This document shows positions 1 to 64,000 of a DNA stretch of 64,000 nucleotides, in pieces (the stretch's first letter is position 1; every line of letters starts with the position of its first letter). Source of the DNA: an uncultured Bacteroidales bacterium (GTDB lineage Bacteria > Bacteroidota > Bacteroidia > Bacteroidales > UBA932). The notes under the pieces were generated by a model. The model did no database searches. It saw nothing but the letters and a program-made list of their open reading frames with translations, and was not told the DNA's origin. Location: NCBI GenBank assembly GCA_944323345.1, contig CALUSC010000004.1:56822-120821 (forward strand). Reading direction: 5' to 3'. The position numbers and the translations under genes are program-made.

Positions 1-1
1 G

Positions 2-925
2 AAAGACAAGGGATTCCTGCTCAAGGCACCGGAACCCGGCGCTTCATGGGATGAATGTACCGAGCCTTATCCCGTGACATGGTGGAATGGGGTTTCGGCT
101 GTTCTCGACCTTTCGAACAAGTCCGCTGTCAGGTGGTTCAAGTCCCAGCTCGACAGGCTGATGGATGATTACGGAGTGGACGGATTCAAGTTCGATGCGG
201 GTGACCCTATCCATTACCCGGCCGATGCTGTCAGCAAAGGCGGCGTGACTTCACAGGACCAGTGCATGCTGTATGCTGCGGTCGGTCTGGATTATCCGTA
301 CAACGAGTACCGTTCCGGATGGAAGATGGGAGGGCAGCCTCTCGTCCAGCGGCTCGGCGACAAGAATCATTCATGGGATGACCTCAGGAAACTTATTCCC
401 GACATGATAGCGGAGAATCTTCTCGGATACCTTTATGCGTGTCCTGACATGGTGGGCGGAGGCCAGTTCGCCGCTTTCCTCGACCCTGACAGGATGGATA
501 CCGATCTGGTCGTGCGTTCCGCACAATGCCATGCCATGATGCCGATGATGCAGTTCTCCGTGGCTCCGTGGAGGGTGTTGGACAGTGCCCGTTTCGATGC
601 CGTGAAGAAAGCCGTGGCCCTGCGTCAGGAAAAAGTGGCTCCCCTGGTCATGGAGCTTGCCAGACAGGCAGCAGAGACAGGAGAGCCGATAATACGTTCT
701 CTGGAGTATGAATTCCCTCACTGTGGATATTCCGGTATCAGGGATCAGTTCATGCTCGGTGATTCATTCATGGTAGCTCCGATGCTTTCGCCTGGGGAGG
801 GTACCCGCGAAGTGGTGCTTCCGAAAGGGAAATGGCGCGGAGACGACGGTAAAGTCTACAAAGGCGGGAAAACTGTCACGATAGAAGTTCCTATGGACAG
901 AATCCCGTACTTTGAAAAACTGTAG
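2..925 (+). CDS. GH31-family glycoside hydrolase, C-terminal part
   Basis: The reading frame is open from base 2, so the 5' end lies outside the window; about 307 codons are present. The visible part covers the second half of a GH31 (alpha/beta)8 barrel plus the C-terminal beta domain. The nucleophile motif DGFKFDAGD is at 175-207, and a downstream CPDMVGGG resembles the acid/base loop of GH31 enzymes. The sequence after about 760 (GDSFMVAPMLSPGEGTREV) is the typical proximal C-terminal domain. GH31 enzymes hydrolyse terminal alpha-glycosides (alpha-glucosidase, alpha-xylosidase, sulfoquinovosidase and relatives). Which substrate applies cannot be told from this fragment. The gene ends one base before the convergent nitroreductase stop. 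Confidence 0.85.
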   Translation, partial: KDKGFLLKAPEPGASWDECTEPYPVTWWNGVSAVLDLSNKSAVRWFKSQLDRLMDDYGVDGFKFDAGDPIHYPADAVSKGGVTSQDQCMLYAAVGLDYPYNEYRSGWKMGGQPLVQRLGDKNHSWDDLRKLIPDMIAENLLGYLYACPDMVGGGQFAAFLDPDRMDTDLVVRSAQCHAMMPMMQFSVAPWRVLDSARFDAVKKAVALRQEKVAPLVMELARQAAETGEPIIRSLEYEFPHCGYSGIRDQFMLGDSFMVAPMLSPGEGTREVVLPKGKWRGDDGKVYKGGKTVTIEVPMDRIPYFEKL

Positions 926-926
926 C

Positions 927-1532
927 CTATTCTACGAAATATACATAATCTGCCTTGCGGGGCTTCGGCTGCGGAGCCTCCTGGGCAGGATAACCTATGA
1001 TGCAGTTCCCTATGCCTTCATAGTCTCCTTCTATTCCCCATTTCTTGAGCAGGGCCTTGCCTTCTTCGCTGTCGAAGACTTCTTTAGCCCTGTGTATCCA
1101 GCAGCTTCCCAGTCCGACGGCATGTGCTGCATTCAGCAGATTGCCCATGACCAGTGACCCGTCGTACAGATATGTCGGCACGGATTTGTCCGCCAGAACG
1201 ACAAGTACTGCCGGAGCTCCGTAGAAAGGATCACCGGAGGTCCCCATTATCCCCGCATTCAGTTTTGAAAGGTAGTCACGTGTCTCACGGTCAGTGACTG
1301 CAACGATTATCGGAGACTGGCTCCCTTTTCCGGTAGGGGCGTAGGTGCCTGCTTCTATGACCTGCTTAAGCAGATTCATGTCAGGGACAGAGTCCTGATA
1401 AGCACGGATCGACCTGCGCGTCTTCAGGTTTTCCAATGTTTCATTCCTGCTCATGGCTGTTTCGTTCTGAGGATTCGAGCATGCTGCCAGTATTCCGAGC
1501 AGCAATGCGGCTGATAAAAAGTAATGTTTCAT
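927..1532 (-). CDS. Nitroreductase-family flavoprotein with lipoprotein signal
   Basis: This 201-residue protein is an FMN-dependent nitroreductase-like oxidoreductase. After a 16-residue hydrophobic stretch there is a lipobox (GILAAC), so the mature form is probably a periplasmic or outer-membrane lipoprotein. The fold signature starts at TRRSIRAYQDSVP (FMN-phosphate-binding Arg-Arg-Ser) and continues with APTGKGSQSP and a C-terminal IGNCIIGYPAQ. The family reduces nitro compounds, quinones or flavins with NAD(P)H; the natural substrate here is unknown. A start at the internal Met (MSRNETLENL) would give a cytoplasmic protein. I prefer the longer form because the lipobox is intact. It lies 87 bp downstream of the AEC permease on the same strand and converges on the GH31 gene. 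Confidence 0.85.
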   Translation of the reverse strand: MKHYFLSAALLLGILAACSNPQNETAMSRNETLENLKTRRSIRAYQDSVPDMNLLKQVIEAGTYAPTGKGSQSPIIVAVTDRETRDYLSKLNAGIMGTSGDPFYGAPAVLVVLADKSVPTYLYDGSLVMGNLLNAAHAVGLGSCWIHRAKEVFDSEEGKALLKKWGIEGDYEGIGNCIIGYPAQEAPQPKPRKADYVYFVE

Positions 1533-1619
1533 GGCTGTATTTTTGTTTCAAATGGAAAAAATTTGCGGCTGTTTCACAAGACGGAGTTATGTTTTTTCTG
1601 ACCTGTTGAAGCTTGCAGG

Positions 1620-2531
1620 TCAGAGTATCTGAGTGATCAGCGGGATGCTGAGAATCGAGAGAAGTGTGGAGATGAGGATTCCCTGGACCATGACGGTCTC
1701 GTCCTTGCCGTACTGGAGGCAGAACATTGCACCGTAGGTGCCTACAGGCATGGCTGCGAGCACGGTGTTGATGCCGAGAATGTCACCGCTGAAGCCAATG
1801 AGACGGGTGAAATAGTAGATGACTATCGGCAGCACCAACAGGCGGAGGATAGATATGCCCCATACCAGTTTCCCGGAAAAAATCTTTCGCAGGTCCATCT
1901 GGGCCATGGATGTACCGATTATCAGCAGGGCCGCAGGGACCGTGATGTTTCCGAGCAGGGTTATCGGCGTGGTTATCAGGTTCGGCAGTCCCTTGATGTC
2001 GAAAACCACTATCAGGGTGGACAGGTAGCAGGCTATCATGGCCGGGCTTATGAGCACTTTCCAGTCCAGTTTCAGACCTCCCGGCCCTCCCTGTATCATT
2101 TTCCGTCCGAGGGAGAAAGCCAGAAGAGTGAACGGGATGTTCAGCAGGCTCGCATAGAATATGGCATATTTGCCGAAAATCGAGGCGACTATCGGATATC
2201 CGATGAAGCCTACGTTTCCGAAAGTCAGCATGAATCCGTAGATGCCCTGCATGTCCTTGTTTTTCGTGATGATTCTGGAGAGAAGCATGGCGACAGCCAC
2301 GAAAAATGCGTATGTCACGCAGCCTATGGCCAGCACCGGCAGGATCAGGCCCTTGTCCGGAGAAATGTCTCCCATGACGGAGGATACTATCAGGCAAGGG
2401 CTGCTGATATTGATTACGAACACTGACAGCTGCTGTGAGAAGCGTCCGTCTATTATCTTGAGTTTCGCCGCGCCGTATCCCACGAGAATCAGGATGAAGA
2501 GTGCGGCCATTTGTGAAATAATCGTCAACAT
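1620..2531 (-). CDS. AEC (auxin efflux carrier) family permease
   Basis: The 303-residue protein is almost entirely hydrophobic, with about ten predicted membrane spans in two five-helix halves. Family hallmarks are the N-terminal VGYGAAKLKIID and the mid-protein NVGFIGYPI. Bacterial AEC members export or import small organic anions such as malate or malonate; the substrate here is not determinable. A -7 like element on the same strand lies about 90 bp upstream of the ATG. The nitroreductase follows in the same direction and may share the transcript. Confidence 0.85.
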   Translation of the reverse strand: MLTIISQMAALFILILVGYGAAKLKIIDGRFSQQLSVFVINISSPCLIVSSVMGDISPDKGLILPVLAIGCVTYAFFVAVAMLLSRIITKNKDMQGIYGFMLTFGNVGFIGYPIVASIFGKYAIFYASLLNIPFTLLAFSLGRKMIQGGPGGLKLDWKVLISPAMIACYLSTLIVVFDIKGLPNLITTPITLLGNITVPAALLIIGTSMAQMDLRKIFSGKLVWGISILRLLVLPIVIYYFTRLIGFSGDILGINTVLAAMPVGTYGAMFCLQYGKDETVMVQGILISTLLSILSIPLITQIL

Positions 2532-2618
2532 AAATTCTTCATATTATTCAGGCATAAGGCAGTAGTCCAATGTGGCTTCGCCTGTCGCCCGTAAACGCAA
2601 TTTTCAATTTTCGGGGCG

Positions 2619-2626
2619 CAAAGATA
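2619..2626 (-). promoter_or_regulatory. Putative -7 element (TATCTTTG) for the AEC permease
   Basis: On the minus strand this reads TATCTTTG, matching the Bacteroidota TAnnTTTG box. No convincing -33 TTTG is present 19-20 nt upstream. The remaining gap 2532-2797 shows no further gene. Confidence 0.4.
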
Positions 2627-2797
2627 GCGGTTTCTGCTGAATCATGAAAATTTTTCACTTGCTGTTGAGGGGCGCTGATCATCGCAGAATACATTCGTTT
2701 TTGATGCGGAACAGGTTTTTGATATGGATCTTGATTTTGTGCTGTCCGGTATATCCAGTTTGTTTTTTAAGTATATTGCGGTTAATAATTATGGCTC

Positions 2798-3274
2798 ATG
2801 TCCGAAATTGCAAACAAGACAATAATGACGGTAGAAGAAACATTACAGATTGCGCTCGATGCGCACAAGGGACAAAAAGACTTGGACGGGAACCCCGCTA
2901 TCCTGCACCCGATTGCTGTCGGGATCATGGGTGGCAATGACGCTGAAATCAAGGCCGGTTTCTTGCACGATGTGATCGAGGACTCGGATTTGACGATTGA
3001 TGATTTGCGCCGGAAAGGCGTGGCAGAAGATGTGCTTGAGGCGCTGGAACTGCTGACCCATGACAAGTCGACAGATTATTTTGAGTATGTCGGCAATATT
3101 GCCCGTTCGGGCAATATTATAGCAATTCATACTAAAATCAATGATTTGAAGCATAATCTGGAACGAGGGAGGCGGACATTTCTGCGTGCCGTGGAGCTGG
3201 AAGACAAGGAAAAGGCCGCACGACTTGAAAAAATCAACGAAAAGCACCGGAAAGCCTTGCAGATATTCGAATAA
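2798..3274 (+). CDS. HD-domain phosphohydrolase, (p)ppGpp hydrolase-like (MESH1 type)
   Basis: The 158-residue protein consists of a single HD domain of the SpoT/MESH1 hydrolase class. It has an N-terminal helix with ALDAHKGQKDLDG, the metal-ligand histidine in ILHPIAV, the GFLHDVIEDSDLT motif (HD followed by ED), and a late INDLKHNLERG (asparagine-aspartate ligand). There is no synthetase, TGS or ACT domain, so it is a stand-alone small hydrolase of the kind that removes the 3'-pyrophosphate from ppGpp or related nucleotides. The length fits the family core. The ATG at 2825 (MTVEETLQ) is an alternative start. It is monocistronic and followed by the tRNA-Leu unit. Confidence 0.75.
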   Translation: MSEIANKTIMTVEETLQIALDAHKGQKDLDGNPAILHPIAVGIMGGNDAEIKAGFLHDVIEDSDLTIDDLRRKGVAEDVLEALELLTHDKSTDYFEYVGNIARSGNIIAIHTKINDLKHNLERGRRTFLRAVELEDKEKAARLEKINEKHRKALQIFE

Positions 3275-3289
3275 GAGCAGCGAACCCTA

Positions 3290-3320
3290 TTGTTTTTTTA
3301 TACAAATTGTCATACCTTTG
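3290..3320 (+). promoter_or_regulatory. Promoter of tRNA-Leu
   Basis: A -33 TTG at 3290-3292 and a -7 TACCTTTG at 3313-3320 are separated by 20 nt, the Bacteroidota sigma-70 layout. Transcription should begin near 3327, leaving about 68 nt of 5' leader before the tRNA. Confidence 0.65.
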
Positions 3321-3394
3321 CCGACCACAACAAGTTTGTCTATCGGCAGATTCAGCATCAGGCATATATGCAAATGCACTGCTGGTCCATACAG

Positions 3395-3478
3395 GCCCGG
3401 ATGGCGGAATCGGTAGACGCGTTGGTCTCAAACACCAATGTCCGAAAGGATGTGCCGGTTCGACCCCGGCTCCGGGTA
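3395..3478 (+). tRNA. tRNA-Leu(CAA)
   Basis: An 84-nt class II tRNA. The acceptor arm GCCCGGA pairs with TCCGGGT (first pair G-U). The anticodon stem TTGGT/ACCAA encloses CTCAAAC, giving anticodon CAA. There is a long variable arm (TGTCCGAAAGGATGT), and the T loop GTTCGAC is closed by CCGG/CCGG. The discriminator A is at 3478. CCA is not encoded. Confidence 0.95.
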
Positions 3479-3485
3479 CAAAGAT

Positions 3486-3513
3486 AGCCTCATAATCGAT
3501 TGATTATGAGGCT
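3486..3513 (+). terminator. Rho-independent terminator after tRNA-Leu
   Basis: A perfect 12-bp stem (AGCCTCATAATC with its complement) has a 4-nt loop and is followed by TTCTAATTTT. It begins eight bases after the tRNA. Confidence 0.75.
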
Positions 3514-3582
3514 TTCTAATTTTAGCGGGGTGTACTAAAGGAGTACTATTCCGCGAAAAATCGCAAAGGAAAGTCAAAAACA

Positions 3583-3612
3583 TTGCCGTTCCGAAAATTA
3601 TTGTTATCTTTG
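3583..3612 (+). promoter_or_regulatory. Promoter of a short intergenic transcript
   Basis: A -33 TTG at 3583-3585 and a -7 TATCTTTG at 3605-3612 with 19-nt spacing are an excellent match to the Bacteroidota consensus. The predicted start is near 3619. No long reading frame follows. Confidence 0.65.
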
Positions 3613-3618
3613 CGATGT

Positions 3619-3682
3619 CATTGAAAGATGATTATAGGAAATGAAGGCAGGCATCTATCCCTAAATGGGTGCCTGCTTTTTT
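3619..3682 (+). ncRNA. Candidate small RNA of about 64 nt
   Basis: The segment runs from the predicted start of the 3583-3612 promoter to a terminator hairpin. The stem is 3647-3655 with 3668-3676, nine pairs including one G-U, followed by six T at 3677-3682. It also contains a seven-codon frame (MKAGIYP, 3641-3664) whose last codons form the 5' arm of the hairpin, so translation would melt the terminator. It is either a small RNA or a translated leader. Nothing downstream before the FMN promoter looks like a target gene. Between 3683 and 3808 I see only a small hairpin at 3725-3742. Confidence 0.45.
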
Positions 3683-3808
3683 GAACTCTACCGAGGGGAG
3701 GTACTTATGCGAGGAGACAGTATAATTGCCCGAATGGGCAATCTTGTATGACCGTGTCCGGGTAAATTGTCTTTCCATCTTTGTCGCATGCATCATCGAA
3801 CCGGAAAA

Positions 3809-3840
3809 TTTTGCACATTCAATAAAAACGTATACTTTTG
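3809..3840 (+). promoter_or_regulatory. Promoter of the FMN riboswitch transcript
   Basis: A -33 TTTTG at 3809-3813 and a -7 TACTTTTG at 3833-3840 are spaced by 19 nt. The start is predicted at about 3847, just before the first riboswitch helix. Confidence 0.7.
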
Positions 3841-3849
3841 CAGTCGCAT

Positions 3850-4006
3850 ATCTTCAGGGCAGGGTGTAATTCCCGACCGGCGGTAAAGTCCGCGAACTGA
3901 AGGTGAAGACCGAAATATGCCGGAGCTGGTCCGGATATGGAGTCTGAGCCTGATGTTGAACCGTTGGAACTACGGTACCGACAGTAAAGTCTGGATGGAA
4001 GAAGAT
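3850..4006 (+). promoter_or_regulatory. FMN riboswitch (RFN element)
   Basis: All signature blocks of the RFN aptamer are present in order. P1 is formed by ATCTTC (3850-3855) and GAAGAT (4001-4006). The conserved AGGGTGTAATTCCCGACCGG, then CGGTAAAGTCCGCGA, a variable arm near 3905-3950, and the 3' block ACCGACAGTAAAGTCTGGAT follow. FMN binding to this aptamer represses riboflavin synthesis or uptake genes. About 138 nt separate it from the start codon of the receptor. That spacer holds GC-rich hairpins (for example CGGCCG pairing near 4022-4045) but no terminator with a U-tract, so the expression platform, transcriptional or translational, is unclear. The only gene downstream is the TonB-dependent receptor. 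Confidence 0.95.
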
Positions 4007-4144
4007 GGATTGCATTGGATCCGGCCGTAAGTGCACGCGGCCGATGCCGGTGTCCGGACACCGCAGATTCATGCGACTTGTTGACTTTATCATTATCAAT
4101 GCCTTGAATTGTATGCTGAAAGTAACAGTTTAAGGTTTTTTTGT

Positions 4145-6616
4145 ATGAAAAAGTCATTACTTCTCAGACTGCAATTCATTTTTGCAATCACATTTGCCGC
4201 AGATGCGGCAGCGGAAGCCGGGATTCCGGCAGCGAATCTCAAAGTCCCGGATGCGGAAAGCGGTGTCGCACCTGCTCCGGAACAGGTTGGAATAGCTTCA
4301 CAGGCCGATTCTATTTGGATGTTCGGGGATTCTCTTACCCTTCAGGAAGTTACGGTCGTGTCTCATTTTCAGAGCAGGTACAGTTCACCACTCAGACTGA
4401 ATACTGTAGACAACAGCCAGATTGCCCGGAGGGCAACGGCCAGGACTTATCCGGAACTGATCAAGTATATCCCCGGAGTCTATGCCACGGCTGAAACCGG
4501 CAGCTACGGCGACGCCAAAATCAACATAAGAGGCTTCAAGCAGGAGAACATCTCCGTACTGTTGAACGGAATCCCGATTTCCGGACTTACGTCAGGGAGC
4601 ATGTTCTGGAATAACTGGATGGGGCTTACGGATGCCACGTATGCCATTCAGGTCCAGAAAGGTGTGGGCGGTTCCATGCTTTCTGACAACTCCGTGGGAG
4701 GCACCATAAACATCATAACAGCCACTACTACTACCGAAGCCAGGGTGGAGGGCGGCGCCCATCTGACCGACTATGGCACCGGAAAAGGTTTTATCTCATT
4801 GAATACCGGTGAAATAGGGAAGGGATGGAGCGTCAGTCTTCTCGGCTCTTATGTCGGAGGTGCCGGATATGTCGACAGGACGAATGTCAGTTCCTGGTCG
4901 TACATGTTGAATGTCGCCAAAAGAATAGGAGACAGGAACACTCTGGTATTCACAGCTCTCGGTTCTCCCGAACAGCATGAGCAGCGTTCGACGAAACTCA
5001 GTTTCGAAGAGGTCGGCAGATATGGCCTTAAATACAACAAGAACTGGGGCTATCGTGACGGCAAGGCCTACAATCTGAACAAGAACAATTATTTCAAACC
5101 GTATTTTACTCTCCAGCACATTTATTCCGGCGACAGACTGACAATGACCAATTCCGCTTATCTCGCCATAGGCAATGGCGGAGGACGGTGGTCAGAATCC
5201 AAAGGCCGGCCGATATCTTCCTGCCGGACATCCGACGGTCTTGTGGACTGGGATGCAGCCATAGCTGCCAATGCCGGGAGCAGATACCCCGGAGCCGGAG
5301 CTACTGCAGATGAACTCATGGCAGGCAGTGCCGTCAATATCCTGAGCCAGTATATGGCCGGACATACACAGGCCGGTGCCGTCATATCGGGAACGTACAG
5401 ATTCGACGACCGGTGGAAACTCGATGCCGGAGCGCATTACCAGTATTATTCGACATGGGAGTATGAAAAGATCACGGACCTTCTCGGCGGTGAATACTGG
5501 TATGAAGACTATGAGCGAAATTCCCTCGCCGGTCTTGCCGGAAGAAATCCGGTAAAGTACAAAGGGGACTGCGTCCGTACCGATAACGGGAAGATTACGC
5601 ATCATGGCACCGTATATGCCATGGGCAGCTGGTCACGTCCCCGTTGGGATGTCCGGCTCGGAGCTTCTGCATTCGCCGCTGCCACCAGGCGGTGGGACAA
5701 GTACAATTATACAGGGAACGATATCCTGAGCGATGTCGCTTCAGGTGCCGGCTTCAGTACAAAGGGCGGAGTGCTTTTCAGACCTGCCAAAGGTCATTCC
5801 CTCTATCTGAACGGCGGCATCTACAGCAGGCTGCCTTACCCGGGAACATATTTCGCATCCGGAAACAACACGATATCCCGAAACGTGAAAAACGAGAAAA
5901 ACCTGCTTGCCGAACTCGGATACCGTTTCGTTTACGGCAGAGGAAGCGTAGAGGTCACTGGCTATTATGCATACTGGAAAAACAAGACACTGATGTCCGA
6001 CCCGTATCAGCAGATCGATGATGTGGAAAATGTCAGATACATGATTACGGGACTCGATGCCCTGCATTGCGGGGTGGAAATCGAGGCGCAGCACCGCTTT
6101 ACAAGATGGATGAAACTGCAGGCATTCGCTTCTGTCGGGCACTGGACATGGCAGAATGACGTGTCTGCCAATATCTACGATGACTATTCAGGGGCGGCCG
6201 TCGAGACGATAAACGTTTACAGCAGCGGACTCCCGGTCGGGGACGCTCCGCAGACTCAGGCAGGTGCGGTGCTTGAATTCGATTTCCTGAAAAATTTCCG
6301 GTTCACGGCAGACTGGCAGTTCAACGACAGGATGTATGCGGATTTCGACCCGGAAGGAAGGACGGATCCGCAGGACAGGTCTCCTTCTTACCGTATTCCG
6401 TCTTACCATTTGGTAAACGCCAGTCTCAGCTGGAGCGGGCATATCGGGAAAAGACTCGGACTTACTGTATTTGTGAACGGATACAACCTTCTCGATACAT
6501 TGTACATCGAAAGGGGACAGGACGGGGACGGCCATGACCTGGAATCTTTCAGAGGCTTCTGGGGATTCGGCAGGAACTTCAATTTCGGCCTCAGATTCTC
6601 TGTCATGCCGAGATAG
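4145..6616 (+). CDS. TonB-dependent outer-membrane receptor, putative flavin transporter
   Basis: The ATG at 4145 is chosen because it begins a signal peptide (MKKSLLLRLQFIFAITFAA) downstream of the riboswitch; an in-frame ATG at 4109 has none. The 823-residue protein lacks the carboxypeptidase-like N-terminal extension of SusC proteins. Residues of roughly 75-200 form a plug domain (RTYPELIKYIPGVYA, INIRGFKQENISVLLNGIPI, SVGGTINIIT), followed by a 22-strand-type barrel ending in FGLRFSVMPR. TonB receptors import scarce ligands using the proton motive force. Control by an FMN riboswitch implies riboflavin, FMN or a related flavin as the ligand; that is inference from regulation, not from binding residues. 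It is monocistronic: the next genes are convergent. Confidence 0.88.
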   Translation: MKKSLLLRLQFIFAITFAADAAAEAGIPAANLKVPDAESGVAPAPEQVGIASQADSIWMFGDSLTLQEVTVVSHFQSRYSSPLRLNTVDNSQIARRATARTYPELIKYIPGVYATAETGSYGDAKINIRGFKQENISVLLNGIPISGLTSGSMFWNNWMGLTDATYAIQVQKGVGGSMLSDNSVGGTINIITATTTTEARVEGGAHLTDYGTGKGFISLNTGEIGKGWSVSLLGSYVGGAGYVDRTNVSSWSYMLNVAKRIGDRNTLVFTALGSPEQHEQRSTKLSFEEVGRYGLKYNKNWGYRDGKAYNLNKNNYFKPYFTLQHIYSGDRLTMTNSAYLAIGNGGGRWSESKGRPISSCRTSDGLVDWDAAIAANAGSRYPGAGATADELMAGSAVNILSQYMAGHTQAGAVISGTYRFDDRWKLDAGAHYQYYSTWEYEKITDLLGGEYWYEDYERNSLAGLAGRNPVKYKGDCVRTDNGKITHHGTVYAMGSWSRPRWDVRLGASAFAAATRRWDKYNYTGNDILSDVASGAGFSTKGGVLFRPAKGHSLYLNGGIYSRLPYPGTYFASGNNTISRNVKNEKNLLAELGYRFVYGRGSVEVTGYYAYWKNKTLMSDPYQQIDDVENVRYMITGLDALHCGVEIEAQHRFTRWMKLQAFASVGHWTWQNDVSANIYDDYSGAAVETINVYSSGLPVGDAPQTQAGAVLEFDFLKNFRFTADWQFNDRMYADFDPEGRTDPQDRSPSYRIPSYHLVNASLSWSGHIGKRLGLTVFVNGYNLLDTLYIERGQDGDGHDLESFRGFWGFGRNFNFGLRFSVMPR

Positions 6617-6660
6617 CCTGCAACCGCCGGAGAAACAGAAACCTGCCTCCGTCCGGGGTC

Positions 6661-7248
6661 TCATTCTACGGACGACGGATCGATCAGGTTGTTAAGTAAT
6701 GCATATACCGTGAGACCGGCAACAGTCTTGATGCCGGTCTTGCGTGTAATATTCCGGCGGTGTGTTATCACTGTATGTATCGATATATTGTAGATGTCGG
6801 CTATTTCTTTGTTGATCAGGCCTTTTGCGACGCAGATGAGGATATCTTTCTCTCGTGCCGAAAGTTCCGAGCATTCCGATGCCGCATTGTCTTTCGGTAC
6901 GGAAACCGCTGCCCTGAGCTTATGCACTATCTCGGCCGGACTGTCGTACAGGCTGAGGACGGCATCGTATTGGCGGCATGTCTCTTCATCCATGAAAATG
7001 CTTGGGAATGCCACTACTGCAGCGTCCGTCAGTTCCGATATCTGCTGCCGGGCCACGGCCCGCAACGAGTGTGCAAATACGGCCGGATCCACGATGACGG
7101 CATCTGCCGACATGTTTTTCATCATGACTTCCTCTCTCGGAGAAATATCCGAAACTATCCCCTCTATCTTGAATTCGCCGAGGTCATGGAAAACCCCTTC
7201 GAGACCTCTGGCCATGACGCGCGACGGCATTATCAGAAAAACTTTCAT
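6661..7248 (-). CDS. LuxR-type transcriptional regulator paired with a hemerythrin protein
   Basis: The 195-residue protein has an N-terminal receiver-like fold (residues 1-115) and a C-terminal LuxR helix-turn-helix (about 130-190; LSAREKDILICVAKG, then NKEIADIYNISIHTVITHRR). The receiver part is atypical: I do not see a clear acidic pocket or a clean phospho-acceptor Asp beyond VIVDPAVF. It may therefore sense through protein contact rather than phosphorylation. Its ATG directly follows the stop codon of the hemerythrin gene, so the two are translationally adjacent. This suggests it regulates, or responds to, the same iron/oxygen or nitric oxide signal. Confidence 0.8.
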   Translation of the reverse strand: MKVFLIMPSRVMARGLEGVFHDLGEFKIEGIVSDISPREEVMMKNMSADAVIVDPAVFAHSLRAVARQQISELTDAAVVAFPSIFMDEETCRQYDAVLSLYDSPAEIVHKLRAAVSVPKDNAASECSELSAREKDILICVAKGLINKEIADIYNISIHTVITHRRNITRKTGIKTVAGLTVYALLNNLIDPSSVE

Positions 7249-7956
7249 CTAAGCCTCCTTTTTGGATTCGAGCCGGTTGACCATTGGAACCAGTACATGA
7301 TTCTCGATGTTGGTGTGCTTCTCCAGATCTTCCGACAGGGCGGACAGGGCATACAGGGCATCATTGGCCAGCCTCCTGTCGCATGTCGGAGGAAGATACT
7401 TCATTACGATGTTTTTCAGGTCGTTGAGTTTTTCCTCTATATTGCTGTGATTTTCTTCGAATATGGCTGCGGAGTAGTCCTGGGACGCGTTGTGCCCGGT
7501 CACTGAAATTACGTAAGGGAAAAACACTTCTTCCTCATACTCGAAATGCTTTTCCACTTCTTTCCTGTATCCGGCCAGAAAATCGAGGATGATTCTTTTT
7601 TCCTGTTCGCGGCATGTGGCGACAAGCCCGTCCATTATCTTTTCCAGTTCCATGAAACCGTCTTCGATGTAGGACGAATGCGAATTGTGCAGGTATTTCA
7701 ATACGGAAAGCGGATCCGCCGATTTCAACGCTTCCTCGGTAGGCAGATATCCATGATAAGAATACATGTTGCAGATCAGCAGGAAAGCTTCGGTATCCAC
7801 ACCGGCTTCCGCACATATTCCAGCCACTGTCTTTTCTCCGAATCCGGCATGCATGTCCAGTCTCGAAAGCACTGTGAGCAGCCTGTAATTCATTTCGACC
7901 AGGTCGGACATCTTCATGTCGGACGAGAAAAATCTAATACCCTCTTTCATCTTCAT
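7249..7956 (-). CDS. Hemerythrin-domain protein, RIC/YtfE-like
   Basis: The 235-residue protein has a short ScdA-like N-terminal region (about 15-60; NYRLLTVLSRLDMHAG, ending near residue 70). A four-helix hemerythrin fold follows, with the expected iron ligands in HNSHSSY, HFEYEEEVFFPY, ENHSNIEEKL and HTNIENHVLVP. Diiron proteins of the RIC class (YtfE, ScdA) repair iron-sulfur clusters damaged by nitric oxide or oxidants. The cysteine pair usual in the ScdA N-terminus is not present, so this is a divergent member. It is encoded with the LuxR regulator and downstream of feoAB, a coherent iron and stress neighbourhood. Confidence 0.82.
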   Translation of the reverse strand: MKMKEGIRFFSSDMKMSDLVEMNYRLLTVLSRLDMHAGFGEKTVAGICAEAGVDTEAFLLICNMYSYHGYLPTEEALKSADPLSVLKYLHNSHSSYIEDGFMELEKIMDGLVATCREQEKRIILDFLAGYRKEVEKHFEYEEEVFFPYVISVTGHNASQDYSAAIFEENHSNIEEKLNDLKNIVMKYLPPTCDRRLANDALYALSALSEDLEKHTNIENHVLVPMVNRLESKKEA

Positions 7957-7980
7957 AAATTCTTTCTGGCAATATTATGA

Positions 7981-8010
7981 AAATTGTTCCGATTCTCATC
8001 GGAACAATTT
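7981..8010 (-). terminator. Perfect 13-bp hairpin with GAGA loop between feoAB and the hemerythrin gene
   Basis: The arms AAATTGTTCCGAT (7981-7993) and its exact complement (7998-8010) flank a 4-nt spacer. Read on the minus strand the loop is GAGA, a GNRA-type tetraloop, and the stem is followed by TCATAAT after a T-rich edge. This favours an RNA hairpin on that strand. It can serve as the feoAB terminator, or as a partial terminator or 5'-UTR element for the hemerythrin-LuxR transcript. A DNA operator cannot be excluded. Confidence 0.55.
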
Positions 8011-8082
8011 CAAACAACAATTAAAAGGATCTGAACATTTTTTACACTATTGTTTTATGGCTCGAAAAATTAATTTCCTGGA

Positions 8083-8113
8083 CAAAGGTACGGACTGTTC
8101 CGATGCTCCGCAA
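8083..8113 (-). promoter_or_regulatory. Promoter for the hemerythrin-LuxR operon
   Basis: On the minus strand a -33 TTG (8111-8113) and a -7 TACCTTTG (8083-8090) are spaced by 20 nt. The start near 8076 gives a 5' UTR of about 120 nt that contains the 13-bp hairpin. Confidence 0.5.
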
Positions 8114-8133
8114 TCACCATTTGTGGGGATTTT

Positions 8134-10515
8134 TCAGAACAGCAATGCCAGTCTGTACACCAGAAATGCCATAATCCATGCGACGGCGATGGTGTAAACC
8201 GCTGAAAATACAGGCCATTTCCATCCCCCGGTTTCAGCCAGCATGGCGCCGAAAGTGCCGATGCACGGGAAGTAAAGCAGGACGAAAACCATAAAAGCCA
8301 GTGCGGCGGCAGGCGTTATGCTGTTGCCGAGAGCCTGTTGCAGTTTCGTCTCTCCGGAGCCGGACTCCACATCTTCATCGATGCTGTACATTACGCCCAT
8401 AGAGCTGACTACCAGTTCTTTGGCTGCTATTCCGGATATTACTCCGACTCCCATTTGCCAGTCGAATCCAAGAGGCTTGAGGACAGGTTCCATCCCCTTC
8501 CCTATATAGCCGAGAAAAGAGTGTTCCTGCTGTGTCGCCCTGTCGGCATATTTGTCATGGTTCGGGAAATATCCCAGGAACCAGATGATTATCGAGCTTA
8601 TCAGAATGATTCCCGTTATCTTGTGCAGGTATTGTTTGCCTTTTTCCCATGTGTGCCGCAGGATGGACTTGGAGGTAGGAATCCTGTACGGGGGCAGTTC
8701 CATTACGAACGGCAGGTCGTCGTCCTTGAAAAACCGGCTCAGGATCTTGGCCGTGAGAATGGCCATAAGTATGCCGAAGGCGTATATGCCGAGCAGGACC
8801 AGGCTGCCGAATTTCGGGAAGAATGCGCCTGCGATCAGGAGATAGACCGGAAGCCTGCCTGAACAGGACATGAAAGGAACGATAAGGGTGGTGATCAGTC
8901 TGCTTTTGGGGCTTTCGATGGTTCTGGTGGCCATTATTGCAGGGACATTGCACCCGAAGCCCATGATCATGGGTATGAAGGACTTGCCGTGCAGTCCCAT
9001 CTTGTGCATGAGCCGGTCCATTATGAATGCCGCTCTGGCCATGTAGCCGGAGTCTTCGAGCAGTGAAATGAAGAAATACAGGAGGACGATGTTCGGGAGG
9101 AACACGAGTACGCTTCCTACGCCTCCGATCACACCGTCCACAATGAGATCCTTGAGTATGCCGTCAGGCATGACCCAGGCTATGAAGTCTCCGAATCTGG
9201 CTACGATCCAGTCTATCCACTGCATGGGATATTCTCCGAGAGTGAATGTCCCGAAAAATACTATGTATAGAATGATGAAGAATATCGGGAAGGCCAGCCA
9301 TCTGTTCGTGACGACAGCGTCTATCCTGTCGGTGACGGACCGGTGTTTCCGGCTGACGGCGCCAGGACGGAAAGTTTCGGCGAGCGCACCCTTGACGAAG
9401 GCGTATTTCGCATCGATTATCGCGGATTCGGTCGATGTCCCCATAATGGCTTCGAACCGTTTCTGCTCATCGTATTTTATCGCTATTATCTCGTCTTTGT
9501 TCGGCAGCGTATCGATGATGCCGGACACTTCCTTGTCATTTTCCAGAAATTTTATGGCCAGATATCTCGTTGAATATTTATATCTTATGTCATCGTTTTT
9601 CTGGATGGCGAGCTTTACCCTGTCGATGGACTGTTCGAGTTCCGGACCGTGGCTGATATGGATATGTCTGGCTATCTGCGGATCCGGATTCTCGTACAGT
9701 TCGATGACTTTGTCGAAAAGTTCATGGATGCCTTCCCCGGTCTTGCTGACCGTAGGGACGAGCGGCATGCCCAGAAGATGCCCCAGAGTCTTGATATCCA
9801 GTTCATCTCCTTTGGCCTTGAGCTCATCGTACATGTTCAGGGCCATGATTACCCTCAGATTCATGTCTATAATCTGGGTCGTCAGATACAGATTCCTTTC
9901 CAGATTCGAGGAATCCACCACGTTTATTACTATGTCCGGTGTCTCTTCCACCAGATTCTTGCGGACATAGAGTTCTTCCGGACTGAATCCGGAAATGGAG
10001 TAGGTCCCCGGCAGATCCACGATTACGAATTTGTATCCGCCGTATTCGAAATTCCCCTCCTTGGCATCGACTGTCACTCCGCTGTAGTTCCCGACATGCT
10101 CATGGCTGCCTGACGCGATATTGAAAAGCGAGGTCTTGCCGCAGTTCGGGTTTCCCACGAGAGCGACCCTGATTACGTGACGGCGCTGCTCGGCAAGGTC
10201 TTTCATTCTCTGTGCCAGTGCTTCTGCATCATCGCAGCTGTCTTCCAGAACACCCGGTGCCGCCGGTGTCGCGAGGCTTTCTTTCGCTTCGGATTCGCTT
10301 ATGACTTCGATCATGTCGGCCTCGTCTCTCCTCAGAGATATCTTGTATCCGATGATTTCGTATTCGATAGGGTCTCTCAGAGGCGCGTTCAGGATGACTT
10401 TCACGACATTGCCCTTGATGAATCCCAGTTCCAGTATCCTTTTGCGGAAACTGCCGTGACCGCTTACCCTGACTACTACGCCACGCTCGCCGGTCTTGAG
10501 TTCAGATAATTTCAT
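8134..10515 (-). CDS. feoB: Fused FeoA-FeoB ferrous iron transporter
   Basis: The 793-residue protein starts with a FeoA SH3-like domain (MKLSELKTGERGVVV to about residue 75). A linker and the FeoB G domain follow, with G1 GNPNCGKTS, G3 DLPGTYS and NMYD as the G4 motif. The membrane core carries the two Gate signatures (MIMGFGCNVPAIMATRT and MSCSGRLPVY). FeoB imports Fe(II) across the inner membrane under low oxygen. A longer frame would start at 10593, but a -7 promoter box lies at 10535-10542, so the ATG at 10515 is right and coincides with the first FeoA residue. The fusion is common in Bacteroidota. Confidence 0.96.
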   Translation of the reverse strand: MKLSELKTGERGVVVRVSGHGSFRKRILELGFIKGNVVKVILNAPLRDPIEYEIIGYKISLRRDEADMIEVISESEAKESLATPAAPGVLEDSCDDAEALAQRMKDLAEQRRHVIRVALVGNPNCGKTSLFNIASGSHEHVGNYSGVTVDAKEGNFEYGGYKFVIVDLPGTYSISGFSPEELYVRKNLVEETPDIVINVVDSSNLERNLYLTTQIIDMNLRVIMALNMYDELKAKGDELDIKTLGHLLGMPLVPTVSKTGEGIHELFDKVIELYENPDPQIARHIHISHGPELEQSIDRVKLAIQKNDDIRYKYSTRYLAIKFLENDKEVSGIIDTLPNKDEIIAIKYDEQKRFEAIMGTSTESAIIDAKYAFVKGALAETFRPGAVSRKHRSVTDRIDAVVTNRWLAFPIFFIILYIVFFGTFTLGEYPMQWIDWIVARFGDFIAWVMPDGILKDLIVDGVIGGVGSVLVFLPNIVLLYFFISLLEDSGYMARAAFIMDRLMHKMGLHGKSFIPMIMGFGCNVPAIMATRTIESPKSRLITTLIVPFMSCSGRLPVYLLIAGAFFPKFGSLVLLGIYAFGILMAILTAKILSRFFKDDDLPFVMELPPYRIPTSKSILRHTWEKGKQYLHKITGIILISSIIIWFLGYFPNHDKYADRATQQEHSFLGYIGKGMEPVLKPLGFDWQMGVGVISGIAAKELVVSSMGVMYSIDEDVESGSGETKLQQALGNSITPAAALAFMVFVLLYFPCIGTFGAMLAETGGWKWPVFSAVYTIAVAWIMAFLVYRLALLF

Positions 10516-10534
10516 GTTCCAGTTATTTGCGGTG

Positions 10535-10542
10535 CAAAGATA
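10535..10542 (-). promoter_or_regulatory. -7 element (TATCTTTG) for feoAB
   Basis: TATCTTTG on the minus strand lies 20 bases before the feoAB ATG. The -33 region is poor. No recognisable Fur box could be read with confidence. Confidence 0.5.
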
Positions 10543-10611
10543 GTCAAAAATGGGCACCGCGCCATCATTATTAATAGGTATTCCTGCTGGCATGCAGCGG
10601 ATTGCAGCCCG

Positions 10612-10642
10612 TTTGAATTAAGGTATAATTTTTGTAAATTTG
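10612..10642 (+). promoter_or_regulatory. Promoter of the RND efflux operon
   Basis: A -33 TTTG at 10612-10615 and a -7 TAAATTTG at 10635-10642 are separated by exactly 19 nt. The adaptor ATG is 23 bp downstream, implying a very short leader. Confidence 0.7.
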
Positions 10643-10664
10643 CCGCGGCTTAATATTTTTTATC

Positions 10665-11900
10665 ATGAAAGGATCGTCATTTCTGAAAGATACCTACAGC
10701 AGTCTTGACAACAAGTCGAAGTACGTCGTATTCAAGATACGGAAATCAAGCTGGAAATTCTGGGCTGTCATAGCAGCTGTCGTCATAGCACTCATTGTCC
10801 TTATCGTATGGCTGACCAGGCCCGAGCCTCCTCAGGAAGATATCCCTATAGTCATGACTGAAACCGTGACCACGCAGGATGTCGAGCTTTACGGCGAATA
10901 TCCCGGCACTATCAGGGCGCAGCAGTTCGTCGAAGTCCGCGCCCGTGTGGAAGGCTATCTGGAAAACATGCTTTTCGAAGAAGGAACATACGTGAAGAAA
11001 AACCAGGTGCTGTTCATCATAGATCCGAGGCAGTATCAGGCACAGGCCGACAGGGCCAGGGCCATGCTGGAGCGTAACAAGGCTCTGGCGCAGAAAGCCG
11101 AGCGCGACCTGAACCGTATACGTCCGCTGTTCGAGCAGAATGCGGCCAGCCAGCTCGACCTGGATAACGCCATCGCCGCCTATGAAAGCGCGAAAGCCGA
11201 AGTGCTGATGAGCGAGGCCGACCTGAAGCAGGATGAACTTGCGCTCAGCTATACTACAGTACGTTCGCCTATAAGCGGATATATCAGTGAAAGACATGTC
11301 GATATCGGTACTCTGGTAGGTCCCGGCGGCCAGTCCCTGCTGGCCAATGTCGTCAAGAGCGATACGGTGGACGTGGAGTTCAAGATGACCGACCTCGACT
11401 ACCAGATCAGCAAGGACAGGAACGTGAATATCGGACAGAAAGACTCCACGCGCAAATGGGATCCGTATGTCACTATCACCATGGCCGACAAGTCTGTATA
11501 TAAATACAAAGGTCTTGTGGACTTCGCCGACCCTCAGGTGGATTCCCGTTCCGGTACGTTTTCCGTGCGTGCGGAAATGCCGAACCCTGACCATGACCTG
11601 CTGCCTGGCCAGTTTACGAACGTCACCCTTCTTCTCGATGTCAGGGAAGACGCAGTGGTCGTTCCGACCAAAGCCATCATCACTGAAAAGAGTGCGGCCT
11701 ATATTTTCGTGCTCCGCAGTGACGGCATAGCGGAAAAGCGCTTCATCGAACTCGGCCCTGAAACAGGCAACAAGACTGTAGTGGAAAGGGGACTTCTCCC
11801 TGGAGAACAGATAGTCGTGGAAGGATATCACAAACTCACTCACGGACAGAAGGCCCGCACGGCAGACACTCCTGCAGCTGACTCCGGACAGGGGAAATAA
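10665..11900 (+). CDS. RND efflux periplasmic adaptor (membrane fusion protein)
   Basis: The 411-residue protein has a cytoplasmic N-terminus (about 30 residues, basic), one membrane anchor (residues 34-52, no lipobox) and the standard adaptor order. This is a lipoyl half (VEVRARVEGYLENMLFEEGTYV), an alpha-hairpin coiled coil (about 125-195), the second lipoyl half (LSYTTVRSPISGYISERHV), then beta-barrel and membrane-proximal domains (LPGQFTNVTLLLDV, VVVPTKAI). It bridges the inner-membrane pump and the outer-membrane channel. The gap to the pump gene is 12 bp. An uncleaved transmembrane anchor instead of a lipid anchor is a small departure from AcrA. Confidence 0.93.
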   Translation: MKGSSFLKDTYSSLDNKSKYVVFKIRKSSWKFWAVIAAVVIALIVLIVWLTRPEPPQEDIPIVMTETVTTQDVELYGEYPGTIRAQQFVEVRARVEGYLENMLFEEGTYVKKNQVLFIIDPRQYQAQADRARAMLERNKALAQKAERDLNRIRPLFEQNAASQLDLDNAIAAYESAKAEVLMSEADLKQDELALSYTTVRSPISGYISERHVDIGTLVGPGGQSLLANVVKSDTVDVEFKMTDLDYQISKDRNVNIGQKDSTRKWDPYVTITMADKSVYKYKGLVDFADPQVDSRSGTFSVRAEMPNPDHDLLPGQFTNVTLLLDVREDAVVVPTKAIITEKSAAYIFVLRSDGIAEKRFIELGPETGNKTVVERGLLPGEQIVVEGYHKLTHGQKARTADTPAADSGQGK

Positions 11901-11912
11901 ACCAGACAGAAA

Positions 11913-14900
11913 ATGAAATCAGACTTTTTTATAGACAGGCCGGTCTTCTCGACTGTCATCTCCGTTATCATCGTACTGGTGGGCTTCATAGGACTGACGC
12001 TCCTGCCCGTAGACCAGTATCCGGATATAGTTCCTCCGGTAGTCAGAGTCACCGCTTCCTATCCTGGAGCGAGTGCGCAGACAGTGGCCCAGGCCGTGGC
12101 CACACCTATCGAACAGGAACTGAACGGAACTCCGGGTATGCTTTACATGGAGTCCAAGAATACCAATTCAGGAAGTTTTACCGCGAATATCACGTTCGAC
12201 ATATCCAGTAATCCGGATCTGGCGGCAGTCGAAGTGCAGAACAGGGTGAAGCAGGCGGAAGCCAGGCTTCCGGTGGAAGTGGTGCAGAACGGTATATCGG
12301 TGGAGAAAGTGGCTGCAAACAAGCTGGTGACAGTCACACTTTTGACAGATGATCCCAAATTCGATGAAATATATCTGAGCAACTATGCTACGCTGAATGT
12401 CCTCGACATGCTCAGGCGAGTGCCGGGAGTGGGCCGTGTGTCCAATGTCGGCAGCCGGTACTATGCGATGCAGATCTGGGTGCAGCCCGACAAGCTGGCC
12501 AGCCTTGGACTCACCGTACAGGATCTTCAGAAAGCCCTGAAAGACCAGAACCGTGAATCTGCGGCAGGAGTGCTGGGACAGCAGCCGATCGAAAACGTGG
12601 ACGTGACCATACCGATTACCGCTACCGGAAGGCTTTCTTCCGTAAGCCAGTTCGAAAATATCGTCATCAGAGCCGGACAGGACGGCTCCATCATCAGACT
12701 GAAAGATGTGGCCAGGGTGTCACTGGAGGCTCAGTCGTATAATACCGAGAGCGGAATCAACGGAGGGAATGCCGCAGTGATGGATGTGTACATGCTCCCG
12801 GGAGCGAATGCCCTCGAAGTGGCGGAAAACGTGAAGAAGGAGATGGAAGAAATTTCCAAGTCATTCCCTGAAGGTATTACATACGACATACCTTTCGACA
12901 TGACCACGTATATTTCCGAATCCATCCACCATGTGTACAGGACATTGTTCGAAGCACTGCTGCTGGTGATACTTGTGGTCTTCCTCTCCCTTCAGAGCTG
13001 GAGAGCCACGCTTATTCCGGCGATTGCCGTGCCTATCTCCCTGATCGGAACTTTCGGTGTCATGCTCATATTCGGGTTCTCGCTGAACATGATGACATTG
13101 CTCGGACTTATTCTGGCTATCGGTATTGTGGTGGACGATGCCATCGTCGTAGTCGAGAATGTGGACAGGATCATGCGGGAGGAACATCTGTCTCCGTACG
13201 AAGCTACGAAGAAAGCCATGCAGGGCATAGGAGGCGCACTTATAGCCATGTCCCTCGTGCTCTGTGCGGTATTCGTGCCTGTAAGTTTCCTCTCCGGCAT
13301 TACTGGCCAGCTGTTCAGACAGTTCACCATTACCATTGCCGTGTCTGTCATCATATCCACGATAGTGGCTTTGACCTTGAGCCCGGTGATGTGCTCCCTC
13401 TTTCTCAAGCAGCCTCAGCCTGACGAGAAGAAAAACTTCATATTCAGGAAGATAAATGAAGGTCTGGCTACAGGAAACAGATTCTATGAGAAAATGATCC
13501 GCGCCAGCCTGCACCACCGCAGGAGAATGGCCGCCTTTTTCGGCGTTACCATCATCGGTATCTGGGTGTTCTCCAGCCTGGTTCCGAGCAGTTTCATGCC
13601 GAAGGAAGACCAGGGCTATTTCACCGTGGAACTCGAACTCCCGGTCGGGGCTACTCTGGAAAGGACGCGCGTGATTACCGAACGTGCCATGGATTTCCTC
13701 ATGAGGCAGCCGGACGTGCAGTATGTGCTGAATGTCACCGGTTCCAGCCCGCGTGTGGGAAGCAACCAGTCCAACAGCCAGCTTACCGTGATACTCAAAC
13801 CGTGGAAAGAACGGAAAGAGACCGACATAAACAAGACTATGGCGACAGTGCGCGATTCGCTTTCGGTATATCCTGAAAGCAAGGTCTATCTGAGTACTCC
13901 TGCTGTAATTCCGGGCCTCGGTACCTCCGGCGGTTTTTCCATGGTGCTCGAAGCCAGGGGAGATGCCACATACGAGCAGCTGCAGCAGGCTGCCGATACG
14001 CTCATGTACTATGCGTCGCAGCGCAAGGAATTCACTGGTCTGTCGACCAATGTCACGAGGGATATCCCGCAGCTTTTCTTCGATGCCGACCGGGACAAAA
14101 TCCAGATGATCGGAGTGCCGCTCGCCGACGTATTTTCCACGCTGAAAGCCTTTACCGGCTCCATATACGTGAACGACTTCAATATGTTCAACCGTGTCTA
14201 CCGCGTATATATCCAGGCCGATGCTCCGTACAGGGCGCACAAGGACAACCTGAACCTCTTCTTCGTGAAAAGTTCGAACGGGACCATGGTCCCTGTCAAT
14301 GCTCTCGGCAGTACGGAATATACCACAGGTCCGGGAACCATAAACAGGTTCAATATGTACTATGCCATTACAGTTAATGGCGAAGCGGCCCACGGCTACA
14401 GTTCCGGCCAAGCGATGGATCTGCTTGAGAGCCTCGCCAGAGAGCATCTTCCAGACAATATAGGCATAGAATGGAGCGGACTTTCCTATCAGGAAAAGAA
14501 GGAAGGCGGGCAGACCGGCATTGTGCTCGGCCTGGCATTGCTCTTCGTTTTCCTTTTCCTGGCTGCCCAGTACGAAAGCTGGTCCATCCCTGTAGCCGTA
14601 CTCCTGTCTCTTCCTATAGCGATAGCCGGAGCTTATCTGGGAGTATGGATATTGGGATATGAAAGCAATGTGTATTTCCTGATCGGTCTGGTCATGCTCG
14701 TGGGTCTGGTAGCCAAGAATGCCATTCTTATAGTGGAATTCGCAAAAGAGGAAGTGGAGAAAGGCAAACCTCTGGAGGAGGCTGCAGTCACGGCTGCCCA
14801 CCTCAGGTTCAGGCCGATAGTCATGACTTCGCTGGCATTTATCCTCGGTATGCTGCCGCTCGTCTTTGCGACAGGTCCGGGCTCCGCCAGCAGGCAGGAT

Positions 14901-16448
14901 ATCGGAACCGGCGTGTTCTTCGGTATGATAGTGGCGATTACGGCCGGCATTGTATTCGTGCCGTTCTTCTTCGTCCAGATTTATAAGCTCAGGGAAAAAA
15001 TGTCGCGGAAGAAAAAGAAAGGCGGAATGATGCCGGGCGGCGGATCCGCCGCGGTCCTGGCTGCCATGATATTGGTCGGGACATCGATGGTATCGTGCTC
15101 ACCTGCAAAACATTGCGCAGCGCCCGAACTGGATATGCCGGAATCTTTTGCCGGAGAGGCAGCTTCGGATACTCTGACATGGGCCGATGTGGAATGGTGG
15201 AAGATTTATCCGGACACTACTCTGCATACTCTGATTCAGGATGCTTTGGAATATAATAAAGACATGCTGATAGCTGCCGAGCGTCTGCGTGAAATGGAAT
15301 ACAGGTACAAGATACAGCGTTCGGAACTGTGGCCGTCCATTTCCGCGAGGGTTTACGGAGAGAATGAATATACGAATTACTCGGGGAAAGACGGAGCCGA
15401 TGATCCGGCAGTCAGCGTTCTCGGACGTTTTTCATGGGAAATCGATCTCTGGGGACATCTCAGGTGGGCCAGCAGGGAGAAACTGGCAGAATATTTCGCC
15501 AGTGTGGAAGCGCAGAGGGCCCTGAAGATTTCCCTGATAGCCGAGGTGGCCGATACATATTTCGATCTTCAGGCGCTGGACAATGAACTCCTTATTGTAC
15601 GCAGGACCTTGCAGACCAGGGATGAAGGCGTGCAGAAGGCCAAACTCAGGCTGGATGGCGGCCTTACATCCGACATACCGTACCAGCAGGCATTGGTGGA
15701 GAGGGCCACGACAGCCGCACTCGTCCCGGAACTGGAAAGGGAGATAGCCATGAAAGAAAGCGAACTGGCTTTTCTGACAGGTTCTTATCCGAAACATCTG
15801 GAAAGATCCCGGATTCCGCTGGAACTTTCCTACAGAAAGGAAATTCCGGTAGGTGTCCCGTCGCAGCTCCTTACGCGCAGGCCGGACCTGAGGCAGTCCG
15901 AGCAGGAACTCAGAGCTGCGGAAGCTGCTGTAGGTGTGGCCCAGGCAGAGAGATTCCCGACTTTCACCATATCATTCGACGGCGGTACGGAAACCAATAC
16001 TTTGGAAAATATCATCAAGGCGCCGTATTATTCTCTGCTCGGAAATCTGGCATCGCCGATATTCGAATTCGGCAAACGCAAGGCGAATTTCAAGGCTGCC
16101 ATAGCTGCATACAATCAGGCACGGTACAATTACGAGAAAGATGTCCTTCAGGCTTTCAAGGAAGTCTACGATGCCGTAGTCAGCTATAATACAGCCGTAG
16201 AGAATACAAGTCTGAAATTCGACCTCCAGGAGGCGTCCAAGCAGTATGTTTCCCTGGCCAATCTCCAGTATATCAACGGAGCGATCAGCTATATGGATGT
16301 GCTGGACGCTCAAAGAGCCTATTTCAGTTCCCAGGTCGAACTGAGCAATGCCATCATGCAGGAATACAAGGTTCTCGTCGAGCTTTACAAGGCCCTGGGA
16401 GGAGGATGGAACGAATCCGGGACTCAGAAACCTGACGGAAATAACTGA
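11913..16448 (+). CDS. RND multidrug pump fused in frame to a NodT/OprM-type outer-membrane channel
   Basis: Residues 1-1035 are a complete HAE1/AcrB-type pump. They include FFIDRPVFSTVISVIIVL at the start, the proton-relay pair Asp408-Asp409 in VVDDAIVVVENVDR, and the final helix ending at KLREKMSRKKKKGG. Without a stop codon the frame continues through a lipoprotein-type signal (hydrophobic AAVLAAMILVG then TSMVSC) into a full outer-membrane factor of about 470 residues (VEWWKIYPDTTLHTLI, SRFSWEIDLWGHLR-like segment, LLTRRPDLRQSEQELRAAEAAVGVAQAERFP). At the junction, bases 15018-15032 carry AAAGGCGGA just before ATGATG. The channel could therefore be made separately by internal initiation, or released by signal peptidase II. 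No frameshift is visible; a lost stop codon or assembly error remains possible. Confidence 0.9.
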   Translation: MKSDFFIDRPVFSTVISVIIVLVGFIGLTLLPVDQYPDIVPPVVRVTASYPGASAQTVAQAVATPIEQELNGTPGMLYMESKNTNSGSFTANITFDISSNPDLAAVEVQNRVKQAEARLPVEVVQNGISVEKVAANKLVTVTLLTDDPKFDEIYLSNYATLNVLDMLRRVPGVGRVSNVGSRYYAMQIWVQPDKLASLGLTVQDLQKALKDQNRESAAGVLGQQPIENVDVTIPITATGRLSSVSQFENIVIRAGQDGSIIRLKDVARVSLEAQSYNTESGINGGNAAVMDVYMLPGANALEVAENVKKEMEEISKSFPEGITYDIPFDMTTYISESIHHVYRTLFEALLLVILVVFLSLQSWRATLIPAIAVPISLIGTFGVMLIFGFSLNMMTLLGLILAIGIVVDDAIVVVENVDRIMREEHLSPYEATKKAMQGIGGALIAMSLVLCAVFVPVSFLSGITGQLFRQFTITIAVSVIISTIVALTLSPVMCSLFLKQPQPDEKKNFIFRKINEGLATGNRFYEKMIRASLHHRRRMAAFFGVTIIGIWVFSSLVPSSFMPKEDQGYFTVELELPVGATLERTRVITERAMDFLMRQPDVQYVLNVTGSSPRVGSNQSNSQLTVILKPWKERKETDINKTMATVRDSLSVYPESKVYLSTPAVIPGLGTSGGFSMVLEARGDATYEQLQQAADTLMYYASQRKEFTGLSTNVTRDIPQLFFDADRDKIQMIGVPLADVFSTLKAFTGSIYVNDFNMFNRVYRVYIQADAPYRAHKDNLNLFFVKSSNGTMVPVNALGSTEYTTGPGTINRFNMYYAITVNGEAAHGYSSGQAMDLLESLAREHLPDNIGIEWSGLSYQEKKEGGQTGIVLGLALLFVFLFLAAQYESWSIPVAVLLSLPIAIAGAYLGVWILGYESNVYFLIGLVMLVGLVAKNAILIVEFAKEEVEKGKPLEEAAVTAAHLRFRPIVMTSLAFILGMLPLVFATGPGSASRQDIGTGVFFGMIVAITAGIVFVPFFFVQIYKLREKMSRKKKKGGMMPGGGSAAVLAAMILVGTSMVSCSPAKHCAAPELDMPESFAGEAASDTLTWADVEWWKIYPDTTLHTLIQDALEYNKDMLIAAERLREMEYRYKIQRSELWPSISARVYGENEYTNYSGKDGADDPAVSVLGRFSWEIDLWGHLRWASREKLAEYFASVEAQRALKISLIAEVADTYFDLQALDNELLIVRRTLQTRDEGVQKAKLRLDGGLTSDIPYQQALVERATTAALVPELEREIAMKESELAFLTGSYPKHLERSRIPLELSYRKEIPVGVPSQLLTRRPDLRQSEQELRAAEAAVGVAQAERFPTFTISFDGGTETNTLENIIKAPYYSLLGNLASPIFEFGKRKANFKAAIAAYNQARYNYEKDVLQAFKEVYDAVVSYNTAVENTSLKFDLQEASKQYVSLANLQYINGAISYMDVLDAQRAYFSSQVELSNAIMQEYKVLVELYKALGGGWNESGTQKPDGNN

Positions 16449-16493
16449 GCCCCGGATCGATTCTCCGGTTATTGACGTTCATGCAAATGCCGG

Positions 16494-18362
16494 TTATCGG
16501 ATACCCCATTCGGACGGATTGCATTCATCTTTGACTTCTTCCGGAATTCCAGGGAAGAAATTGAAGATGTTTCCGAGTTTTTCTTCTATTTCAGACACGC
16601 TGTATGCGAAGTCCCTGAGGTTTCCTTCGGACCTTTCGCCTTCATTTGCCAGATCCTGGGGAAGCCAGAATCCGATGGCCTGCAATTCTGCTGCAGAACA
16701 GTCGCAGATGCGTTTGCCAGTATTGCCATTTCTGGTCCTCAGATAAATCTTGAACTGCGCGGCAGGCAGATCACATTCCTTGGAGATGGACGACAGGTTA
16801 TCGTATGAGCAGGCATCATACACATAATATCTGTCATCTTCATAGTGGCATCCGGCCACTACATACGTGGTGTCGCTGCATGTCCACTCGTCGGACAGTT
16901 TGTTTTCCAGTTCCTGGTGGATGTCCGGGTAGAGGAATCTTTCCGGAGCTATGTTGGTCGGGTAGAAAGTCTGTATGTTCAGAAGCGTATTGTGTCCGCC
17001 CCTGTCTGCAGAGCGCAGGATGTGCCCCCGGCCGAAGAACGGACCGTTATCCAGCGGGCTCCAGTACTGATACAGGTCTGTCGCGCTGTCATTCCCGCTC
17101 CACGGCCAGTCTGCCCAGTCGGAACCGTAGATAACTGACTGCTCGGACTGGCTGAATTCAGGATCAGGTCTCCACGGATCAGGGGACGTCCTGCCATAGC
17201 CTCCTTCCTGATAGCAGCTGTGCATAGGGTAGGCTACCCATACAGGATTATGCCTTCCGGTATCATAGCATGCCGAATAGTTTCTGACACGCTTTCTGCT
17301 CCTTACTGTTTCAGCCCAATGGGTGACGTATTTGTAGTCCGGATTCTCCATCACGGTTTCCGGAAGTTCCGGCCATGGTACATTCATGTCCATGACTGTG
17401 TACTCTACAGTCTGTTCAGGAGTCTTGCCGGTCTCTGTCAGCCGGAAGTCATCTATTTTGGTGGATTTTGCACGGGACCAGATGACGAAGTTCATTTCCG
17501 ACGGAGTCCCTCCCTCTATCCTGAAAACCGACGAGCACAGATTCCATGTACCGGTCCCCTTGGTGACGGTCAGTTCCAGTTCGTTTGCTGTTCCCGCGAT
17601 CCCGTCGAAGCCTACATACAGCCTGACATCCGTGCCGGGGTTTACGGTATTTCCCGAAGGAGGCGTGATACCGAAAGTGAATTCCAGTGTGGTCTGGCCG
17701 TTATCCAGCGTGAGTCCGCTGATGGTCAGCGATCTGTCATCATAGCCGAAATTCATGGCATTGCTTCCGGAAGCCCCTTCATATCCCACGGAAACGTATG
17801 TGTCGCGTATGCTGATGCCCTGTCCGCTGTAGGATACATTTGCAGAGCCCGGTCCGGTGGCGTTGATGTAGCCGTCCCACTGGTCCAGATAGACTGCACT
17901 GCCGTATAATGCCTTGTCCAGGTCGTCATAATATATCAGTGTCTCCTGTATATCGGGATTGTCCGGCTCCTGGTCCTGCTGTTCCCCGCGGTGTACGGTG
18001 ACGCTTCCTGTTTTTACCTTGTCATCCGGATGCCTTCTTTGGGTGGTGACAGTGATTGTCCCTGTCTGGTTTTCACCCATTCCGGTTATCCTGACTTCCG
18101 TGTCGCCTTCTTTACCGCTTTCCGGTTCGAACTTGAGTTCCGGAGTGTCGGACTCCGCTCTCCAGGATGTATTGGATGTTACTATGAATGTATTGCGGTC
18201 GGGGTCGCTTTCATCGAATTCGATATTTTCTGCCGACAGGTAAAGTTCCGCCTCCGGAAATTCTTCGTCGTCGCCGGACAGGACGCTGCATGATGAAACG
18301 GCCAGAAGCCCGATTGCCGCCAATGCATGGTACCATGAAATATGCGCTGCCATGTGTCTCAT
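16494..18362 (-). CDS. Lipoprotein DNA/RNA non-specific endonuclease (NUC1 type) with BACON domain
   Basis: From the Met at 18362 the protein has about 622 residues, with a signal peptide ending in a lipobox (LLAVSSC). A BACON-like Ig domain follows (ELYLSAENIEFDESDP to TITVTTQRR), then a beta-rich carbohydrate-binding-like region (about 130-330), then a C-terminal endonuclease domain. The active-site block reads FGRGHILRSADRGG followed by LNIQTFYPTNIAPE. The usual DRGH has G in place of the first D, while the general-base His (about residue 447) and the Mg-ligand Asn are kept. The family degrades DNA and RNA outside the cytoplasm, here probably at the cell surface for nutrient nucleotides. 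Longer in-frame starts to 18446 add no signal-like sequence. Confidence 0.82.
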   Translation of the reverse strand: MRHMAAHISWYHALAAIGLLAVSSCSVLSGDDEEFPEAELYLSAENIEFDESDPDRNTFIVTSNTSWRAESDTPELKFEPESGKEGDTEVRITGMGENQTGTITVTTQRRHPDDKVKTGSVTVHRGEQQDQEPDNPDIQETLIYYDDLDKALYGSAVYLDQWDGYINATGPGSANVSYSGQGISIRDTYVSVGYEGASGSNAMNFGYDDRSLTISGLTLDNGQTTLEFTFGITPPSGNTVNPGTDVRLYVGFDGIAGTANELELTVTKGTGTWNLCSSVFRIEGGTPSEMNFVIWSRAKSTKIDDFRLTETGKTPEQTVEYTVMDMNVPWPELPETVMENPDYKYVTHWAETVRSRKRVRNYSACYDTGRHNPVWVAYPMHSCYQEGGYGRTSPDPWRPDPEFSQSEQSVIYGSDWADWPWSGNDSATDLYQYWSPLDNGPFFGRGHILRSADRGGHNTLLNIQTFYPTNIAPERFLYPDIHQELENKLSDEWTCSDTTYVVAGCHYEDDRYYVYDACSYDNLSSISKECDLPAAQFKIYLRTRNGNTGKRICDCSAAELQAIGFWLPQDLANEGERSEGNLRDFAYSVSEIEEKLGNIFNFFPGIPEEVKDECNPSEWGIR

Positions 18363-18461
18363 GTTAAATAGTTTGTTGATAATAGGTCCAATTATGGCGT
18401 AAATATATGAAATATCCCGGAATTTCGATATGAGAATATGGTACATGAAGATTATTCTCCG

Positions 18462-18469
18462 TATTTTTG
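18462..18469 (+). promoter_or_regulatory. -7 element (TATTTTTG) for the NhaC gene
   Basis: TATTTTTG fits TAnnTTTG and lies 36 bp before the ATG at 18506. It overlaps a TTG that would otherwise extend the frame, which argues for the downstream start. The -33 is weak. Confidence 0.4.
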
Positions 18470-18505
18470 CACGGTTATCCGACAGTGGATTATTTTCCGG
18501 TAAAA

Positions 18506-19804
18506 ATGAAAATAAATACAGACAAGCCGATGAACGGGTGGCTGGCGCTCAGTCCGCTGGCTCTTTTTCTATGTATATATCTGATTTCGTCGGTAGTGGC
18601 GGCTGATTTCTATAAAGTGCCTATTGCGGCGGCATTTCTGCTGGCTTCGGCGTATGCCCTTCTTATTACGAGGGCGGGAAGCACCGAAAAGAAAATCGCC
18701 ATATTTTCTGAAGGTGCAGGAAACGGGAATGTCCTTATGATGATCTGGATATTCGTTCTGGCAGGGGCATTTGCCGGAACGGCGAAGGATATGGGAGCCA
18801 TAGACGCTTCAGTGAATTTCGCCTTGAGTATCCTTCCCGGAAAATTCATTTATGCCGGACTTTTTCTGGCGTCATGTTTCATATCCATGGCCATAGGGAC
18901 GAGTGTCGGGACTGTTGTGGCTCTTGTGCCTATGGCTTCGGGCATAGCGGCCGAGGCCGGGATGGATGTCGCATTCGTCACTGCCATTGTCACCGGAGGT
19001 GCATTTTTCGGCGACAATCTTTCTTTCATATCCGATACGACCATTGCCGCGACACGTACACAAGGGTGTACGATGTCCGACAAATTCAGGGTAAATATCG
19101 GTATTGTCGCGCCTGCGGCATTGATAGTCACCGTAATATATGTTTTTTACGGTCTTTCGGAGAATATTGCCGTACAGGCAGGGGAGATAGACGGGGTGAA
19201 ACTGATACCATATCTTCTGGTGATAGGGCTGGCGATAGCTGGTGTCAATGTGGTGACAGTACTTCTGGTCGGTATTGTGGCCAATGCCGTGATAGGATTT
19301 TCGTACGGTGCGTTCTCGTGGGTGGGCTGGCTGGCTTCCATCGGCTCCGGCATAGGGTCCATGGGCGAACTTATCATAGTGACGATGCTGGCCGGAGGGA
19401 TGCTGGAGGTTATCAGGCATAATGGCGGCCTGGATTTCATCATATCCGGTCTGACCCGCCACATATCGGGGAAAAGGGGAGCGGAATTCAGTATTGCCGC
19501 ACTGGTAAGCCTGGCGAACTTGTGTACGGCAAACAATACCATCGCCATCATCACCACAGGGCGCATAGCGAAAGACATTACCGGGCGTTTCGGCCTGGAT
19601 CCCAGAAAAACGGCAAGCATTCTGGATACGTTTTCATGTCTGGTCCAGGGCCTTATCCCGTACGGGGCGCAGCTGCTCATGGCTTCCGGTCTTTCCGGAG
19701 TGTCGGGAATATCCATAATGGGATTCATGTTCTATCCGTTCCTCATGGGGCTTTGCGCCGTATTTTCCATATTGTTCCGCTATCCCCGGAAATACAGCTT
19801 ATAA
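18506..19804 (+). CDS. NhaC-family Na+/H+ antiporter
   Basis: The 432-residue membrane protein has about eleven hydrophobic spans. Family features include FVLAGAFAGTAKDMGAIDA, the conserved SMAIGTSVGTVVALVPM, the acidic FFGDNLSFISDTTIAAT and the C-terminal half repeat NLCTANNTIAIITTGRIAKDI. NhaC proteins exchange sodium, or in some branches malate and lactate, against protons. The ATG at 18506 is chosen because the upstream TTG at 18467 sits inside the promoter box. It stands alone and is followed by the aro operon promoter. Confidence 0.88.
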   Translation: MKINTDKPMNGWLALSPLALFLCIYLISSVVAADFYKVPIAAAFLLASAYALLITRAGSTEKKIAIFSEGAGNGNVLMMIWIFVLAGAFAGTAKDMGAIDASVNFALSILPGKFIYAGLFLASCFISMAIGTSVGTVVALVPMASGIAAEAGMDVAFVTAIVTGGAFFGDNLSFISDTTIAATRTQGCTMSDKFRVNIGIVAPAALIVTVIYVFYGLSENIAVQAGEIDGVKLIPYLLVIGLAIAGVNVVTVLLVGIVANAVIGFSYGAFSWVGWLASIGSGIGSMGELIIVTMLAGGMLEVIRHNGGLDFIISGLTRHISGKRGAEFSIAALVSLANLCTANNTIAIITTGRIAKDITGRFGLDPRKTASILDTFSCLVQGLIPYGAQLLMASGLSGVSGISIMGFMFYPFLMGLCAVFSILFRYPRKYSL

Positions 19805-19820
19805 TCTTCGGGAAAATAGT

Positions 19821-19828
19821 TATCTTTG
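19821..19828 (+). promoter_or_regulatory. -7 element (TATCTTTG) of the aro operon
   Basis: TATCTTTG lies 30 bp before the aroB ATG. No -33 TTTG and no leader peptide or terminator is visible in the 54-bp gap. Confidence 0.45.
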
Positions 19829-19858
19829 TAAGGATACACTAAAAACGGACTTGACTCG

Positions 19859-20983
19859 ATGGATAATATCTGCATTTATGACCATGGTACAGAGATAAGC
19901 AGGATTGTTTTCAGCCGCAGGCTCTCCGATGTGGTTTCAGCATTGGATTCAATCTCAGGAAATTCGCCACGGCTTCCGGTATATGTCATTTATGACAGGA
20001 ACATAGCCGGCACTGCAGCCGCCATCGCGGATTTTGTATCCGGGCATGGCTGTCTGGAAATATGCGGGCAGTACGGCGTGGACGCTACGGAGGAAAACAA
20101 GACGCTTTCCACGGTGCAGGACATGGCAGGCTGGCTTCTGGAATGCGGCGCCGACCGCAATGCGTTCGTACTTGCCGTCGGGGGAGGAATCACCACGGAC
20201 ATGGCGGGTTTTGCCGCCTCCATTTATAAAAGAGGCGTACGTTTCGCATATATACCGACCACACTGCTTTCACAGGTAGATGCAGCCATAGGAGGAAAGA
20301 CTGGTGTTAACTACGAGTCATACAAGAACATGCTCGGTCTTATCAGACAGCCGGAATTTACTTTTATCTGCCCTGAAGTGCTGTCTACGCTCCCTCTCAG
20401 GGATTTTCTTTCGGGAGCGGCGGAGCTTGTGAAATCATTTCTGATAGATGACGGAGGATTTTACCGCAGGTCCGTGACTTTCCTTGCCGGGCTGCACGGA
20501 GCTGCAGGCCAGGCAGACTTCCTGGAAAAGAACCGCACGGAGCTGCTCGATCTGATACATGCCGCCGCCGCGGTCAAGGCAGGCATCGTCTCCCGCGACC
20601 AGTTCGAAACAGGGGAGAGGCGCAAGCTGAACCTCGGCCATACGTTTGCTCATGCCATTGAGAAGAATGCCAGGACGGCAGGAGATGACATCACGCACGG
20701 TGAAGCTGTCTCCATGGGGATGGTCATGGCAGCCCGCCTTTCAGTCAGGGCCGGACTTGCCGACTGCAGTTTCGCGGAGGCTTTGACTGCAGATTTCCGG
20801 GCGGCGGGCCTTCCAGTAGACTGCCCGTATTCCGTTTCCTCGATGGCGGAAGCCATGTCCAAAGACAAGAAAGCCGAAAACGGACTCGTGAATTTCGTGC
20901 TTCCGGTATCTCCCGGAGATGTCAGGATATGCGCCATGACAGTTTCAGAGGCTTCGGATTTACTTATTAAGAAAGAATTATGA
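19859..20983 (+). CDS. aroB: 3-dehydroquinate synthase
   Basis: The 374-residue enzyme converts DAHP to 3-dehydroquinate, the second shikimate-pathway step, using NAD and a divalent metal. NAD-binding VGGGITTDMAGFAASIYKRG, the PTTLLSQVDAAIGGKTGVN block, and the metal ligands (GAAELVKSFLI, LNLGHTFAHAIE, DITHGEAVSMGM) are all present. The stop overlaps the next gene's start by four bases (ATGA), indicating translational coupling with the fused aroDA. Confidence 0.96.
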   Translation: MDNICIYDHGTEISRIVFSRRLSDVVSALDSISGNSPRLPVYVIYDRNIAGTAAAIADFVSGHGCLEICGQYGVDATEENKTLSTVQDMAGWLLECGADRNAFVLAVGGGITTDMAGFAASIYKRGVRFAYIPTTLLSQVDAAIGGKTGVNYESYKNMLGLIRQPEFTFICPEVLSTLPLRDFLSGAAELVKSFLIDDGGFYRRSVTFLAGLHGAAGQADFLEKNRTELLDLIHAAAAVKAGIVSRDQFETGERRKLNLGHTFAHAIEKNARTAGDDITHGEAVSMGMVMAARLSVRAGLADCSFAEALTADFRAAGLPVDCPYSVSSMAEAMSKDKKAENGLVNFVLPVSPGDVRICAMTVSEASDLLIKKEL

Positions 20984-22971
20984 TTTGTACTACCATACAG
21001 GACAAGACGGCCGCCCAGATAGCGGAAATCCTGCAGAAAACGGAGATGGCTGAAATAAGGCTCGACAGATGCCGGCTTTCGGACAGCGATATCGAAGCCT
21101 GTTTCGAGTCCGACGTACCGACTGTGGCCACTTGCCGTGTGTCTGAAATCATGTCTGCGGATCCGGACCTGTCGGAGGTCAAGGCTGCAAGCATCTGCGA
21201 AGCCATGTTGTGCAAGGCCATAAAGGCAGGTGCGCGATATGTGGACGTAGAGCTGGAGGCCCCGAAATATATGTCCAAAAGAGTCAGGGCATGCGCCGGC
21301 GAATACGGAAGCGTGTTCATCAAGTCTTACCATGACTTCAGCGGGACGGATTCCTTCGAGGCTCTGAAAGCCCTGGTCGAGAAATGCAGGCATACAGGTG
21401 CCGACATAGTGAAAATCGTCACTACTGCCAGGACTGAAGAGGAGGCTGCGCGGGTATTGAGGCTTTATGACGAGTTCGATCCTGCCGGCCTGATTGCCTT
21501 CGCCATGGGGGAAAAGGGGAAGGAAACCAGAATGCAATGCCTCGCCAAAGGTGCTCCATATACGTATGCGGCTCTTACTGAGAAAGATGCGGCGGCTCCG
21601 GGGCAGTGGCCGGCTGACGTCATGTCTGCGGAATTATACCGCGGACGCCGTTTCATAGATGCCGCAGTAGCCATCCCTTCATCGAAAAGTTTTGCCCAGC
21701 GGGCAATAATTGCAGCCGCCCTTGCCGACGGCGTGTCGCATTTGTCCGGATATTCACCTTGCGGTGACAATGAGGCTGCGGCAGCAGTGGCCGAAGCCCT
21801 CGGTGCCGAGGTAGTCACAGATGGGGCGAATATAACGGTCAAAGGCATTGCTGCAGCTCCTGATTGTGTGGATATCAATACGTTACATACAGGGGAGTCC
21901 GGGCTTCTGACCAGGCTTATGATTCCGCTTCTTCCTATGATTTCCCGGTCTCCCGTACGGATAACAGGAGAGAAGACTCTTTTGGACCGTCCTCTGAAAG
22001 GTGCGAAAGAAATGATGTCCGCGTTCGGGGTGAAGATCGAAAGCGGCTCCGGCGACTGCAGGATACCTCTCGCCGTGACCGGTCCTCTGCGTAGCGGTAC
22101 CGCCGAAATATCGGGTAAATACGGGTCCCAGCTCATTTCCGGACTGCTGATGTCCCTTCCTCTTGCGGATAAATATTCCAGAGTGACTGTCCGTGACCCT
22201 AAGAGCATACCTTACATGTTCATAACCCTGGATGTCATGAAGAAATTCGGGGTGAAGGCGGGCAATGAAATGCTCGGAGGCAGGGATTTCCTGGAATCAG
22301 AAGGAGACTGGTCTCTCTGTAATGAAATAGTATTCAAGATCAAGGGCGGCCAGAGATACAAGGCTGCCGATTTTGCCATAGAAGGCGACTGGAGTTCTGC
22401 CGCCAATTTCCTGGTGGCAGGGGCCATCTTCGGGAAAGTGGAGATCAGCGGCCTGGATACCAAATCGCTGCAGGCGGATCTGTCGATTATGGACATACTT
22501 ATGGAGGCCGGGGCGAGTCTTTCCCAGACCGGAGATCATCTCGGGACGGTGACGGTGCAGAGGGCACCGTTGACGGCATTCGATGTGGACGCATCGAACT
22601 GTCCGGATCTTTTCCCCATAATTTCGGTATTGGCGGCCTTCTGTCAGGGTACGAGCCGTATCTCCGGAGTAGACAGGCTTGCGCATAAGGAAAGCGACAG
22701 AGGCCGTGCCATATCAGATATGTTGTCCGATATGGGGGTATCCGCCGTAATAGAAGGTGATACACTCGTCATCGAAGGCCATTCGCTGTCATCACGCCTG
22801 CTCAACGGCAATCTCCTGAAAGGCGGGCAGTACTCGTCCAGCCATGACCACAGGATGGTAATGGCGCTGACGGTAGCCGGCCTGGGTGCGGACAGCCCAG
22901 TCATAATAGATGATACGGCGTGTGTGGCCAAATCATTCCCTTCTTTTTTTGAATTGTTCGCAAAACTGTGA
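20980..22971 (+). CDS. Bifunctional 3-dehydroquinate dehydratase (type I) / EPSP synthase
   Basis: Residues 1 to about 215 form a type I dehydroquinase with the catalytic His118 (KSYHDFSGTDS) and the Schiff-base Lys145 (DIVKIVTTA). From about residue 222 an EPSP synthase follows. Its landmarks are IPSSKSFAQRAIIAAALADG (phosphoenolpyruvate and shikimate-3-phosphate loop), LHTGESGLLTRLMIPLL, DRPLKGAKEMMSAFGV, the SQLISGLLM block, LAHKESDR and SSSHDHRMVMAL near the end. The chain thus joins steps three and six of the shikimate pathway, as AroD-AroA, with almost no linker. Both active sites look intact. No repeat, frameshift or loss of key residues was seen. It is coupled to aroB and followed four bases later by aroC. 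Confidence 0.93.
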   Translation: MICTTIQDKTAAQIAEILQKTEMAEIRLDRCRLSDSDIEACFESDVPTVATCRVSEIMSADPDLSEVKAASICEAMLCKAIKAGARYVDVELEAPKYMSKRVRACAGEYGSVFIKSYHDFSGTDSFEALKALVEKCRHTGADIVKIVTTARTEEEAARVLRLYDEFDPAGLIAFAMGEKGKETRMQCLAKGAPYTYAALTEKDAAAPGQWPADVMSAELYRGRRFIDAAVAIPSSKSFAQRAIIAAALADGVSHLSGYSPCGDNEAAAAVAEALGAEVVTDGANITVKGIAAAPDCVDINTLHTGESGLLTRLMIPLLPMISRSPVRITGEKTLLDRPLKGAKEMMSAFGVKIESGSGDCRIPLAVTGPLRSGTAEISGKYGSQLISGLLMSLPLADKYSRVTVRDPKSIPYMFITLDVMKKFGVKAGNEMLGGRDFLESEGDWSLCNEIVFKIKGGQRYKAADFAIEGDWSSAANFLVAGAIFGKVEISGLDTKSLQADLSIMDILMEAGASLSQTGDHLGTVTVQRAPLTAFDVDASNCPDLFPIISVLAAFCQGTSRISGVDRLAHKESDRGRAISDMLSDMGVSAVIEGDTLVIEGHSLSSRLLNGNLLKGGQYSSSHDHRMVMALTVAGLGADSPVIIDDTACVAKSFPSFFELFAKL

Positions 22972-22975
22972 AAAT

Positions 22976-23953
22976 ATGAATACTTTCGGTCATGGATTCA
23001 GGGTCTCGGTGTTCGGAGAGTCCCACGGGCATTCCATAGGAGCCGTCATCGACGGCGTGCCGGCAGGCATTCCCCTGTCAGGCCAGGATTTTACTGAAGA
23101 TATACTGAGACGCAAGAGCGGAGCCAAAGGGACTACTCCGAGGATAGAAGACGACAAGCCGGAAATCCTCAGCGGAGTATTCGGCGGCAAGACGACCGGG
23201 GCGCCGCTGACGGTAATCTTCAGGAATAACAATACGAAATCTTCTGATTATGAAATTTTCAAGGAGATGCCGCGTCCGGGGCATGCCGATTTCGCTGCAG
23301 GTGTCAAGTGGAACAATTTCAATGACCCACGCGGAGGAGGCCATTTTTCCGGGAGGCTTACACTGCCGGTAGTGGCGGCAGGTGTAGTCGCGAAAAAAGT
23401 CATAGGCGACGTGTGTGTCAATGCCCGTCTGTTGGAAGTCGGAGGGGTCCCCGGCGACGGTGACAGGTGGCAGGAAGTGCTCGACAGGGCCATCAGGGAA
23501 GGAGACTCCCTCGGCGGCATAGTGGAATGCTCCATAGAAGGCGTTCCTGCAGGTACCGGCGAGCCGTTTTTCGATTCGCTCGAATCAGTGATATCGCATG
23601 CGGTCTTTTCCATACCGGGAGTCAGGGGCGTGGAATTCGGAGACGGATTCCATGCGGCCAGAATGAAAGGCTCGGAGCATAACGATCCGATAATATCCGA
23701 TTCGGGCCAGTGCGGAAAGAACGGTGCCGGCGGCGTGAACGGCGGACTCGCCAACGGGAATCCGATAATATTCCGGGTGGCGTTCAAGCCGACGTCCAGC
23801 ATCCGCAAACCGCAGTCTACGTATGATTTTACTACCGGAAGAATGGGGACGCTTGAGATCCCAGGCAGGCATGACGTATGTTTTGCGCTAAGGACGCCTG
23901 TCATCGTGGAGGCCATGGCGGCAATGGCTGTCGCGGATCTGATGTTGAGATAA
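22976..23953 (+). CDS. aroC: Chorismate synthase
   Basis: The ATG at 22976 opens MNTFGHGFRVSVFGESHG, the family N-terminus; an in-frame upstream ATG inside the aroDA tail is rejected. The 325-residue enzyme makes chorismate from EPSP with reduced FMN. Signature blocks are FGESHGHSIGAVIDG, the RPGHADFA motif, DPRGGGHFSGRLT and the C-terminal GRHDVCFALRTPVIVEA. It is somewhat shorter than the E. coli enzyme (361) but ends normally. Confidence 0.96.
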   Translation: MNTFGHGFRVSVFGESHGHSIGAVIDGVPAGIPLSGQDFTEDILRRKSGAKGTTPRIEDDKPEILSGVFGGKTTGAPLTVIFRNNNTKSSDYEIFKEMPRPGHADFAAGVKWNNFNDPRGGGHFSGRLTLPVVAAGVVAKKVIGDVCVNARLLEVGGVPGDGDRWQEVLDRAIREGDSLGGIVECSIEGVPAGTGEPFFDSLESVISHAVFSIPGVRGVEFGDGFHAARMKGSEHNDPIISDSGQCGKNGAGGVNGGLANGNPIIFRVAFKPTSSIRKPQSTYDFTTGRMGTLEIPGRHDVCFALRTPVIVEAMAAMAVADLMLR

Positions 23954-23977
23954 TTGCATATAAGGAAATCCATAATC

Positions 23978-25312
23978 ATGAAAGACAGCAAGGTATTCAG
24001 CGAAGAACTGGTGGACAGGGTCGTGGGGGAACTGCAGATAGCGGACCTGTGCAATGCGACTATAGGTGAGGTATTGCTGGTGGCATCACGGCTCGAAGCC
24101 CTGACTGGAATCCCCTTCATCCGCATGGACCAGGGGTCTCCGGGACTGGAGGCCAACCGCATAGGCGTGGAAGCGGAAAAGGCTGCCCTGGACAGGGGCG
24201 TAGGATCCCAGTATCCCGCCGCGGCAGGAGTCCCCGAACTTAAGGAACAGGCATCGAGGTTCGTCAAGGCATTTCTGGATATAGATATCAGGCCGATGTC
24301 CTGCGTCCCGACTACGGGCGGAGTGGCAGCCTCTTTCAGTTCGTTCATAGCATGTACCCAGAGAATCCCGGGCAAGGACAAGGTCCTGTTCATCGATCCT
24401 GGTTTTCCTATCCAGAAATCCCAGTTGAAGATACTCGGCGTGGAATGCAGGAGTTTCGACATCCATGATTTCCGCGGTCCGGCACTCCGCGACAAACTGG
24501 AAAGCTGTCTGGGCGGCGGAGACATAGCTGCCATCGTCTATTCGAATCCGAACAATCCTGCATGGATATGCCTCGAAGAATCGGAACTGGCAGTAATAGG
24601 AGAACTTGCGGCAAAACATGACGTGGTGGTAATGGAAGACCTGGCATATTTCTGCATGGATTTCAGGCATCCTTACGGCAGGCCGTTCGCGCCTCCTTAT
24701 GCACCTACAGTGGCCAGGTACACGGATAATTACATCCTCATGCTGTCTTCTTCGAAGATATTCAGCTATGCGGGGCAGCGTATGGCCCTCGCATGCATAT
24801 CCGACAGCCTTTTCGACAGGTATTATCCTGCATTGGCCGGAAGATACGGAGATTCCGGCATATTCGGACAGACATTCATCGCCTCGATACTTTATATGAT
24901 AACGAGCGGATGCACGGCATCCACTCAATACGCTTACGCCGAAATGCTCAAGGCGTCCTGCGACGGGCTTCTGGATTTCAATGCGGATACGGAAGAGTAC
25001 GCCAGAAGGGCACATAGAATGAAAGGGATATTCCTTTCCAACGGCTTCCATATAGTTTATGACAGAGATGTGACATTGCCGGTAGGCGACGGATTTTTCT
25101 TTACATTGGGATACGGGAACATGTCCGGCGGAGAGCTGCTGAAAGAACTGCTTTATTATGGCGTCAGCTGCATAAACCTGGCCACGACCGGCAGTCTGCA
25201 GCAGGGAGTCCGCGCATGTACGTCCAGGATGACGGAGAATCTGTATCCGGTGTTGGAAGAAAGGATGAAGGCCTTTGCCAAGGATCATCCTCTCGATGAC
25301 AGCGAACAATAA
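23978..25312 (+). CDS. PLP-dependent class I/II aminotransferase
   Basis: The 444-residue protein is a fold-type I aminotransferase. The start ATG at 23978 follows TAAGGAA; a TTG at 23954 is less likely. Visible features are the substrate loop GSPGLEANR, IVYSNPNNPAW (Asn that contacts PLP), VVMEDLAYFCMDF (Asp to the pyridine nitrogen) and the Schiff-base lysine in LSSSKIFSYAGQRMA. Encoded between aroC and paaK, it is likely an aromatic amino acid (or prephenate) transaminase, but specificity is inferred only from position. Confidence 0.85.
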   Translation: MKDSKVFSEELVDRVVGELQIADLCNATIGEVLLVASRLEALTGIPFIRMDQGSPGLEANRIGVEAEKAALDRGVGSQYPAAAGVPELKEQASRFVKAFLDIDIRPMSCVPTTGGVAASFSSFIACTQRIPGKDKVLFIDPGFPIQKSQLKILGVECRSFDIHDFRGPALRDKLESCLGGGDIAAIVYSNPNNPAWICLEESELAVIGELAAKHDVVVMEDLAYFCMDFRHPYGRPFAPPYAPTVARYTDNYILMLSSSKIFSYAGQRMALACISDSLFDRYYPALAGRYGDSGIFGQTFIASILYMITSGCTASTQYAYAEMLKASCDGLLDFNADTEEYARRAHRMKGIFLSNGFHIVYDRDVTLPVGDGFFFTLGYGNMSGGELLKELLYYGVSCINLATTGSLQQGVRACTSRMTENLYPVLEERMKAFAKDHPLDDSEQ

Positions 25313-25333
25313 CCATAAAAGACATTAAAACCG

Positions 25334-26635
25334 ATGATCTGGAACAAAAGCAAAGAATGCATGAGCAGGGATGAGATGATGGACCTGCAGGGAAAACGGC
25401 TCCACAAGCTCGTGGAACTGGTATATCATCATGTCCCGTTTTACAGGGACAAGCTTCAGGCCATGGATATTACGCCTGAAGATATCCGTACCATAGAAGA
25501 CATAGCCAAGCTTCCTTTTACGACCAAGCAGGATCTCAGGGATAACTATCCTCTCGGACTTCAGGCTGCGGCGCAGTCGGAGATAGTAAGGATCCATGCC
25601 TCGTCGGGAACCACCGGAAATCCTACCATCGTAGGCTATACCGCCAGGGATATTGAAATCTGGAAAGAGGTGGCTGCCAGATGCCTTACCGCATACGGGG
25701 TCACGAGAAACGATATTTTTTCAGTAGGTTACGGATACGGACTTTTCACCGGAGGGCTCGGCGTACATAACGGTGTCGAATATGTCGGGGCTTCCGTAGT
25801 GCCCACTTCCACGGGCAATACCGAGAAGCATCTGCGTCTTTTGCGTGACCTGAAGATTACGGGTATCGCCTGTACTCCTTCATACGCCCTGTATCTGGCG
25901 GAGGCTATGGATAAGGCCGGGATTACAAAGGATGACATTCATCTGAGAATCGGAGCGTTCGGGGCTGAACCATGGACCGAGAACATGAGAAAGGAGATAG
26001 AGGAGCGTCTCGGACTCCAGGCTTACAATATCTACGGGTTGAGCGAAATAATGGGACCTGGCGTATCCTATGAGTGCGAATGCAAGGACGGCTCCCACAT
26101 CTGCGAAGACCATTTTTATCCGGAAATCATAAATCCTGATACCCTGGAACCGCTCGGACGCGGGCAGACAGGGGAACTGGTCTTTACGACATTGACCAAA
26201 ACGGGAATGCCTCTGCTCAGATACCGTACCAAGGATCTGACATCACTGATGGAAGGAGACTGCCCGTGCGGCAGGACAAGCGTGCGAATGACCAGAATCA
26301 TCGGCAGGAGCGATGACATGCTGATAATAAGAGGTATAAACGTATTTCCTTCGCAGGTCGAAAGTGTCATTCTGGATATGCCGGAATTCGAACCGCGCTA
26401 TATGCTTGTCGTAGACAGGGTCAACAATCTTGATACGCTTCAGGTGCAGGTGGAAGTGCGCAAAGACTATTTCAGCGATGAAATCGGAGCCATGCTGCAG
26501 TTGAAGAAAAAACTTGCCGACAGGCTGAAAAGCATATTGTCGATAAGTGCCGATGTCAGACTCATGGAGCCGAATTCCATACCGCGCTCCGAGGGCAAGA
26601 GCGTGCGCATAGTGGACAAACGCCAGCTTCTTTAA
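25334..26635 (+). CDS. paaK: Phenylacetate-CoA ligase family (PaaK-type) aryl-CoA ligase
   Basis: The 433-residue AMP-forming ligase has the ATP loop SSGTTGNPTIVGYT, YGLFTGGLG, the adenylate motif YNIYGLSEIMGPGV, the hinge YRTKDL, and a C-terminal IRGINVFPSQVES plus PRSEGKSVRIVDKR. PaaK proteins activate aryl acetates. In anaerobes they are typically linked to ACT proteins and indolepyruvate:ferredoxin oxidoreductases, allowing aryl acids to be salvaged into aromatic amino acids or the reverse. Here the oxidoreductase is not in the window. Placement directly after the aro genes and an aminotransferase supports the aromatic salvage role. Confidence 0.92.
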   Translation: MIWNKSKECMSRDEMMDLQGKRLHKLVELVYHHVPFYRDKLQAMDITPEDIRTIEDIAKLPFTTKQDLRDNYPLGLQAAAQSEIVRIHASSGTTGNPTIVGYTARDIEIWKEVAARCLTAYGVTRNDIFSVGYGYGLFTGGLGVHNGVEYVGASVVPTSTGNTEKHLRLLRDLKITGIACTPSYALYLAEAMDKAGITKDDIHLRIGAFGAEPWTENMRKEIEERLGLQAYNIYGLSEIMGPGVSYECECKDGSHICEDHFYPEIINPDTLEPLGRGQTGELVFTTLTKTGMPLLRYRTKDLTSLMEGDCPCGRTSVRMTRIIGRSDDMLIIRGINVFPSQVESVILDMPEFEPRYMLVVDRVNNLDTLQVQVEVRKDYFSDEIGAMLQLKKKLADRLKSILSISADVRLMEPNSIPRSEGKSVRIVDKRQLL

Positions 26636-26656
26636 TCACAATCAAATTATGACGCT

Positions 26657-27064
26657 ATGATAATCAAACAAATTTCCATATTCCTCGAAAACAGGAAAGG
26701 CAGGATAAACGAAGTGACGAAAGTACTTGCCGACAACGGAATAAACATGGAGGCATTCTGCATCGCGGAAACTTCCGATTTCGGACTTATGAGACTGATA
26801 GTCCCTGATGTGGACAGGACGGTATCTGTCCTGAGGGAAGCCGGATTCGCAGTCATACTTACCGATGTGGTAAGCCTGACATGCCGTAATGTGGCAGGTT
26901 CACTTGCTTCCGTGCTGGAGATTCTGGCCGAGCGCGGGATTTTCATCGAGTATATGTACGCATTCTCCAGACGCGAGACTGCCGATGTCATTATCAAGCC
27001 GGACAACCTGGACGACTGCGAAAAAGTCATTGTGGAACTCGGTCTTGATAATCAGGGAGTCTGA
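26657..27064 (+). CDS. Tandem ACT-domain protein
   Basis: The 135-residue protein consists of two beta-alpha-beta-beta-alpha-beta ACT modules (about 3-70 and 72-132; KQISIFLENRKGRINEVTKV, then GSLASVLEILAERGIFIEYM). It has no catalytic domain. ACT proteins bind amino acids. This class (COG4747-like) regularly sits beside PaaK and indolepyruvate oxidoreductases and is presumed to sense an aromatic amino acid. It is the last gene of the aro-linked operon; its 3' end overlaps the opposite gene by 38 bp. Confidence 0.85.
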   Translation: MIIKQISIFLENRKGRINEVTKVLADNGINMEAFCIAETSDFGLMRLIVPDVDRTVSVLREAGFAVILTDVVSLTCRNVAGSLASVLEILAERGIFIEYMYAFSRRETADVIIKPDNLDDCEKVIVELGLDNQGV

Positions 27065-27878
27065 GCCTGTATTTCAGACTGCCCTCATTCATGTACCATA
27101 AAGAGCCCGATGTCTGGTCCGGCTTTGCTTTCCGGCTCCAGTCATCGGGATTTATTGCGAAAAGGACAGGCTTCCTGAACCCGTCTTCCCTGAATCCGAG
27201 CCGGCGGTAGACGTTTCCGTCCGACCATTCGAGGTCTGCGTAGCTCATGATATCGTCCGGATGTATTTCTTCCACGAAACGGGCCAGTATTTTCCCCATG
27301 CCGCCGACTACTCTGATGCCGTTGGAAGATGCATATCTGACCCATTCGTAAGATCTGATTTCCCTGTCATCCTTTATCCATCTGCGCGCGTTGGAAAAAG
27401 TCGCGACCGCTGCGGGAGCCGATGCGTTTTTTTCGAAAAGGCCGAAGCAATACCGGCAGGCGGCGGCCCCGTAATTGTGGTTCACGTCCAGGAATGTGTT
27501 TGCTGCATTGCGGTCGATTCTGCGCACTTCGCAATTTCTCGCGAATATGCTGCGGAAATGTCCCGTATGGGACAACAGTCTATACCTGAAGAGATCCGGC
27601 CTGCTTTTCCAGAGATCTTCCGCCACTGTTACAGTCCTGATATCGTCTCCGTCTGACTTCAGCGCATTCTTGACGGCTGTTCTTGTCCTGGATGCCTCTT
27701 CCGCTTCTTCCGGAGACCCTGATGTGATTTCCGCAGGCACGATATACAGACATTTGTGGGAATCCCCGGATCTGAACCTGACTTCCAGCACGGTCATGCC
27801 GCCAGCCGAGACGTTTTCGCAGTCGGAGCCGCTGCGTATGACAAAGTCTTTCAGTTCGTCGGGAAATGTATTCTTCAT
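27027..27878 (-). CDS. Uncharacterised protein with GNAT-like fold resembling a phage homing-endonuclease-associated domain
   Basis: I do not recognise a named family for all 283 residues. The C-terminal 150 residues (ARNCEVRRIDRNAANTFLD, NHNYGAAACRYCFGLFE, VGGMGKILARFVEE, SYADLEWSDGNVYRRLGF) follow the pattern of a GNAT-like domain. That domain is common in phage proteins carrying homing or Hef-type endonucleases. The N-terminal part has no cue. The ATG at 27878 (MKNTFPDELKDF) is preferred over longer frames reaching 28037, which would run through the umuD promoter region. It is divergent from umuD (68 bp apart) and converges on the ACT gene with overlap. Function unknown. Confidence 0.6.
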   Translation of the reverse strand: MKNTFPDELKDFVIRSGSDCENVSAGGMTVLEVRFRSGDSHKCLYIVPAEITSGSPEEAEEASRTRTAVKNALKSDGDDIRTVTVAEDLWKSRPDLFRYRLLSHTGHFRSIFARNCEVRRIDRNAANTFLDVNHNYGAAACRYCFGLFEKNASAPAAVATFSNARRWIKDDREIRSYEWVRYASSNGIRVVGGMGKILARFVEEIHPDDIMSYADLEWSDGNVYRRLGFREDGFRKPVLFAINPDDWSRKAKPDQTSGSLWYMNEGSLKYRLRLPDYQDRVPQ

Positions 27879-27946
27879 AAGGTGCAATGATAATAAACTT
27901 TTTTCTTTTTCGACAAGATTTCCGTATTTTGCCGATAAAATCGGCA

Positions 27947-28396
27947 ATGGCAATGGCGGAAAAGGAAAAACATACGGAAACGTTCCTGCCTCCGATGGCA
28001 GACAGCGGTATCCATGCCGGATTTCCCTCTCCGGCACAGGATTATATGAACCCGTGCATAGACTTGAACAAGGAACTGGTAAGGCATCCGGCCGCTACTT
28101 TTTACGGCAGGGTGGTCGGCGATTCGATGATCGATGCGGGAGTGGAAGAAGGGGATATCCTGGTAATAGACAGGGCAATAGATGCTTCTGACGGTGATAT
28201 GGCAGTATGCTTTGTCGACGGGGAATTCACACTGAAATATATTTCGGAATCGGACCCGGACACCGGAGCGGGAGGCGGGCTGTGGCTTGTGCCTGCAAAC
28301 CGCGCGGACAGCAGATACAGACCGATCAAAATCCAGGATATGTCGGATTTTTCAGTCTGGGGAGTGGTAACTTACGTAATAAAGAAAGTGCATTGA
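27947..28396 (+). CDS. umuD: UmuD-like S24 self-cleaving peptidase
   Basis: The protein of about 149 residues (starts at 27947 or 27953 are equivalent) shows the UmuD layout. There is a short N-terminal arm, an Ala-Gly cleavage site in IHAGFPSPAQDY, the catalytic serine in VVGDSMIDAGV and the catalytic lysine in GEFTLKYI. It has no DNA-binding domain, so it is UmuD rather than LexA. After RecA-stimulated cleavage, UmuD' forms polymerase V with UmuC, encoded 23 bp downstream. A 6-bp palindrome GCCGAT-AAA-ATCGGC (27931-27945) sits at the presumed transcription start and could be an operator. Confidence 0.92.
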   Translation: MAMAEKEKHTETFLPPMADSGIHAGFPSPAQDYMNPCIDLNKELVRHPAATFYGRVVGDSMIDAGVEEGDILVIDRAIDASDGDMAVCFVDGEFTLKYISESDPDTGAGGGLWLVPANRADSRYRPIKIQDMSDFSVWGVVTYVIKKVH

Positions 28397-28418
28397 CCGG
28401 CAGGCCGGTCCGGATATC

Positions 28419-29684
28419 ATGTATGCTCTTGTAGACTGCAACAATTTTTTCGTTTCCTGCGAGCGCGTTTTCAGACCAGGGCTCGAAGGAAAGGCTGTCG
28501 TCGTTCTTTCGAACAATGACGGCTGTGTCGTGGCCAGAAGCAACGAGAGCAAGGCAATGGGCATAAAGATGGGGACACCGTATTATCAGATAAGCCGCCT
28601 GGCCGAGCGCGGATGTCTGGAGGTGTGCTCATCCAATTATACTCTGTACGGGGACATGTCCGCCAGAGTGATGTCTATCCTGGCCGGAACGGTACCTAAA
28701 ATCGAGATTTATTCCATAGACGAGGCTTTTCTGCTGCTGGACGGAATCAGTGAACGGCAGGTGGTGCCGCTGTGTTCAGGCCTTGTCGCCAAAATCCGCA
28801 AATGGACCGGAATACCTGTCAGTATCGGCATAGCTCCGACCAAGACCCTGGCCAAGATTGCAAGCCATTTCGCCAAGAAATACCGCGGGTATCACGGCGT
28901 ATGCATGATAGATAATGATGAAAAAAGACGTAAGGCTCTGTCGCTTACTCCCATAGACGAAGTATGGGGCGTGGGCAGAAAACTGGCTCCGAAACTGCGT
29001 GAAGCCGGTGTCTTCACAGCATTGGACTATACTGAACGGCCGGAAAGCTGGATAAGGGACAATTATATGCTGCACGGGCTCAGGACATGGATGGAATTGA
29101 GGGGGACAGTCTGCGTCGAGGCGGAGACCGAAGCTTCGAGGAAGTCTATATGTACTTCGAGGTCTTTCGCCGAAATGCTTGAAAGTGAAGAGGATTTATC
29201 CATGAAAGTCGCGGATTTCGCCGCCCGGTGCGCCAGAAAACTGAGAGAGGAGGGCACGGCTGCACTTGAAGTGACGACGTTTCTTTATACCAACAGGTTC
29301 AGGACGGATCTGGAACAGTATTTCCCGTCTGCTACCGTCAGGCTCCAGACTGCCGCGAGCAATTCACAGGAAATAGTCTCGGCGGCACTCCGTGCCCTGC
29401 ATACCATATTCAGACCGGGATACAGGTATAAGAAAGCCGGAGTGACGGTAGGCAATATCGTCCCGGCAGATGCGGTACAGGCCTCGTTGTTCGGATTCGA
29501 TCCGGATCTCAGGTCCAGGAACGACCGCATTTCACGAATCATGGATCAGGTGAACGGCAAAGGTGATTCTTCTCTTCTGCGGCTTGCGTCCCAGAAACCG
29601 GGGCATTATGCTTCCGACATCAGGCGGGAGCACTGTTCGGGCCGCTATTCGACCTGTTTCGATGAACTTATCGAAGTCAGGTGA
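28419..29684 (+). CDS. umuC: DNA polymerase V catalytic subunit UmuC
   Basis: The 421-residue Y-family polymerase has the metal-binding DCNNFF at the start, the YSIDEAF catalytic motif, the helix-hairpin-helix region (PIDEVWGVGRKLAPKLREAG) and the C-terminal little finger with DUF4113-like tail. It copies damaged DNA with UmuD'. Length and motif order are those of UmuC, not DinB. It is co-transcribed with umuD. Confidence 0.95.
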   Translation: MYALVDCNNFFVSCERVFRPGLEGKAVVVLSNNDGCVVARSNESKAMGIKMGTPYYQISRLAERGCLEVCSSNYTLYGDMSARVMSILAGTVPKIEIYSIDEAFLLLDGISERQVVPLCSGLVAKIRKWTGIPVSIGIAPTKTLAKIASHFAKKYRGYHGVCMIDNDEKRRKALSLTPIDEVWGVGRKLAPKLREAGVFTALDYTERPESWIRDNYMLHGLRTWMELRGTVCVEAETEASRKSICTSRSFAEMLESEEDLSMKVADFAARCARKLREEGTAALEVTTFLYTNRFRTDLEQYFPSATVRLQTAASNSQEIVSAALRALHTIFRPGYRYKKAGVTVGNIVPADAVQASLFGFDPDLRSRNDRISRIMDQVNGKGDSSLLRLASQKPGHYASDIRREHCSGRYSTCFDELIEVR

Positions 29685-29753
29685 GCGATGGACGCATGCA
29701 TTGCTGTCATGAATAAAATTCAGGAAAAAACGCCGGAGTGACGAAAAATAATA

Positions 29754-29761
29754 TAAATTTG
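29754..29761 (+). promoter_or_regulatory. -7 element (TAAATTTG) for pgi-pnuC
   Basis: TAAATTTG lies 41 bp before the pgi ATG. The -33 region is AT-rich without a clear TTG. Confidence 0.45.
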
Positions 29762-29802
29762 CAAAGATAGGTCTGAAACTATTTATACTAAACAATCATA
29801 CT

Positions 29803-31140
29803 ATGCTGAAAGTCGATTTGGGAGGATGCAGCTCCTTTGTAAAAGATGCAGATTATCAGAAATATGTAGATAAGTCTCTTGCCGCTTTCGATATCCTCGA
29901 AAGCGAGACCGGGGCGGGAAACGATTTTCTGGGATGGAAACATTTGCCGACCAATACTCCTGAGTCATTGATCGCTGATTGCGAAGCTATCAGGGATTCA
30001 TGGAAGTCAAAAGGGGTGAACCTGGTGATAGTCATCGGTATCGGCGGTTCATATTTAGGTGCCAAATGCGCAATAGAGGCACTTTCCCACTCATTTGCGA
30101 AGCAGCTTGCAGCTTCCAGGGACTCCATGGAAATAGTATTCGCCGGCCAGAATCTTTCTGAAGAGTATATAAGCGAACTGATGGACCTGGCGAAGGAACG
30201 CAATATCGCGGCAGTGGTCATTTCAAAATCGGGGACTACTACCGAACCTGCCGTTGCTTTCAGACAGATAAAGAATTACATCGAAGAGACATACGGGAAA
30301 GCGGAGGCTGCCGAGAGAATCGTGGCGGTGACCGATGCCAGAAAAGGCGCCTTGAAGTCGCTTTCCACCCAGGAAGGATACAAGACTTTCGTCATCGAGG
30401 ATAATGTGGGAGGCCGTTTTTCAGTTCTCACGCCGGTAGGTATCCTGCCTATAGTTCTGGCCGGATTCGATATAAGGATGATGCTCAAGGGTGCAGCCGA
30501 GATGGAAGAGACTTCCGCAAAACGTTCTGCCGACAACCCTGCCATCCAGTATGCCGCCATGAGGAATCTTCTCTATGACCAGGGTAAGAAAATCGAGATA
30601 CTTGTTTCATATAATCCAAAACTCCAGTATCTCGGAGAATGGTGGAAACAGCTGTACGGCGAGTCTGAAGGAAAGGATGGAAAGGGCATATTCCCGGCTT
30701 CCGTCAATTTCACTACTGACCTGCATTCCATGGGCCAGTATATCCAGGACGGGGAACGCATCCTTATGGAAACAGTAGTGTCCGTGGAGAGCAGCAACCG
30801 TTCTATGGCCATAGTAAACGATCCTCAGAATCTGGACGGACTTAATTTCCTTTCAGGCAAGCAGGTCGAACATTGCAACGCGATGGCGGAACTCGGTACC
30901 AAGCTCGCACATATAGACGGCGGAGTCCCTCAGATGTCCGTGACTGTCGAGAGAATCAACGAATATAATCTCGGTGCGCTCTTCTATTTCTTCGAGAAAG
31001 CCTGCGGTATCAGCGCCTATATCCTGGGTGTGAATCCGTTCAACCAGCCAGGCGTGGAGGCTTACAAGAAGAACATGTTCGCCCTGCTCGGCAAGCCTGG
31101 TTACGAGGCTCAGGCAGAGGAGCTCAGAAAGAGACTGTAA
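29803..31140 (+). CDS. pgi: Glucose-6-phosphate isomerase
   Basis: The 445-residue enzyme interconverts glucose-6-phosphate and fructose-6-phosphate. It is the short bacterial form. Sugar-phosphate motifs VIGIGGSYLGAK, ISKSGTTTEP, VGGRFSVLTPVG (catalytic Arg), the PASVNFTTDLHSMGQYIQDG block and NQPGVEAYKKN (catalytic Lys) are complete. pnuC follows after 18 bp. Confidence 0.97.
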   Translation: MLKVDLGGCSSFVKDADYQKYVDKSLAAFDILESETGAGNDFLGWKHLPTNTPESLIADCEAIRDSWKSKGVNLVIVIGIGGSYLGAKCAIEALSHSFAKQLAASRDSMEIVFAGQNLSEEYISELMDLAKERNIAAVVISKSGTTTEPAVAFRQIKNYIEETYGKAEAAERIVAVTDARKGALKSLSTQEGYKTFVIEDNVGGRFSVLTPVGILPIVLAGFDIRMMLKGAAEMEETSAKRSADNPAIQYAAMRNLLYDQGKKIEILVSYNPKLQYLGEWWKQLYGESEGKDGKGIFPASVNFTTDLHSMGQYIQDGERILMETVVSVESSNRSMAIVNDPQNLDGLNFLSGKQVEHCNAMAELGTKLAHIDGGVPQMSVTVERINEYNLGALFYFFEKACGISAYILGVNPFNQPGVEAYKKNMFALLGKPGYEAQAEELRKRL

Positions 31141-31158
31141 AACAGACAGCCGGAACCG

Positions 31159-31857
31159 ATGCAGACGGAAAGAGTACTATCCGCTTTCGACATCTGCCTT
31201 ATTATCGGAATAGGGGTTACCAATATCCTCTATTCCGTTTTTTCTGGCTCTGTCGATGTCCTGGGGTCCCTGACTGGGATTGCAGGTGTGCTTTGCGTCG
31301 TGCTCGTGGCCAAGGGCAGCATCTGGAACTATCTTTTCGGACTGATAAACGTATCTCTGTATGCTTATGTGTCGTTTAAGGCCGGCCTGTATGGAGATAC
31401 TGCTCTTAATGCGCTGTATTATGTTCCGATGCAGTTTATAGGATGGTGGCAGTGGCGCAGGCGCGGTGCTTCCGTATCCGGAGGTGCGGACGGACATGCT
31501 GCAGTCGTCAAGGCACGCCGAATGACCCCCAGACAGCTTTTGCTGCTGGCTGCCGTATGTATTGCCGGCATAGTGGCCGGCGCCTTTGTCCTGGAAAAGC
31601 TCGGTGACCCGCAGCCGTGGAAGGATTCTGTCACCACTGTGCTGAGTATAATCGCCCAGTTCCTTATGGCTCTGGCTTTTATGGAGCAGTGGGCTTTGTG
31701 GATCATCACCAATGTGGTCAGTGTCATCATGTGGTCTGTCTGCGTGGCTCACGGAGAACCGCATTCGGAACTGATGGTGGTCATGTGGGTGTTCTATCTG
31801 GCAAACTCCATCAACGGATTCCGCGTGTGGCGGAAACTCAGTAAAATAGCTTCATAG
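31159..31857 (+). CDS. pnuC: PnuC-family vitamin uptake permease
   Basis: The 232-residue membrane protein has seven to eight spans and the family signature NYLFGLINVSLYAYVSF, LYGDTALNALYYVPMQFIGWWQW, and WIITNVVSVIMWSV. PnuC proteins transport nicotinamide riboside by facilitated diffusion; close relatives carry thiamine (PnuT) or riboflavin (PnuX). No TPP or FMN riboswitch precedes it, so I keep the family name. The Trp and Asn ligand positions look canonical for PnuC. It forms a probable operon with pgi. Confidence 0.85.
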   Translation: MQTERVLSAFDICLIIGIGVTNILYSVFSGSVDVLGSLTGIAGVLCVVLVAKGSIWNYLFGLINVSLYAYVSFKAGLYGDTALNALYYVPMQFIGWWQWRRRGASVSGGADGHAAVVKARRMTPRQLLLLAAVCIAGIVAGAFVLEKLGDPQPWKDSVTTVLSIIAQFLMALAFMEQWALWIITNVVSVIMWSVCVAHGEPHSELMVVMWVFYLANSINGFRVWRKLSKIAS

Positions 31858-31871
31858 AAAACACGGACATA

Positions 31872-31906
31872 CAAAAAAACATCACAGAAGACTGATTCTG
31901 TGATGT
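31872..31906 (-). terminator. Terminator of the tRNA-Gln/tRNA-Met transcript
   Basis: On the minus strand a 10-bp stem (ACATCACAGA with its complement, 31897-31906 and 31879-31888) is followed by seven T. It begins 11 bases after tRNA-Met. On the plus strand it could also end pnuC mRNA, but with a weaker tail. Confidence 0.75.
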
Positions 31907-31916
31907 CGCTTTCTTG

Positions 31917-31990
31917 TAGCGGGTCGCAGGATTGAACTGCGGACCTCATGATTATGAATCATGCGCTCTAACCAGCTGAGCTAACCCGCC
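31917..31990 (-). tRNA. tRNA-Met(CAT)
   Basis: A 74-nt tRNA with acceptor GGCGGGT pairing ACCCGCT and D-arm TAGCTCAGCTGGTTAGAGC. The anticodon stem CATGA/TCATG encloses TTCATAA, so the anticodon is CAT. The T arm is GCAGTTCAATCCTGC. The G-T first pair and absence of initiator features suggest elongator Met. An Ile tRNA with modified CAT cannot be excluded from sequence. Confidence 0.9.
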
Positions 31991-32001
31991 ATCATGGTTT
32001 G

Positions 32002-32072
32002 TTGAGATAGAAGGACTCGAACCCTCACTGACAGAGCCAGAATCTGTAGTGCTACCATTACACCATATCTCA
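32002..32072 (-). tRNA. tRNA-Gln(CTG)
   Basis: A 71-nt tRNA with acceptor TGAGATA pairing TATCTCA and short D-arm GGTGTAATGGTAGCAC. The anticodon stem ACAGA/TCTGT encloses TTCTGGC, giving anticodon CTG. The T arm is AGGGTTCGAGTCCTT. It lies 11 nt upstream of tRNA-Met in the same transcript. Confidence 0.93.
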
Positions 32073-32097
32073 ATATGTACCCTTTCGATTTGGACTG

Positions 32098-32127
32098 CAA
32101 ATGTACGAAGCTTTTTTGAAAATGCAA
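32098..32127 (-). promoter_or_regulatory. Promoter of the tRNA-Gln/tRNA-Met unit
   Basis: On the minus strand a -33 TTG (32125-32127) and a -7 TACATTTG (32098-32105) are spaced by 19 nt. The start is expected near 32091. Confidence 0.7.
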
Positions 32128-32144
32128 TATTTTTTCTGAAAAAT

Positions 32145-32639
32145 TTATCTGACAGCCATTTCACCGCCGATAAGCAGCACCGTAGCGAATACTTCACAGC
32201 CCTCAGACCTGCCCACAAACCCCAGTTTCTCAGTCGTCGTAGCCTTTACGGACACCGAAGATACGTCCGTCCCCATCACTTTTGCCAGCGTTTCCCTCAT
32301 TTCGGAAATATACGGTGAAAGCCTGGGCTTCTGCATCGCTATGGTAATGTCGGCATTTCCAAGCCGGTAGCCGGCACCTTTTATCAGCTCCATGGTTCTG
32401 GCCAGCAGTATTTTGCTGTCGATTCCCCTGAACTCGTCGGAAGTATCGGGAAAATGCTTTCCTATGTCTCCCAGTGCGAGAGCGCCGAGAAGCGCATCGC
32501 ACAATGCATGAATGGCTACATCCCCGTCAGAATGTGCTATGCAGCCTTTTGCACTCTCTATCCTGACTCCTCCCAGCCAGAGCGGCAGACCTTCTGCCAA
32601 TGCGTGTACGTCATATCCGTTTCCTATCCTGATATCCAT
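32145..32639 (-). CDS. ispF: 2-C-methyl-D-erythritol 2,4-cyclodiphosphate synthase
   Basis: The 164-residue enzyme is the fifth step of the non-mevalonate isoprenoid pathway. The metal site D-x-H is in GNGYDVHAL, with HSDGDVAIHALCDALLGA and DIGKHFPDTSDE following. The C-terminal KATTTEKLGFVGRSEG is typical. The ATG at 32639 has a GGAG six bases upstream and begins the conserved MDIRIGNGYDVH; the ATG at 32657 and longer frames are unnecessary. Confidence 0.95.
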   Translation of the reverse strand: MDIRIGNGYDVHALAEGLPLWLGGVRIESAKGCIAHSDGDVAIHALCDALLGALALGDIGKHFPDTSDEFRGIDSKILLARTMELIKGAGYRLGNADITIAMQKPRLSPYISEMRETLAKVMGTDVSSVSVKATTTEKLGFVGRSEGCEVFATVLLIGGEMAVR

Positions 32640-32696
32640 AACTCCGAAAATTTTCATAAAGTTAGCATTAAAATCTCGAACAGGCGAGAAAATCAC

Positions 32697-32704
32697 TATC
32701 TTTG
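32697..32704 (+). promoter_or_regulatory. -7 element (TATCTTTG) for the mutL cluster
   Basis: TATCTTTG lies 43 bp before the small membrane protein ATG. A 7-bp hairpin TTGCCCG-TTA-CGGGCAA (32713-32729) would lie at the very 5' end of the mRNA. Confidence 0.45.
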
Positions 32705-32746
32705 TATGATATTTGCCCGTTACGGGCAATGATAAAAAGCTATTTT

Positions 32747-33034
32747 ATGAATTTCAGTTTTTTCGGCGCACAGGAACACAGGGTCTTCAACTACAAGCCA
32801 AGATATTATGACCCTGAAAAGGAAGCCCTGAAGCAGAAGTTCGGCCATGTGGACGGACGTCTGGAAAAGGAAAAGTATGTGCCAGGTACGTACATACAGG
32901 GCAGCTTCAGAAACGGGAATTACCAGAAGACCAAACAGTCAGGCAAAGCCATGGCCATAGTCGGCCTGATCGGGCTTGTGCTTTTCTTTGTCGCCCTCGT
33001 GCTTTTCGCCAAGTATTTTACCATGCTCTGGTAG
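32747..33034 (+). CDS. Small single-span membrane protein upstream of mutL
   Basis: The 95-residue protein begins MNFSFFGAQEHRVFNYKPRY, a charged tyrosine-rich head. A basic middle (about 35-65) and one hydrophobic helix near the C-terminus (AMAIVGLIGLVLFFVALVLFA, written here as its two halves AMAIVGLIGL and VLFFVALVLFA) follow. I do not recognise a function. The position, 22 bp before mutL and from its own promoter, suggests co-transcription with mutL and the rhomboid gene. The sequence is not repetitive and its codon use matches neighbours, so it is a real gene. Confidence 0.75.
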   Translation: MNFSFFGAQEHRVFNYKPRYYDPEKEALKQKFGHVDGRLEKEKYVPGTYIQGSFRNGNYQKTKQSGKAMAIVGLIGLVLFFVALVLFAKYFTMLW

Positions 33035-33056
33035 ATTTTCCTTTCAGCTTGAAGAG

Positions 33057-34916
33057 ATGGATATCAGGATTCTGCCCAGCAACATAGCGAACATGATAGC
33101 AGCCGGTGAAGTGGTACAGCGGCCGGCTTCTGTCGTGAAAGAACTGATGGAAAATGCCGTGGATGCCGGAGCCGATACGATAACAGTAGCGGTGCAGGAT
33201 GCCGGACGTACGCTGATCCAGGTGATGGACAACGGCTGCGGGATGACTCCGGATGAGGCTGTCGTATGTTTCGAACGCCATGCCACGTCAAAAATCGCCT
33301 CAGTGGAGGATCTGGCGGCCATACAGACTTTCGGATTCAGGGGAGAGGCGCTTGCATCCATTGCCGCAGTGGCTGAAGTAACCCTGAAGACACGCAGGGA
33401 GGAAGATGAAGTAGGGTGCGAAGTCGTTTTCGCCGATTCCAGGCATCTGTCGACAAGGGAGATTTCCACTCCGCGGGGAGCGAATTTCGCCGTCAGGAAT
33501 CTCTTTTACAATGTACCGGCGCGCAGGAAATTCATAAAATCCGACAATGTGGAGATGAAGCACATCGTTTCCGAATTCCTGCGTATAGCCCTTACTAGGC
33601 CGGAGCTTAATCTCACCCTTACCTCCAACGGCAGGGACGTGTATGTGCTGAAAAAGGCCAATTCTCTGAAATTCAGGATTCAGGACCTGCTCGGAAGCAC
33701 GGTCGTGAACTCTGTAGTGGATATCTCCACCGACACTTCGGTAGTCAGCATTTCCGGCTATGTCGGAAGACCGGACTCGGCCAGGAAGAACCAGGGAAAC
33801 CAGTATTTTTTTGTCAACGGCAGGTATTTCAGAAGTCCGTATCTGCATAAGGCCGTAGCCAATGCGTACAGCAATCTCGTCCCTGACGGGACAATGCCTT
33901 CCTATTTCATTTATCTGGAAGTGGATCCACATACGATGGATGTCAACATAAGTCCTACCAAGACGGAAGTCAAGTTCGAAGAAGACAATGTCATCTTCCA
34001 GACGCTTTATGCATGTATCAAGGAGGCTCTCGGAAAAAATTCTTTCGGCGATGCCATAGATTTCGACAGGGAAGGCGCTCCGGAGATCCCCGTCCTGAGC
34101 CGGAAGTACCAGGAATCGCATCCTGTAACCGAGCCTGGGATTTCATACGATCCGGAATACAATCCGTTCAAGAATGACGGGTTTCCTTCAGAAGCTTCCC
34201 CTTATTCCAATACTATCGGCTATCAGGGCATGCCATATCAGCCTGTGCACGGGAAAGACGCACCTGACGAGTTCGCTGTAGAGCGGAACAGCTTCGCCGT
34301 AGACAGGAGGGATGATTACGGGAAACTGTTCGAGGAGAAGATATTGCCGTCCACCCAGATTCTGATACTCAAGGGACGTTATATTTTCATGCCTGTAAAG
34401 TCGGGCGTCATGATCGTGAATATAAGACGTGCTGTCGAGCGTATCATGTATGAGTCGAACCTGAAAGCTCTCGCGATGGAAAAGCCTGTCACCCAGCCAG
34501 TCCTTTTCCCGGTATCCGTAAGGGTTGGCGTTGAGAACATGTACCTTTTTACCGAGCACCGCGGCATGCTGAAGAAACTGGGCTTCGACATTGTCCCTCA
34601 GGGGGATGATTCAGTGACGGTAAACGGCGTTCCTGAAGGTTTTCCTACCGGGCAGGACAAGATAGGGAAGATGATTCCGGATCTTGTACTGGCATTGTCG
34701 GATGACCATGTGTCATCCGCAGACAATATGCTTTCGTCCGTTGCCGGCAGATTCGCCAGGCTCGGTGCCGTGAACTCTGTTCCAGTTCGGACGCCGGCCG
34801 AGGCACAGAGGTTGATAGACGACCTCTTCTCGTGTGAAAACACCGAATTTACCGAGTCTGGGCGCAGGATAATGACGGTGTTGCCGGAAGATGATTTGTT
34901 GAAAATGTTTAATTGA
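33057..34916 (+). CDS. mutL: DNA mismatch repair protein MutL
   Basis: The 619-residue protein has a complete N-terminal GHKL ATPase: MENAVDAGAD, DNGCGMTPDEA, GFRGEALASIAAV, then PARRKFIKSD and the SPTKTEVKF lysine. After a linker (about 340-425) the dimerisation domain follows. The segment aligned to the DQHAxxExxxxE endonuclease motif reads NIRRAVERIMYE (about residue 454), so the metal-binding Asp and His are missing. This MutL therefore probably lacks the nicking activity of most non-enteric MutL proteins. The ATG at 33057 starts the conserved MDIRILPSNIANMIAAGEVV. Confidence 0.95.
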   Translation: MDIRILPSNIANMIAAGEVVQRPASVVKELMENAVDAGADTITVAVQDAGRTLIQVMDNGCGMTPDEAVVCFERHATSKIASVEDLAAIQTFGFRGEALASIAAVAEVTLKTRREEDEVGCEVVFADSRHLSTREISTPRGANFAVRNLFYNVPARRKFIKSDNVEMKHIVSEFLRIALTRPELNLTLTSNGRDVYVLKKANSLKFRIQDLLGSTVVNSVVDISTDTSVVSISGYVGRPDSARKNQGNQYFFVNGRYFRSPYLHKAVANAYSNLVPDGTMPSYFIYLEVDPHTMDVNISPTKTEVKFEEDNVIFQTLYACIKEALGKNSFGDAIDFDREGAPEIPVLSRKYQESHPVTEPGISYDPEYNPFKNDGFPSEASPYSNTIGYQGMPYQPVHGKDAPDEFAVERNSFAVDRRDDYGKLFEEKILPSTQILILKGRYIFMPVKSGVMIVNIRRAVERIMYESNLKALAMEKPVTQPVLFPVSVRVGVENMYLFTEHRGMLKKLGFDIVPQGDDSVTVNGVPEGFPTGQDKIGKMIPDLVLALSDDHVSSADNMLSSVAGRFARLGAVNSVPVRTPAEAQRLIDDLFSCENTEFTESGRRIMTVLPEDDLLKMFN

Positions 34917-34922
34917 CGGAAA

Positions 34923-35624
34923 ATGAGTTATTATTCATACAATAATGGCGGAGGATTCCTGAGTTCGATACCTCCTGCCATCAAGAATATCATCATCATA
35001 AACGTACTCGTGATGATAATGACTGCCCTGAACGAGCAGTACATGATAGCCAACTTTGCGTTGTTCTATCCGACATCGCCTTTCTTCAAACCATGGCAGA
35101 TCATCACCCACATGTTCATGCACGGCGGATTCTGGCATATATTCTTCAATATGTATACGCTGTTCATATTCGGTACGGTCCTGGAAAGAATCTGGGGGAC
35201 AAAGAAATTCCTTGTGTTTTATTTCGTTACCGGAATCGGTGCGGCTCTTCTCCATACCGGGGTCCAGTTTATCGAGGCCCAGGTCTACATGTCGCAGATA
35301 GCTGACGGTTCACAGCAGGCCGCCGCTGCATATCAGGCTTTGAAGTACACGCCTACGGTAGGGGCGTCCGGAGCCATATACGGCGTGCTCATGGGTTATG
35401 CCATGCTGTTCCCGGATTCCGTACTGACACTCGTGTTCCCGCCTGTTTCACTGAAGGCCAAATGGTTCGTGATAATCTTTGCGGTGATTGAACTTTTTAC
35501 CGGGATATTCAGTACCAGCATACGCAGTGTCGGTGGCGGAGTGGCGCATTTCGCGCATCTTGGCGGAATGCTTTTCGGCTGGCTTCTTATCCTTTACTGG
35601 AAGAAGAAAAGCCGCATGTATTGA
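34923..35624 (+). CDS. Rhomboid-family intramembrane serine protease
   Basis: The 233-residue protein has six hydrophobic spans. The rhomboid signatures are HMFMHGGFWHIFFNMYTL (with the oxyanion Asn), the catalytic serine in VGASGAIYGVLMGY and the catalytic histidine in VAHFAHLGGMLFGW. It cleaves membrane proteins near the bilayer surface; substrates are unknown. It starts six bases after mutL. Confidence 0.93.
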   Translation: MSYYSYNNGGGFLSSIPPAIKNIIIINVLVMIMTALNEQYMIANFALFYPTSPFFKPWQIITHMFMHGGFWHIFFNMYTLFIFGTVLERIWGTKKFLVFYFVTGIGAALLHTGVQFIEAQVYMSQIADGSQQAAAAYQALKYTPTVGASGAIYGVLMGYAMLFPDSVLTLVFPPVSLKAKWFVIIFAVIELFTGIFSTSIRSVGGGVAHFAHLGGMLFGWLLILYWKKKSRMY

Positions 35625-35636
35625 TTCGCCGCAGTC

Positions 35637-36737
35637 ATGAGCAAAAGTCTGATAGGAGGTATTGCGAACAGGGTCCTGATGCTTGCCGCTGCAGCGCTCC
35701 TGGTACTGTCGTATGCATCGGCATTCGTGAATCCGGCGAAAGCCTGGTACATGATGCTCCCCGGACTTTTCTTCTTTATCCTGGCGCTGTTGAATCTGTT
35801 CCTTCTGGTATGGGCTGCGGTCCGCAGGTCCAATGCTTTCATCATACCGCTGGTGGCGCTGCTTCCGACGCTGTTTTTTACAGGCCGCTATTATCAGGCA
35901 GGAAATGCTTCCGGGTCCGGAGAATTGTCTGGAGAAGGACATGTTAAAATAGTGTCGTACAACGTGGGCCGATTTGCTGCTCTGCGCGGCGATGACGGGA
36001 AAAGCAGGAGAAAGGAATGCGAGGATTCTGTCTTCTCGTTTCTGAAAAATACCGGTGCCGATATTATCTGCCTTCAGGAATATTATGTGAGGGATGTGAG
36101 TACCCTGCGTTCACGGCTTGCGTCTGAATTTGCTGGATACGACTATGATTTCTATGTGTTTACCGGGAAGTACGGGTGTTTCGGGAACGTGACGTTGAGC
36201 CGATTCCCGATTATAGGGCAGGGCGTGGTGAAATTCGACCAGAGTGCGAATCTGGCATTGTTCACGGACATCATGGTGTCCGGAGAACAGTTCAGACTCT
36301 ACAACTGTCATTTCGAAAGCTATAACATTTCCTTTCCAGGCATCGTAAAAGGTGTGATAGACAGAAAGGACGGTATCTGGAAAGAAACGGAACAGAAAAT
36401 GAGGCACTCCCTGTCTCTCAGGCCTGAACAGGTGGACAAAGTCCTGGAACATATATCCGGCTGTCCTGAAGCCACTGTCTTGTGCGGGGATTTCAATGAC
36501 AACCCCATGTCGTACACATATCAGAGGCTCATCAAGGGGCATGACGACACATTCTGTGAAGCCGGACACGGATTCGGCGCCACATACCGTGTCCTTTGGC
36601 CGGCATTGCGGATAGATTATGTATTCATTCCCGATACTTATGCGGCATTGTCGCATGAAACTCCGAAACCCGGATACTCCGACCACTATCCGGTCATTGT
36701 GGACATCCTTGCAGGAACGGGACATAAAAACGACTGA
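35637..36737 (+). CDS. Endonuclease/exonuclease/phosphatase-family membrane protein
   Basis: The 366-residue protein has an N-terminal membrane region with three hydrophobic segments (about 12-85). A C-terminal EEP fold then starts at VKIVSYNVGRF and includes ICLQEYYVRD (metal-ligand Glu), LYNCHFES (His), LCGDFNDNPMS (Asp/Asn) and the terminal YSDHYPVIVDI (Asp-His). Proteins of this build hydrolyse phosphodiesters at the outer face of the membrane; the true substrate is not known. It is in the mutL-tsaC cluster. Confidence 0.85.
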   Translation: MSKSLIGGIANRVLMLAAAALLVLSYASAFVNPAKAWYMMLPGLFFFILALLNLFLLVWAAVRRSNAFIIPLVALLPTLFFTGRYYQAGNASGSGELSGEGHVKIVSYNVGRFAALRGDDGKSRRKECEDSVFSFLKNTGADIICLQEYYVRDVSTLRSRLASEFAGYDYDFYVFTGKYGCFGNVTLSRFPIIGQGVVKFDQSANLALFTDIMVSGEQFRLYNCHFESYNISFPGIVKGVIDRKDGIWKETEQKMRHSLSLRPEQVDKVLEHISGCPEATVLCGDFNDNPMSYTYQRLIKGHDDTFCEAGHGFGATYRVLWPALRIDYVFIPDTYAALSHETPKPGYSDHYPVIVDILAGTGHKND

Positions 36738-36741
36738 TATT

Positions 36742-37359
36742 ATGGAAATGAAAGAAACGATGGAAAAGGCCCTCCAGACGCTCCGCTGCGGAGGTCTGCT
36801 GCTGTATCCGACGGATACGGTATGGGGACTGGGGTGTGATGCTACTGATCCTGAGGCAGTTGCCAGGATATTCGCTCTCAAGAAGAGGGAAGACAGCAAA
36901 TCCCTCGTACTCCTGGCCAGCGATATGGATATGATAGCGCGATATGTACGGGAAATCCCGGAAATGGCTGTCCAGCTGGTGGAAGTGAACGACAGTCCCA
37001 TGACCATAATCTATCCGGGAGCCATTGCCTCGGACCGTCCTTCCAGTGGTGAAAAACCGGTCAAGGACAAGCATCTGCTGGCCTACAATACTGTAGCTGC
37101 CGACAGTACGGTCGGTATAAGAATCCCCATGATGGATTTCTGCGTGGAACTGGTCAGACGTTTCGGACGGCCGATCGTGTCCACTTCGGCCAATATTTCC
37201 GGCGAGCCGACTCCGAAGAATTTCAGCGAAATTTCGCCGGCCATAAAAGATGGAGTGGACTATATCGTAGATTCAGAACTGGAGAAAACCTCTACCGGCA
37301 AGTCGTCATCCATTATCAAGATAGGTCTTGATGCCACGATAGAAATCATCAGGAAATAA
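36742..37359 (+). CDS. Threonylcarbamoyl-AMP synthase (Sua5/YciO/YrdC family)
   Basis: The 205-residue protein has the YrdC fold: GGLLLYPTDTVWGLGCDA, ALKKREDSKSLVLLA, a GIRIPMMDFC block and GRPIVSTSANISGEP. The enzyme forms threonylcarbamoyl-AMP for the universal tRNA t6A modification. A YciO-like role is the alternative. The ATG at 36742 lies four bases after the preceding stop; the C-terminal Sua5 domain is absent. Confidence 0.9.
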   Translation: MEMKETMEKALQTLRCGGLLLYPTDTVWGLGCDATDPEAVARIFALKKREDSKSLVLLASDMDMIARYVREIPEMAVQLVEVNDSPMTIIYPGAIASDRPSSGEKPVKDKHLLAYNTVAADSTVGIRIPMMDFCVELVRRFGRPIVSTSANISGEPTPKNFSEISPAIKDGVDYIVDSELEKTSTGKSSSIIKIGLDATIEIIRK

Positions 37360-37364
37360 GCCTG

Positions 37365-38099
37365 TCAAAGCATGAAATGAGAGTAAACGGCGAAGACGGC
37401 TGCCAGGGCCGCTGTTTCAGTCCTGAGGCGTGAAGGGCCCAGATGCACCGGAATGAATCCGCATTCCACGGCCATTGAAGCTTCTTCAGGTGAAAAATCG
37501 CCTTCGGGACCTATGAGAACCGAAACTGCGCGGCATCCTTCCGGCATATCGTTGAGGGCATCCTTGACGGAGATGCGGGGATATTGTTCATCTTCGAAAC
37601 AATATGCTATAAGTTTCAGTCTGTCGCTGCTTTCTTTCCGCTGCAGGATATAATCCTTTACGGGCAAGGCATCGCATATATCCGGGATTTTCCCTTTCAG
37701 GGACTGTTTGGCCGCTGAAAGCAGGATTTTCCTGATTCTCTGTATCTTGAGGATTTTCCGTTCGGAATGCTCTCCGATGACGGGGCAGATACTGTCGATT
37801 CCCGTTTCGCAGGCCTTTTCGGCGAACCATTCGTATCTGTCGATGTTTTTCGTGGGACATACGGCCATTTCCAGATCGTAGGGGTGACCGCCCCAGTCAG
37901 GAATGATATCCAGTATGACCGCCCCGGCCCTTTTTGCCGAGTCATCTGTCAGCCTGCATTTCATGAGGTTCCCTGTGCCGTCAGTTACGGCAATTTCATC
38001 GCCTGTGCGGTGTCTGAGCACTTTTATGCAATGCTGGGATTCTTCCCCGTCAAGATACAGCCGTCCGTCCGATATGTCTGAAGAATAGAAAAGTTCCAT
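37365..38099 (-). CDS. rsmE: 16S rRNA (uracil1498-N3)-methyltransferase
   Basis: The 244-residue SPOUT methyltransferase has an N-terminal PUA-like domain (QHCIKVLRHRTGDEI) and the knot region with the S-adenosylmethionine loop VLIGPEGDFSPEEA and LGPSRLRTETAALAAV. It methylates U1498 of the small ribosomal subunit. The frame converges with tsaC five bases away. Confidence 0.95.
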   Translation of the reverse strand: MELFYSSDISDGRLYLDGEESQHCIKVLRHRTGDEIAVTDGTGNLMKCRLTDDSAKRAGAVILDIIPDWGGHPYDLEMAVCPTKNIDRYEWFAEKACETGIDSICPVIGEHSERKILKIQRIRKILLSAAKQSLKGKIPDICDALPVKDYILQRKESSDRLKLIAYCFEDEQYPRISVKDALNDMPEGCRAVSVLIGPEGDFSPEEASMAVECGFIPVHLGPSRLRTETAALAAVFAVYSHFML

Positions 38100-38176
38100 A
38101 ACCGGTGTACAATATTATGCAAATATAATATTTCCGGAAAAACGTTATATTCGCATCTCAAGCCATTACGAACAAT

Positions 38177-38680
38177 ATGTATATAGGACTTATCTCAGAT
38201 ACGCACGGCGTTTTCGACGAACCGTTCATGAAATTCCTGGAACCCGTGGATGAAATATGGCATGCCGGCGATTTCGGAGGAATTCGGACGGCGGAAACCA
38301 TTGCGGCATTCAAGCCGCTGAAAGGCGTTTACGGGAATTGCGACGGCTATGATGTCAGGCTGGATTATCCGTTATACCAGTCTTTCGACTGCGGTGGCAT
38401 GAAAGTGCTGATGACCCATATCGGCGGATATCCCGGACGTTACGATCCCCGTGCACGCGTTCTGATCGATGAGCTCAGGCCAGATCTGTTCGTTTGCGGA
38501 CATTCCCACATTCTCAAGGTAGTCAACGACGTACGCAGGAATATGCTGGTCATGAACCCCGGAGCTGCCGGCATACAGGGGTTCCACCTCGTGCGGACCG
38601 CCCTGCGCTTCCGTATCGAAAACGCGGATATCAGGGATATGGAGGTTTTCGAGCTGGACAGGAAGACTTCCGGTTTCTAG
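38177..38680 (+). CDS. YfcE/MJ0936-type metallophosphoesterase
   Basis: The 167-residue protein has the dimetal motifs ISDTHG, HAGDFGG, YGNCDG, MTHIGGYPG and CGHSHI. It is a small calcineurin-like phosphodiesterase that acts on phosphodiester model compounds; the physiological substrate is unknown. The gene's stop overlaps the opposite permease stop in the shared CTAG at 38677-38680. Confidence 0.92.
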   Translation: MYIGLISDTHGVFDEPFMKFLEPVDEIWHAGDFGGIRTAETIAAFKPLKGVYGNCDGYDVRLDYPLYQSFDCGGMKVLMTHIGGYPGRYDPRARVLIDELRPDLFVCGHSHILKVVNDVRRNMLVMNPGAAGIQGFHLVRTALRFRIENADIRDMEVFELDRKTSGF

Positions 38681-40548
38681 AAAGGAAACAGCATCGGCAG
38701 GACTATGATCATGACTATGCCCATTATGACCTGTAACGGCAGCCCGACTTTGACATAATCCATGAACGAGTATTGCCCGGCAGGCATTACCAGAGCGTTG
38801 GGCGGTGTGGAAAACGGAGAGGCGAAGCACATGCTGGCGGCTACTGTTACGGCGAACAGGAACGGAACCGGGCTTACCCCTGTCTGTATGGCGCTTTGCA
38901 GGGCGATAGGGGCCATAAGCACTGCCGTCACCGTGTTGCTGATGAACATGGTCATCAGAGATGCGGTAAAATATATGCCGGCCAGCAGGGCTACAGGACC
39001 GTAGTCGCCGAGCCCTTTTACCAGACTCTCCGATATGAAACCGGATACTCCTGTCTTTTCAAGTGCGAGCGACATGGGCAGCATGGCGGCAAACAGGACT
39101 ATGGTTTCCCAGTTTATGGTCTTGTACGCGGCTTCGACATTCCTGAAACATCCGGTCAGGACCATCAGCAATCCGGCTATGATGACAGCAGTCACCGGGG
39201 CCACCGGTATGAAGTCGAAAACCATCATGGCCACCATCATTATCATTATCGCCGCCGCTATCGGAGCTTTGTAGTCGAGCGTCACTTTTGCCGCCTCTGC
39301 AAGAGGCTGGCCCAGGACGACCCATTCCGAGTCTTCCTTGCTCAGCCTGGCGATATCCTGCCACGTGCCCTGTACCAGAAGGACATCACCGCTGTGGACT
39401 TTCACTTCACCGAGTTCGTGCAGTATATATTCCTGCTTGCGTCTGATTCCGAGTATGTTTACATTGAACTTTTCCCTGAAACCGGCATCCTTGATGCTCA
39501 GGTTCACCATGTTGGATGAAGGCATCAGCACAATTTCGGCTATTCCGATGTCATAGAATGCGAGTGTCTTGCCGCGTGAAGAAGCTATTTCGGAAGTGTG
39601 GTCATCCAGTATTTCCATATTGAAATCCCTTGACAGCCTGTTTATCGATTCGGCTTCCCCTCTTACGTAAAGCACGTCTCCTGCGTACATCAAAGTCTTC
39701 GGCGATGCCAGCTCCTGATTCACTGTCTTCAGGAATCTCTGTTGGGGAGTCTCTTTTCTTCTTATTTCCAGAACATTGACCAGATATTTCCGTCTGAGGT
39801 CCAGATCCACGACAGTCTTTCCCTCGGCCGGCGATTTTTCCCTGATCCTTAGTCTGAAAAGATTGTCCGAGAGGCTGTATTCGCTTACGAGCTGGCTCAG
39901 AGTCTTGCCGGATGCTGCGTTGTCGTGTCTTTTGGCCTTTTTCGACAGGAAAATCTTCGACAGAGGCAGCAGGACTATTATACCTGTTCCCAGGCAGATC
40001 AGACCTACAGGCAGGAATGAAAAGAACGAGAGCGGTTCGTATCCTGCATTTGTCAGAGTGTCCTGGATGATGAGGTTCGGAGGCGTACCGATCAGAGTCA
40101 TCATCCCTCCCATACTGCTGGCGAATGCCAGAGGCATGAGCAGTCTGGACGGGCTCATGCCTGCGTTGTATGCCAGGCTGACGACTATAGGCAGCATCAG
40201 GGCTACGGTGCCTGTGTTGCTGACGAATGCGCCTATGCCCCCGGTCACCAGCATTACCAGCAGGAACAGCACCAGTTCATTCTTGCCTGCCAGTTTCAGG
40301 ATTCTGGAACTTATCATTTTGGCCAGACCTGTCTGGAATATGGCTCCTCCGACCACGAAAAGCCCGATCATCATGATGACGACCTGGTTCGAAAAGCCGG
40401 ACAAGGCTTCTTCAGGAGTCAGTATCTGAAAGATCAGCAGTGCTGTCAGGGAACACAGGGCTACAATGTCGGAGCGGAATTTTCCGGACACGAAAAATGC
40501 GGCCGAAACCGCCAGGATCAGTATGGTAATCAGCATGGGTATTGACAT
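38677..40548 (-). CDS. SLC13/DASS-type permease with two TrkA-C domains
   Basis: The 623-residue protein has an N-terminal membrane half (about 1-200), a central cytosolic part with two RCK_C (TrkA-C) domains (about 220-400), and a second membrane half. Motifs are SNTGTVALMLPIV and the GTPPNLIIQDTL signature in the first half, then SNTVTAVLMAPIAL and FSTPPNALVMPAG in the second. Related carriers move sulfate, dicarboxylates or other anions with sodium; the substrate is not settled. A -7 box lies at 40593-40600 and the ATG is at 40548. Confidence 0.9.
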   Translation of the reverse strand: MSIPMLITILILAVSAAFFVSGKFRSDIVALCSLTALLIFQILTPEEALSGFSNQVVIMMIGLFVVGGAIFQTGLAKMISSRILKLAGKNELVLFLLVMLVTGGIGAFVSNTGTVALMLPIVVSLAYNAGMSPSRLLMPLAFASSMGGMMTLIGTPPNLIIQDTLTNAGYEPLSFFSFLPVGLICLGTGIIVLLPLSKIFLSKKAKRHDNAASGKTLSQLVSEYSLSDNLFRLRIREKSPAEGKTVVDLDLRRKYLVNVLEIRRKETPQQRFLKTVNQELASPKTLMYAGDVLYVRGEAESINRLSRDFNMEILDDHTSEIASSRGKTLAFYDIGIAEIVLMPSSNMVNLSIKDAGFREKFNVNILGIRRKQEYILHELGEVKVHSGDVLLVQGTWQDIARLSKEDSEWVVLGQPLAEAAKVTLDYKAPIAAAIMIMMVAMMVFDFIPVAPVTAVIIAGLLMVLTGCFRNVEAAYKTINWETIVLFAAMLPMSLALEKTGVSGFISESLVKGLGDYGPVALLAGIYFTASLMTMFISNTVTAVLMAPIALQSAIQTGVSPVPFLFAVTVAASMCFASPFSTPPNALVMPAGQYSFMDYVKVGLPLQVIMGIVMIIVLPMLFPF

Positions 40549-40592
40549 CGTACGTTTTTTTTTACGGAAACAGTGTGCATCGTGCGGATTTA

Positions 40593-40600
40593 CAAAGATA
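40593..40600 (-). promoter_or_regulatory. -7 element (TATCTTTG) for the SLC13 permease
   Basis: TATCTTTG on the minus strand lies 45 bp before the ATG; the -33 region is unclear. Confidence 0.45.
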
Positions 40601-40644
40601 CTGAAATTCGGAACAAATTCTTTAAATCCCAAACATTATTATTG

Positions 40645-40652
40645 TATCTTTG
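40645..40652 (+). promoter_or_regulatory. -7 element (TATCTTTG) for radA
   Basis: TATCTTTG lies 38 bp before the radA ATG and 45 bp from the divergent permease box. No good -33 was found. Confidence 0.45.
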
Positions 40653-40689
40653 ATGCCGTTAATCAAGTCCGGTATCGGAAAGCACTGAA

Positions 40690-42075
40690 ATGGTTCGGAA
40701 AACAAAATCTGTATGGTTCTGCTCGTCATGCGGCAATGAAAGTCCCAAATGGATGGGGAGGTGTCCCGCTTGCGGAGAATGGAATACTATGGTGGAAGAG
40801 AAAGTCGAGACAGGAGGGCCGGTTTCCCGCCGCTCCGGAGAGAATTCCGTCGGTTCGTCCTCCAGGCCGCTGTCTCTTGCTGAAATAGATTCTTCTGCGG
40901 AGAGCCGTACCACGCTTGAAAGTGCGGAAATGGACCGCCTGCTCGGAGGCGGGATTGTAGAAGGGTCACTTGTCCTTATTGCCGGGGAACCCGGCATCGG
41001 GAAATCCACACTTTCACTGCAGATCCCACTGCATTGCCGGGGGCTGAGGACTCTGTACGTTACGGGGGAGGAGAGTGCCAGGCAGGTGAAGCTCAGGGCC
41101 GCGAGACTCGGAGGCGACAGTGAGGGATGTCTGATTTACAGCGAGACGCTTATGGAAAACATAATGTCGGAGGCCAGGAGAATCATGCCTGATCTGATGA
41201 TTGTGGATTCCATCCAGACTGTATATACGCAGACCATGGAGTCTTCGCCGGGTTCGGTTTCCCAGATAAAGGAATGCGCATCCATGCTTCTGCGCCTGGC
41301 GAAGGAAACCGGAATTCCGGTCATCCTGATAGGGCATATCACGAAAGAAGGCAGCATCGCCGGCCCTAAAGTGCTGGAACACATAGTGGATGTCGTTCTG
41401 CAGTTCGAGGGTGACAATACAGGTGCATACAGGCTGCTGAGAAGCATAAAGAACCGTTTCGGCTCTACGGCGGAGATGGCCGTATTCGAGATGACCGGCT
41501 GCGGACTCAGGGAGGTGAGCAATCCTTCCGAGATGCTGATACCGATGCACGGGCAGGGTCTGAGCGGCATTGCGGTAAGTGCTATGCTGGACGGTTCGCG
41601 TTCTTTCCTGATAGAGGTACAGTCTCTCGTGAGTTCGGCGGCTTACGGTACTCCCCAGCGTTCTGCCACAGGGTTCGATGTCCGCAGACTGAACATGCTG
41701 CTGGCGGTTCTGGAAAAGAGGGCAGGGTTCAGGCTCGGTGTCAAGGATGTGTTTCTGAACATGGCCGGCGGCCTGCGTGTTTCCGACCCGGCCTGCGATC
41801 TGGCCGTAATCTGTGCCGTCCTGTCTTCCAATTTCGATTTCGCGATACCGTCGGATGTATGTTTTGCCGGAGAGGTGGGCCTGAGCGGGGAAATCCGTCC
41901 TGTTTCCCAAACCGAAAGACGTGTGGCTGAAGCTGCGAGGCTGGGATTCCGCACCATATTCATATCTTCTTTCGGCGCTGTCCCTCCAGCTGTCCTGGAA
42001 CAGCATAAGGACCTGGAAATAGTCAGGGTTCCGGATGTTCCTGCCCTGTGCCGGATATTGTTCCGGCAGAAATGA
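40690..42075 (+). CDS. radA: DNA repair protein RadA/Sms
   Basis: The 461-residue protein has a four-cysteine zinc ribbon (FCSSCGNESPKWMGRCPACG), a RecA-like ATPase (Walker A GEPGIGKSTLSL, Walker B LMIVDSIQT) and the RadA-specific KNRFGS. A Lon-like C-terminal domain follows (GLRVSDPACDLAV to EVGLSGEIRPV). It is a helicase-like protein that promotes branch migration in recombination. Its 3' end overlaps dacB by 53 bp on the opposite strand. Confidence 0.97.
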   Translation: MVRKTKSVWFCSSCGNESPKWMGRCPACGEWNTMVEEKVETGGPVSRRSGENSVGSSSRPLSLAEIDSSAESRTTLESAEMDRLLGGGIVEGSLVLIAGEPGIGKSTLSLQIPLHCRGLRTLYVTGEESARQVKLRAARLGGDSEGCLIYSETLMENIMSEARRIMPDLMIVDSIQTVYTQTMESSPGSVSQIKECASMLLRLAKETGIPVILIGHITKEGSIAGPKVLEHIVDVVLQFEGDNTGAYRLLRSIKNRFGSTAEMAVFEMTGCGLREVSNPSEMLIPMHGQGLSGIAVSAMLDGSRSFLIEVQSLVSSAAYGTPQRSATGFDVRRLNMLLAVLEKRAGFRLGVKDVFLNMAGGLRVSDPACDLAVICAVLSSNFDFAIPSDVCFAGEVGLSGEIRPVSQTERRVAEAARLGFRTIFISSFGAVPPAVLEQHKDLEIVRVPDVPALCRILFRQK

Positions 42076-43552
42076 GATAGATCATCCGGTCTATTATCTT
42101 CTGCATCCTGTATTGCGACAGCAGGGAATTGTTTATCATTATGGAGAATACGGCAGGTTTCCCTCCTGTTTCCGGAAAAATGTATCCGCTGAAGCATTTC
42201 ACTCCTGTCATGGAACCGCTTTTCAGCCTGATCCGTGATTTGAGAGCCTTGTCGTAGTCTGTCATCACGGTTTCCATCGTTCCGGATTCTCCTGGGGCCG
42301 GCAGGCTGGACGCGAACGCATCGAAAGCCGCACTTTCTTCCATCGCCTTCAGGAACCGGCAGATGAATGACGGAGAGAGCAGGTTCTGTCTGGACAGTCC
42401 GCTTCCGTCCCTTATGTTTACCTTTCTGGCATCCAGTCCCATGTCTGCCAGCAGTTTTTCTGCCGCGAGCACGGAGCCGGCATAATCTCCGGACCCTCCG
42501 ACCGCCTTTCCTATCGTATGGAACAGAGTCTCCGCGTAAATGTTGTTGCTGTCGTAATTCGTCTGGTACGCTATTCTGCCGAGCCGGGGCGATACGGTCT
42601 GTCCGAGAATGACGAGGCTGTCACGGTCTGCAAGCCCTCCGTCAGGCATGTAATATCCGCTGTCTGCAGGACCTTCCGTGGACATGACCCCTCTTTCGGA
42701 GAGCCATCCGGTGAAATATGCCGCACATGTGTAGCCCGGAAATTTATTGCTGCATTCCAGCGTTTTAGGAGCCCTGTCTGCAGCGAATGTCCCCCTCATC
42801 ACACCGACAGGCGCCATATCCGTAGTATAATAATACAATTTGTCTCCTGTCCCGGCTTCTCCTGTCGTGCATTCGTACCTGTATTCCATCCAGGGGCATA
42901 CGGGGAAATTATCTTCCACCGATACCGGGTCTCCAGGTTTTTCTCCGGCGGCCACATCGAACGTCTGCATGTTCTCGAAGAATGTAAGTCCGCTGATTCC
43001 GGCACCGTAGTACGTCCCGCAGTCATCCCATTGCCAGGTCTGTTCTTCCGGCATCGGGAGCCCGAAATACCTGCCGTCACCGACGATATGCCCGTCGATT
43101 TTCCTGATGCCGGCTTCCTTCAGGAAGTCCGTCCAATGTCTGAACAGCTCCGGCAGTGCCGTCGCAATGCTGTCATCCGATGCCAGTACCGGATCTCCTC
43201 CTCCGACAATATAAAGGTCTCCGAAAAGACAGCTGTCGCGGATTTCGCCGGAGTATCCTATCGATGTCCTGTATTCGAAATTTTCTCCGAGAAAATCCAG
43301 TGCCAGCCCCGTGGTGACGAGCTTCATGTTCGAAGCAGGCATAAGCAGTCTGTCCGGGTTCAGGGACGCTATGGTGTCGCCGTCCGCAGTCAGGGCCAGC
43401 ATTCCTGTCACGGCGCTTCCCAGTTCGTTTCCGGACACTCTTTCCATATATCCCTGGGCAGGACTCCGGTGCCGGTCCCCGGCAATGGCATTGGCCGGTA
43501 TTGCCGTCAGAATGACGGGAATGAAAAAAAATATCTTCAAAAAAGAAATCAT
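42023..43552 (-). CDS. dacB: D-Ala-D-Ala carboxypeptidase/endopeptidase, S13 (PBP4) family
   Basis: The 509-residue protein has a signal peptide (MISFLKIFFFIPVILTAIPA) and the three active-site motifs of penicillin-binding proteins: SxxK in MPASNMKLV, SxN in NYDSNNIYAET and KTG as LKSGSMTGVK. The order and length fit PBP4/DacB, which trims peptidoglycan crosslinks in the periplasm. Its -7 box (TAAATTTG, 43579-43586 on the minus strand) abuts the galE promoter. Confidence 0.93.
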   Translation of the reverse strand: MISFLKIFFFIPVILTAIPANAIAGDRHRSPAQGYMERVSGNELGSAVTGMLALTADGDTIASLNPDRLLMPASNMKLVTTGLALDFLGENFEYRTSIGYSGEIRDSCLFGDLYIVGGGDPVLASDDSIATALPELFRHWTDFLKEAGIRKIDGHIVGDGRYFGLPMPEEQTWQWDDCGTYYGAGISGLTFFENMQTFDVAAGEKPGDPVSVEDNFPVCPWMEYRYECTTGEAGTGDKLYYYTTDMAPVGVMRGTFAADRAPKTLECSNKFPGYTCAAYFTGWLSERGVMSTEGPADSGYYMPDGGLADRDSLVILGQTVSPRLGRIAYQTNYDSNNIYAETLFHTIGKAVGGSGDYAGSVLAAEKLLADMGLDARKVNIRDGSGLSRQNLLSPSFICRFLKAMEESAAFDAFASSLPAPGESGTMETVMTDYDKALKSRIRLKSGSMTGVKCFSGYIFPETGGKPAVFSIMINNSLLSQYRMQKIIDRMIYLISAGTISGTGQEHPEP

Positions 43553-43564
43553 TGGCTCAGTCCG

Positions 43565-43595
43565 TTTGTTCTTACCTCCAAATTTACTACATTTG
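43565..43595 (+). promoter_or_regulatory. Promoter of galE
   Basis: A -33 TTTG at 43565-43568 and a -7 TACATTTG at 43588-43595 are spaced by 19 nt. The start is expected near 43602, with about 46 nt of leader. The divergent dacB -7 box occupies the spacer between the two elements. Confidence 0.7.
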
Positions 43596-43647
43596 TATGA
43601 TTCTGTGAAATTTTCTGAGAAAACTATAATTAATAACGACTTATATT

Positions 43648-44724
43648 ATGGATAATAACAAAAAGTGTGTTCTGGTATCCGGTGGAGCAGGCTACATCGG
43701 AAGCCATGTTACAGTAGAGCTTATCCAGGCAGGTTATGATGTCGTAGTGGCCGATAATCTGTCTAACTGCGACCTTACTTGCTATAATGGAGTAAAGAAG
43801 ATTACCGGAAGGGATGACCTTCCGTTCGAACAGATCGACTGCTGCGACCAGAAAGCGGTGGACATGGTGTTCGAAAAATACAGGATCGATGCTGTCATCC
43901 ATTTCGCGGCATTCAAGGCTGTGGGAGAATCCGTGGCGGAACCGATAAAGTATTACAAGAATAATCTGCAGTCATTCTTGAATATCCTGGATGCTGCCAG
44001 AAATCATGGAGGATGCAACGTGCTCTTCTCATCTTCCGCTACTGTCTACGGAGAAACCGACAAGCTTCCGGTGACCGAAGAGTCTCCGCGCCAGCCGGCC
44101 CAGTCTTCATACGGTGCTACCAAACAGATCTGTGAAGACATTCTCGTGGACGTAGTGCGCGCTACAGGTGCATACGGAAAGGAAATTCATGCCGGAGTAA
44201 AGGAACTCGGACCTGTGAAGGGCATAGCGCTGAGATATTTCAACCCTATCGGCGCACATCCTTCCGCCCTTATAGGGGAACTTCCGCGCGGCGTTCCTAA
44301 CAATCTCGTTCCGTTCATTACCCAGACAGCCATAGGAAAGAGAGAATGCCTGAGCATATTCGGAAACGATTATCCTACACCTGACGGTACATGCCTCAGG
44401 GACTATATCGATGTAGTGGATCTGGCCAAAGCTCATGTAGCTGCCGTGTCAAGAATGCTCGACGGCAAGATGAAGAAAGATTATGAAATCTTCAATATCG
44501 GCACAGGGCGTCCTGTTTCGGTACTGGAACTTGTGACCAAGTTCGAGAAAGTGAATAATCTGAAACTGAACTACAGGTTTGCGCCGCGCCGTCCGGGAGA
44601 CATTACAGCTATCTGGGCAGATACTTCCCTGGCTAACAAGGAACTCGGCTGGAAAGCGGAACGCTCTGTAGAGGAGACGCTGGAGGCGGCCTGGAAATGG
44701 GAGTGTCATCTTGCGGGGAAATAG
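43648..44724 (+). CDS. galE: UDP-glucose 4-epimerase
   Basis: The 358-residue short-chain dehydrogenase has the NAD loop VSGGAGYIGSHVTVEL, the catalytic serine region LFSSSATVYGE and the YxxxK as SSYGATKQICED. It also has the sugar-binding RYFNPIGAHPSALIGE and the late GRPVSVLELVTKFE. It interconverts UDP-glucose and UDP-galactose for surface polysaccharides. A role on N-acetyl sugars cannot be excluded. Confidence 0.95.
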   Translation: MDNNKKCVLVSGGAGYIGSHVTVELIQAGYDVVVADNLSNCDLTCYNGVKKITGRDDLPFEQIDCCDQKAVDMVFEKYRIDAVIHFAAFKAVGESVAEPIKYYKNNLQSFLNILDAARNHGGCNVLFSSSATVYGETDKLPVTEESPRQPAQSSYGATKQICEDILVDVVRATGAYGKEIHAGVKELGPVKGIALRYFNPIGAHPSALIGELPRGVPNNLVPFITQTAIGKRECLSIFGNDYPTPDGTCLRDYIDVVDLAKAHVAAVSRMLDGKMKKDYEIFNIGTGRPVSVLELVTKFEKVNNLKLNYRFAPRRPGDITAIWADTSLANKELGWKAERSVEETLEAAWKWECHLAGK

Positions 44725-44763
44725 TTTCTTATAAATTGTTTCGTCCGCAGATGACGGATAACA

Positions 44764-44976
44764 TAACGTCAGTTCGACGAACTATTATACTCAGGACCAG
44801 AGACTTCGTCGAACTGACGTTACGATTTCTTCGAAATCTCTTTCCTTTTACGTGCCACCCCTCCTAAATCCTCCCCTTCGTATGGGAGGACTTACCTACG
44901 GATTCGTTTCCCGAATCCTATAAAAGAGGTAGTTCTCTGAAATTCACTGCGTTCTTTTCATCGAACTCACGTTAAC
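44764..44976. repeat. Cluster of palindromic repeats between galE and pnp
   Basis: The 310-bp gap 44725-45034 holds no gene but several symmetric elements. An 18-bp perfect inverted repeat (44764-44781 with 44805-44822; unit TTCGTCGAACTGACGTTA) has a 23-nt spacer. A third, imperfect copy of the unit is at 44957-44975 (TTCATCGAACTCACGTTA). Between them are GATTTC-TTC-GAAATC (44824-44838), CCTCCC/GGGAGG (44870-44889) and GGATTCG/CGAATCC (44900-44918). This looks like an intergenic repeat family or remnant of a miniature element. No transposase or target duplication is visible. Confidence 0.65.
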
Positions 44977-44978
44977 AT

Positions 44979-45013
44979 AAAAAACCGGCAGATTCGCAAT
45001 CTGCCGGTTTTTT
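44979..45013. terminator. Bidirectional terminator between galE and pnp
   Basis: A long stem (ACCGGCAGATT with its complement, extended by A-T pairs) has a 3-nt loop and six T on either strand. It serves pnp, which ends 22 bp away on the minus strand, and any galE read-through. Confidence 0.8.
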
Positions 45014-45034
45014 ATGTCGGAACATCGTTCCAGC

Positions 45035-47260
45035 TTATTTTCTGCGGTCGTTTCCGTTGCGTTTCGGACCTTTGCCGTTGTCGCGGCGCGGACCCCTGTC
45101 CCCCTGAGGCCTTGGCTTGCGCTCAGGCTCGACATAGCCTTCCGGCTTTTCAATGAGAGCCCTGCGTGAAAGTCTCATCTTACCTGTCTTCTCATCGATT
45201 TCAAGCAGCTTGACATCTACTTCGTCTCCGATATTCAGGATGTCCTCGACCTTCTCCGTCTTGCCCCAGTCCAGTTCTGAGATATGCAGAAGACCTTCTT
45301 TTCCAGGGAGGATTTCCACAAAAGCCCCGAATTCGAGAATGGAAACCACTTTCCCGTGATAAACTTCCCCGACCTCAGGTACGGCGCAGATTCCGTTGAT
45401 CCAGTCGAGGGCCTTGTCCATGGCTTCCTTGCTTTCTCCGAATACATCCACGATACCTTCTCCGTTTTCTTCCGTGATGGTGATGGTGGTGCCGGTTTCT
45501 TTCTGTATCTTCTGGATGACTTCCCCGCCTTTGCCGATGACGGCTCCGATGAAGTCTCCAGGTATCCTGATCTGGACGATACGAGGCACGAACGGCTTGT
45601 AGTCTGCACGAGGCTCGCTGATGCATTTCATCATTTCACCCATGATGTGCATCCTGCCCTGACGGGCCTGTTCGAGAGCTTTTTCGAGAACTTCGTATGA
45701 AAGGCCGTCTACCTTTATATCCATCTGGGTAGCCGTGATACCGTCTTTTGTTCCGGTTACCTTGAAGTCCATGTCTCCGAGGTGGTCCTCGTCTCCGAGG
45801 ATGTCGCTCAGAATAGCATATCTGTTGTTAGGATCCTTTTCGTCGGTGATAAGTCCCATGGCGATACCTGCCACAGGTTTCTTTATTTTCACACCGGCAT
45901 CCATAAGTGCCAGGCATCCGGCGCATACTGTAGCCATGGATGAAGAACCGTTCGATTCGAGGATATCCGAAACTACGCGGACTGCGTAAGGATTCTCTGG
46001 AGCCAGCGGAACCATCGGCTTGAGTGCTCTCCAGGCCAGATTTCCATGTCCTATCTCACGTCTGCCCACACCTCTCTGCGCCTTGGCCTCGCCAGTGGCG
46101 AACGGAGGGAAGTTGTAGTGGAGGACGAACTGCTCGGTCTTCTGTACCAGAACCTCGTCGAGCTCTTTCATATCCAGTTTGGTTCCGAGAGTGACAGTAG
46201 AAAGCGACTGGGTCTCACCTCTGGTGAAGATGGCGGAACCGTGAGCGCAAGGCAGATAGTCCGTCTCGCACCATATAGGGCGGATCTCGGTGCTCTTACG
46301 CCCGTCAAGACGCAGACCCTCATCGAGAATCATGTTCCTCATGGCATTCTTTTCCACGGCATGATAGTATCTTTCCACCATCATCTGCTTCGCCTCTCTC
46401 TCCTCTTCAGGAATAGTCTGGTAGAATTCTTCCTTCAAGGCATCGAAAGCGTCGCTTCTCTCATGTTTCGGCAGTCCTGACTTCGCGATGGCATAGCATC
46501 TGTCATAGCAGAATGCCTCTACCGCCTTGCGGAGCTCTTCATCATTCTCTTCGTGGCAATATGTTCTTTTGACGGTCTTGCCTGTCTCTTCCATGAGCTC
46601 CATCTGCACCTTGCAATGCTTCTTTATTTCTGCGTGGGCGAATTTGATGGCATCGAGCATCACAGCCTCGCTTACCTCGTTCATTTCGCCTTCCACCATC
46701 ATGATGTTGTCGTATGTAGCCGCTACCATGATGTCCAGATCGCAGTTTTCCATTTCACTGAAGTTCGGGTTTATCTTGAATTCGCCGTTGATTCTGGCTA
46801 CCCTGACTTCAGAAATCGGACCTCCGAACGGAATATCGCTCACTGCCAGCGCTGCAGATGCCGCAAGACCTGCCAGAGCATCCGGCTGGATATCTTTTTC
46901 TGCCGAGATCAGGTTGATGGTCACGAATACTTCTGCGTGGAAATCCTCAGGGAACAGCGGTCTCAGAGCCCTGTCTACAAGCCTGGCTGTGAGTATCTCG
47001 GCATCAGAAGCCTTTCCTTCGCGCTTCATGAACCCGCCCGGAAATCTTCCTGCCGAAGCGAATTTTTCCTTGTAGTCTACCTGGAGCGGCATGAAGTCCA
47101 CATCAGGTTTGGCATCCTTCGCGCATGTGACGCATGCCAGGAGCATTGTGCCCCCCATTTTTACAACGACAGAACCATCTGCCTGCTTGGCAAGTTTGCC
47201 GGTTTCGATTTCGATTATCCTTCCGTCGGACAATTCGATTTTTTTGTTGATGATATTCAT
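45035..47260 (-). CDS. pnp: Polyribonucleotide nucleotidyltransferase (PNPase)
   Basis: The 741-residue enzyme degrades RNA 3' to 5' with phosphate. It has two RNase PH domains with an all-alpha linker ([21 protein letters not shown]; second core EMDIKVDG-like [20 protein letters not shown]). A KH domain ([19 protein letters not shown]) and an S1 domain ([20 protein letters not shown]) follow. The last 40 residues are a basic, Arg/Gly/Pro-rich tail ([18 protein letters not shown]) that likely adds RNA binding. It lies downstream of rpsO, the classic order. Confidence 0.97.
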
Positions 47261-47412
47261 GTAATTCAGTTCAGTCTGCCTCCCCCTATGGGAGTTGATT
47301 CATAATTATTGTCTTTTCTTTCATATCGTAACCTGATTCCGGCTGCAGACCGATCTATTTGGCCGGTTCAGGGTGGATTTCATCCAATATTGACGTCGTC
47401 CGGAATGTCTTT

Positions 47413-47455
47413 AAAACAATGAGGGGAGACATCATCCCGATGATCGCCCCTCATT
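47413..47455 (-). terminator. Terminator after rpsO
   Basis: On the minus strand a hairpin (AATGAGGGG with CCCCTCATT, 47447-47455 and 47418-47426) encloses an inner ATCAT/ATGAT stem. GTTTTAA follows. It lies 15 bp past the rpsO stop and would limit transcription into pnp. Confidence 0.7.
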
Positions 47456-47469
47456 ATGTCTTTTCCTAT

Positions 47470-47745
47470 TTATCGACGGAGACCGAGTTCCTTGACGATA
47501 TTTCTGTATCTCTCGATATCGATTTCCTTGAGATAATCAAGAACACGACGTCTCTTACCGACCAGTTTCAGAAGCGAAAGACGTGTTACATGGTCTTTCT
47601 TGTTGTTCTTCAGGTGCTCGGTAAGGTGAGCGATACGGTAGGAAAATAGAGCAACTTGACTCTCAGGAGAGCCGGTGTCCTTATTAGACTTTCCGTACTT
47701 CGCGAAAATCTCTTGCTTCTTTTCAGCCTGTAAATATTCAGCCAT
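47470..47745 (-). CDS. rpsO: 30S ribosomal protein S15
   Basis: The 91-residue primary 16S-binding protein is complete, with [50 protein letters not shown] and IVKELGLRR. The ATG at 47745 is used; a TTG six bases upstream is not needed. A consensus promoter lies about 67 bp upstream. Confidence 0.97.
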
Positions 47746-47811
47746 CTGCAAAAAGATTAAGAAATTAATAAAAAATCATGACGCAAATCCTTTTCGGGAA
47801 ATTTTGCGGCG

Positions 47812-47841
47812 CAAATTTAATCATAAAATCAGATAAAACAA
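47812..47841 (-). promoter_or_regulatory. Promoter of rpsO
   Basis: On the minus strand a -33 TTG (47839-47841) and a -7 TAAATTTG (47812-47819) are spaced by 19 nt. Transcription should start near 47805. Confidence 0.7.
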
Positions 47842-47909
47842 TATCCTTGTGGAAAAAATTGATAATCATTGCCCTGATACGGCTGATTTAAAGGTATGCG
47901 CTGAAAAAT

Positions 47910-48053
47910 ATGCTATCTTTGCACGACCGTTTCCTGATTATCGACTCTGAGGAGGTCTGGCACATCGGTGCCTCGCTGAAAGACCTCGGCAAGAAGATGT
48001 TCGCCTTCTCAAGGCTGAATATCCCGGCCGTGGCTGTCACAGATCTGCATTAA
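47910..48053 (+). pseudogene. C-terminal remnant of a lost gene (PLD-like / ORF6N-associated segment)
   Basis: This 47-codon frame encodes HDRFLIIDSEEVWHIGASL followed by KDLGKKMFAFSRL. That pattern recurs at the C-terminus of much larger proteins with a phospholipase-D-like HxxFxIID motif in Bacteroidota accessory regions. Nothing of the N-terminal part is present, and its first codons coincide with a TATCTTTG promoter-like box. It is best read as a gene fragment left by deletion, lying just upstream of the leu leader. Family assignment is from memory of the motif only. Confidence 0.5.
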
Positions 48054-48102
48054 GATTGCAAGGCTAATTTGGAATCCATTAGGAATTTTAAAAATGATTT
48101 CT

Positions 48103-48110
48103 TATCTTTG
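48103..48110 (+). promoter_or_regulatory. -7 element (TATCTTTG) of the leu operon
   Basis: TATCTTTG lies 17 bp before the leader-peptide ATG. A one-mismatch -33 (TTAG at 48079-48082) has the right spacing. Transcription probably starts near 48117. Confidence 0.55.
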
Positions 48111-48127
48111 TAGGAAACGGATTGAAA

Positions 48128-48178
48128 ATGACTACAGGACGCTCACTATCACTACGACTATTGCAGGATTTCAGCTGA
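48128..48178 (+). CDS. leuL: Leucine-rich leader peptide of the leu operon (attenuator)
   Basis: The 16-residue frame MTTGRSLSLRLLQDFS carries four leucines in six residues, three as CTA, a codon that is sparse by eye in the neighbouring genes. It lies between the operon promoter and a strong terminator (48233-48268) in front of leuA. This is the expected form of a leader whose translation stalls when charged tRNA-Leu is low, letting polymerase pass the terminator. A weak alternative hairpin pairs the CTACGACTAT region (48153-48161) with ATAGTATGTA (48194-48203), overlapping the control codons. It is assigned from composition and context; there is no homology evidence. Confidence 0.65.
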   Translation: MTTGRSLSLRLLQDFS

Positions 48179-48232
48179 TGGAACTCTGACGGGATAGTAT
48201 GTATAGTGTGAAAAATGAGTGCTATATTTATT

Positions 48233-48268
48233 GGCCTTCAGGGTTTGCCTTGGAGGCCTTTGTTTTTT
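48233..48268 (+). terminator. Attenuator terminator in the leu leader
   Basis: An 11-bp stem (48233-48243 with 48248-48258, including two G-U pairs) has a TTTG loop and is followed by TTTGTTTTTT. It lies 65 bp before the leuA ATG and 54 bp after the leader stop. Confidence 0.8.
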
Positions 48269-48332
48269 ATTGAGGGAAAATCCGGTATTGCCGGAGGCAG
48301 ATAAGAAAGGAACGAACTTAAAAACTGAAGAT

Positions 48333-49829
48333 ATGGAGCAGAAACTTTACGTCTTTGACACCACATTGAGGGACGGAGAACAGGTCCCAGGCTGCCAGTT
48401 GAACACGATAGAGAAGATAGAACTGGCCAAGCAGCTCGAAGCCATGAAGGTGGACATCATCGAGTGCGGCTTCCCGATTTCGAGTCCGGGAGACTTCAAA
48501 TCCATAGTGGAAATTTCGAAAATCGTCACTGAATCCACCATCTGCGCTCTGACCAGGGCTGTGGAAAAAGACATAGACGCCGCTGCAGATGCGCTTCATT
48601 TCGCCAGACTGAAGAGAATCCATACCGGTATAGGCACGTCCGACTATCACATAAAGTATAAATTCAATTCGAACCGTGAGGATATCCTCGAAAGGGCAGT
48701 CGCCGCGGTGAAGTATGCGAAAAAATATGTTGAAGACGTCGAATTCTACGCAGAAGATGCCGGAAGGACCGAGAATGAATATCTTGCCTGTGTCGTTGAA
48801 GCTGTGATCAAGGCGGGGGCCACAGTCGTCAACATCCCCGACACGACAGGATATTGCCTTCCAGGCGAATACGGAGCGAAGATAAAGTATCTCTGCGACA
48901 ACGTCCCGAATATCGACAAGGCCATCATCTCCACCCACTGCCACAATGATCTCGGTATGGCTACCGCCAATACACTCTCCGGCGTAATGAACGGCGCCCG
49001 CCAGGTCGAAGTGACCATAAACGGAGTAGGCGAGAGAGCCGGGAACACCGCTATGGAAGAAGTGGTTATGGCTATCAAGTGCCGTAAGGACATCCCGGTA
49101 CATACGGATATAGTCACCAGGAATTTCTACAAGATTTCACATTCGGTGTCCACTCTGATGCGCATGCCCGTGCAGCCGAACAAGGCTATCGTCGGACGGA
49201 ACGCCTTTGCGCATTCTTCAGGAATACATCAGGACGGCGTGCTGAAAAACCGGGAAAGCTATGAAATCATCGATCCTGTCGATGTGGGAGTGAATGATTC
49301 CACCATAGAACTTACGGCAAGAAGCGGAAGGGCGGCTCTGAACCATCACATGCAGCGTCTCGGTATCCACATGAACAAGGAAGAACTGGATTCCGCATAC
49401 GACAAGTTCCTCAAGCTGGCCGACTGCAAGAAAGAAATCAATGATTCCGATCTTTATATCATCGCAGGGGTCACCCAGGACAAACTCAAACAGAAACTGC
49501 ATCTGAAGTACCTGCAGGTAGTCTGCGGAAAGAATGCCATTCCGATGGCTACCGTCAAACTCGTCATCGACGGGGAGGAATGCGTGGCCACTTCGAGCGG
49601 AAACGGTCCTGTGGATGCCGCCTTCAAGGCTGTCAAGAGCCTGGTGCACAGAAAGATAAATCTGGAAGAGTATCTCGTACAGGCTATCACCCGCGGTACT
49701 GACGACGTCGGCAAAGTACATATTCAGATAGAGAACAAGGGCAATATTTACTATGGCTTTTCAGCCAATACCGATATAGTGACAGCCTCTGTAGAGGCGT
49801 ATGTCAATGCCATTTCGAAAATCATTTAA
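48333..49829 (+). CDS. leuA: 2-isopropylmalate synthase
   Basis: The 498-residue enzyme commits 2-oxoisovalerate and acetyl-CoA to leucine. Visible are the HMGL-like barrel start [32 protein letters not shown] (metal His), GVGERAGN, and the C-terminal regulatory domain (from about 390; [12 protein letters not shown]) that binds leucine. The ATG at 48333 follows AGAAAGGAACG upstream; the frame is open to 48219, but that start lies before the terminator. Confidence 0.97.
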
Positions 49830-49852
49830 CTGAGATATTTTCCGATAAAATC

Positions 49853-51244
49853 ATGGGAAAGACGCTTTTTGACAAGATATGGGAAAGCCACGTGGTGAAG
49901 CATATCCCTGACGGGCCTGACGTGCTGTACATAGACCGCCATCTGGTGCATGAAGTGACATCTCCGCAGGCATTCAGCGCATTGAAAGCTAAAGGTCTGA
50001 AAGTATTCCGTCCGGAAAAGACCTTCGCCACATGCGACCACAATGTCCCTACTCTCGGCCAGGACAAGCCCATCGCTGACGAGTCTTCGAGAAATGCTGT
50101 GGACAGCCTTGCGGCCAATACGGCAGAGAACGGCATAACTTATTTCCCTCTCGGCGATCCCGGAAACGGAATCGTCCATGTAATCGGTCCGGAGCAGGGC
50201 ATAGTGCTCTGCGGCCAGACAGTGGTCTGCGGCGATAGCCATACGGCTACGCATGGGGCTTTCGGGAACATAGCTTTCGGAATCGGTACAAGCGAGGTGG
50301 AGATGGTCCTGGCGACACAGTGCCTTCTCCAGTCGAAGCCGAAACAGGCGCGCATCACGGTGGATGGCCGCCTGGCGGCCAATGTCACACCGAAAGACGT
50401 GATACTCCATATCATTTCCAAACTCGGGACAGACGGATGCACCGGCTGTTTCGTGGAATATGCAGGAGAGGTCTTCCGCGATATGAGCATGGAGGGAAGG
50501 ATGACTGTCTGCAACATGAGCATCGAGATGGGCGCGAAAGGCGGGATGGTAGCTCCTGACCGGACTACATTCGACTATATTTGCGGACGTCGTTTCGCTC
50601 CTTCAGGCACGGCATTCGATGAGAAAGTCGTTTCCTGGCAGACGTTGAAGACGGATGCGGACGCCGTGTTCGACAAGGAATATCATTTCGAAGCATCCGA
50701 CATACGTCCGATGGTGACATACGGGACGAATCCCGGCATGGGAGTGGCTGTGGACTGTGTTATCCCTTCAGAGGCGGTCGGCTGCGATGCCGTGACTTTC
50801 GACAAGGCGCTTGCCTATATGGATTTCCATAAGGGAGAGCCTATGACCGGAAAGAAAATCGACTATGTATTCGTCGGTTCATGTACGAACGGCAGGATAG
50901 AGGACTTCAGGGCCTTCGCCAAGGCTGTAGGAGGTCGGAGAAAAGCTGAAGGGGTGACTGTATGGCTGGTGCCAGGCTCCAAGGAAGTGGAGGCGAAGAT
51001 TGAGGCGGAAGGCATAGGTGATGCTTTGCGCGCAGCCGGTTTCCAGATACGCCAGCCTGGCTGTTCTGCCTGCCTGGCCATGAATGCCGACAAGATTCCT
51101 GCAGGGAAATATGCCGTGTCTACGTCGAACAGAAATTTCGAGGGCCGGCAGGGTTATGGTGCGAGGACGATTCTTGCAGGGCCGCTCGTAGCCGCCGAAG
51201 CCGCCGTGACAGGACGGATCGGCATCCCGTCCGAAGTTCGTTGA
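49853..51244 (+). CDS. leuC: 3-isopropylmalate dehydratase, large subunit
   Basis: The 463-residue aconitase-family subunit carries the 4Fe-4S ligands in [14 protein letters not shown] and [11 protein letters not shown]. Substrate motifs are TCDHNVPT and [15 protein letters not shown]. With LeuD it isomerises 2- to 3-isopropylmalate. It starts 23 bp after leuA. Confidence 0.97.
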
Positions 51245-51326
51245 GATGAGTTTACTTCCGTAAATGAGGATATGAGGATTCGCGGCCTGACACAGAAATC
51301 GGACAAAAGAAAACAAAAAAGAAAAA

Positions 51327-51905
51327 ATGGATAAAATCGAAAAAATAATATCAACGGCAGTATTGGTTCCGGTAGACAATATCGATACGGACCAGATCAT
51401 ACCTGCGCGATTCCTGAAGACTACATCCCGTGAAGGATTCGGGGAAAAACTTTTCTATGACTGGAGGTTCGCTTCTGACGGATCGCCTGTGGCTGACAAT
51501 CCTATTGCCGGGCAGAAAGGGGTCATCCTCGTGGCCGGGAACAATTTCGGCTGCGGCTCCAGCAGGGAACATGCGGCATGGGCCCTACATGATGCCGGTT
51601 ACCGGGCTGTGGTGTCATCATCATTCGCCGACATCTTCAGGAACAACGCCCTAAACAACTGCCTGCTTCCCGTGAAGGTGTCCGAAGAGTACCTGGCGGA
51701 TCTGATATCTGTCCTGAAATCCGCTCCGGAGACCGTCGTCAGCATCGATCTGGGTGCCCAGACCATCTCCGTGCCGGGTGTCGGAGAGGAATCATTCGAC
51801 ATCAACGGCTACAAAAAGGAGTGCCTGATGAAAGGCTATTCCGATATCGACTATCTTCTTGCGGACAAAGCTTCCATTCTGAAGTATGAATCCGAACATA
51901 AGTGA
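51327..51905 (+). CDS. leuD: 3-isopropylmalate dehydratase, small subunit
   Basis: The 192-residue swivel domain has NIDTDQIIPARFLKTT and NFGCGSSREHAAWAL, the signature substrate loop. It pairs with LeuC. An 82-bp gap precedes it, A-rich near the start codon. Confidence 0.96.
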   Translation: MDKIEKIISTAVLVPVDNIDTDQIIPARFLKTTSREGFGEKLFYDWRFASDGSPVADNPIAGQKGVILVAGNNFGCGSSREHAAWALHDAGYRAVVSSSFADIFRNNALNNCLLPVKVSEEYLADLISVLKSAPETVVSIDLGAQTISVPGVGEESFDINGYKKECLMKGYSDIDYLLADKASILKYESEHK

Positions 51906-51939
51906 AGTCTGTTTTTCAGGTCTGAAAAAATAATTCGAA

Positions 51940-53001
51940 ATGAAAAAAACTATAGCAGTACTTCCGGGCGACGGTATCGGTCCGGAAATCATAAGACAGG
52001 CAGTCAAGGTCCTGGACGCAGTGGCTGTGAAATATTCACACACTTTTGAATACAGGTATGCAGATGTGGGCGCCTGCGCCATAGACAAGACGGGGAATCC
52101 CTATCCGCAGGCCACCCATGATATATGCATGACATCTGATTCCGTACTTTTCGGCGCGATAGGAGATCCTAAATATGATAATGATCCTGCCGCAAAGGTG
52201 CGTCCGGAACAGGGTCTTCTGGCCATGCGCAAGGCTCTGGGGCTGTTTGCTAATATACGTCCTGTAAAACCTTATCCGTCATTACTTTCTGCATCCCCGC
52301 TGAAAGATTCCATAGTGGACGGTGCGGATTTCATCGTAGTGAGGGAATTGACTGGCGGCATGTATTTCGGGGAGCCGCGTGGCCGCAACGAAGCCGGGGA
52401 CAAGGCCTTCGATACATGCGTATATTCCAGATCCGAGATAGAGAGGGTCGCAGATGTGGCTTTTGCCTATGCCGCCAGGCGCAGAGGCCGGGTGACATTG
52501 GTGGACAAGGCCAATGTCCTGGCTACATCGCGTCTGTGGAGAGAGACGGTGAAGTCTCTCCATGCCGAAAAATACAGCGGTATGCAGCTGGATTTCCTGT
52601 TTGTGGACAATGCCGCCATGAAGATGGTCTCGAATCCTCGCGACTTCGATGTGATTCTTACGGAAAACATGTTCGGAGACATACTCAGCGATCTGGCCGG
52701 GGTGGTGAACGGCTCCATCGGTCTTCTGCCGTCGGCATCGTCAGGAGCGGAACGCAGCCTGTATGAACCGATTCACGGTTCTTTCCCACAGGCCGCCGGC
52801 AAGAATATAGCGAACCCGATAGCCACTATCCTTTCCGCTGCCATGATGCTGGAGGACGCGTTCGGCGCTGTGGAGGAAGGCGCCGCAGTGAGAAAAGCCT
52901 GTGAAGATGCCATAGCCTCAGGCGTATGCACTCCCGATATATTTCCGGGAAGCAGGTACGGTACGGAGGAAACGGGTGACTTCATAGCCGGCCGTATATA
53001 G
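51940..53001 (+). CDS. leuB: 3-isopropylmalate dehydrogenase
   Basis: The 353-residue NAD-dependent oxidative decarboxylase has LPGDGIGPEIIRQAVKVLD, the substrate RELTGGMYFGEPRG, the DKANVLATSRLWRE region and VILTENMFGDILSDLAG (metal Asp). The PIHGSFPQAAGKNIANPIA block marks the cofactor site. It is the last leu gene; the ilv promoter follows about 50 bp later. Confidence 0.97.
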   Translation: MKKTIAVLPGDGIGPEIIRQAVKVLDAVAVKYSHTFEYRYADVGACAIDKTGNPYPQATHDICMTSDSVLFGAIGDPKYDNDPAAKVRPEQGLLAMRKALGLFANIRPVKPYPSLLSASPLKDSIVDGADFIVVRELTGGMYFGEPRGRNEAGDKAFDTCVYSRSEIERVADVAFAYAARRRGRVTLVDKANVLATSRLWRETVKSLHAEKYSGMQLDFLFVDNAAMKMVSNPRDFDVILTENMFGDILSDLAGVVNGSIGLLPSASSGAERSLYEPIHGSFPQAAGKNIANPIATILSAAMMLEDAFGAVEEGAAVRKACEDAIASGVCTPDIFPGSRYGTEETGDFIAGRI

Positions 53002-53052
53002 CAGGTCCTGAAAAAATCATCATAAAAATGAATAAGGAATAAAAATTTTTTG

Positions 53053-53060
53053 TAATTTTG
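53053..53060 (+). promoter_or_regulatory. -7 element (TAATTTTG) of the ilv operon
   Basis: TAATTTTG lies 32 bp before the ilv leader ATG, so the leader RNA would start near 53067. The -33 is not convincing. Read-through from leuB is also possible. Confidence 0.45.
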
Positions 53061-53091
53061 ACTTCCGGAAAATACAAGAGATTCCTCTGGT

Positions 53092-53175
53092 ATGATTTTA
53101 AACGGTAATATTTCCATTATTATTAGTGTGTTGGTGGTCGTCATCGCGGTCATCTCCATTATTATCGTTCCGTAG
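53092..53175 (+). CDS. ilvL: Ile/Val-rich leader peptide of the ilv operon (attenuator)
   Basis: The 27-residue frame begins [19 protein letters not shown] and holds ten isoleucines, six valines and two leucines, including runs ATT ATT ATT and GTG TTG GTG GTC GTC ATC. It ends at TAG 53173-53175. A Rho-independent terminator follows 33 nt later, and ilvD starts after it. This is the standard composition and position of an ilv leader peptide whose stalling senses charged tRNA-Ile, tRNA-Val and tRNA-Leu. It could alternatively be a tiny membrane peptide, but the terminator context makes that less likely. Confidence 0.78.
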
Positions 53176-53207
53176 TATCCAGGGAATCCTTCAGGTATAT
53201 ATTCATG

Positions 53208-53247
53208 CGCTTGCCTGCGACCGGATTCCGCAGGCAAGCGTTTTTTT
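53208..53247 (+). terminator. Attenuator terminator in the ilv leader
   Basis: A perfect 12-bp GC-rich stem (53208-53219 with 53229-53240) has a nine-base loop and seven T (53241-53247), 17 bp before the ilvD ATG. The loop and first 3' base (GGATTCC, 53223-53229) can instead pair exactly with GGAATCC at 53183-53189, an antiterminator-like alternative. The latter region also pairs with 53080-53090. Confidence 0.85.
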
Positions 53248-53264
53248 ATGGAGCATTTTATTTT

Positions 53265-55085
53265 ATGGAACTTAGAAGCAAGAAAAGCACATCCGGCAGA
53301 AAAATGGCTGGAGCGAGAGGGCTCTGGAGAGCAAACGGCATGAAAGAAGAACAGATCGGAAAACCGGTCATAGCGATAGTGAATTCATTTACCCAATTCG
53401 TGCCGGGACATGTGCATCTGCATGAAATAGGACAGCTGATAAAAAAACGGATTGAGGAACAGGGATGTTTTGCGGCCGAATTCGATACGGTGGCCATAGA
53501 CGACGGCATTGCCATGGGCCATGACGGCATGCTGTATTCCCTTCCGTCCAGAGATCTGATAGCGGACAGTGTGGAATATATGTGCAATGCGCATTGCGCG
53601 GATGCAATGATATGCATTTCGAACTGCGACAAGGTCACTCCCGGGATGCTCATGGCTGCCATGAGGCTGAATATCCCGACAGTCTTCGTATCCGGAGGAC
53701 CTATGGAAGCCGGCAGGGTGAACGGGAAGGATTACGACCTGATAGACATCATGGTGAAAGGAGCGGACGAGTCCGTATCGGACGAAGAGCTTGCTGCGCT
53801 GGAACGTATGGGATGTCCGACATGCGGGTGTTGTTCAGGAATGTTTACGGCGAACTCCATGAACTGTCTGTCGGAAGCCCTCGGAATGGCTCCTGTAGGA
53901 AACGGGACATTGCTCGCGACGCATGCAGAGAGAAAGGCGCTTTTCATGCGCGGGGCCGATCTGATAGTCAGGAATGCCAAGGCTTATTATTATGATGACG
54001 ACGAGTCCGTACTGCCGCGTTCCATCGCCACGAGGGCGGCTTTCATGAATGCCATGTCTCTCGACATAGCAATGGGTGGCTCTACGAATACGGTACTTCA
54101 TCTGCTGGCCATTGCGAATGAAGCAGGAGTGGATTTCAAGATGAAAGATATAGACGGGCTTTCGCGCCGGATACCGGTACTTTGCAAAGTGGCTCCGAAC
54201 TGCAGCTATCACATCCAGGATGTGAACAGGGCAGGCGGAATCATGGGTATCCTCGGAGAGCTGGACCGCGGAGGTTTCCTCGACACATCAGTGTCCCGTG
54301 TGGATTACAGGACGCTGGCTGAAGCCATCGATGAAAATGACATCATGAGACCTTCTGCGAAGCCTGCTTCGAAAAAGAAATATCTGGCGGCTCCGTCCTG
54401 GACCCGCACGATAGAGCTTGGTGCATGCGAGGACATTTATCCGGAACTGGATACAGACAGGACAGCCGGATGTATCAGGGACGTGGCTCATGCTTATTCC
54501 AAAGACGGAGGCCTCGCCGTGCTTTATGGCAATATAGCCATGGACGGCTGTATAGTCAAGACTGCCGGGGTGGACGAGAGCATTCTGAAATTCCGCGGGC
54601 CTGCAAAAGTCTTTGAATCGCAGGAGGAGGCATGTGAAGGCATTCTCGGCGGGGCAGTGCAGTCCGGTGATGTGGTGGTGATTTCGTATGAGGGCCCGAA
54701 GGGAGGTCCCGGCATGCAGGAAATGCTTTATCCGACATCTTATATCAAAAGCCGTCATCTCGGAAAGGAATGCGCCCTGATTACCGACGGACGTTTCAGC
54801 GGAGGCACTTCCGGCCTGTCCATCGGCCATATTTCTCCTGAAGCCGCCTCCGGCGGCAATGTAGGGCTGCTCAGGGACGGGGATATGATTTCGATAGACA
54901 TCAGTTCGCGTTCCATCGAAGCTGAAGTGTCTGAGGAGGAGTTTGCATCCAGGCGGAAAGAAGAGATGTCACGCGGCGATGAGGCTTTCACTCCGCATTT
55001 CAGAAAGCGCGAGATTTCAAAGGCGTTGAAGGCTTATGCGAAGCTCGTTTCGTCTGCGGACAAGGGTGCTGTCAGGCTGGTTTAG
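53265..55085 (+). CDS. ilvD: Dihydroxy-acid dehydratase
   Basis: The 606-residue iron-sulfur enzyme dehydrates dihydroxy acids to the Ile and Val keto acids. Key blocks are [50 protein letters not shown] (cluster cysteines) and, near the end, [19 protein letters not shown] frame reaching 53205 would begin inside the terminator, so ATG 53265 is used. Confidence 0.97.
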
Positions 55086-55172
55086 GGTGCAGGCAGCGGT
55101 ATGTGAGGGTGACCCGAAACATTTTTGAGTCGGCCTCGTCGAAAGTAGGAAAATGAACTATAACAAACGGAT

Positions 55173-56876
55173 ATGGAAAAGAACAGTGAAAAGATTTCCG
55201 GGTCGGAGGCTTTGCTCAGGGCGTTGGTAAGAGAGAATGTGGATACTGTATTCGGATATCCAGGCGGTGCCATAATTCCGGTTTATGATGCGCTGGTGGA
55301 TCATCTGCACGAGATAAATCATATTCTGGTGCGTCATGAGCAGGGGGCGGCCCACGCAGCCGAAGGCTACGCCCGGGCTTCGGGGAAGCCGGGGGTCTGC
55401 CTGGTGACAGGCGGACCGGGCGCCACCAATACGCTCACCGGTATCGCGGACGCCATGCTCGACAGTACCCCGATAGTAGTCATCGCAGGCCAGATAGCCA
55501 CGGATATGATAGGTACCGATGCATTCCAGGAAGTGGATTTCACATGCGTCACGCAGCCGATATGCAAGTGGAGCTATCAGATAAGCAATCCCGAAGAAAT
55601 CACCTGGGCCGTGTCCAGGGCCTTCTTCATCGCCAGAAGCGGGCGTCCGGGCCCTGTAGTACTGAGCATAACCAAGAATGCCCAGGTCGGAATGACGGAA
55701 TACCAGCCTGAGACAGTGAAGTTCATCCGCAGCTACGATGATGATCCTGAAATAGATATCACACGTATCAGGGAAGCCGCTGCTGCCATAAATGCTGCCA
55801 AACGGCCTTTTGTGCTGGCTGGTCAGGGTATCGAACTGGGCTGGGCCCATGAAGAATTCCGGCAGTTCGTGGAAAAAGGCTGCCTTCCTTTCGGCTGTAC
55901 GCTGCTGGGACTCTCGTCCATGCCGTCAGACCACCCTCTGAACAAAGGTATGCTCGGAATGCATGGAAATTATTGCAACAATGTAAAGACCAACGAATGC
56001 GATGTGCTCATTGCCGTAGGAATGCGTTTTGACGACAGGGTGACCGGAGATGTTTCCACATATGCGAGGCAGGCCAGAATCATTCATCTGGACATAGATC
56101 CTTCGGAGATCGGCAAGAATGTTCCCGTGGATATCCCTGTCCTCGGAAACTGCAAGAAAACGCTGGCGATGCTGACGGAAAGACTGGTAAAGGTCGACAG
56201 AACCGAATGGATAGACAGTTTCAGGAAATATCAGGAAGAAGAATATGACCGTGTTGTCAGAAAAGAACTGTACCCAGAATCCGGTCCTCTGAACATGGGA
56301 GAAGTCGTGGATGCCGTCAGCGAAGCGACCTGCCATAAAGCCATTCTGGTTACGGATGTGGGCCAGAACCAGATGATGGCTTCGAGATATTTCAAGTTCA
56401 CAGAGAAACGGAGCATCATCACTTCCGGAGGAATGGGTACTATGGGGTATGCCATCCCGGCAGGTATCGGTGCAGCATACGCCAGACCGGACCGTACGGT
56501 ATGTGTGTTCATGGGAGACGGAGGCCTTCAGATGACAGTCGAAGAATTCGGCACCATCATGGAACATAATATCCCTGTAAAAATGATACTGTTGAACAAC
56601 AGTTATCTGGGAAATGTCCGTCAGTGGCAGCAGCTGTTCTTCGACAGACGTTATTCATTTACCCATCTGGAGAATCCGGATTTCCAGATTCTGGCATCGG
56701 CTTACGGGATTCCGTCCCGCAGGGTGCTGGACAGGAAGGACCTTAAGGATGCCGTCAGGGAGATGCTTCAGACAGAAGGCCCGTTCCTGCTGGAAGCCTG
56801 TGTCGCAGAAGAAGGCAATGTCATGCCTATGACCCCTCCGGGTAATTCTATAGATAATATGTTGATGGAATGTTGA
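55173..56876 (+). CDS. ilvB: Acetolactate synthase, large catalytic subunit
   Basis: The 567-residue ThDP enzyme forms acetolactate or acetohydroxybutyrate. Visible are VFGYPGGAIIPVYDAL, the ThDP activating Glu in HEQGAAHAAEGYARASG, FAD-domain residues and the diphosphate motif MGDGGLQMTVEEF with LNNSYLGNV. It is 87 bp after ilvD. Confidence 0.97.
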   Translation: MEKNSEKISGSEALLRALVRENVDTVFGYPGGAIIPVYDALVDHLHEINHILVRHEQGAAHAAEGYARASGKPGVCLVTGGPGATNTLTGIADAMLDSTPIVVIAGQIATDMIGTDAFQEVDFTCVTQPICKWSYQISNPEEITWAVSRAFFIARSGRPGPVVLSITKNAQVGMTEYQPETVKFIRSYDDDPEIDITRIREAAAAINAAKRPFVLAGQGIELGWAHEEFRQFVEKGCLPFGCTLLGLSSMPSDHPLNKGMLGMHGNYCNNVKTNECDVLIAVGMRFDDRVTGDVSTYARQARIIHLDIDPSEIGKNVPVDIPVLGNCKKTLAMLTERLVKVDRTEWIDSFRKYQEEEYDRVVRKELYPESGPLNMGEVVDAVSEATCHKAILVTDVGQNQMMASRYFKFTEKRSIITSGGMGTMGYAIPAGIGAAYARPDRTVCVFMGDGGLQMTVEEFGTIMEHNIPVKMILLNNSYLGNVRQWQQLFFDRRYSFTHLENPDFQILASAYGIPSRRVLDRKDLKDAVREMLQTEGPFLLEACVAEEGNVMPMTPPGNSIDNMLMEC

Positions 56877-56886
56877 GGATCTTGTC

Positions 56887-57441
56887 ATGGAAAATACAGT
56901 TTTATATACGATAATCGTACATTCCGAAAATTTTTCGGGTATACTTAACCAGATAGCGGCGGTGTTTACGCGTCTGCAGGTGAATATAGAAAGCCTGAAC
57001 GTGTCTGCTTCGTCCATGAAGAATGTTCACAAGTTCACTATTACATGCAATACTACAGCGAAGAATATCGAAAAGATACTCAAGCAGATCAATAAGAAAA
57101 TGGATGTGATAAACGCATCATGCTATACCGATGACGAGATTTTCCAGAGCGAAATAGCCATGTTCAAGATTTCTACCGATGAATTTCAGAATTGGGAGGA
57201 CACGAGCCGGCTTCTGAGAGGGTATAACACTCATATAGTGGAAATTACTCCTGAATATCTCGTGGTGGAAATGGCAGGTTCCAGCGATGCTATAAATTCG
57301 CTGTACGGAGAATTGGACAAGATTCACTGTGTCCGGCAGTTTGTCCGTTCGGGGAAAGTCGCCGTCACGGCTTCGCCGCTCGAACAGGTAAGCGACCTGC
57401 TTTCCAGAAGACAGGAAAGGTACAAGGACAGATTACAGTAG
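56887..57441 (+). CDS. ilvN: Acetolactate synthase, regulatory subunit
   Basis: The 184-residue subunit has an N-terminal ACT domain (YTIIVHSENFSGILNQIAAVF) and a C-terminal ferredoxin-like domain (VEITPEYLVVEMAGSS). It confers valine feedback inhibition on IlvB. It starts ten bases after ilvB. A 6-bp hairpin (GCGGCC-CAG-GGCCGC, 57468-57482) lies between it and ilvC. Confidence 0.95.
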   Translation: MENTVLYTIIVHSENFSGILNQIAAVFTRLQVNIESLNVSASSMKNVHKFTITCNTTAKNIEKILKQINKKMDVINASCYTDDEIFQSEIAMFKISTDEFQNWEDTSRLLRGYNTHIVEITPEYLVVEMAGSSDAINSLYGELDKIHCVRQFVRSGKVAVTASPLEQVSDLLSRRQERYKDRLQ

Positions 57442-57499
57442 GAACTTAATGATCGATAATTTATAACGCGGCCCAGGGCCGCACAATGCAAAACGGATT

Positions 57500-58549
57500 A
57501 TGGCAAAAATGAATTTCGGCGGAGTCGAGGAAAATGTAGTGACCCGCTCTGAATTTCCGCTTGAAAAAGCGAGGGAAGTGTTGAAGAATGAAACTATCGC
57601 AGTCCTTGGATATGGCGTCCAGGGGCCTGGACAGTCATTGAACCTGAAGGACAATGGTTTCAATGTGATAGTAGGACAGCGAAAAGGCTCGAAGAGCTGG
57701 GACAAGGCTGTCGAGGACGGCTGGGTGCCGGGTGAAACCCTGTTCGAGATCGAGGAGGCTTGCGAGAAAGCCACTATCATAGAATTCCTGCTCTCCGATG
57801 CAGGCCAGATTTCAGCGTGGCCGGTGGTGAAGAAACATCTGACAGCCGGCAAGGCCCTGTATTTTTCACATGGCTTCGGCATCACTTACAATGACAAGAC
57901 AGGCATCATCCCGCCGGCCGATGTGGATGTGATCATGGTCGCTCCTAAGGGGTCTGGTACTTCTCTGCGCCGTCTTTTCCTTCAGGGCAAGGGTATCAAT
58001 TCTTCATACGCGATTTATCAGGATGCTACAGGAAAGGCTTATGACAGAGTCATTGCCCTGGGAGTCGGTGTAGGTTCAGGCTATCTGTTCGAGACCACCT
58101 TCAAACGCGAGGTGTATTCTGACCTGACAGGGGAGAGAGGTACGCTGATGGGAGCTATCCAGGGTATCTTCGCAGCACAGTATCAGGTGCTCCGTGAAAA
58201 CGGCCACACTCCTTCCGAGGCATTCAACGAGACTGTGGAGGAACTCAGCCAGAGCCTTATGCCTCTTATAGCAGAAAACGGCATGGACTGGATGTATGCG
58301 AACTGCTCCACTACGGCACAGCGCGGCGCGCTCGACTGGTGGAAGAAATTCAGGGATGCCACATTGCCTGTATTCAATGACTTGTACAACAGTGTGAAGA
58401 CCGGAAACGAGGCTCAGATTTCCATCGATTCGAACAGCAAGCCTGACTATCGCGAGAAGCTGAATGCTGAACTGAAGGAACTGCATGAGAGCGAGATGTG
58501 GCGTACAGGCGAGACTGTCCGCTCCCTCCGTCCTGAGCGCAGCAAATAG
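57500..58549 (+). CDS. ilvC: Ketol-acid reductoisomerase
   Basis: The 349-residue enzyme has the NADPH-binding LGYGVQGPGQSLNLKDNG and the phosphate loop VGQRKGSKSW. It also has VAPKGSGTSLRRLF and the metal-binding DLTGERGTLMGAIQG with ELSQSLMPLIAENGMDWMY. Its Arg/Ser loop favours NADPH. It carries out the second common step for Ile and Val. The stop shares one base with the next GTG start. Confidence 0.96.
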   Translation: MAKMNFGGVEENVVTRSEFPLEKAREVLKNETIAVLGYGVQGPGQSLNLKDNGFNVIVGQRKGSKSWDKAVEDGWVPGETLFEIEEACEKATIIEFLLSDAGQISAWPVVKKHLTAGKALYFSHGFGITYNDKTGIIPPADVDVIMVAPKGSGTSLRRLFLQGKGINSSYAIYQDATGKAYDRVIALGVGVGSGYLFETTFKREVYSDLTGERGTLMGAIQGIFAAQYQVLRENGHTPSEAFNETVEELSQSLMPLIAENGMDWMYANCSTTAQRGALDWWKKFRDATLPVFNDLYNSVKTGNEAQISIDSNSKPDYREKLNAELKELHESEMWRTGETVRSLRPERSK

Positions 58550-59445
58550 TGCAGGCGAAAGAATATATTGATCCGGAAGCCGGAAAGGTGCTGCTGGTGA
58601 AAAGCGCTGCCAGCCGCAGAGTTTCCATCCGGGTGCATCCGGCCGACGGGGTCAAAGTCATTGTTCCGAGGTCCTTGTCTTATGACGAGGGCCTCAGGTT
58701 TTTCATGCTCAAGCGGGACTGGGTCATCTCCACCATTGCGAAGCAGAAAAAGAAGATTTCCGAGGCGGTGGAGGAAGGAAAGGCGGTGGCATTGCTCCGG
58801 GACGGAGCAGCGGTGAATACTCTTCTGTCGGAGATCATTTTCAGAAGGGGAGCGGAGAATGGAAGCCGGGAGTCTGTTTCGATGACAGTGAAAACAGAGC
58901 AGGTGGAGGATGTGAAGATAACCGGACGGACATTTCTGTCATTGGACAGGCCTCTGTTCAGGAAGGTATTGACGTACTCGGGAAAATTGCCCCGTGAAGG
59001 GGCACCTGAACTGGATCATCTTCTCAGACAGGCATTGGCCGAAGTCCTGAGGACGGAGGCTAAACTTATTCTGCCGAAAAGACTGGCATTTTTCGCATCG
59101 CGTTTCGGGTTCAGCTGCGGGAAAGTCACCGTCAAGCACAACTCCTCGAACTGGGGAAGCTGTTCAGCCCGGGGAAATATAAACCTGAATCTGAATCTGG
59201 TGCGTCTGCCTGAACCTTTGTGCGATTATGTGATTCTTCATGAACTGTGCCATCTGAGGCATCCTGACCATGGGCCTGCGTTTCACGACCTTCTGGAAAA
59301 ACTGTGTACGGACAATATCATGCGTCTGGCAGGAAACGGGGACAGGTCTGTGACAGAGCTTGTGAAGAAAATCAACTCCAGTCGCTCAGCCCAGCCTGTG
59401 CACAGGACGCTGGAGCGTGCCATGAAGGGATACCGCCTGGTGTGA
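58549..59445 (+). CDS. YgjP/DUF45-type zinc metallopeptidase
   Basis: The 298-residue protein starts at GTG, overlapping the ilvC stop by one base. It has the YgjP-like N-terminal fold (VSIRVHPADGVKVIVPRSLS) and the DUF45 block NSSNWGSCSARGNINLNLNL followed by the zinc motif HELCHLRHPDHGPAFH. Substrate unknown. Coupling to the ilv operon is probably read-through and not functional. Confidence 0.88.
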   Translation: MQAKEYIDPEAGKVLLVKSAASRRVSIRVHPADGVKVIVPRSLSYDEGLRFFMLKRDWVISTIAKQKKKISEAVEEGKAVALLRDGAAVNTLLSEIIFRRGAENGSRESVSMTVKTEQVEDVKITGRTFLSLDRPLFRKVLTYSGKLPREGAPELDHLLRQALAEVLRTEAKLILPKRLAFFASRFGFSCGKVTVKHNSSNWGSCSARGNINLNLNLVRLPEPLCDYVILHELCHLRHPDHGPAFHDLLEKLCTDNIMRLAGNGDRSVTELVKKINSSRSAQPVHRTLERAMKGYRLV

Positions 59446-59449
59446 GTGG

Positions 59450-60811
59450 CTATATCTGCCGGTTTTTCCAGCGTCCGCTCAGAAGATACCAGCCGCACAG
59501 AAGCATCATGACGCATCCGTAGACATGTTCCGCAGTCCAGCATACGGCTACATCTGCCCTGATGATGTGCATTATGAACCAGCAGTACAGCATATAGACT
59601 GCGAGTGCGCCCAGCTCCAGAAGAAACGCCGTCCGGGTGCTGCCTGTCCCTGAAACGGCCTGGAAAAAGATATTTGCAGGAACGGTCAGCATGTAGGCCG
59701 AGCACAGTACCCAGAGCGACGGCACTGCCGCTTCTATGATTTCAGGAATGTTCGTGTAGATTCTCAGAACGGCATGAGGGAAAAGCGCTATCAGCACTGC
59801 CATCACTGCCACTGCCGCATAGCTGAGCTTCAGTATTCTGATAACCAGCCCTTTCACTGCATCCGGATGACCGTTTCCTATGATGTTGCTTACCAGTGAG
59901 CTGCAGGTGGACGAGAAGGCTGTGAGAACCATCCACATCAGCCCGGATACATTCCTGATGATGTTCGACACAGCCAGAGGCATTTCACCGAGGTGTTCGA
60001 TGAACAGGAAGAATATAAGCCATGTGGAGAGGGACACGCCGTTCTGTATCATGGTCCATATCGAGACTGTCAGTATGTCGCCGAGTTTTCTGAAATGAAA
60101 GCCTTTGAAACTGTTCAGACCGTATTTCCGGCAGTCTGTCCTGGCTATGGTGTAGACAATGAAGAAAACCAGCGATACGAATTCCGCCAGGGTCGAGCCT
60201 ATGGCCGCTCCGGCTATTCCCATTGCAGGCACACCGAGTTTTCCGAACACGAAAATCCAGTTGAAGACCACGTTTGACAGCACCATGGTGATGGAATTCA
60301 GGGTCAGGGTTCTGGTCTGGGTAGTCCCGACATAAAATGCCCTGAACATCGCGGTGACGTAGGCGAAAAACAGTCCCGGTATTCTCCATTTGACATAGCT
60401 CAGCGCGGCGTCCGCTATCGCCGGAGATGACACCATTTTTCCTATCAGCCATGGCGAAAACATCTCCGACAGGGCCACCATCACCGCTGCCAGTCCCAGC
60501 AGGAAGCACACTCCGTGATAGAATACATTCCCTGTTTCCTGAAATCTGCCCTCGCCGTTGCGTCGGGCAATGATGATCTGGGACCCGATGCTGAATCCGA
60601 ATCCTATCATGAAGACTACCATGTAGAATACGCCCGCAATGGCTGATGCACCGAGTTCCGTTTCGCCGACCCTGCCCATGAACGCAGTATCCGTCATCCC
60701 TATCATCTGCTCCATGACGAGACTGATGAGAATAGGGTAGGCTACCGTCCATATCTGACGGTACGAGTAGACGGGGGCTTTGCCCTGTACGTTCATTGTG
60801 GCGGTCTTCAT
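59450..60811 (-). CDS. MATE-family efflux transporter
   Basis: The 453-residue protein has twelve membrane spans in two MatE repeats (AYPILISLVMEQMIGMTDTAF; GSQIIIARRNGEG; later LSTWLIFFLFIEHLG and SSLVSNIIGNGHPDAV). MATE pumps export cationic drugs in exchange for Na+ or H+. The ATG at 60796 is an alternative start. It follows truB by 37 bp on the same strand. Confidence 0.93.
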   Translation of the reverse strand: MKTATMNVQGKAPVYSYRQIWTVAYPILISLVMEQMIGMTDTAFMGRVGETELGASAIAGVFYMVVFMIGFGFSIGSQIIIARRNGEGRFQETGNVFYHGVCFLLGLAAVMVALSEMFSPWLIGKMVSSPAIADAALSYVKWRIPGLFFAYVTAMFRAFYVGTTQTRTLTLNSITMVLSNVVFNWIFVFGKLGVPAMGIAGAAIGSTLAEFVSLVFFIVYTIARTDCRKYGLNSFKGFHFRKLGDILTVSIWTMIQNGVSLSTWLIFFLFIEHLGEMPLAVSNIIRNVSGLMWMVLTAFSSTCSSLVSNIIGNGHPDAVKGLVIRILKLSYAAVAVMAVLIALFPHAVLRIYTNIPEIIEAAVPSLWVLCSAYMLTVPANIFFQAVSGTGSTRTAFLLELGALAVYMLYCWFIMHIIRADVAVCWTAEHVYGCVMMLLCGWYLLSGRWKNRQI

Positions 60812-60848
60812 AAAATAACGTTGGTCCGATGCGCAGACGGCGGGGCCT

Positions 60849-61823
60849 TTATCTTTTCAATATTGCGAGGGCTTCTTCTACTGACAGGGCATTTTCCATC
60901 CTGAAATCTCCGCTTCTGCTGCGCTGCAGGCTGTCCAGATGGGCTCCGCTTCCGAGCGCTTCGCCCAGATCCCGGGCCAGGGCTCTGATGTATGTCCCCT
61001 TGCTGCAGACTATCCTTATCGTGGCTGTAGGCAGCCCGAGGGCGGAATTGTCCGTGACGTTTATCTTTGGCTGCTTCCCGTCCTTGCTGTAAGTGTTGCA
61101 CATCGCAGGGTTCTCTACTGATGCCGTTTCGCCCGATAGTGCGTTCTCTTTTGGCGCGGGCGATGCATTCAGCCCGATGCCTGCAGCATCTTTGTCGTTT
61201 GGCGCAGCGCTCTTTCCGATACCGGCATCGAATGACAGCAGCTCCATGGACTCAATGCGGATACGCGCTGTCCGGATAAGACCTGCCGCGGCCTCGTCTA
61301 TCCCTTCTGTCTCCCCGCGACTGATCATCTTGCGTGCGATTTCATACGCCCGTACCCCTTCCACTGATTTCGCAGAAAACAGCGGCGCTATCTGGTCCTG
61401 CTCTCCGATGAAAGATTCCATGGCTTTCCTGACATCCTCTTCCGTGATATGTTCATGCGGATAGAGGCGGTCTATCTCCTTTTCCCTGTCGTATGACGGA
61501 GTCGTGGCTCCGAAGGTTATGCCTGCGATGTATTCCTTGTCATGCGCCTGCAGAGCCTCTGCCAGTTTCGTGGCTTTTCCGATGCAGACCAGAAGTACCC
61601 CTGTAGCCAGAGGGTCAAGCGTGCCTGCATGTCCGACTTTCAGGTTCTTTTTCCCGAAATGTCTCACTGCGGCGAACTTGATTTTCCTGATGACATCGGC
61701 GGAAGTCCATGTATACGGCTTGTCTACAGGAATAATGATACCCGCAGGATAATCGTCTATGTTTTTAGTCAACATTGCGCCGCTGGCCAGGACCAGTGGC
61801 GCAATGCCAATATTTTCTTCCAT
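60849..61823 (-). CDS. truB: tRNA pseudouridine(55) synthase with an inserted segment
   Basis: The 324-residue enzyme makes pseudouridine 55 in the tRNA T loop. The catalytic Asp70 lies in VGHAGTLDPLATGVLL, preceded by the PVDKPYTWTSADV block; VCSKGTYIRALARDLG is the later motif. Residues of about 200-262 form an extra Ala/Asn/Gly/Lys-rich insertion that E. coli-type TruB lacks. The insertion looks in frame. An AAAGGA five bases before the ATG at 61823 supports that start; the Met at 61775 is an alternative. Confidence 0.94.
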   Translation of the reverse strand: MEENIGIAPLVLASGAMLTKNIDDYPAGIIIPVDKPYTWTSADVIRKIKFAAVRHFGKKNLKVGHAGTLDPLATGVLLVCIGKATKLAEALQAHDKEYIAGITFGATTPSYDREKEIDRLYPHEHITEEDVRKAMESFIGEQDQIAPLFSAKSVEGVRAYEIARKMISRGETEGIDEAAAGLIRTARIRIESMELLSFDAGIGKSAAPNDKDAAGIGLNASPAPKENALSGETASVENPAMCNTYSKDGKQPKINVTDNSALGLPTATIRIVCSKGTYIRALARDLGEALGSGAHLDSLQRSRSGDFRMENALSVEEALAILKR

Positions 61824-61888
61824 AAAAATTCCTTTACAGTCAGAAATCTTCCCTGAATCCGGATTAAAAGGATCGTTGTTCCGGATGG

Positions 61889-62326
61889 CTATGCCTGCCT
61901 GACAGGGATTTTGTCAATTCTTTTCTGGTGTCTTCCGCCTTCGAATTCCGTATCCAGCCAGCTGTCTGTGATTTCAGCCACTTCGTCGAATGGTATGAAG
62001 CGTGCCGGCATCACCAGGATGTTGGCATTGTTGTGCTTTTTCACCAGTTCTCCGATTTCCTTGTTCCAGGCCAGCCCTGCGCGGATATTCTGATGCTTGT
62101 TCAGGGTCATGGCCATGCCGTTCCCTGTGCCGCACATGGCTATGCCCAGGTCGACTTCTCCGTTTCCGACAGCTTCTGCGAGAGGATGGGCCACGTCAGG
62201 GTAGTCCATGCTTGCCTCGGAATGGGTTCCGAAGTCTTTCATTTCGTAGCCTTTGCTTTCAAGATACTGGATGAGCCGGCCCTTGTATTCGAATCCGGCG
62301 TGGTCGCTGCAGATACCGATTTTCAT
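61889..62326 (-). CDS. rpiB: Ribose-5-phosphate isomerase B
   Basis: The 145-residue LacAB/RpiB-family protein has SDHAGFEYKGRLI, FGTHSEASMDYPD, the active-site cysteine in AMCGTGNGMAM and a C-terminal EFEGGRHQKRIDKI. It interconverts ribose-5-phosphate and ribulose-5-phosphate (or allose-6-phosphate). It precedes truB by 65 bp on the minus strand. Confidence 0.95.
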   Translation of the reverse strand: MKIGICSDHAGFEYKGRLIQYLESKGYEMKDFGTHSEASMDYPDVAHPLAEAVGNGEVDLGIAMCGTGNGMAMTLNKHQNIRAGLAWNKEIGELVKKHNNANILVMPARFIPFDEVAEITDSWLDTEFEGGRHQKRIDKIPVRQA

Positions 62327-62466
62327 GATTTCCGTGATTTTATTCCTGCCTTCCGGGAATTCTGATTTCCTTTCCGGCCAGGCGGCGCAAAATTACGATT
62401 TGTTTTTCAAAATTTGAAATTTAATTCCGCAGTTTAGAGTCTTCCGTGTATCACTGACTACAAAAT

Positions 62467-63771
62467 CTAATCTTTGCCGAGCAGCCATTCCCAGGCAGGC
62501 ATTACATTTATTCTTTTTCCGGATATTTGTAATGTGTCCTTTTCATCGTCGGTTATTATCAGCAGGTTGTCACATCCGGTGACCGATGACGCCTCCAACA
62601 GGCCTTTGATTTCGCGCTCGCGGGTTTCATCGTCCGCCATACTCCATGTCACTTGAATGAGCCGGATGACATTTTCTTCCCGTTGAAGCACAAAATCGCA
62701 TTCTGCATTGCCGTGATAATACGAAATTTTGTCGGACGGAAGCCTGTTCCTGTAAAGCTGGAGGAATACTGCATTCTCTAAATTCTTGCCTTTGTCGTTG
62801 CTTTGTGGCATAAGTACGGCGTTTCGCAGCCCTGTATCTATACAATAGAATTTGTCCAATGATTTACGTTCCTTCGCCAATGAGCGGTCATATCTGGAGA
62901 TTCGTATGAATATGAAAATGTTGCACACATAATCTGCCCAAAGATATAAATCGTCTTTACTTATTTTAAGTCCCTGTGACCTTATATCGTTATATATGGC
63001 ATTAATGGATGTCGGTTTGGTCAGATTGGCCATAATTCGTTTCACGAAGTAACGGACCACTCCGGTATTGGTTATTCGATAATGTTCGGCAAGGTCACGC
63101 AATATCATCGTATCAAAATATCCATGAAGCAGTTTCAGCTGTTCCGACCTGGATGTGGCAAGCACGATTTCAGGGAATGCACTTGACTGGTTATATATTT
63201 CGAATACGCTCTTCAGTCGAGCCCTGTCCTGTTCCAAAAAGCTGTCCGTAGCAATTTTCCTGAAGCGGCAGAATTCTCTGAAAGAAAGCGGATAGGTCTC
63301 ATATTCTATAGGATAGCCTCGCAAAGCTGAACCAAGTTCCGAGGAAAGCATTGAGGCATTGCTTCCGCAGATATAAATGTTCTTGCAATAGGATTTGTAG
63401 ACACGCAATACGAAATATTCCCAGTTTTTTATAAGCTGTATTTCATCAAAGAACATATGTACGTCTTTTATGGGGATATCCGGAAACATTTCCATATATG
63501 CCGTCACCACATCATCCAACTCATCGGATGACATATTGACAAGGCGTTCATCATCAAATCCTATCCACAGGATTTTCTCTTTGGGAATACCGGTATTTAC
63601 CAAGTCGTTGATGGCAATCTCCATCATTGTAGACTTGCCGCATCGCCTTACTCCAGGTACTGTTATGATCTTTTTTCTGCCAACGGGCAATTTTATATCC
63701 CGTTCTATCACTTCGAACGGAATTTCACTTTGTCTGATGGCGATCAGCGATTTGATAATGTCTTTTTTCAT
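62467..63771 (-). CDS. AAA-family ATPase with DUF4143 C-terminal domain
   Basis: The 434-residue protein has an AAA_14-type ATPase domain (Walker A GVRRCGKSTMM, Walker B VHMFFDEIQLI, sensor GSNASMLSS). A DUF4143 region with ETYPLSFREFCRF and the nuclease-like YHGNAECDFVLQREENVIRLIQV at its C-terminus follows. Members occur in mobile or transferred islands; substrate and partner are unknown. Codon use and base composition are A+T-richer than the neighbours, so transfer is likely. A -7-like TATATTTG is at 63794-63801 on the minus strand. Confidence 0.85.
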   Translation of the reverse strand: MKKDIIKSLIAIRQSEIPFEVIERDIKLPVGRKKIITVPGVRRCGKSTMMEIAINDLVNTGIPKEKILWIGFDDERLVNMSSDELDDVVTAYMEMFPDIPIKDVHMFFDEIQLIKNWEYFVLRVYKSYCKNIYICGSNASMLSSELGSALRGYPIEYETYPLSFREFCRFRKIATDSFLEQDRARLKSVFEIYNQSSAFPEIVLATSRSEQLKLLHGYFDTMILRDLAEHYRITNTGVVRYFVKRIMANLTKPTSINAIYNDIRSQGLKISKDDLYLWADYVCNIFIFIRISRYDRSLAKERKSLDKFYCIDTGLRNAVLMPQSNDKGKNLENAVFLQLYRNRLPSDKISYYHGNAECDFVLQREENVIRLIQVTWSMADDETREREIKGLLEASSVTGCDNLLIITDDEKDTLQISGKRINVMPAWEWLLGKD

Positions 63772-63835
63772 AATACATCCCTATATTGTATGACAAATAT
63801 AAATATTTATTCCTCTTTTATAGGATAAATATTGA

Positions 63836-63864
63836 AAAAGTTTCCTCTTTTAAAGGAAACTTTT
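63836..63864. terminator. Bidirectional terminator downstream of the exonuclease III gene
   Basis: An 11-bp A/T-rich stem (AAAAGTTTCCT with AGGAAACTTTT) has a seven-base loop and a T-run on either side. It ends the minus-strand gene at 63887. Confidence 0.6.
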
Positions 63865-63886
63865 ACTGGGTTTTTTGTCTGCGATT

Positions 63887-64000
63887 TCAGATGTTGATAT
63901 CAAGTTCGACAGGGCAGTGGTCAGAGCCGAAAATTTCAGTGTGTATTCCGGCGGAAACCAGCTTGTCATCGAGCCGTTTCGATGTCAGGAAGTAGTCGAT
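63887..64000 (-). CDS. Exodeoxyribonuclease III, C-terminal end
   Basis: The last 37 residues of a gene that continues past the window edge read IDYFLTSKRLDDKLVSAG and then EIFGSDHCPVELDINI. The RIDY-FLxSxRL and GSDHCPV blocks (catalytic Asp-His pair) are diagnostic for XthA-type AP endonucleases. The complete gene lies to the right. Confidence 0.85.
   Translation of the reverse strand: MDYFLTSKRLDDKLVSAGIHTEIFGSDHCPVELDINI

Follow-up and report, generated by a model that had tools for sequence, protein, structure and literature searches.

Does the short, Ile/Val/Leu-rich reading frame that precedes ilvD in an uncultured Bacteroidales bacterium control the genes behind it, and what would a ribosome have to cover there to throw the switch? 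In the enterobacterial attenuators (trp, ilvGMEDA, leu, his), a short open reading frame (ORF) rich in codons for the product of the operon is combined with a terminator and with an antiterminator strand located after the ORF. A preliminary description of the locus had recognized a textbook attenuator layout, in which three segments of the RNA pair in competing ways. Here, the leader is examined within a 64 000-nucleotide stretch of contig CALUSC010000004.1 (the window), and alongside its counterparts in other genomes. Judged by these sequence comparisons, it represents a known kind of switch and is very probably a real attenuator.

Anatomy of the ilvD leader

The genes surrounding the leader are arranged in the order leuA, leuC, leuD, leuB, ilvD, ilvB, ilvN, ilvC. 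Pfam matches back the identities of leuA, leuB, ilvD, ilvB, ilvN, and ilvC; leuC and leuD were assigned from their reading frames. Named relatives, identified through ilvD, are mainly Bacteroidales among the matches listed. The features of the leader, all on the plus strand, are as follows.

Between the end of leuB (53001) and the start of ilvD (53265), plus strand: self-contained leader
53053–53060, plus strand: promoter box TAATTTTG (TAnnTTTG), 31 nt upstream of the leader ATG
53080–53090, plus strand: strand A, the equivalent of strand 1, immediately 5′ of the start codon; partner of B
53092–53175, plus strand: leader ORF of 27 sense codons, with putative Ile/Val control codons
53101–53110 with 53160–53169, plus strand: ORF-internal helix, from a predicted fold of the focal sequence only
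53179–53195, plus strand: strand B, just 3′ of the stop codon; partner is A or C
53207–53247, plus strand: intrinsic terminator (stem 53208–53219/53229–53240, G-U pair 53207/53241, loop 53220–53228, T run 53241–53247)
53214–53229, plus strand: strand C, the end of the terminator 5′ arm plus the loop; partner of B
53265–55085, plus strand: ilvD, the first gene after the leader (Pfam ILVD_EDD)
55173, 56887, and 57500 (starts), plus strand: ilvB, ilvN, and ilvC, downstream of ilvD (Pfam TPP_enzyme, ALS_ss_C, and KARI)

The sequence TAnnTTTG is presumably the −7 promoter box of the Bacteroidota type. Both the 27-codon frame and the terminator at 53208–53240 that had been described before ilvD are confirmed: 18 of the 27 residues are Ile, Val, or Leu, and the terminator stem has 12 perfect pairs (−23.5 kcal/mol) with a nine-base loop and T7. 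This loop exceeds the limit of eight in a simple terminator scan, which missed the hairpin. When all 450 ATG-started ORFs of 15–45 codons on both strands of the window were ranked by Ile/Val/Leu fraction, the leader ORF came first with 0.67, the runner-up having 0.50.

On recomputation, the coordinates and pair counts given previously for the two competing pairings proved exact. In the first, 53080–53090 (GATTCCTCTGG) pairs with 53179–53188 (CCAGGGAATC) through ten pairs and one bulge (A:B, −13.0 kcal/mol); in the second, 53183–53189 forms seven perfect pairs with 53223–53229 (B:C, −9.3 kcal/mol). A further B:C pairing, beyond those described previously, connects 53192–53195 with 53214–53217, so that the antiterminator occupies the end of the terminator 5′ arm as well as the loop. 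The predicted fold of 53067–53250 has −60.9 kcal/mol (z −5.19), equalled by 0 of 200 shuffled sequences.

Other features were noted in the window. A gene at 58549–59445 follows ilvC, and a frame with a similar start also follows ilvC in two related genomes, G084 and G275; from its HELCHLRHPDHG motif, we take the product to be a YgjP/M48-like hydrolase. A terminator-like hairpin (58668–58695) lies within this gene. Further away, Rfam identifies an FMN riboswitch at 3846–4010 (RF00050, 106.7 bits).

Leaders upstream of ilvD in other genomes

Three sets of loci were compared. In a set of 81 related genomes, 33 yielded ilvD, and 30 loci were retained, window included. From the genus, 400 genomes sampled out of a larger group were searched; 146 of them contained ilvD, and 28 new loci were retained. 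The named set comprised 80 ilvD loci among the matches listed, 64 of which were scanned for an ORF with a terminator, the 16 loci from outside the Bacteroidota being excluded. Carriers were defined by an Ile/Val/Leu-rich ORF (seven of ten residues) together with a terminator. By this definition, 70 loci, including the window, carry such a leader upstream of ilvD: 23/30 in the related set, 21/64 of those scanned in the named set, and 26/28 in the genus set. A short ORF with a run of end-product codons is therefore kept in relatives, with an intrinsic terminator between it and the first structural gene. In one carrier (L018), the hairpin scored as a terminator is actually the B:C pairing, and in another (L132) the start codon used is internal, the best-scoring start having been chosen.

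Carriers among the named records include Bacteroides, Phocaeicola, Odoribacter, Heminiphilus, and Labilibaculum. In an Alistipes record and in B. graminisolvens, the ORF was found and a terminator went undetected; loci with the ORF and no detected terminator include L043 and L064. The ORF criterion alone (7/10) was reached by 24 of the 80 named loci, among them a 54-codon frame in a record that is Acidobacteria by title (L085) and a frame that overlaps ilvD (L094). None of seven Prevotella-type records (L070, L073, L076, L077, L078, L081, and L089) reached it. Seven of the 30 related loci and most non-carriers of the named set are without such a leader, and six more genus genomes (L194–L199) have no such ORF. 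As a separate observation, ilvD was matched in only 146 of the 400 genus genomes and in 66 of the 150 more complete ones, and synthesis of branched-chain amino acids may be patchy within the genus.

For quantitative comparisons, two loci were removed (L034, the same leader as L009, and L139, a near copy of L005), leaving 68 leaders. In 59 of these, including all 16 of the focal clade (the window and 15 relatives), a TAnnTTTG box occurs no more than 60 nt from the leader ATG; mononucleotide shuffles gave a mean of 2.7 and a maximum of 8. The peptides vary among the 70 loci; what they have in common is mainly their richness in Ile, Val, and Leu. In the 16 focal-clade leaders, which were selected for such an ORF, 264 of 424 residues are Ile, Leu, or Val. 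Departures from the majority sequence number 72, 43, and 99 at codon positions 1, 2, and 3; 59 codon departures are synonymous and 80 nonsynonymous, 30 of the latter being exchanges within Ile/Leu/Val.

Preference of the strands for their own partners

Each strand was paired with the partner from its own leader and with those from other leaders, and the difference was assessed by 20 000 permutations. Over the 68 leaders, B:C is strongly favoured within leaders (own −15.35 versus other −11.44 kcal/mol, z −10.7, 0/20 000 permutations), and the 5′ untranslated region (UTR) that contains A favours its own B less strongly (z −5.2, 0/20 000). The controls gave z +1.7 for A:C, +1.6 for ORF:C, and −1.6 for the region upstream of the promoter with B. 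The preliminary description had staked its reading on a short ORF and pairings kept in orthologous leaders, and on both counts it held up.

Relatedness affects the two pairings differently. With one leader for each cluster of shared 8-mers (n = 37), B:C retains a z of −9.5 and A:B one of −3.5 (5/20 000), with A:C at +0.9. Under a stricter grouping (n = 19), B:C remains at −7.5, and A:B (−1.0) is no better than the control A:C (−1.5). For the 52 leaders outside the focal clade, A:B has z −2.6 (112/20 000); for the 16 within it, z −3.2 (15/20 000). Within the focal clade, B:C shows no variation (z +0.4) and is thus uninformative, so that its support comes from comparison between clades; at that level, an antiterminator pairing that excludes the terminator has been kept despite sequence change. 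For A:B, changes on both sides were found at 8 of 14 B positions, with pairs fitted for each leader. Because one leader (L118) was anchored on the wrong AATCC, counts over 16 leaders, for these changes and for the folding described below, hold 15 sound rows.

Position of strand 1

To map the strand that sequesters B, sliding 30-nt windows were tested against it. A preference for the leader's own B is also present in the initial 45 nt of the ORF (z −6.6). In the 52 leaders outside the focal clade, the preference peaks at +0 to +30, the first ~10 codons, with z −8.9 (−7.4 with one leader per cluster, n = 36); in these 36 leaders, the 5′ UTR likewise gives a weak signal (at −30 to 0, z −2.4). In the 16 leaders of the focal clade, the peak lies at −30 to 0 (z −3.4, −14.8 kcal/mol) and −20 to +10 (z −3.6, −15.5 kcal/mol), weakens at −10 to +20 (z −1.7, mean −12.2 kcal/mol), and elsewhere no position beats z −0.5 (means −6.4 to −11.2 kcal/mol). 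Of the 16 focal-clade leaders, 13 pair B more strongly with A than with the ORF, as do 5 of the 52 others, in a comparison where the longer ORF stretch favours ORF:B.

The textbook layout claimed at the outset therefore stands for the ORF, the terminator, and the antiterminator, and fails on one point: among focal-clade leaders, the signal for sequestering B peaks at −30 to +10 and not within the ORF. Strand 1 of this clade appears to occupy the ribosome-loading site of the 5′ UTR at the start codon, so that a ribosome stalled on the Ile/Val codons would leave it uncovered.

A stretch resembling GGTATGTA recurs 3′ of B in many Bacteroidales leaders (e.g. L006, L016, and L030). It was considered as a pause site and set aside, since it pairs with early leader codons in several leaders, such as L016 and L030; we take it to be a probable part of the strand 1 pairing.

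A proposed cycle and folding with a masked ribosome

We consider it highly likely that the leader is a ribosome-mediated transcription attenuator with its own promoter, which controls ilvDBNC according to the availability of charged tRNA for Ile and Val. From the anatomy and the pairing preferences, we infer the individual steps of its cycle, its response to starvation, and the way in which A stays off B during a stall. When the leader is untranslated, or the ribosome has departed, A at the start codon would pair with B and the terminator would form. A ribosome at the stop codon would cover B, and the terminator would form in this case too. With ribosomes stalled on the Ile/Val codons, B would pair with C (the end of the terminator 5′ arm and the loop), the terminator would be disrupted, and RNA polymerase would enter ilvD. 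The location of A in the 5′ UTR suggests two ways of keeping it off B: a second ribosome, trailing the stalled one, might occupy the start codon, or the stall might melt the ORF-internal helix (53101–53110/53160–53169), which in the predicted fold of the focal sequence lengthens A:B if no ribosome is on the ORF. This stall step is conjecture.

The cycle was compared with folds computed to the end of C, with the ribosome represented by a mask of 14 nt upstream and 17 nt downstream or, alternatively, of 12 nt on each side. In the focal leader under the 14/17 mask, A:B has a probability of 0.90 and B:C of 0.10 in the absence of a ribosome. B:C rises to 0.99 with a ribosome at the start codon and to 0.79 on codons 7–11 (the Ile tract), falls to 0.10 on codons 12–18 (the Val tract, A:B ~0.90), and reaches 0.82 on the last four codons. 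On the stop codon it is 0.00 with the 14/17 mask and 0.85 with the 12/12 mask; in a separate masked fold of this position, the 53192–53195:53214–53217 half of the antiterminator persists (0.78). Thus, the earlier proposal that A:B favours termination and B:C breaks it is borne out in the focal fold for the free leader and the start codon; it does not extend to stalls on the Val tract, which give A:B, depends on the footprint at the stop codon, and has mixed results among the 16 leaders when no ribosome is present.

For these 16, the mean probability without a ribosome is 0.54 for B:C and 0.44 for A:B; B:C exceeds A:B in nine of them, and in three if C is made one base shorter. A ribosome at the start codon gives a mean B:C of 0.71, the highest of any position tried (14/17 mask, C + 7, with L118 unsound), which is high partly because A is masked there by construction. 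At the stop codon, the mean B:C is 0.04 (14/17 mask). The equilibrium fold of the full leader contains the terminator under every mask, and antitermination would therefore have to be kinetic.

In these models, the focal leader appears to match the cycle without a ribosome, at the start codon, on the Ile tract, and at the stop codon with the long footprint. Stalls on the Val tract would not match unless something is added, for example a second ribosome at the start codon. Its relatives do not all fold in one way, and the step from no translation to A:B is not general.

Codon content and operon layout

The leuA gene of the window has a leader of its own, with these features.

48103–48110, plus strand: −7 box TATCTTTG of the leuA leader
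48128–48178, plus strand: leuA-leader ORF MTTGRSLSLRLLQDFS, with Leu codons
48180–48248, plus strand: candidate antiterminator, ~48180–48192 with ~48234–48248 (−14.3 kcal/mol)
48233–48268, plus strand: terminator, stem 48233–48258, with a T-rich tail

By its sequence, the leuA leader shares the design of the ilvD leader, with Leu codons. A first comparison included 18 leuA loci, 16 from genomes with an ilvD leader and the other two from G084 and G275. Among the former, 14 of the 16 leuA leaders can be read in the stretch examined, the other two being cut off, and each of the 14 has at most two Ile plus Val residues. In G084 and G275 (loci L126, L127, L154, L157, L201, and L202), leuACDB-ilvDBNC forms one run; leuB abuts or overlaps ilvD, and there is no ilvD leader. 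Their leuA leaders contain four and six Ile plus Val residues (MRNIINISILSLLRNFGS and MHNIIVISILSLLRNFIS), whereas the others are nearly Leu-only. In 11 more genomes with separate leaders, the leuA leader has at most one Ile or Val when read from the start nearest to the Leu run. G013 breaks the rule: ilvD and leuA each have a leader, and the one before leuA contains five Ile and one Val. In reading these leaders, a Leu-rich frame was preferred over other frames (e.g. L140 and L168), and upstream starts in L164 and L166 would raise the Ile plus Val count to as many as three and two.

The ilvD leaders themselves vary in a similar manner. The share of Leu among Ile, Leu, and Val has a median of 0.42 where leuA lies downstream (n = 7; 3.1–3.5 kb away on the same strand, a single operon being presumed from the distance) and 0.18 (n = 27) where a separate leader precedes leuA, a difference with p = 2.6e-4, uncorrected for relatedness. 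L193 was dropped from this comparison, its peptide being that of L191, and G013, G025, and G044 belong to neither group. With the exception of G013, the codon content of the leader appears to track the genes behind it, and this is counted as support for the attenuator.

Alternative explanations

The unusual position of strand 1 permits other accounts of the focal clade. Its leader may have been rewired, with strand 1 shifted out of the leader codons and onto the ribosome-loading site, such that an occupied start site (a queued second ribosome) would throw the switch and the output would be the AND of active initiation and scarcity of Ile or Val; we offer this elaboration tentatively, and regard it as rather doubtful. 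Another account, in which A over the start-codon region simply reads initiation on the leader and the Ile/Val codons matter less, seems unlikely. It would agree with a B-pairing signal that falls around the ATG with none inside the ORF, and with the masked folds in which a ribosome at the start codon, where A is hidden by construction, gives the most antiterminator. Against it, the Ile/Val tract is kept in all 16 focal-clade leaders, themselves chosen for having such an ORF, and the codons of leuA leaders vary with operon content, which a codon-blind sensor would not need.

The remaining accounts dispense with attenuation, and were rejected following negative Rfam and Pfam searches. That the short frame codes for a working small membrane protein, with the terminator serving merely to separate leuB from ilvD, is very improbable: the peptide is indeed hydrophobic and similar among close relatives, but across the 70 loci it is mainly the Ile/Val/Leu richness that persists, the RNA strands favour their own partners, composition tracks operon content, and the peptide has no Pfam match (a weak test for a 27-residue query). 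Likewise, a strongly structured leader with a terminator could be a riboswitch or T-box with an incidental short ORF, a reading that we consider scarcely credible, given that an Ile/Val/Leu ORF recurs upstream of ilvD. At the leader, every Rfam family stays below its gathering score, T-box and riboswitch covariance models have no match there, and the only Rfam match up to E 1 in 53000–53300 is HOTAIR_2 (53001–53036, E 0.7), far below the gathering score. The ribosome-mediated attenuator remains the preferred explanation.

Relationship to known leader-peptide systems

The ilvD leader resembles the enterobacterial attenuators in its product-codon ORF, its terminator, and the antiterminator strand behind the ORF, and differs from them in phylum. 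Compared with the enterobacterial form as generally understood, the strand that sequesters B in the focal clade is found not in the ORF but at the start codon, within the 5′ UTR, and the antiterminator of the ilvD leader takes up mainly the loop of the terminator together with the end of the 5′ arm. Work by Lopatovskaya in 2010 may, reportedly, already cover Bacteroidota.

Within the same phylum, clues to leader-peptide attenuation before amino acid biosynthesis operons come from Flavobacterium psychrophilum (PMC9723704); the term ‘ilv’ is absent from the main text of that study, and the relevant passage contains no pairing analysis. In B. thetaiotaomicron, short ORFs occur within long 5′ UTRs (PMC7366714). 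In the Actinobacteria, candidate ilvB leaders likewise have an Ile/Val/Leu-rich ORF and a terminator before ilv genes, according to the portion consulted of PMC1262725. In those leaders, the candidate terminator and the codon run overlap, whereas the Bacteroidales ilvD leader has an antiterminator strand between ORF and terminator. Altering the candidate control codons of Streptomyces coelicolor ilvB had no effect (PMC1262725), a precedent that may count against a codon-sensing attenuator. In 2010, the authors of one report stated that, before their own result in Firmicutes, they were aware of no leader-peptide system shown beyond the Proteobacteria and Actinobacteria (PMC2965389). No description of a Bacteroidota ilvD leader was found in the titles, abstract openings, and passages covered, which took in parts of PMC4833913 and few subscription journals. 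As far as we have seen, the comparative support in Bacteroidales and the apparently displaced strand 1 of the focal clade are new.

The results provide comparative support for a leader-peptide system before ilvD in many Bacteroidales, together with one case in which codons appear to track the content of the operon. The displaced strand 1 would offer a direct test of which part of such a leader a ribosome has to cover for the switch to be thrown.
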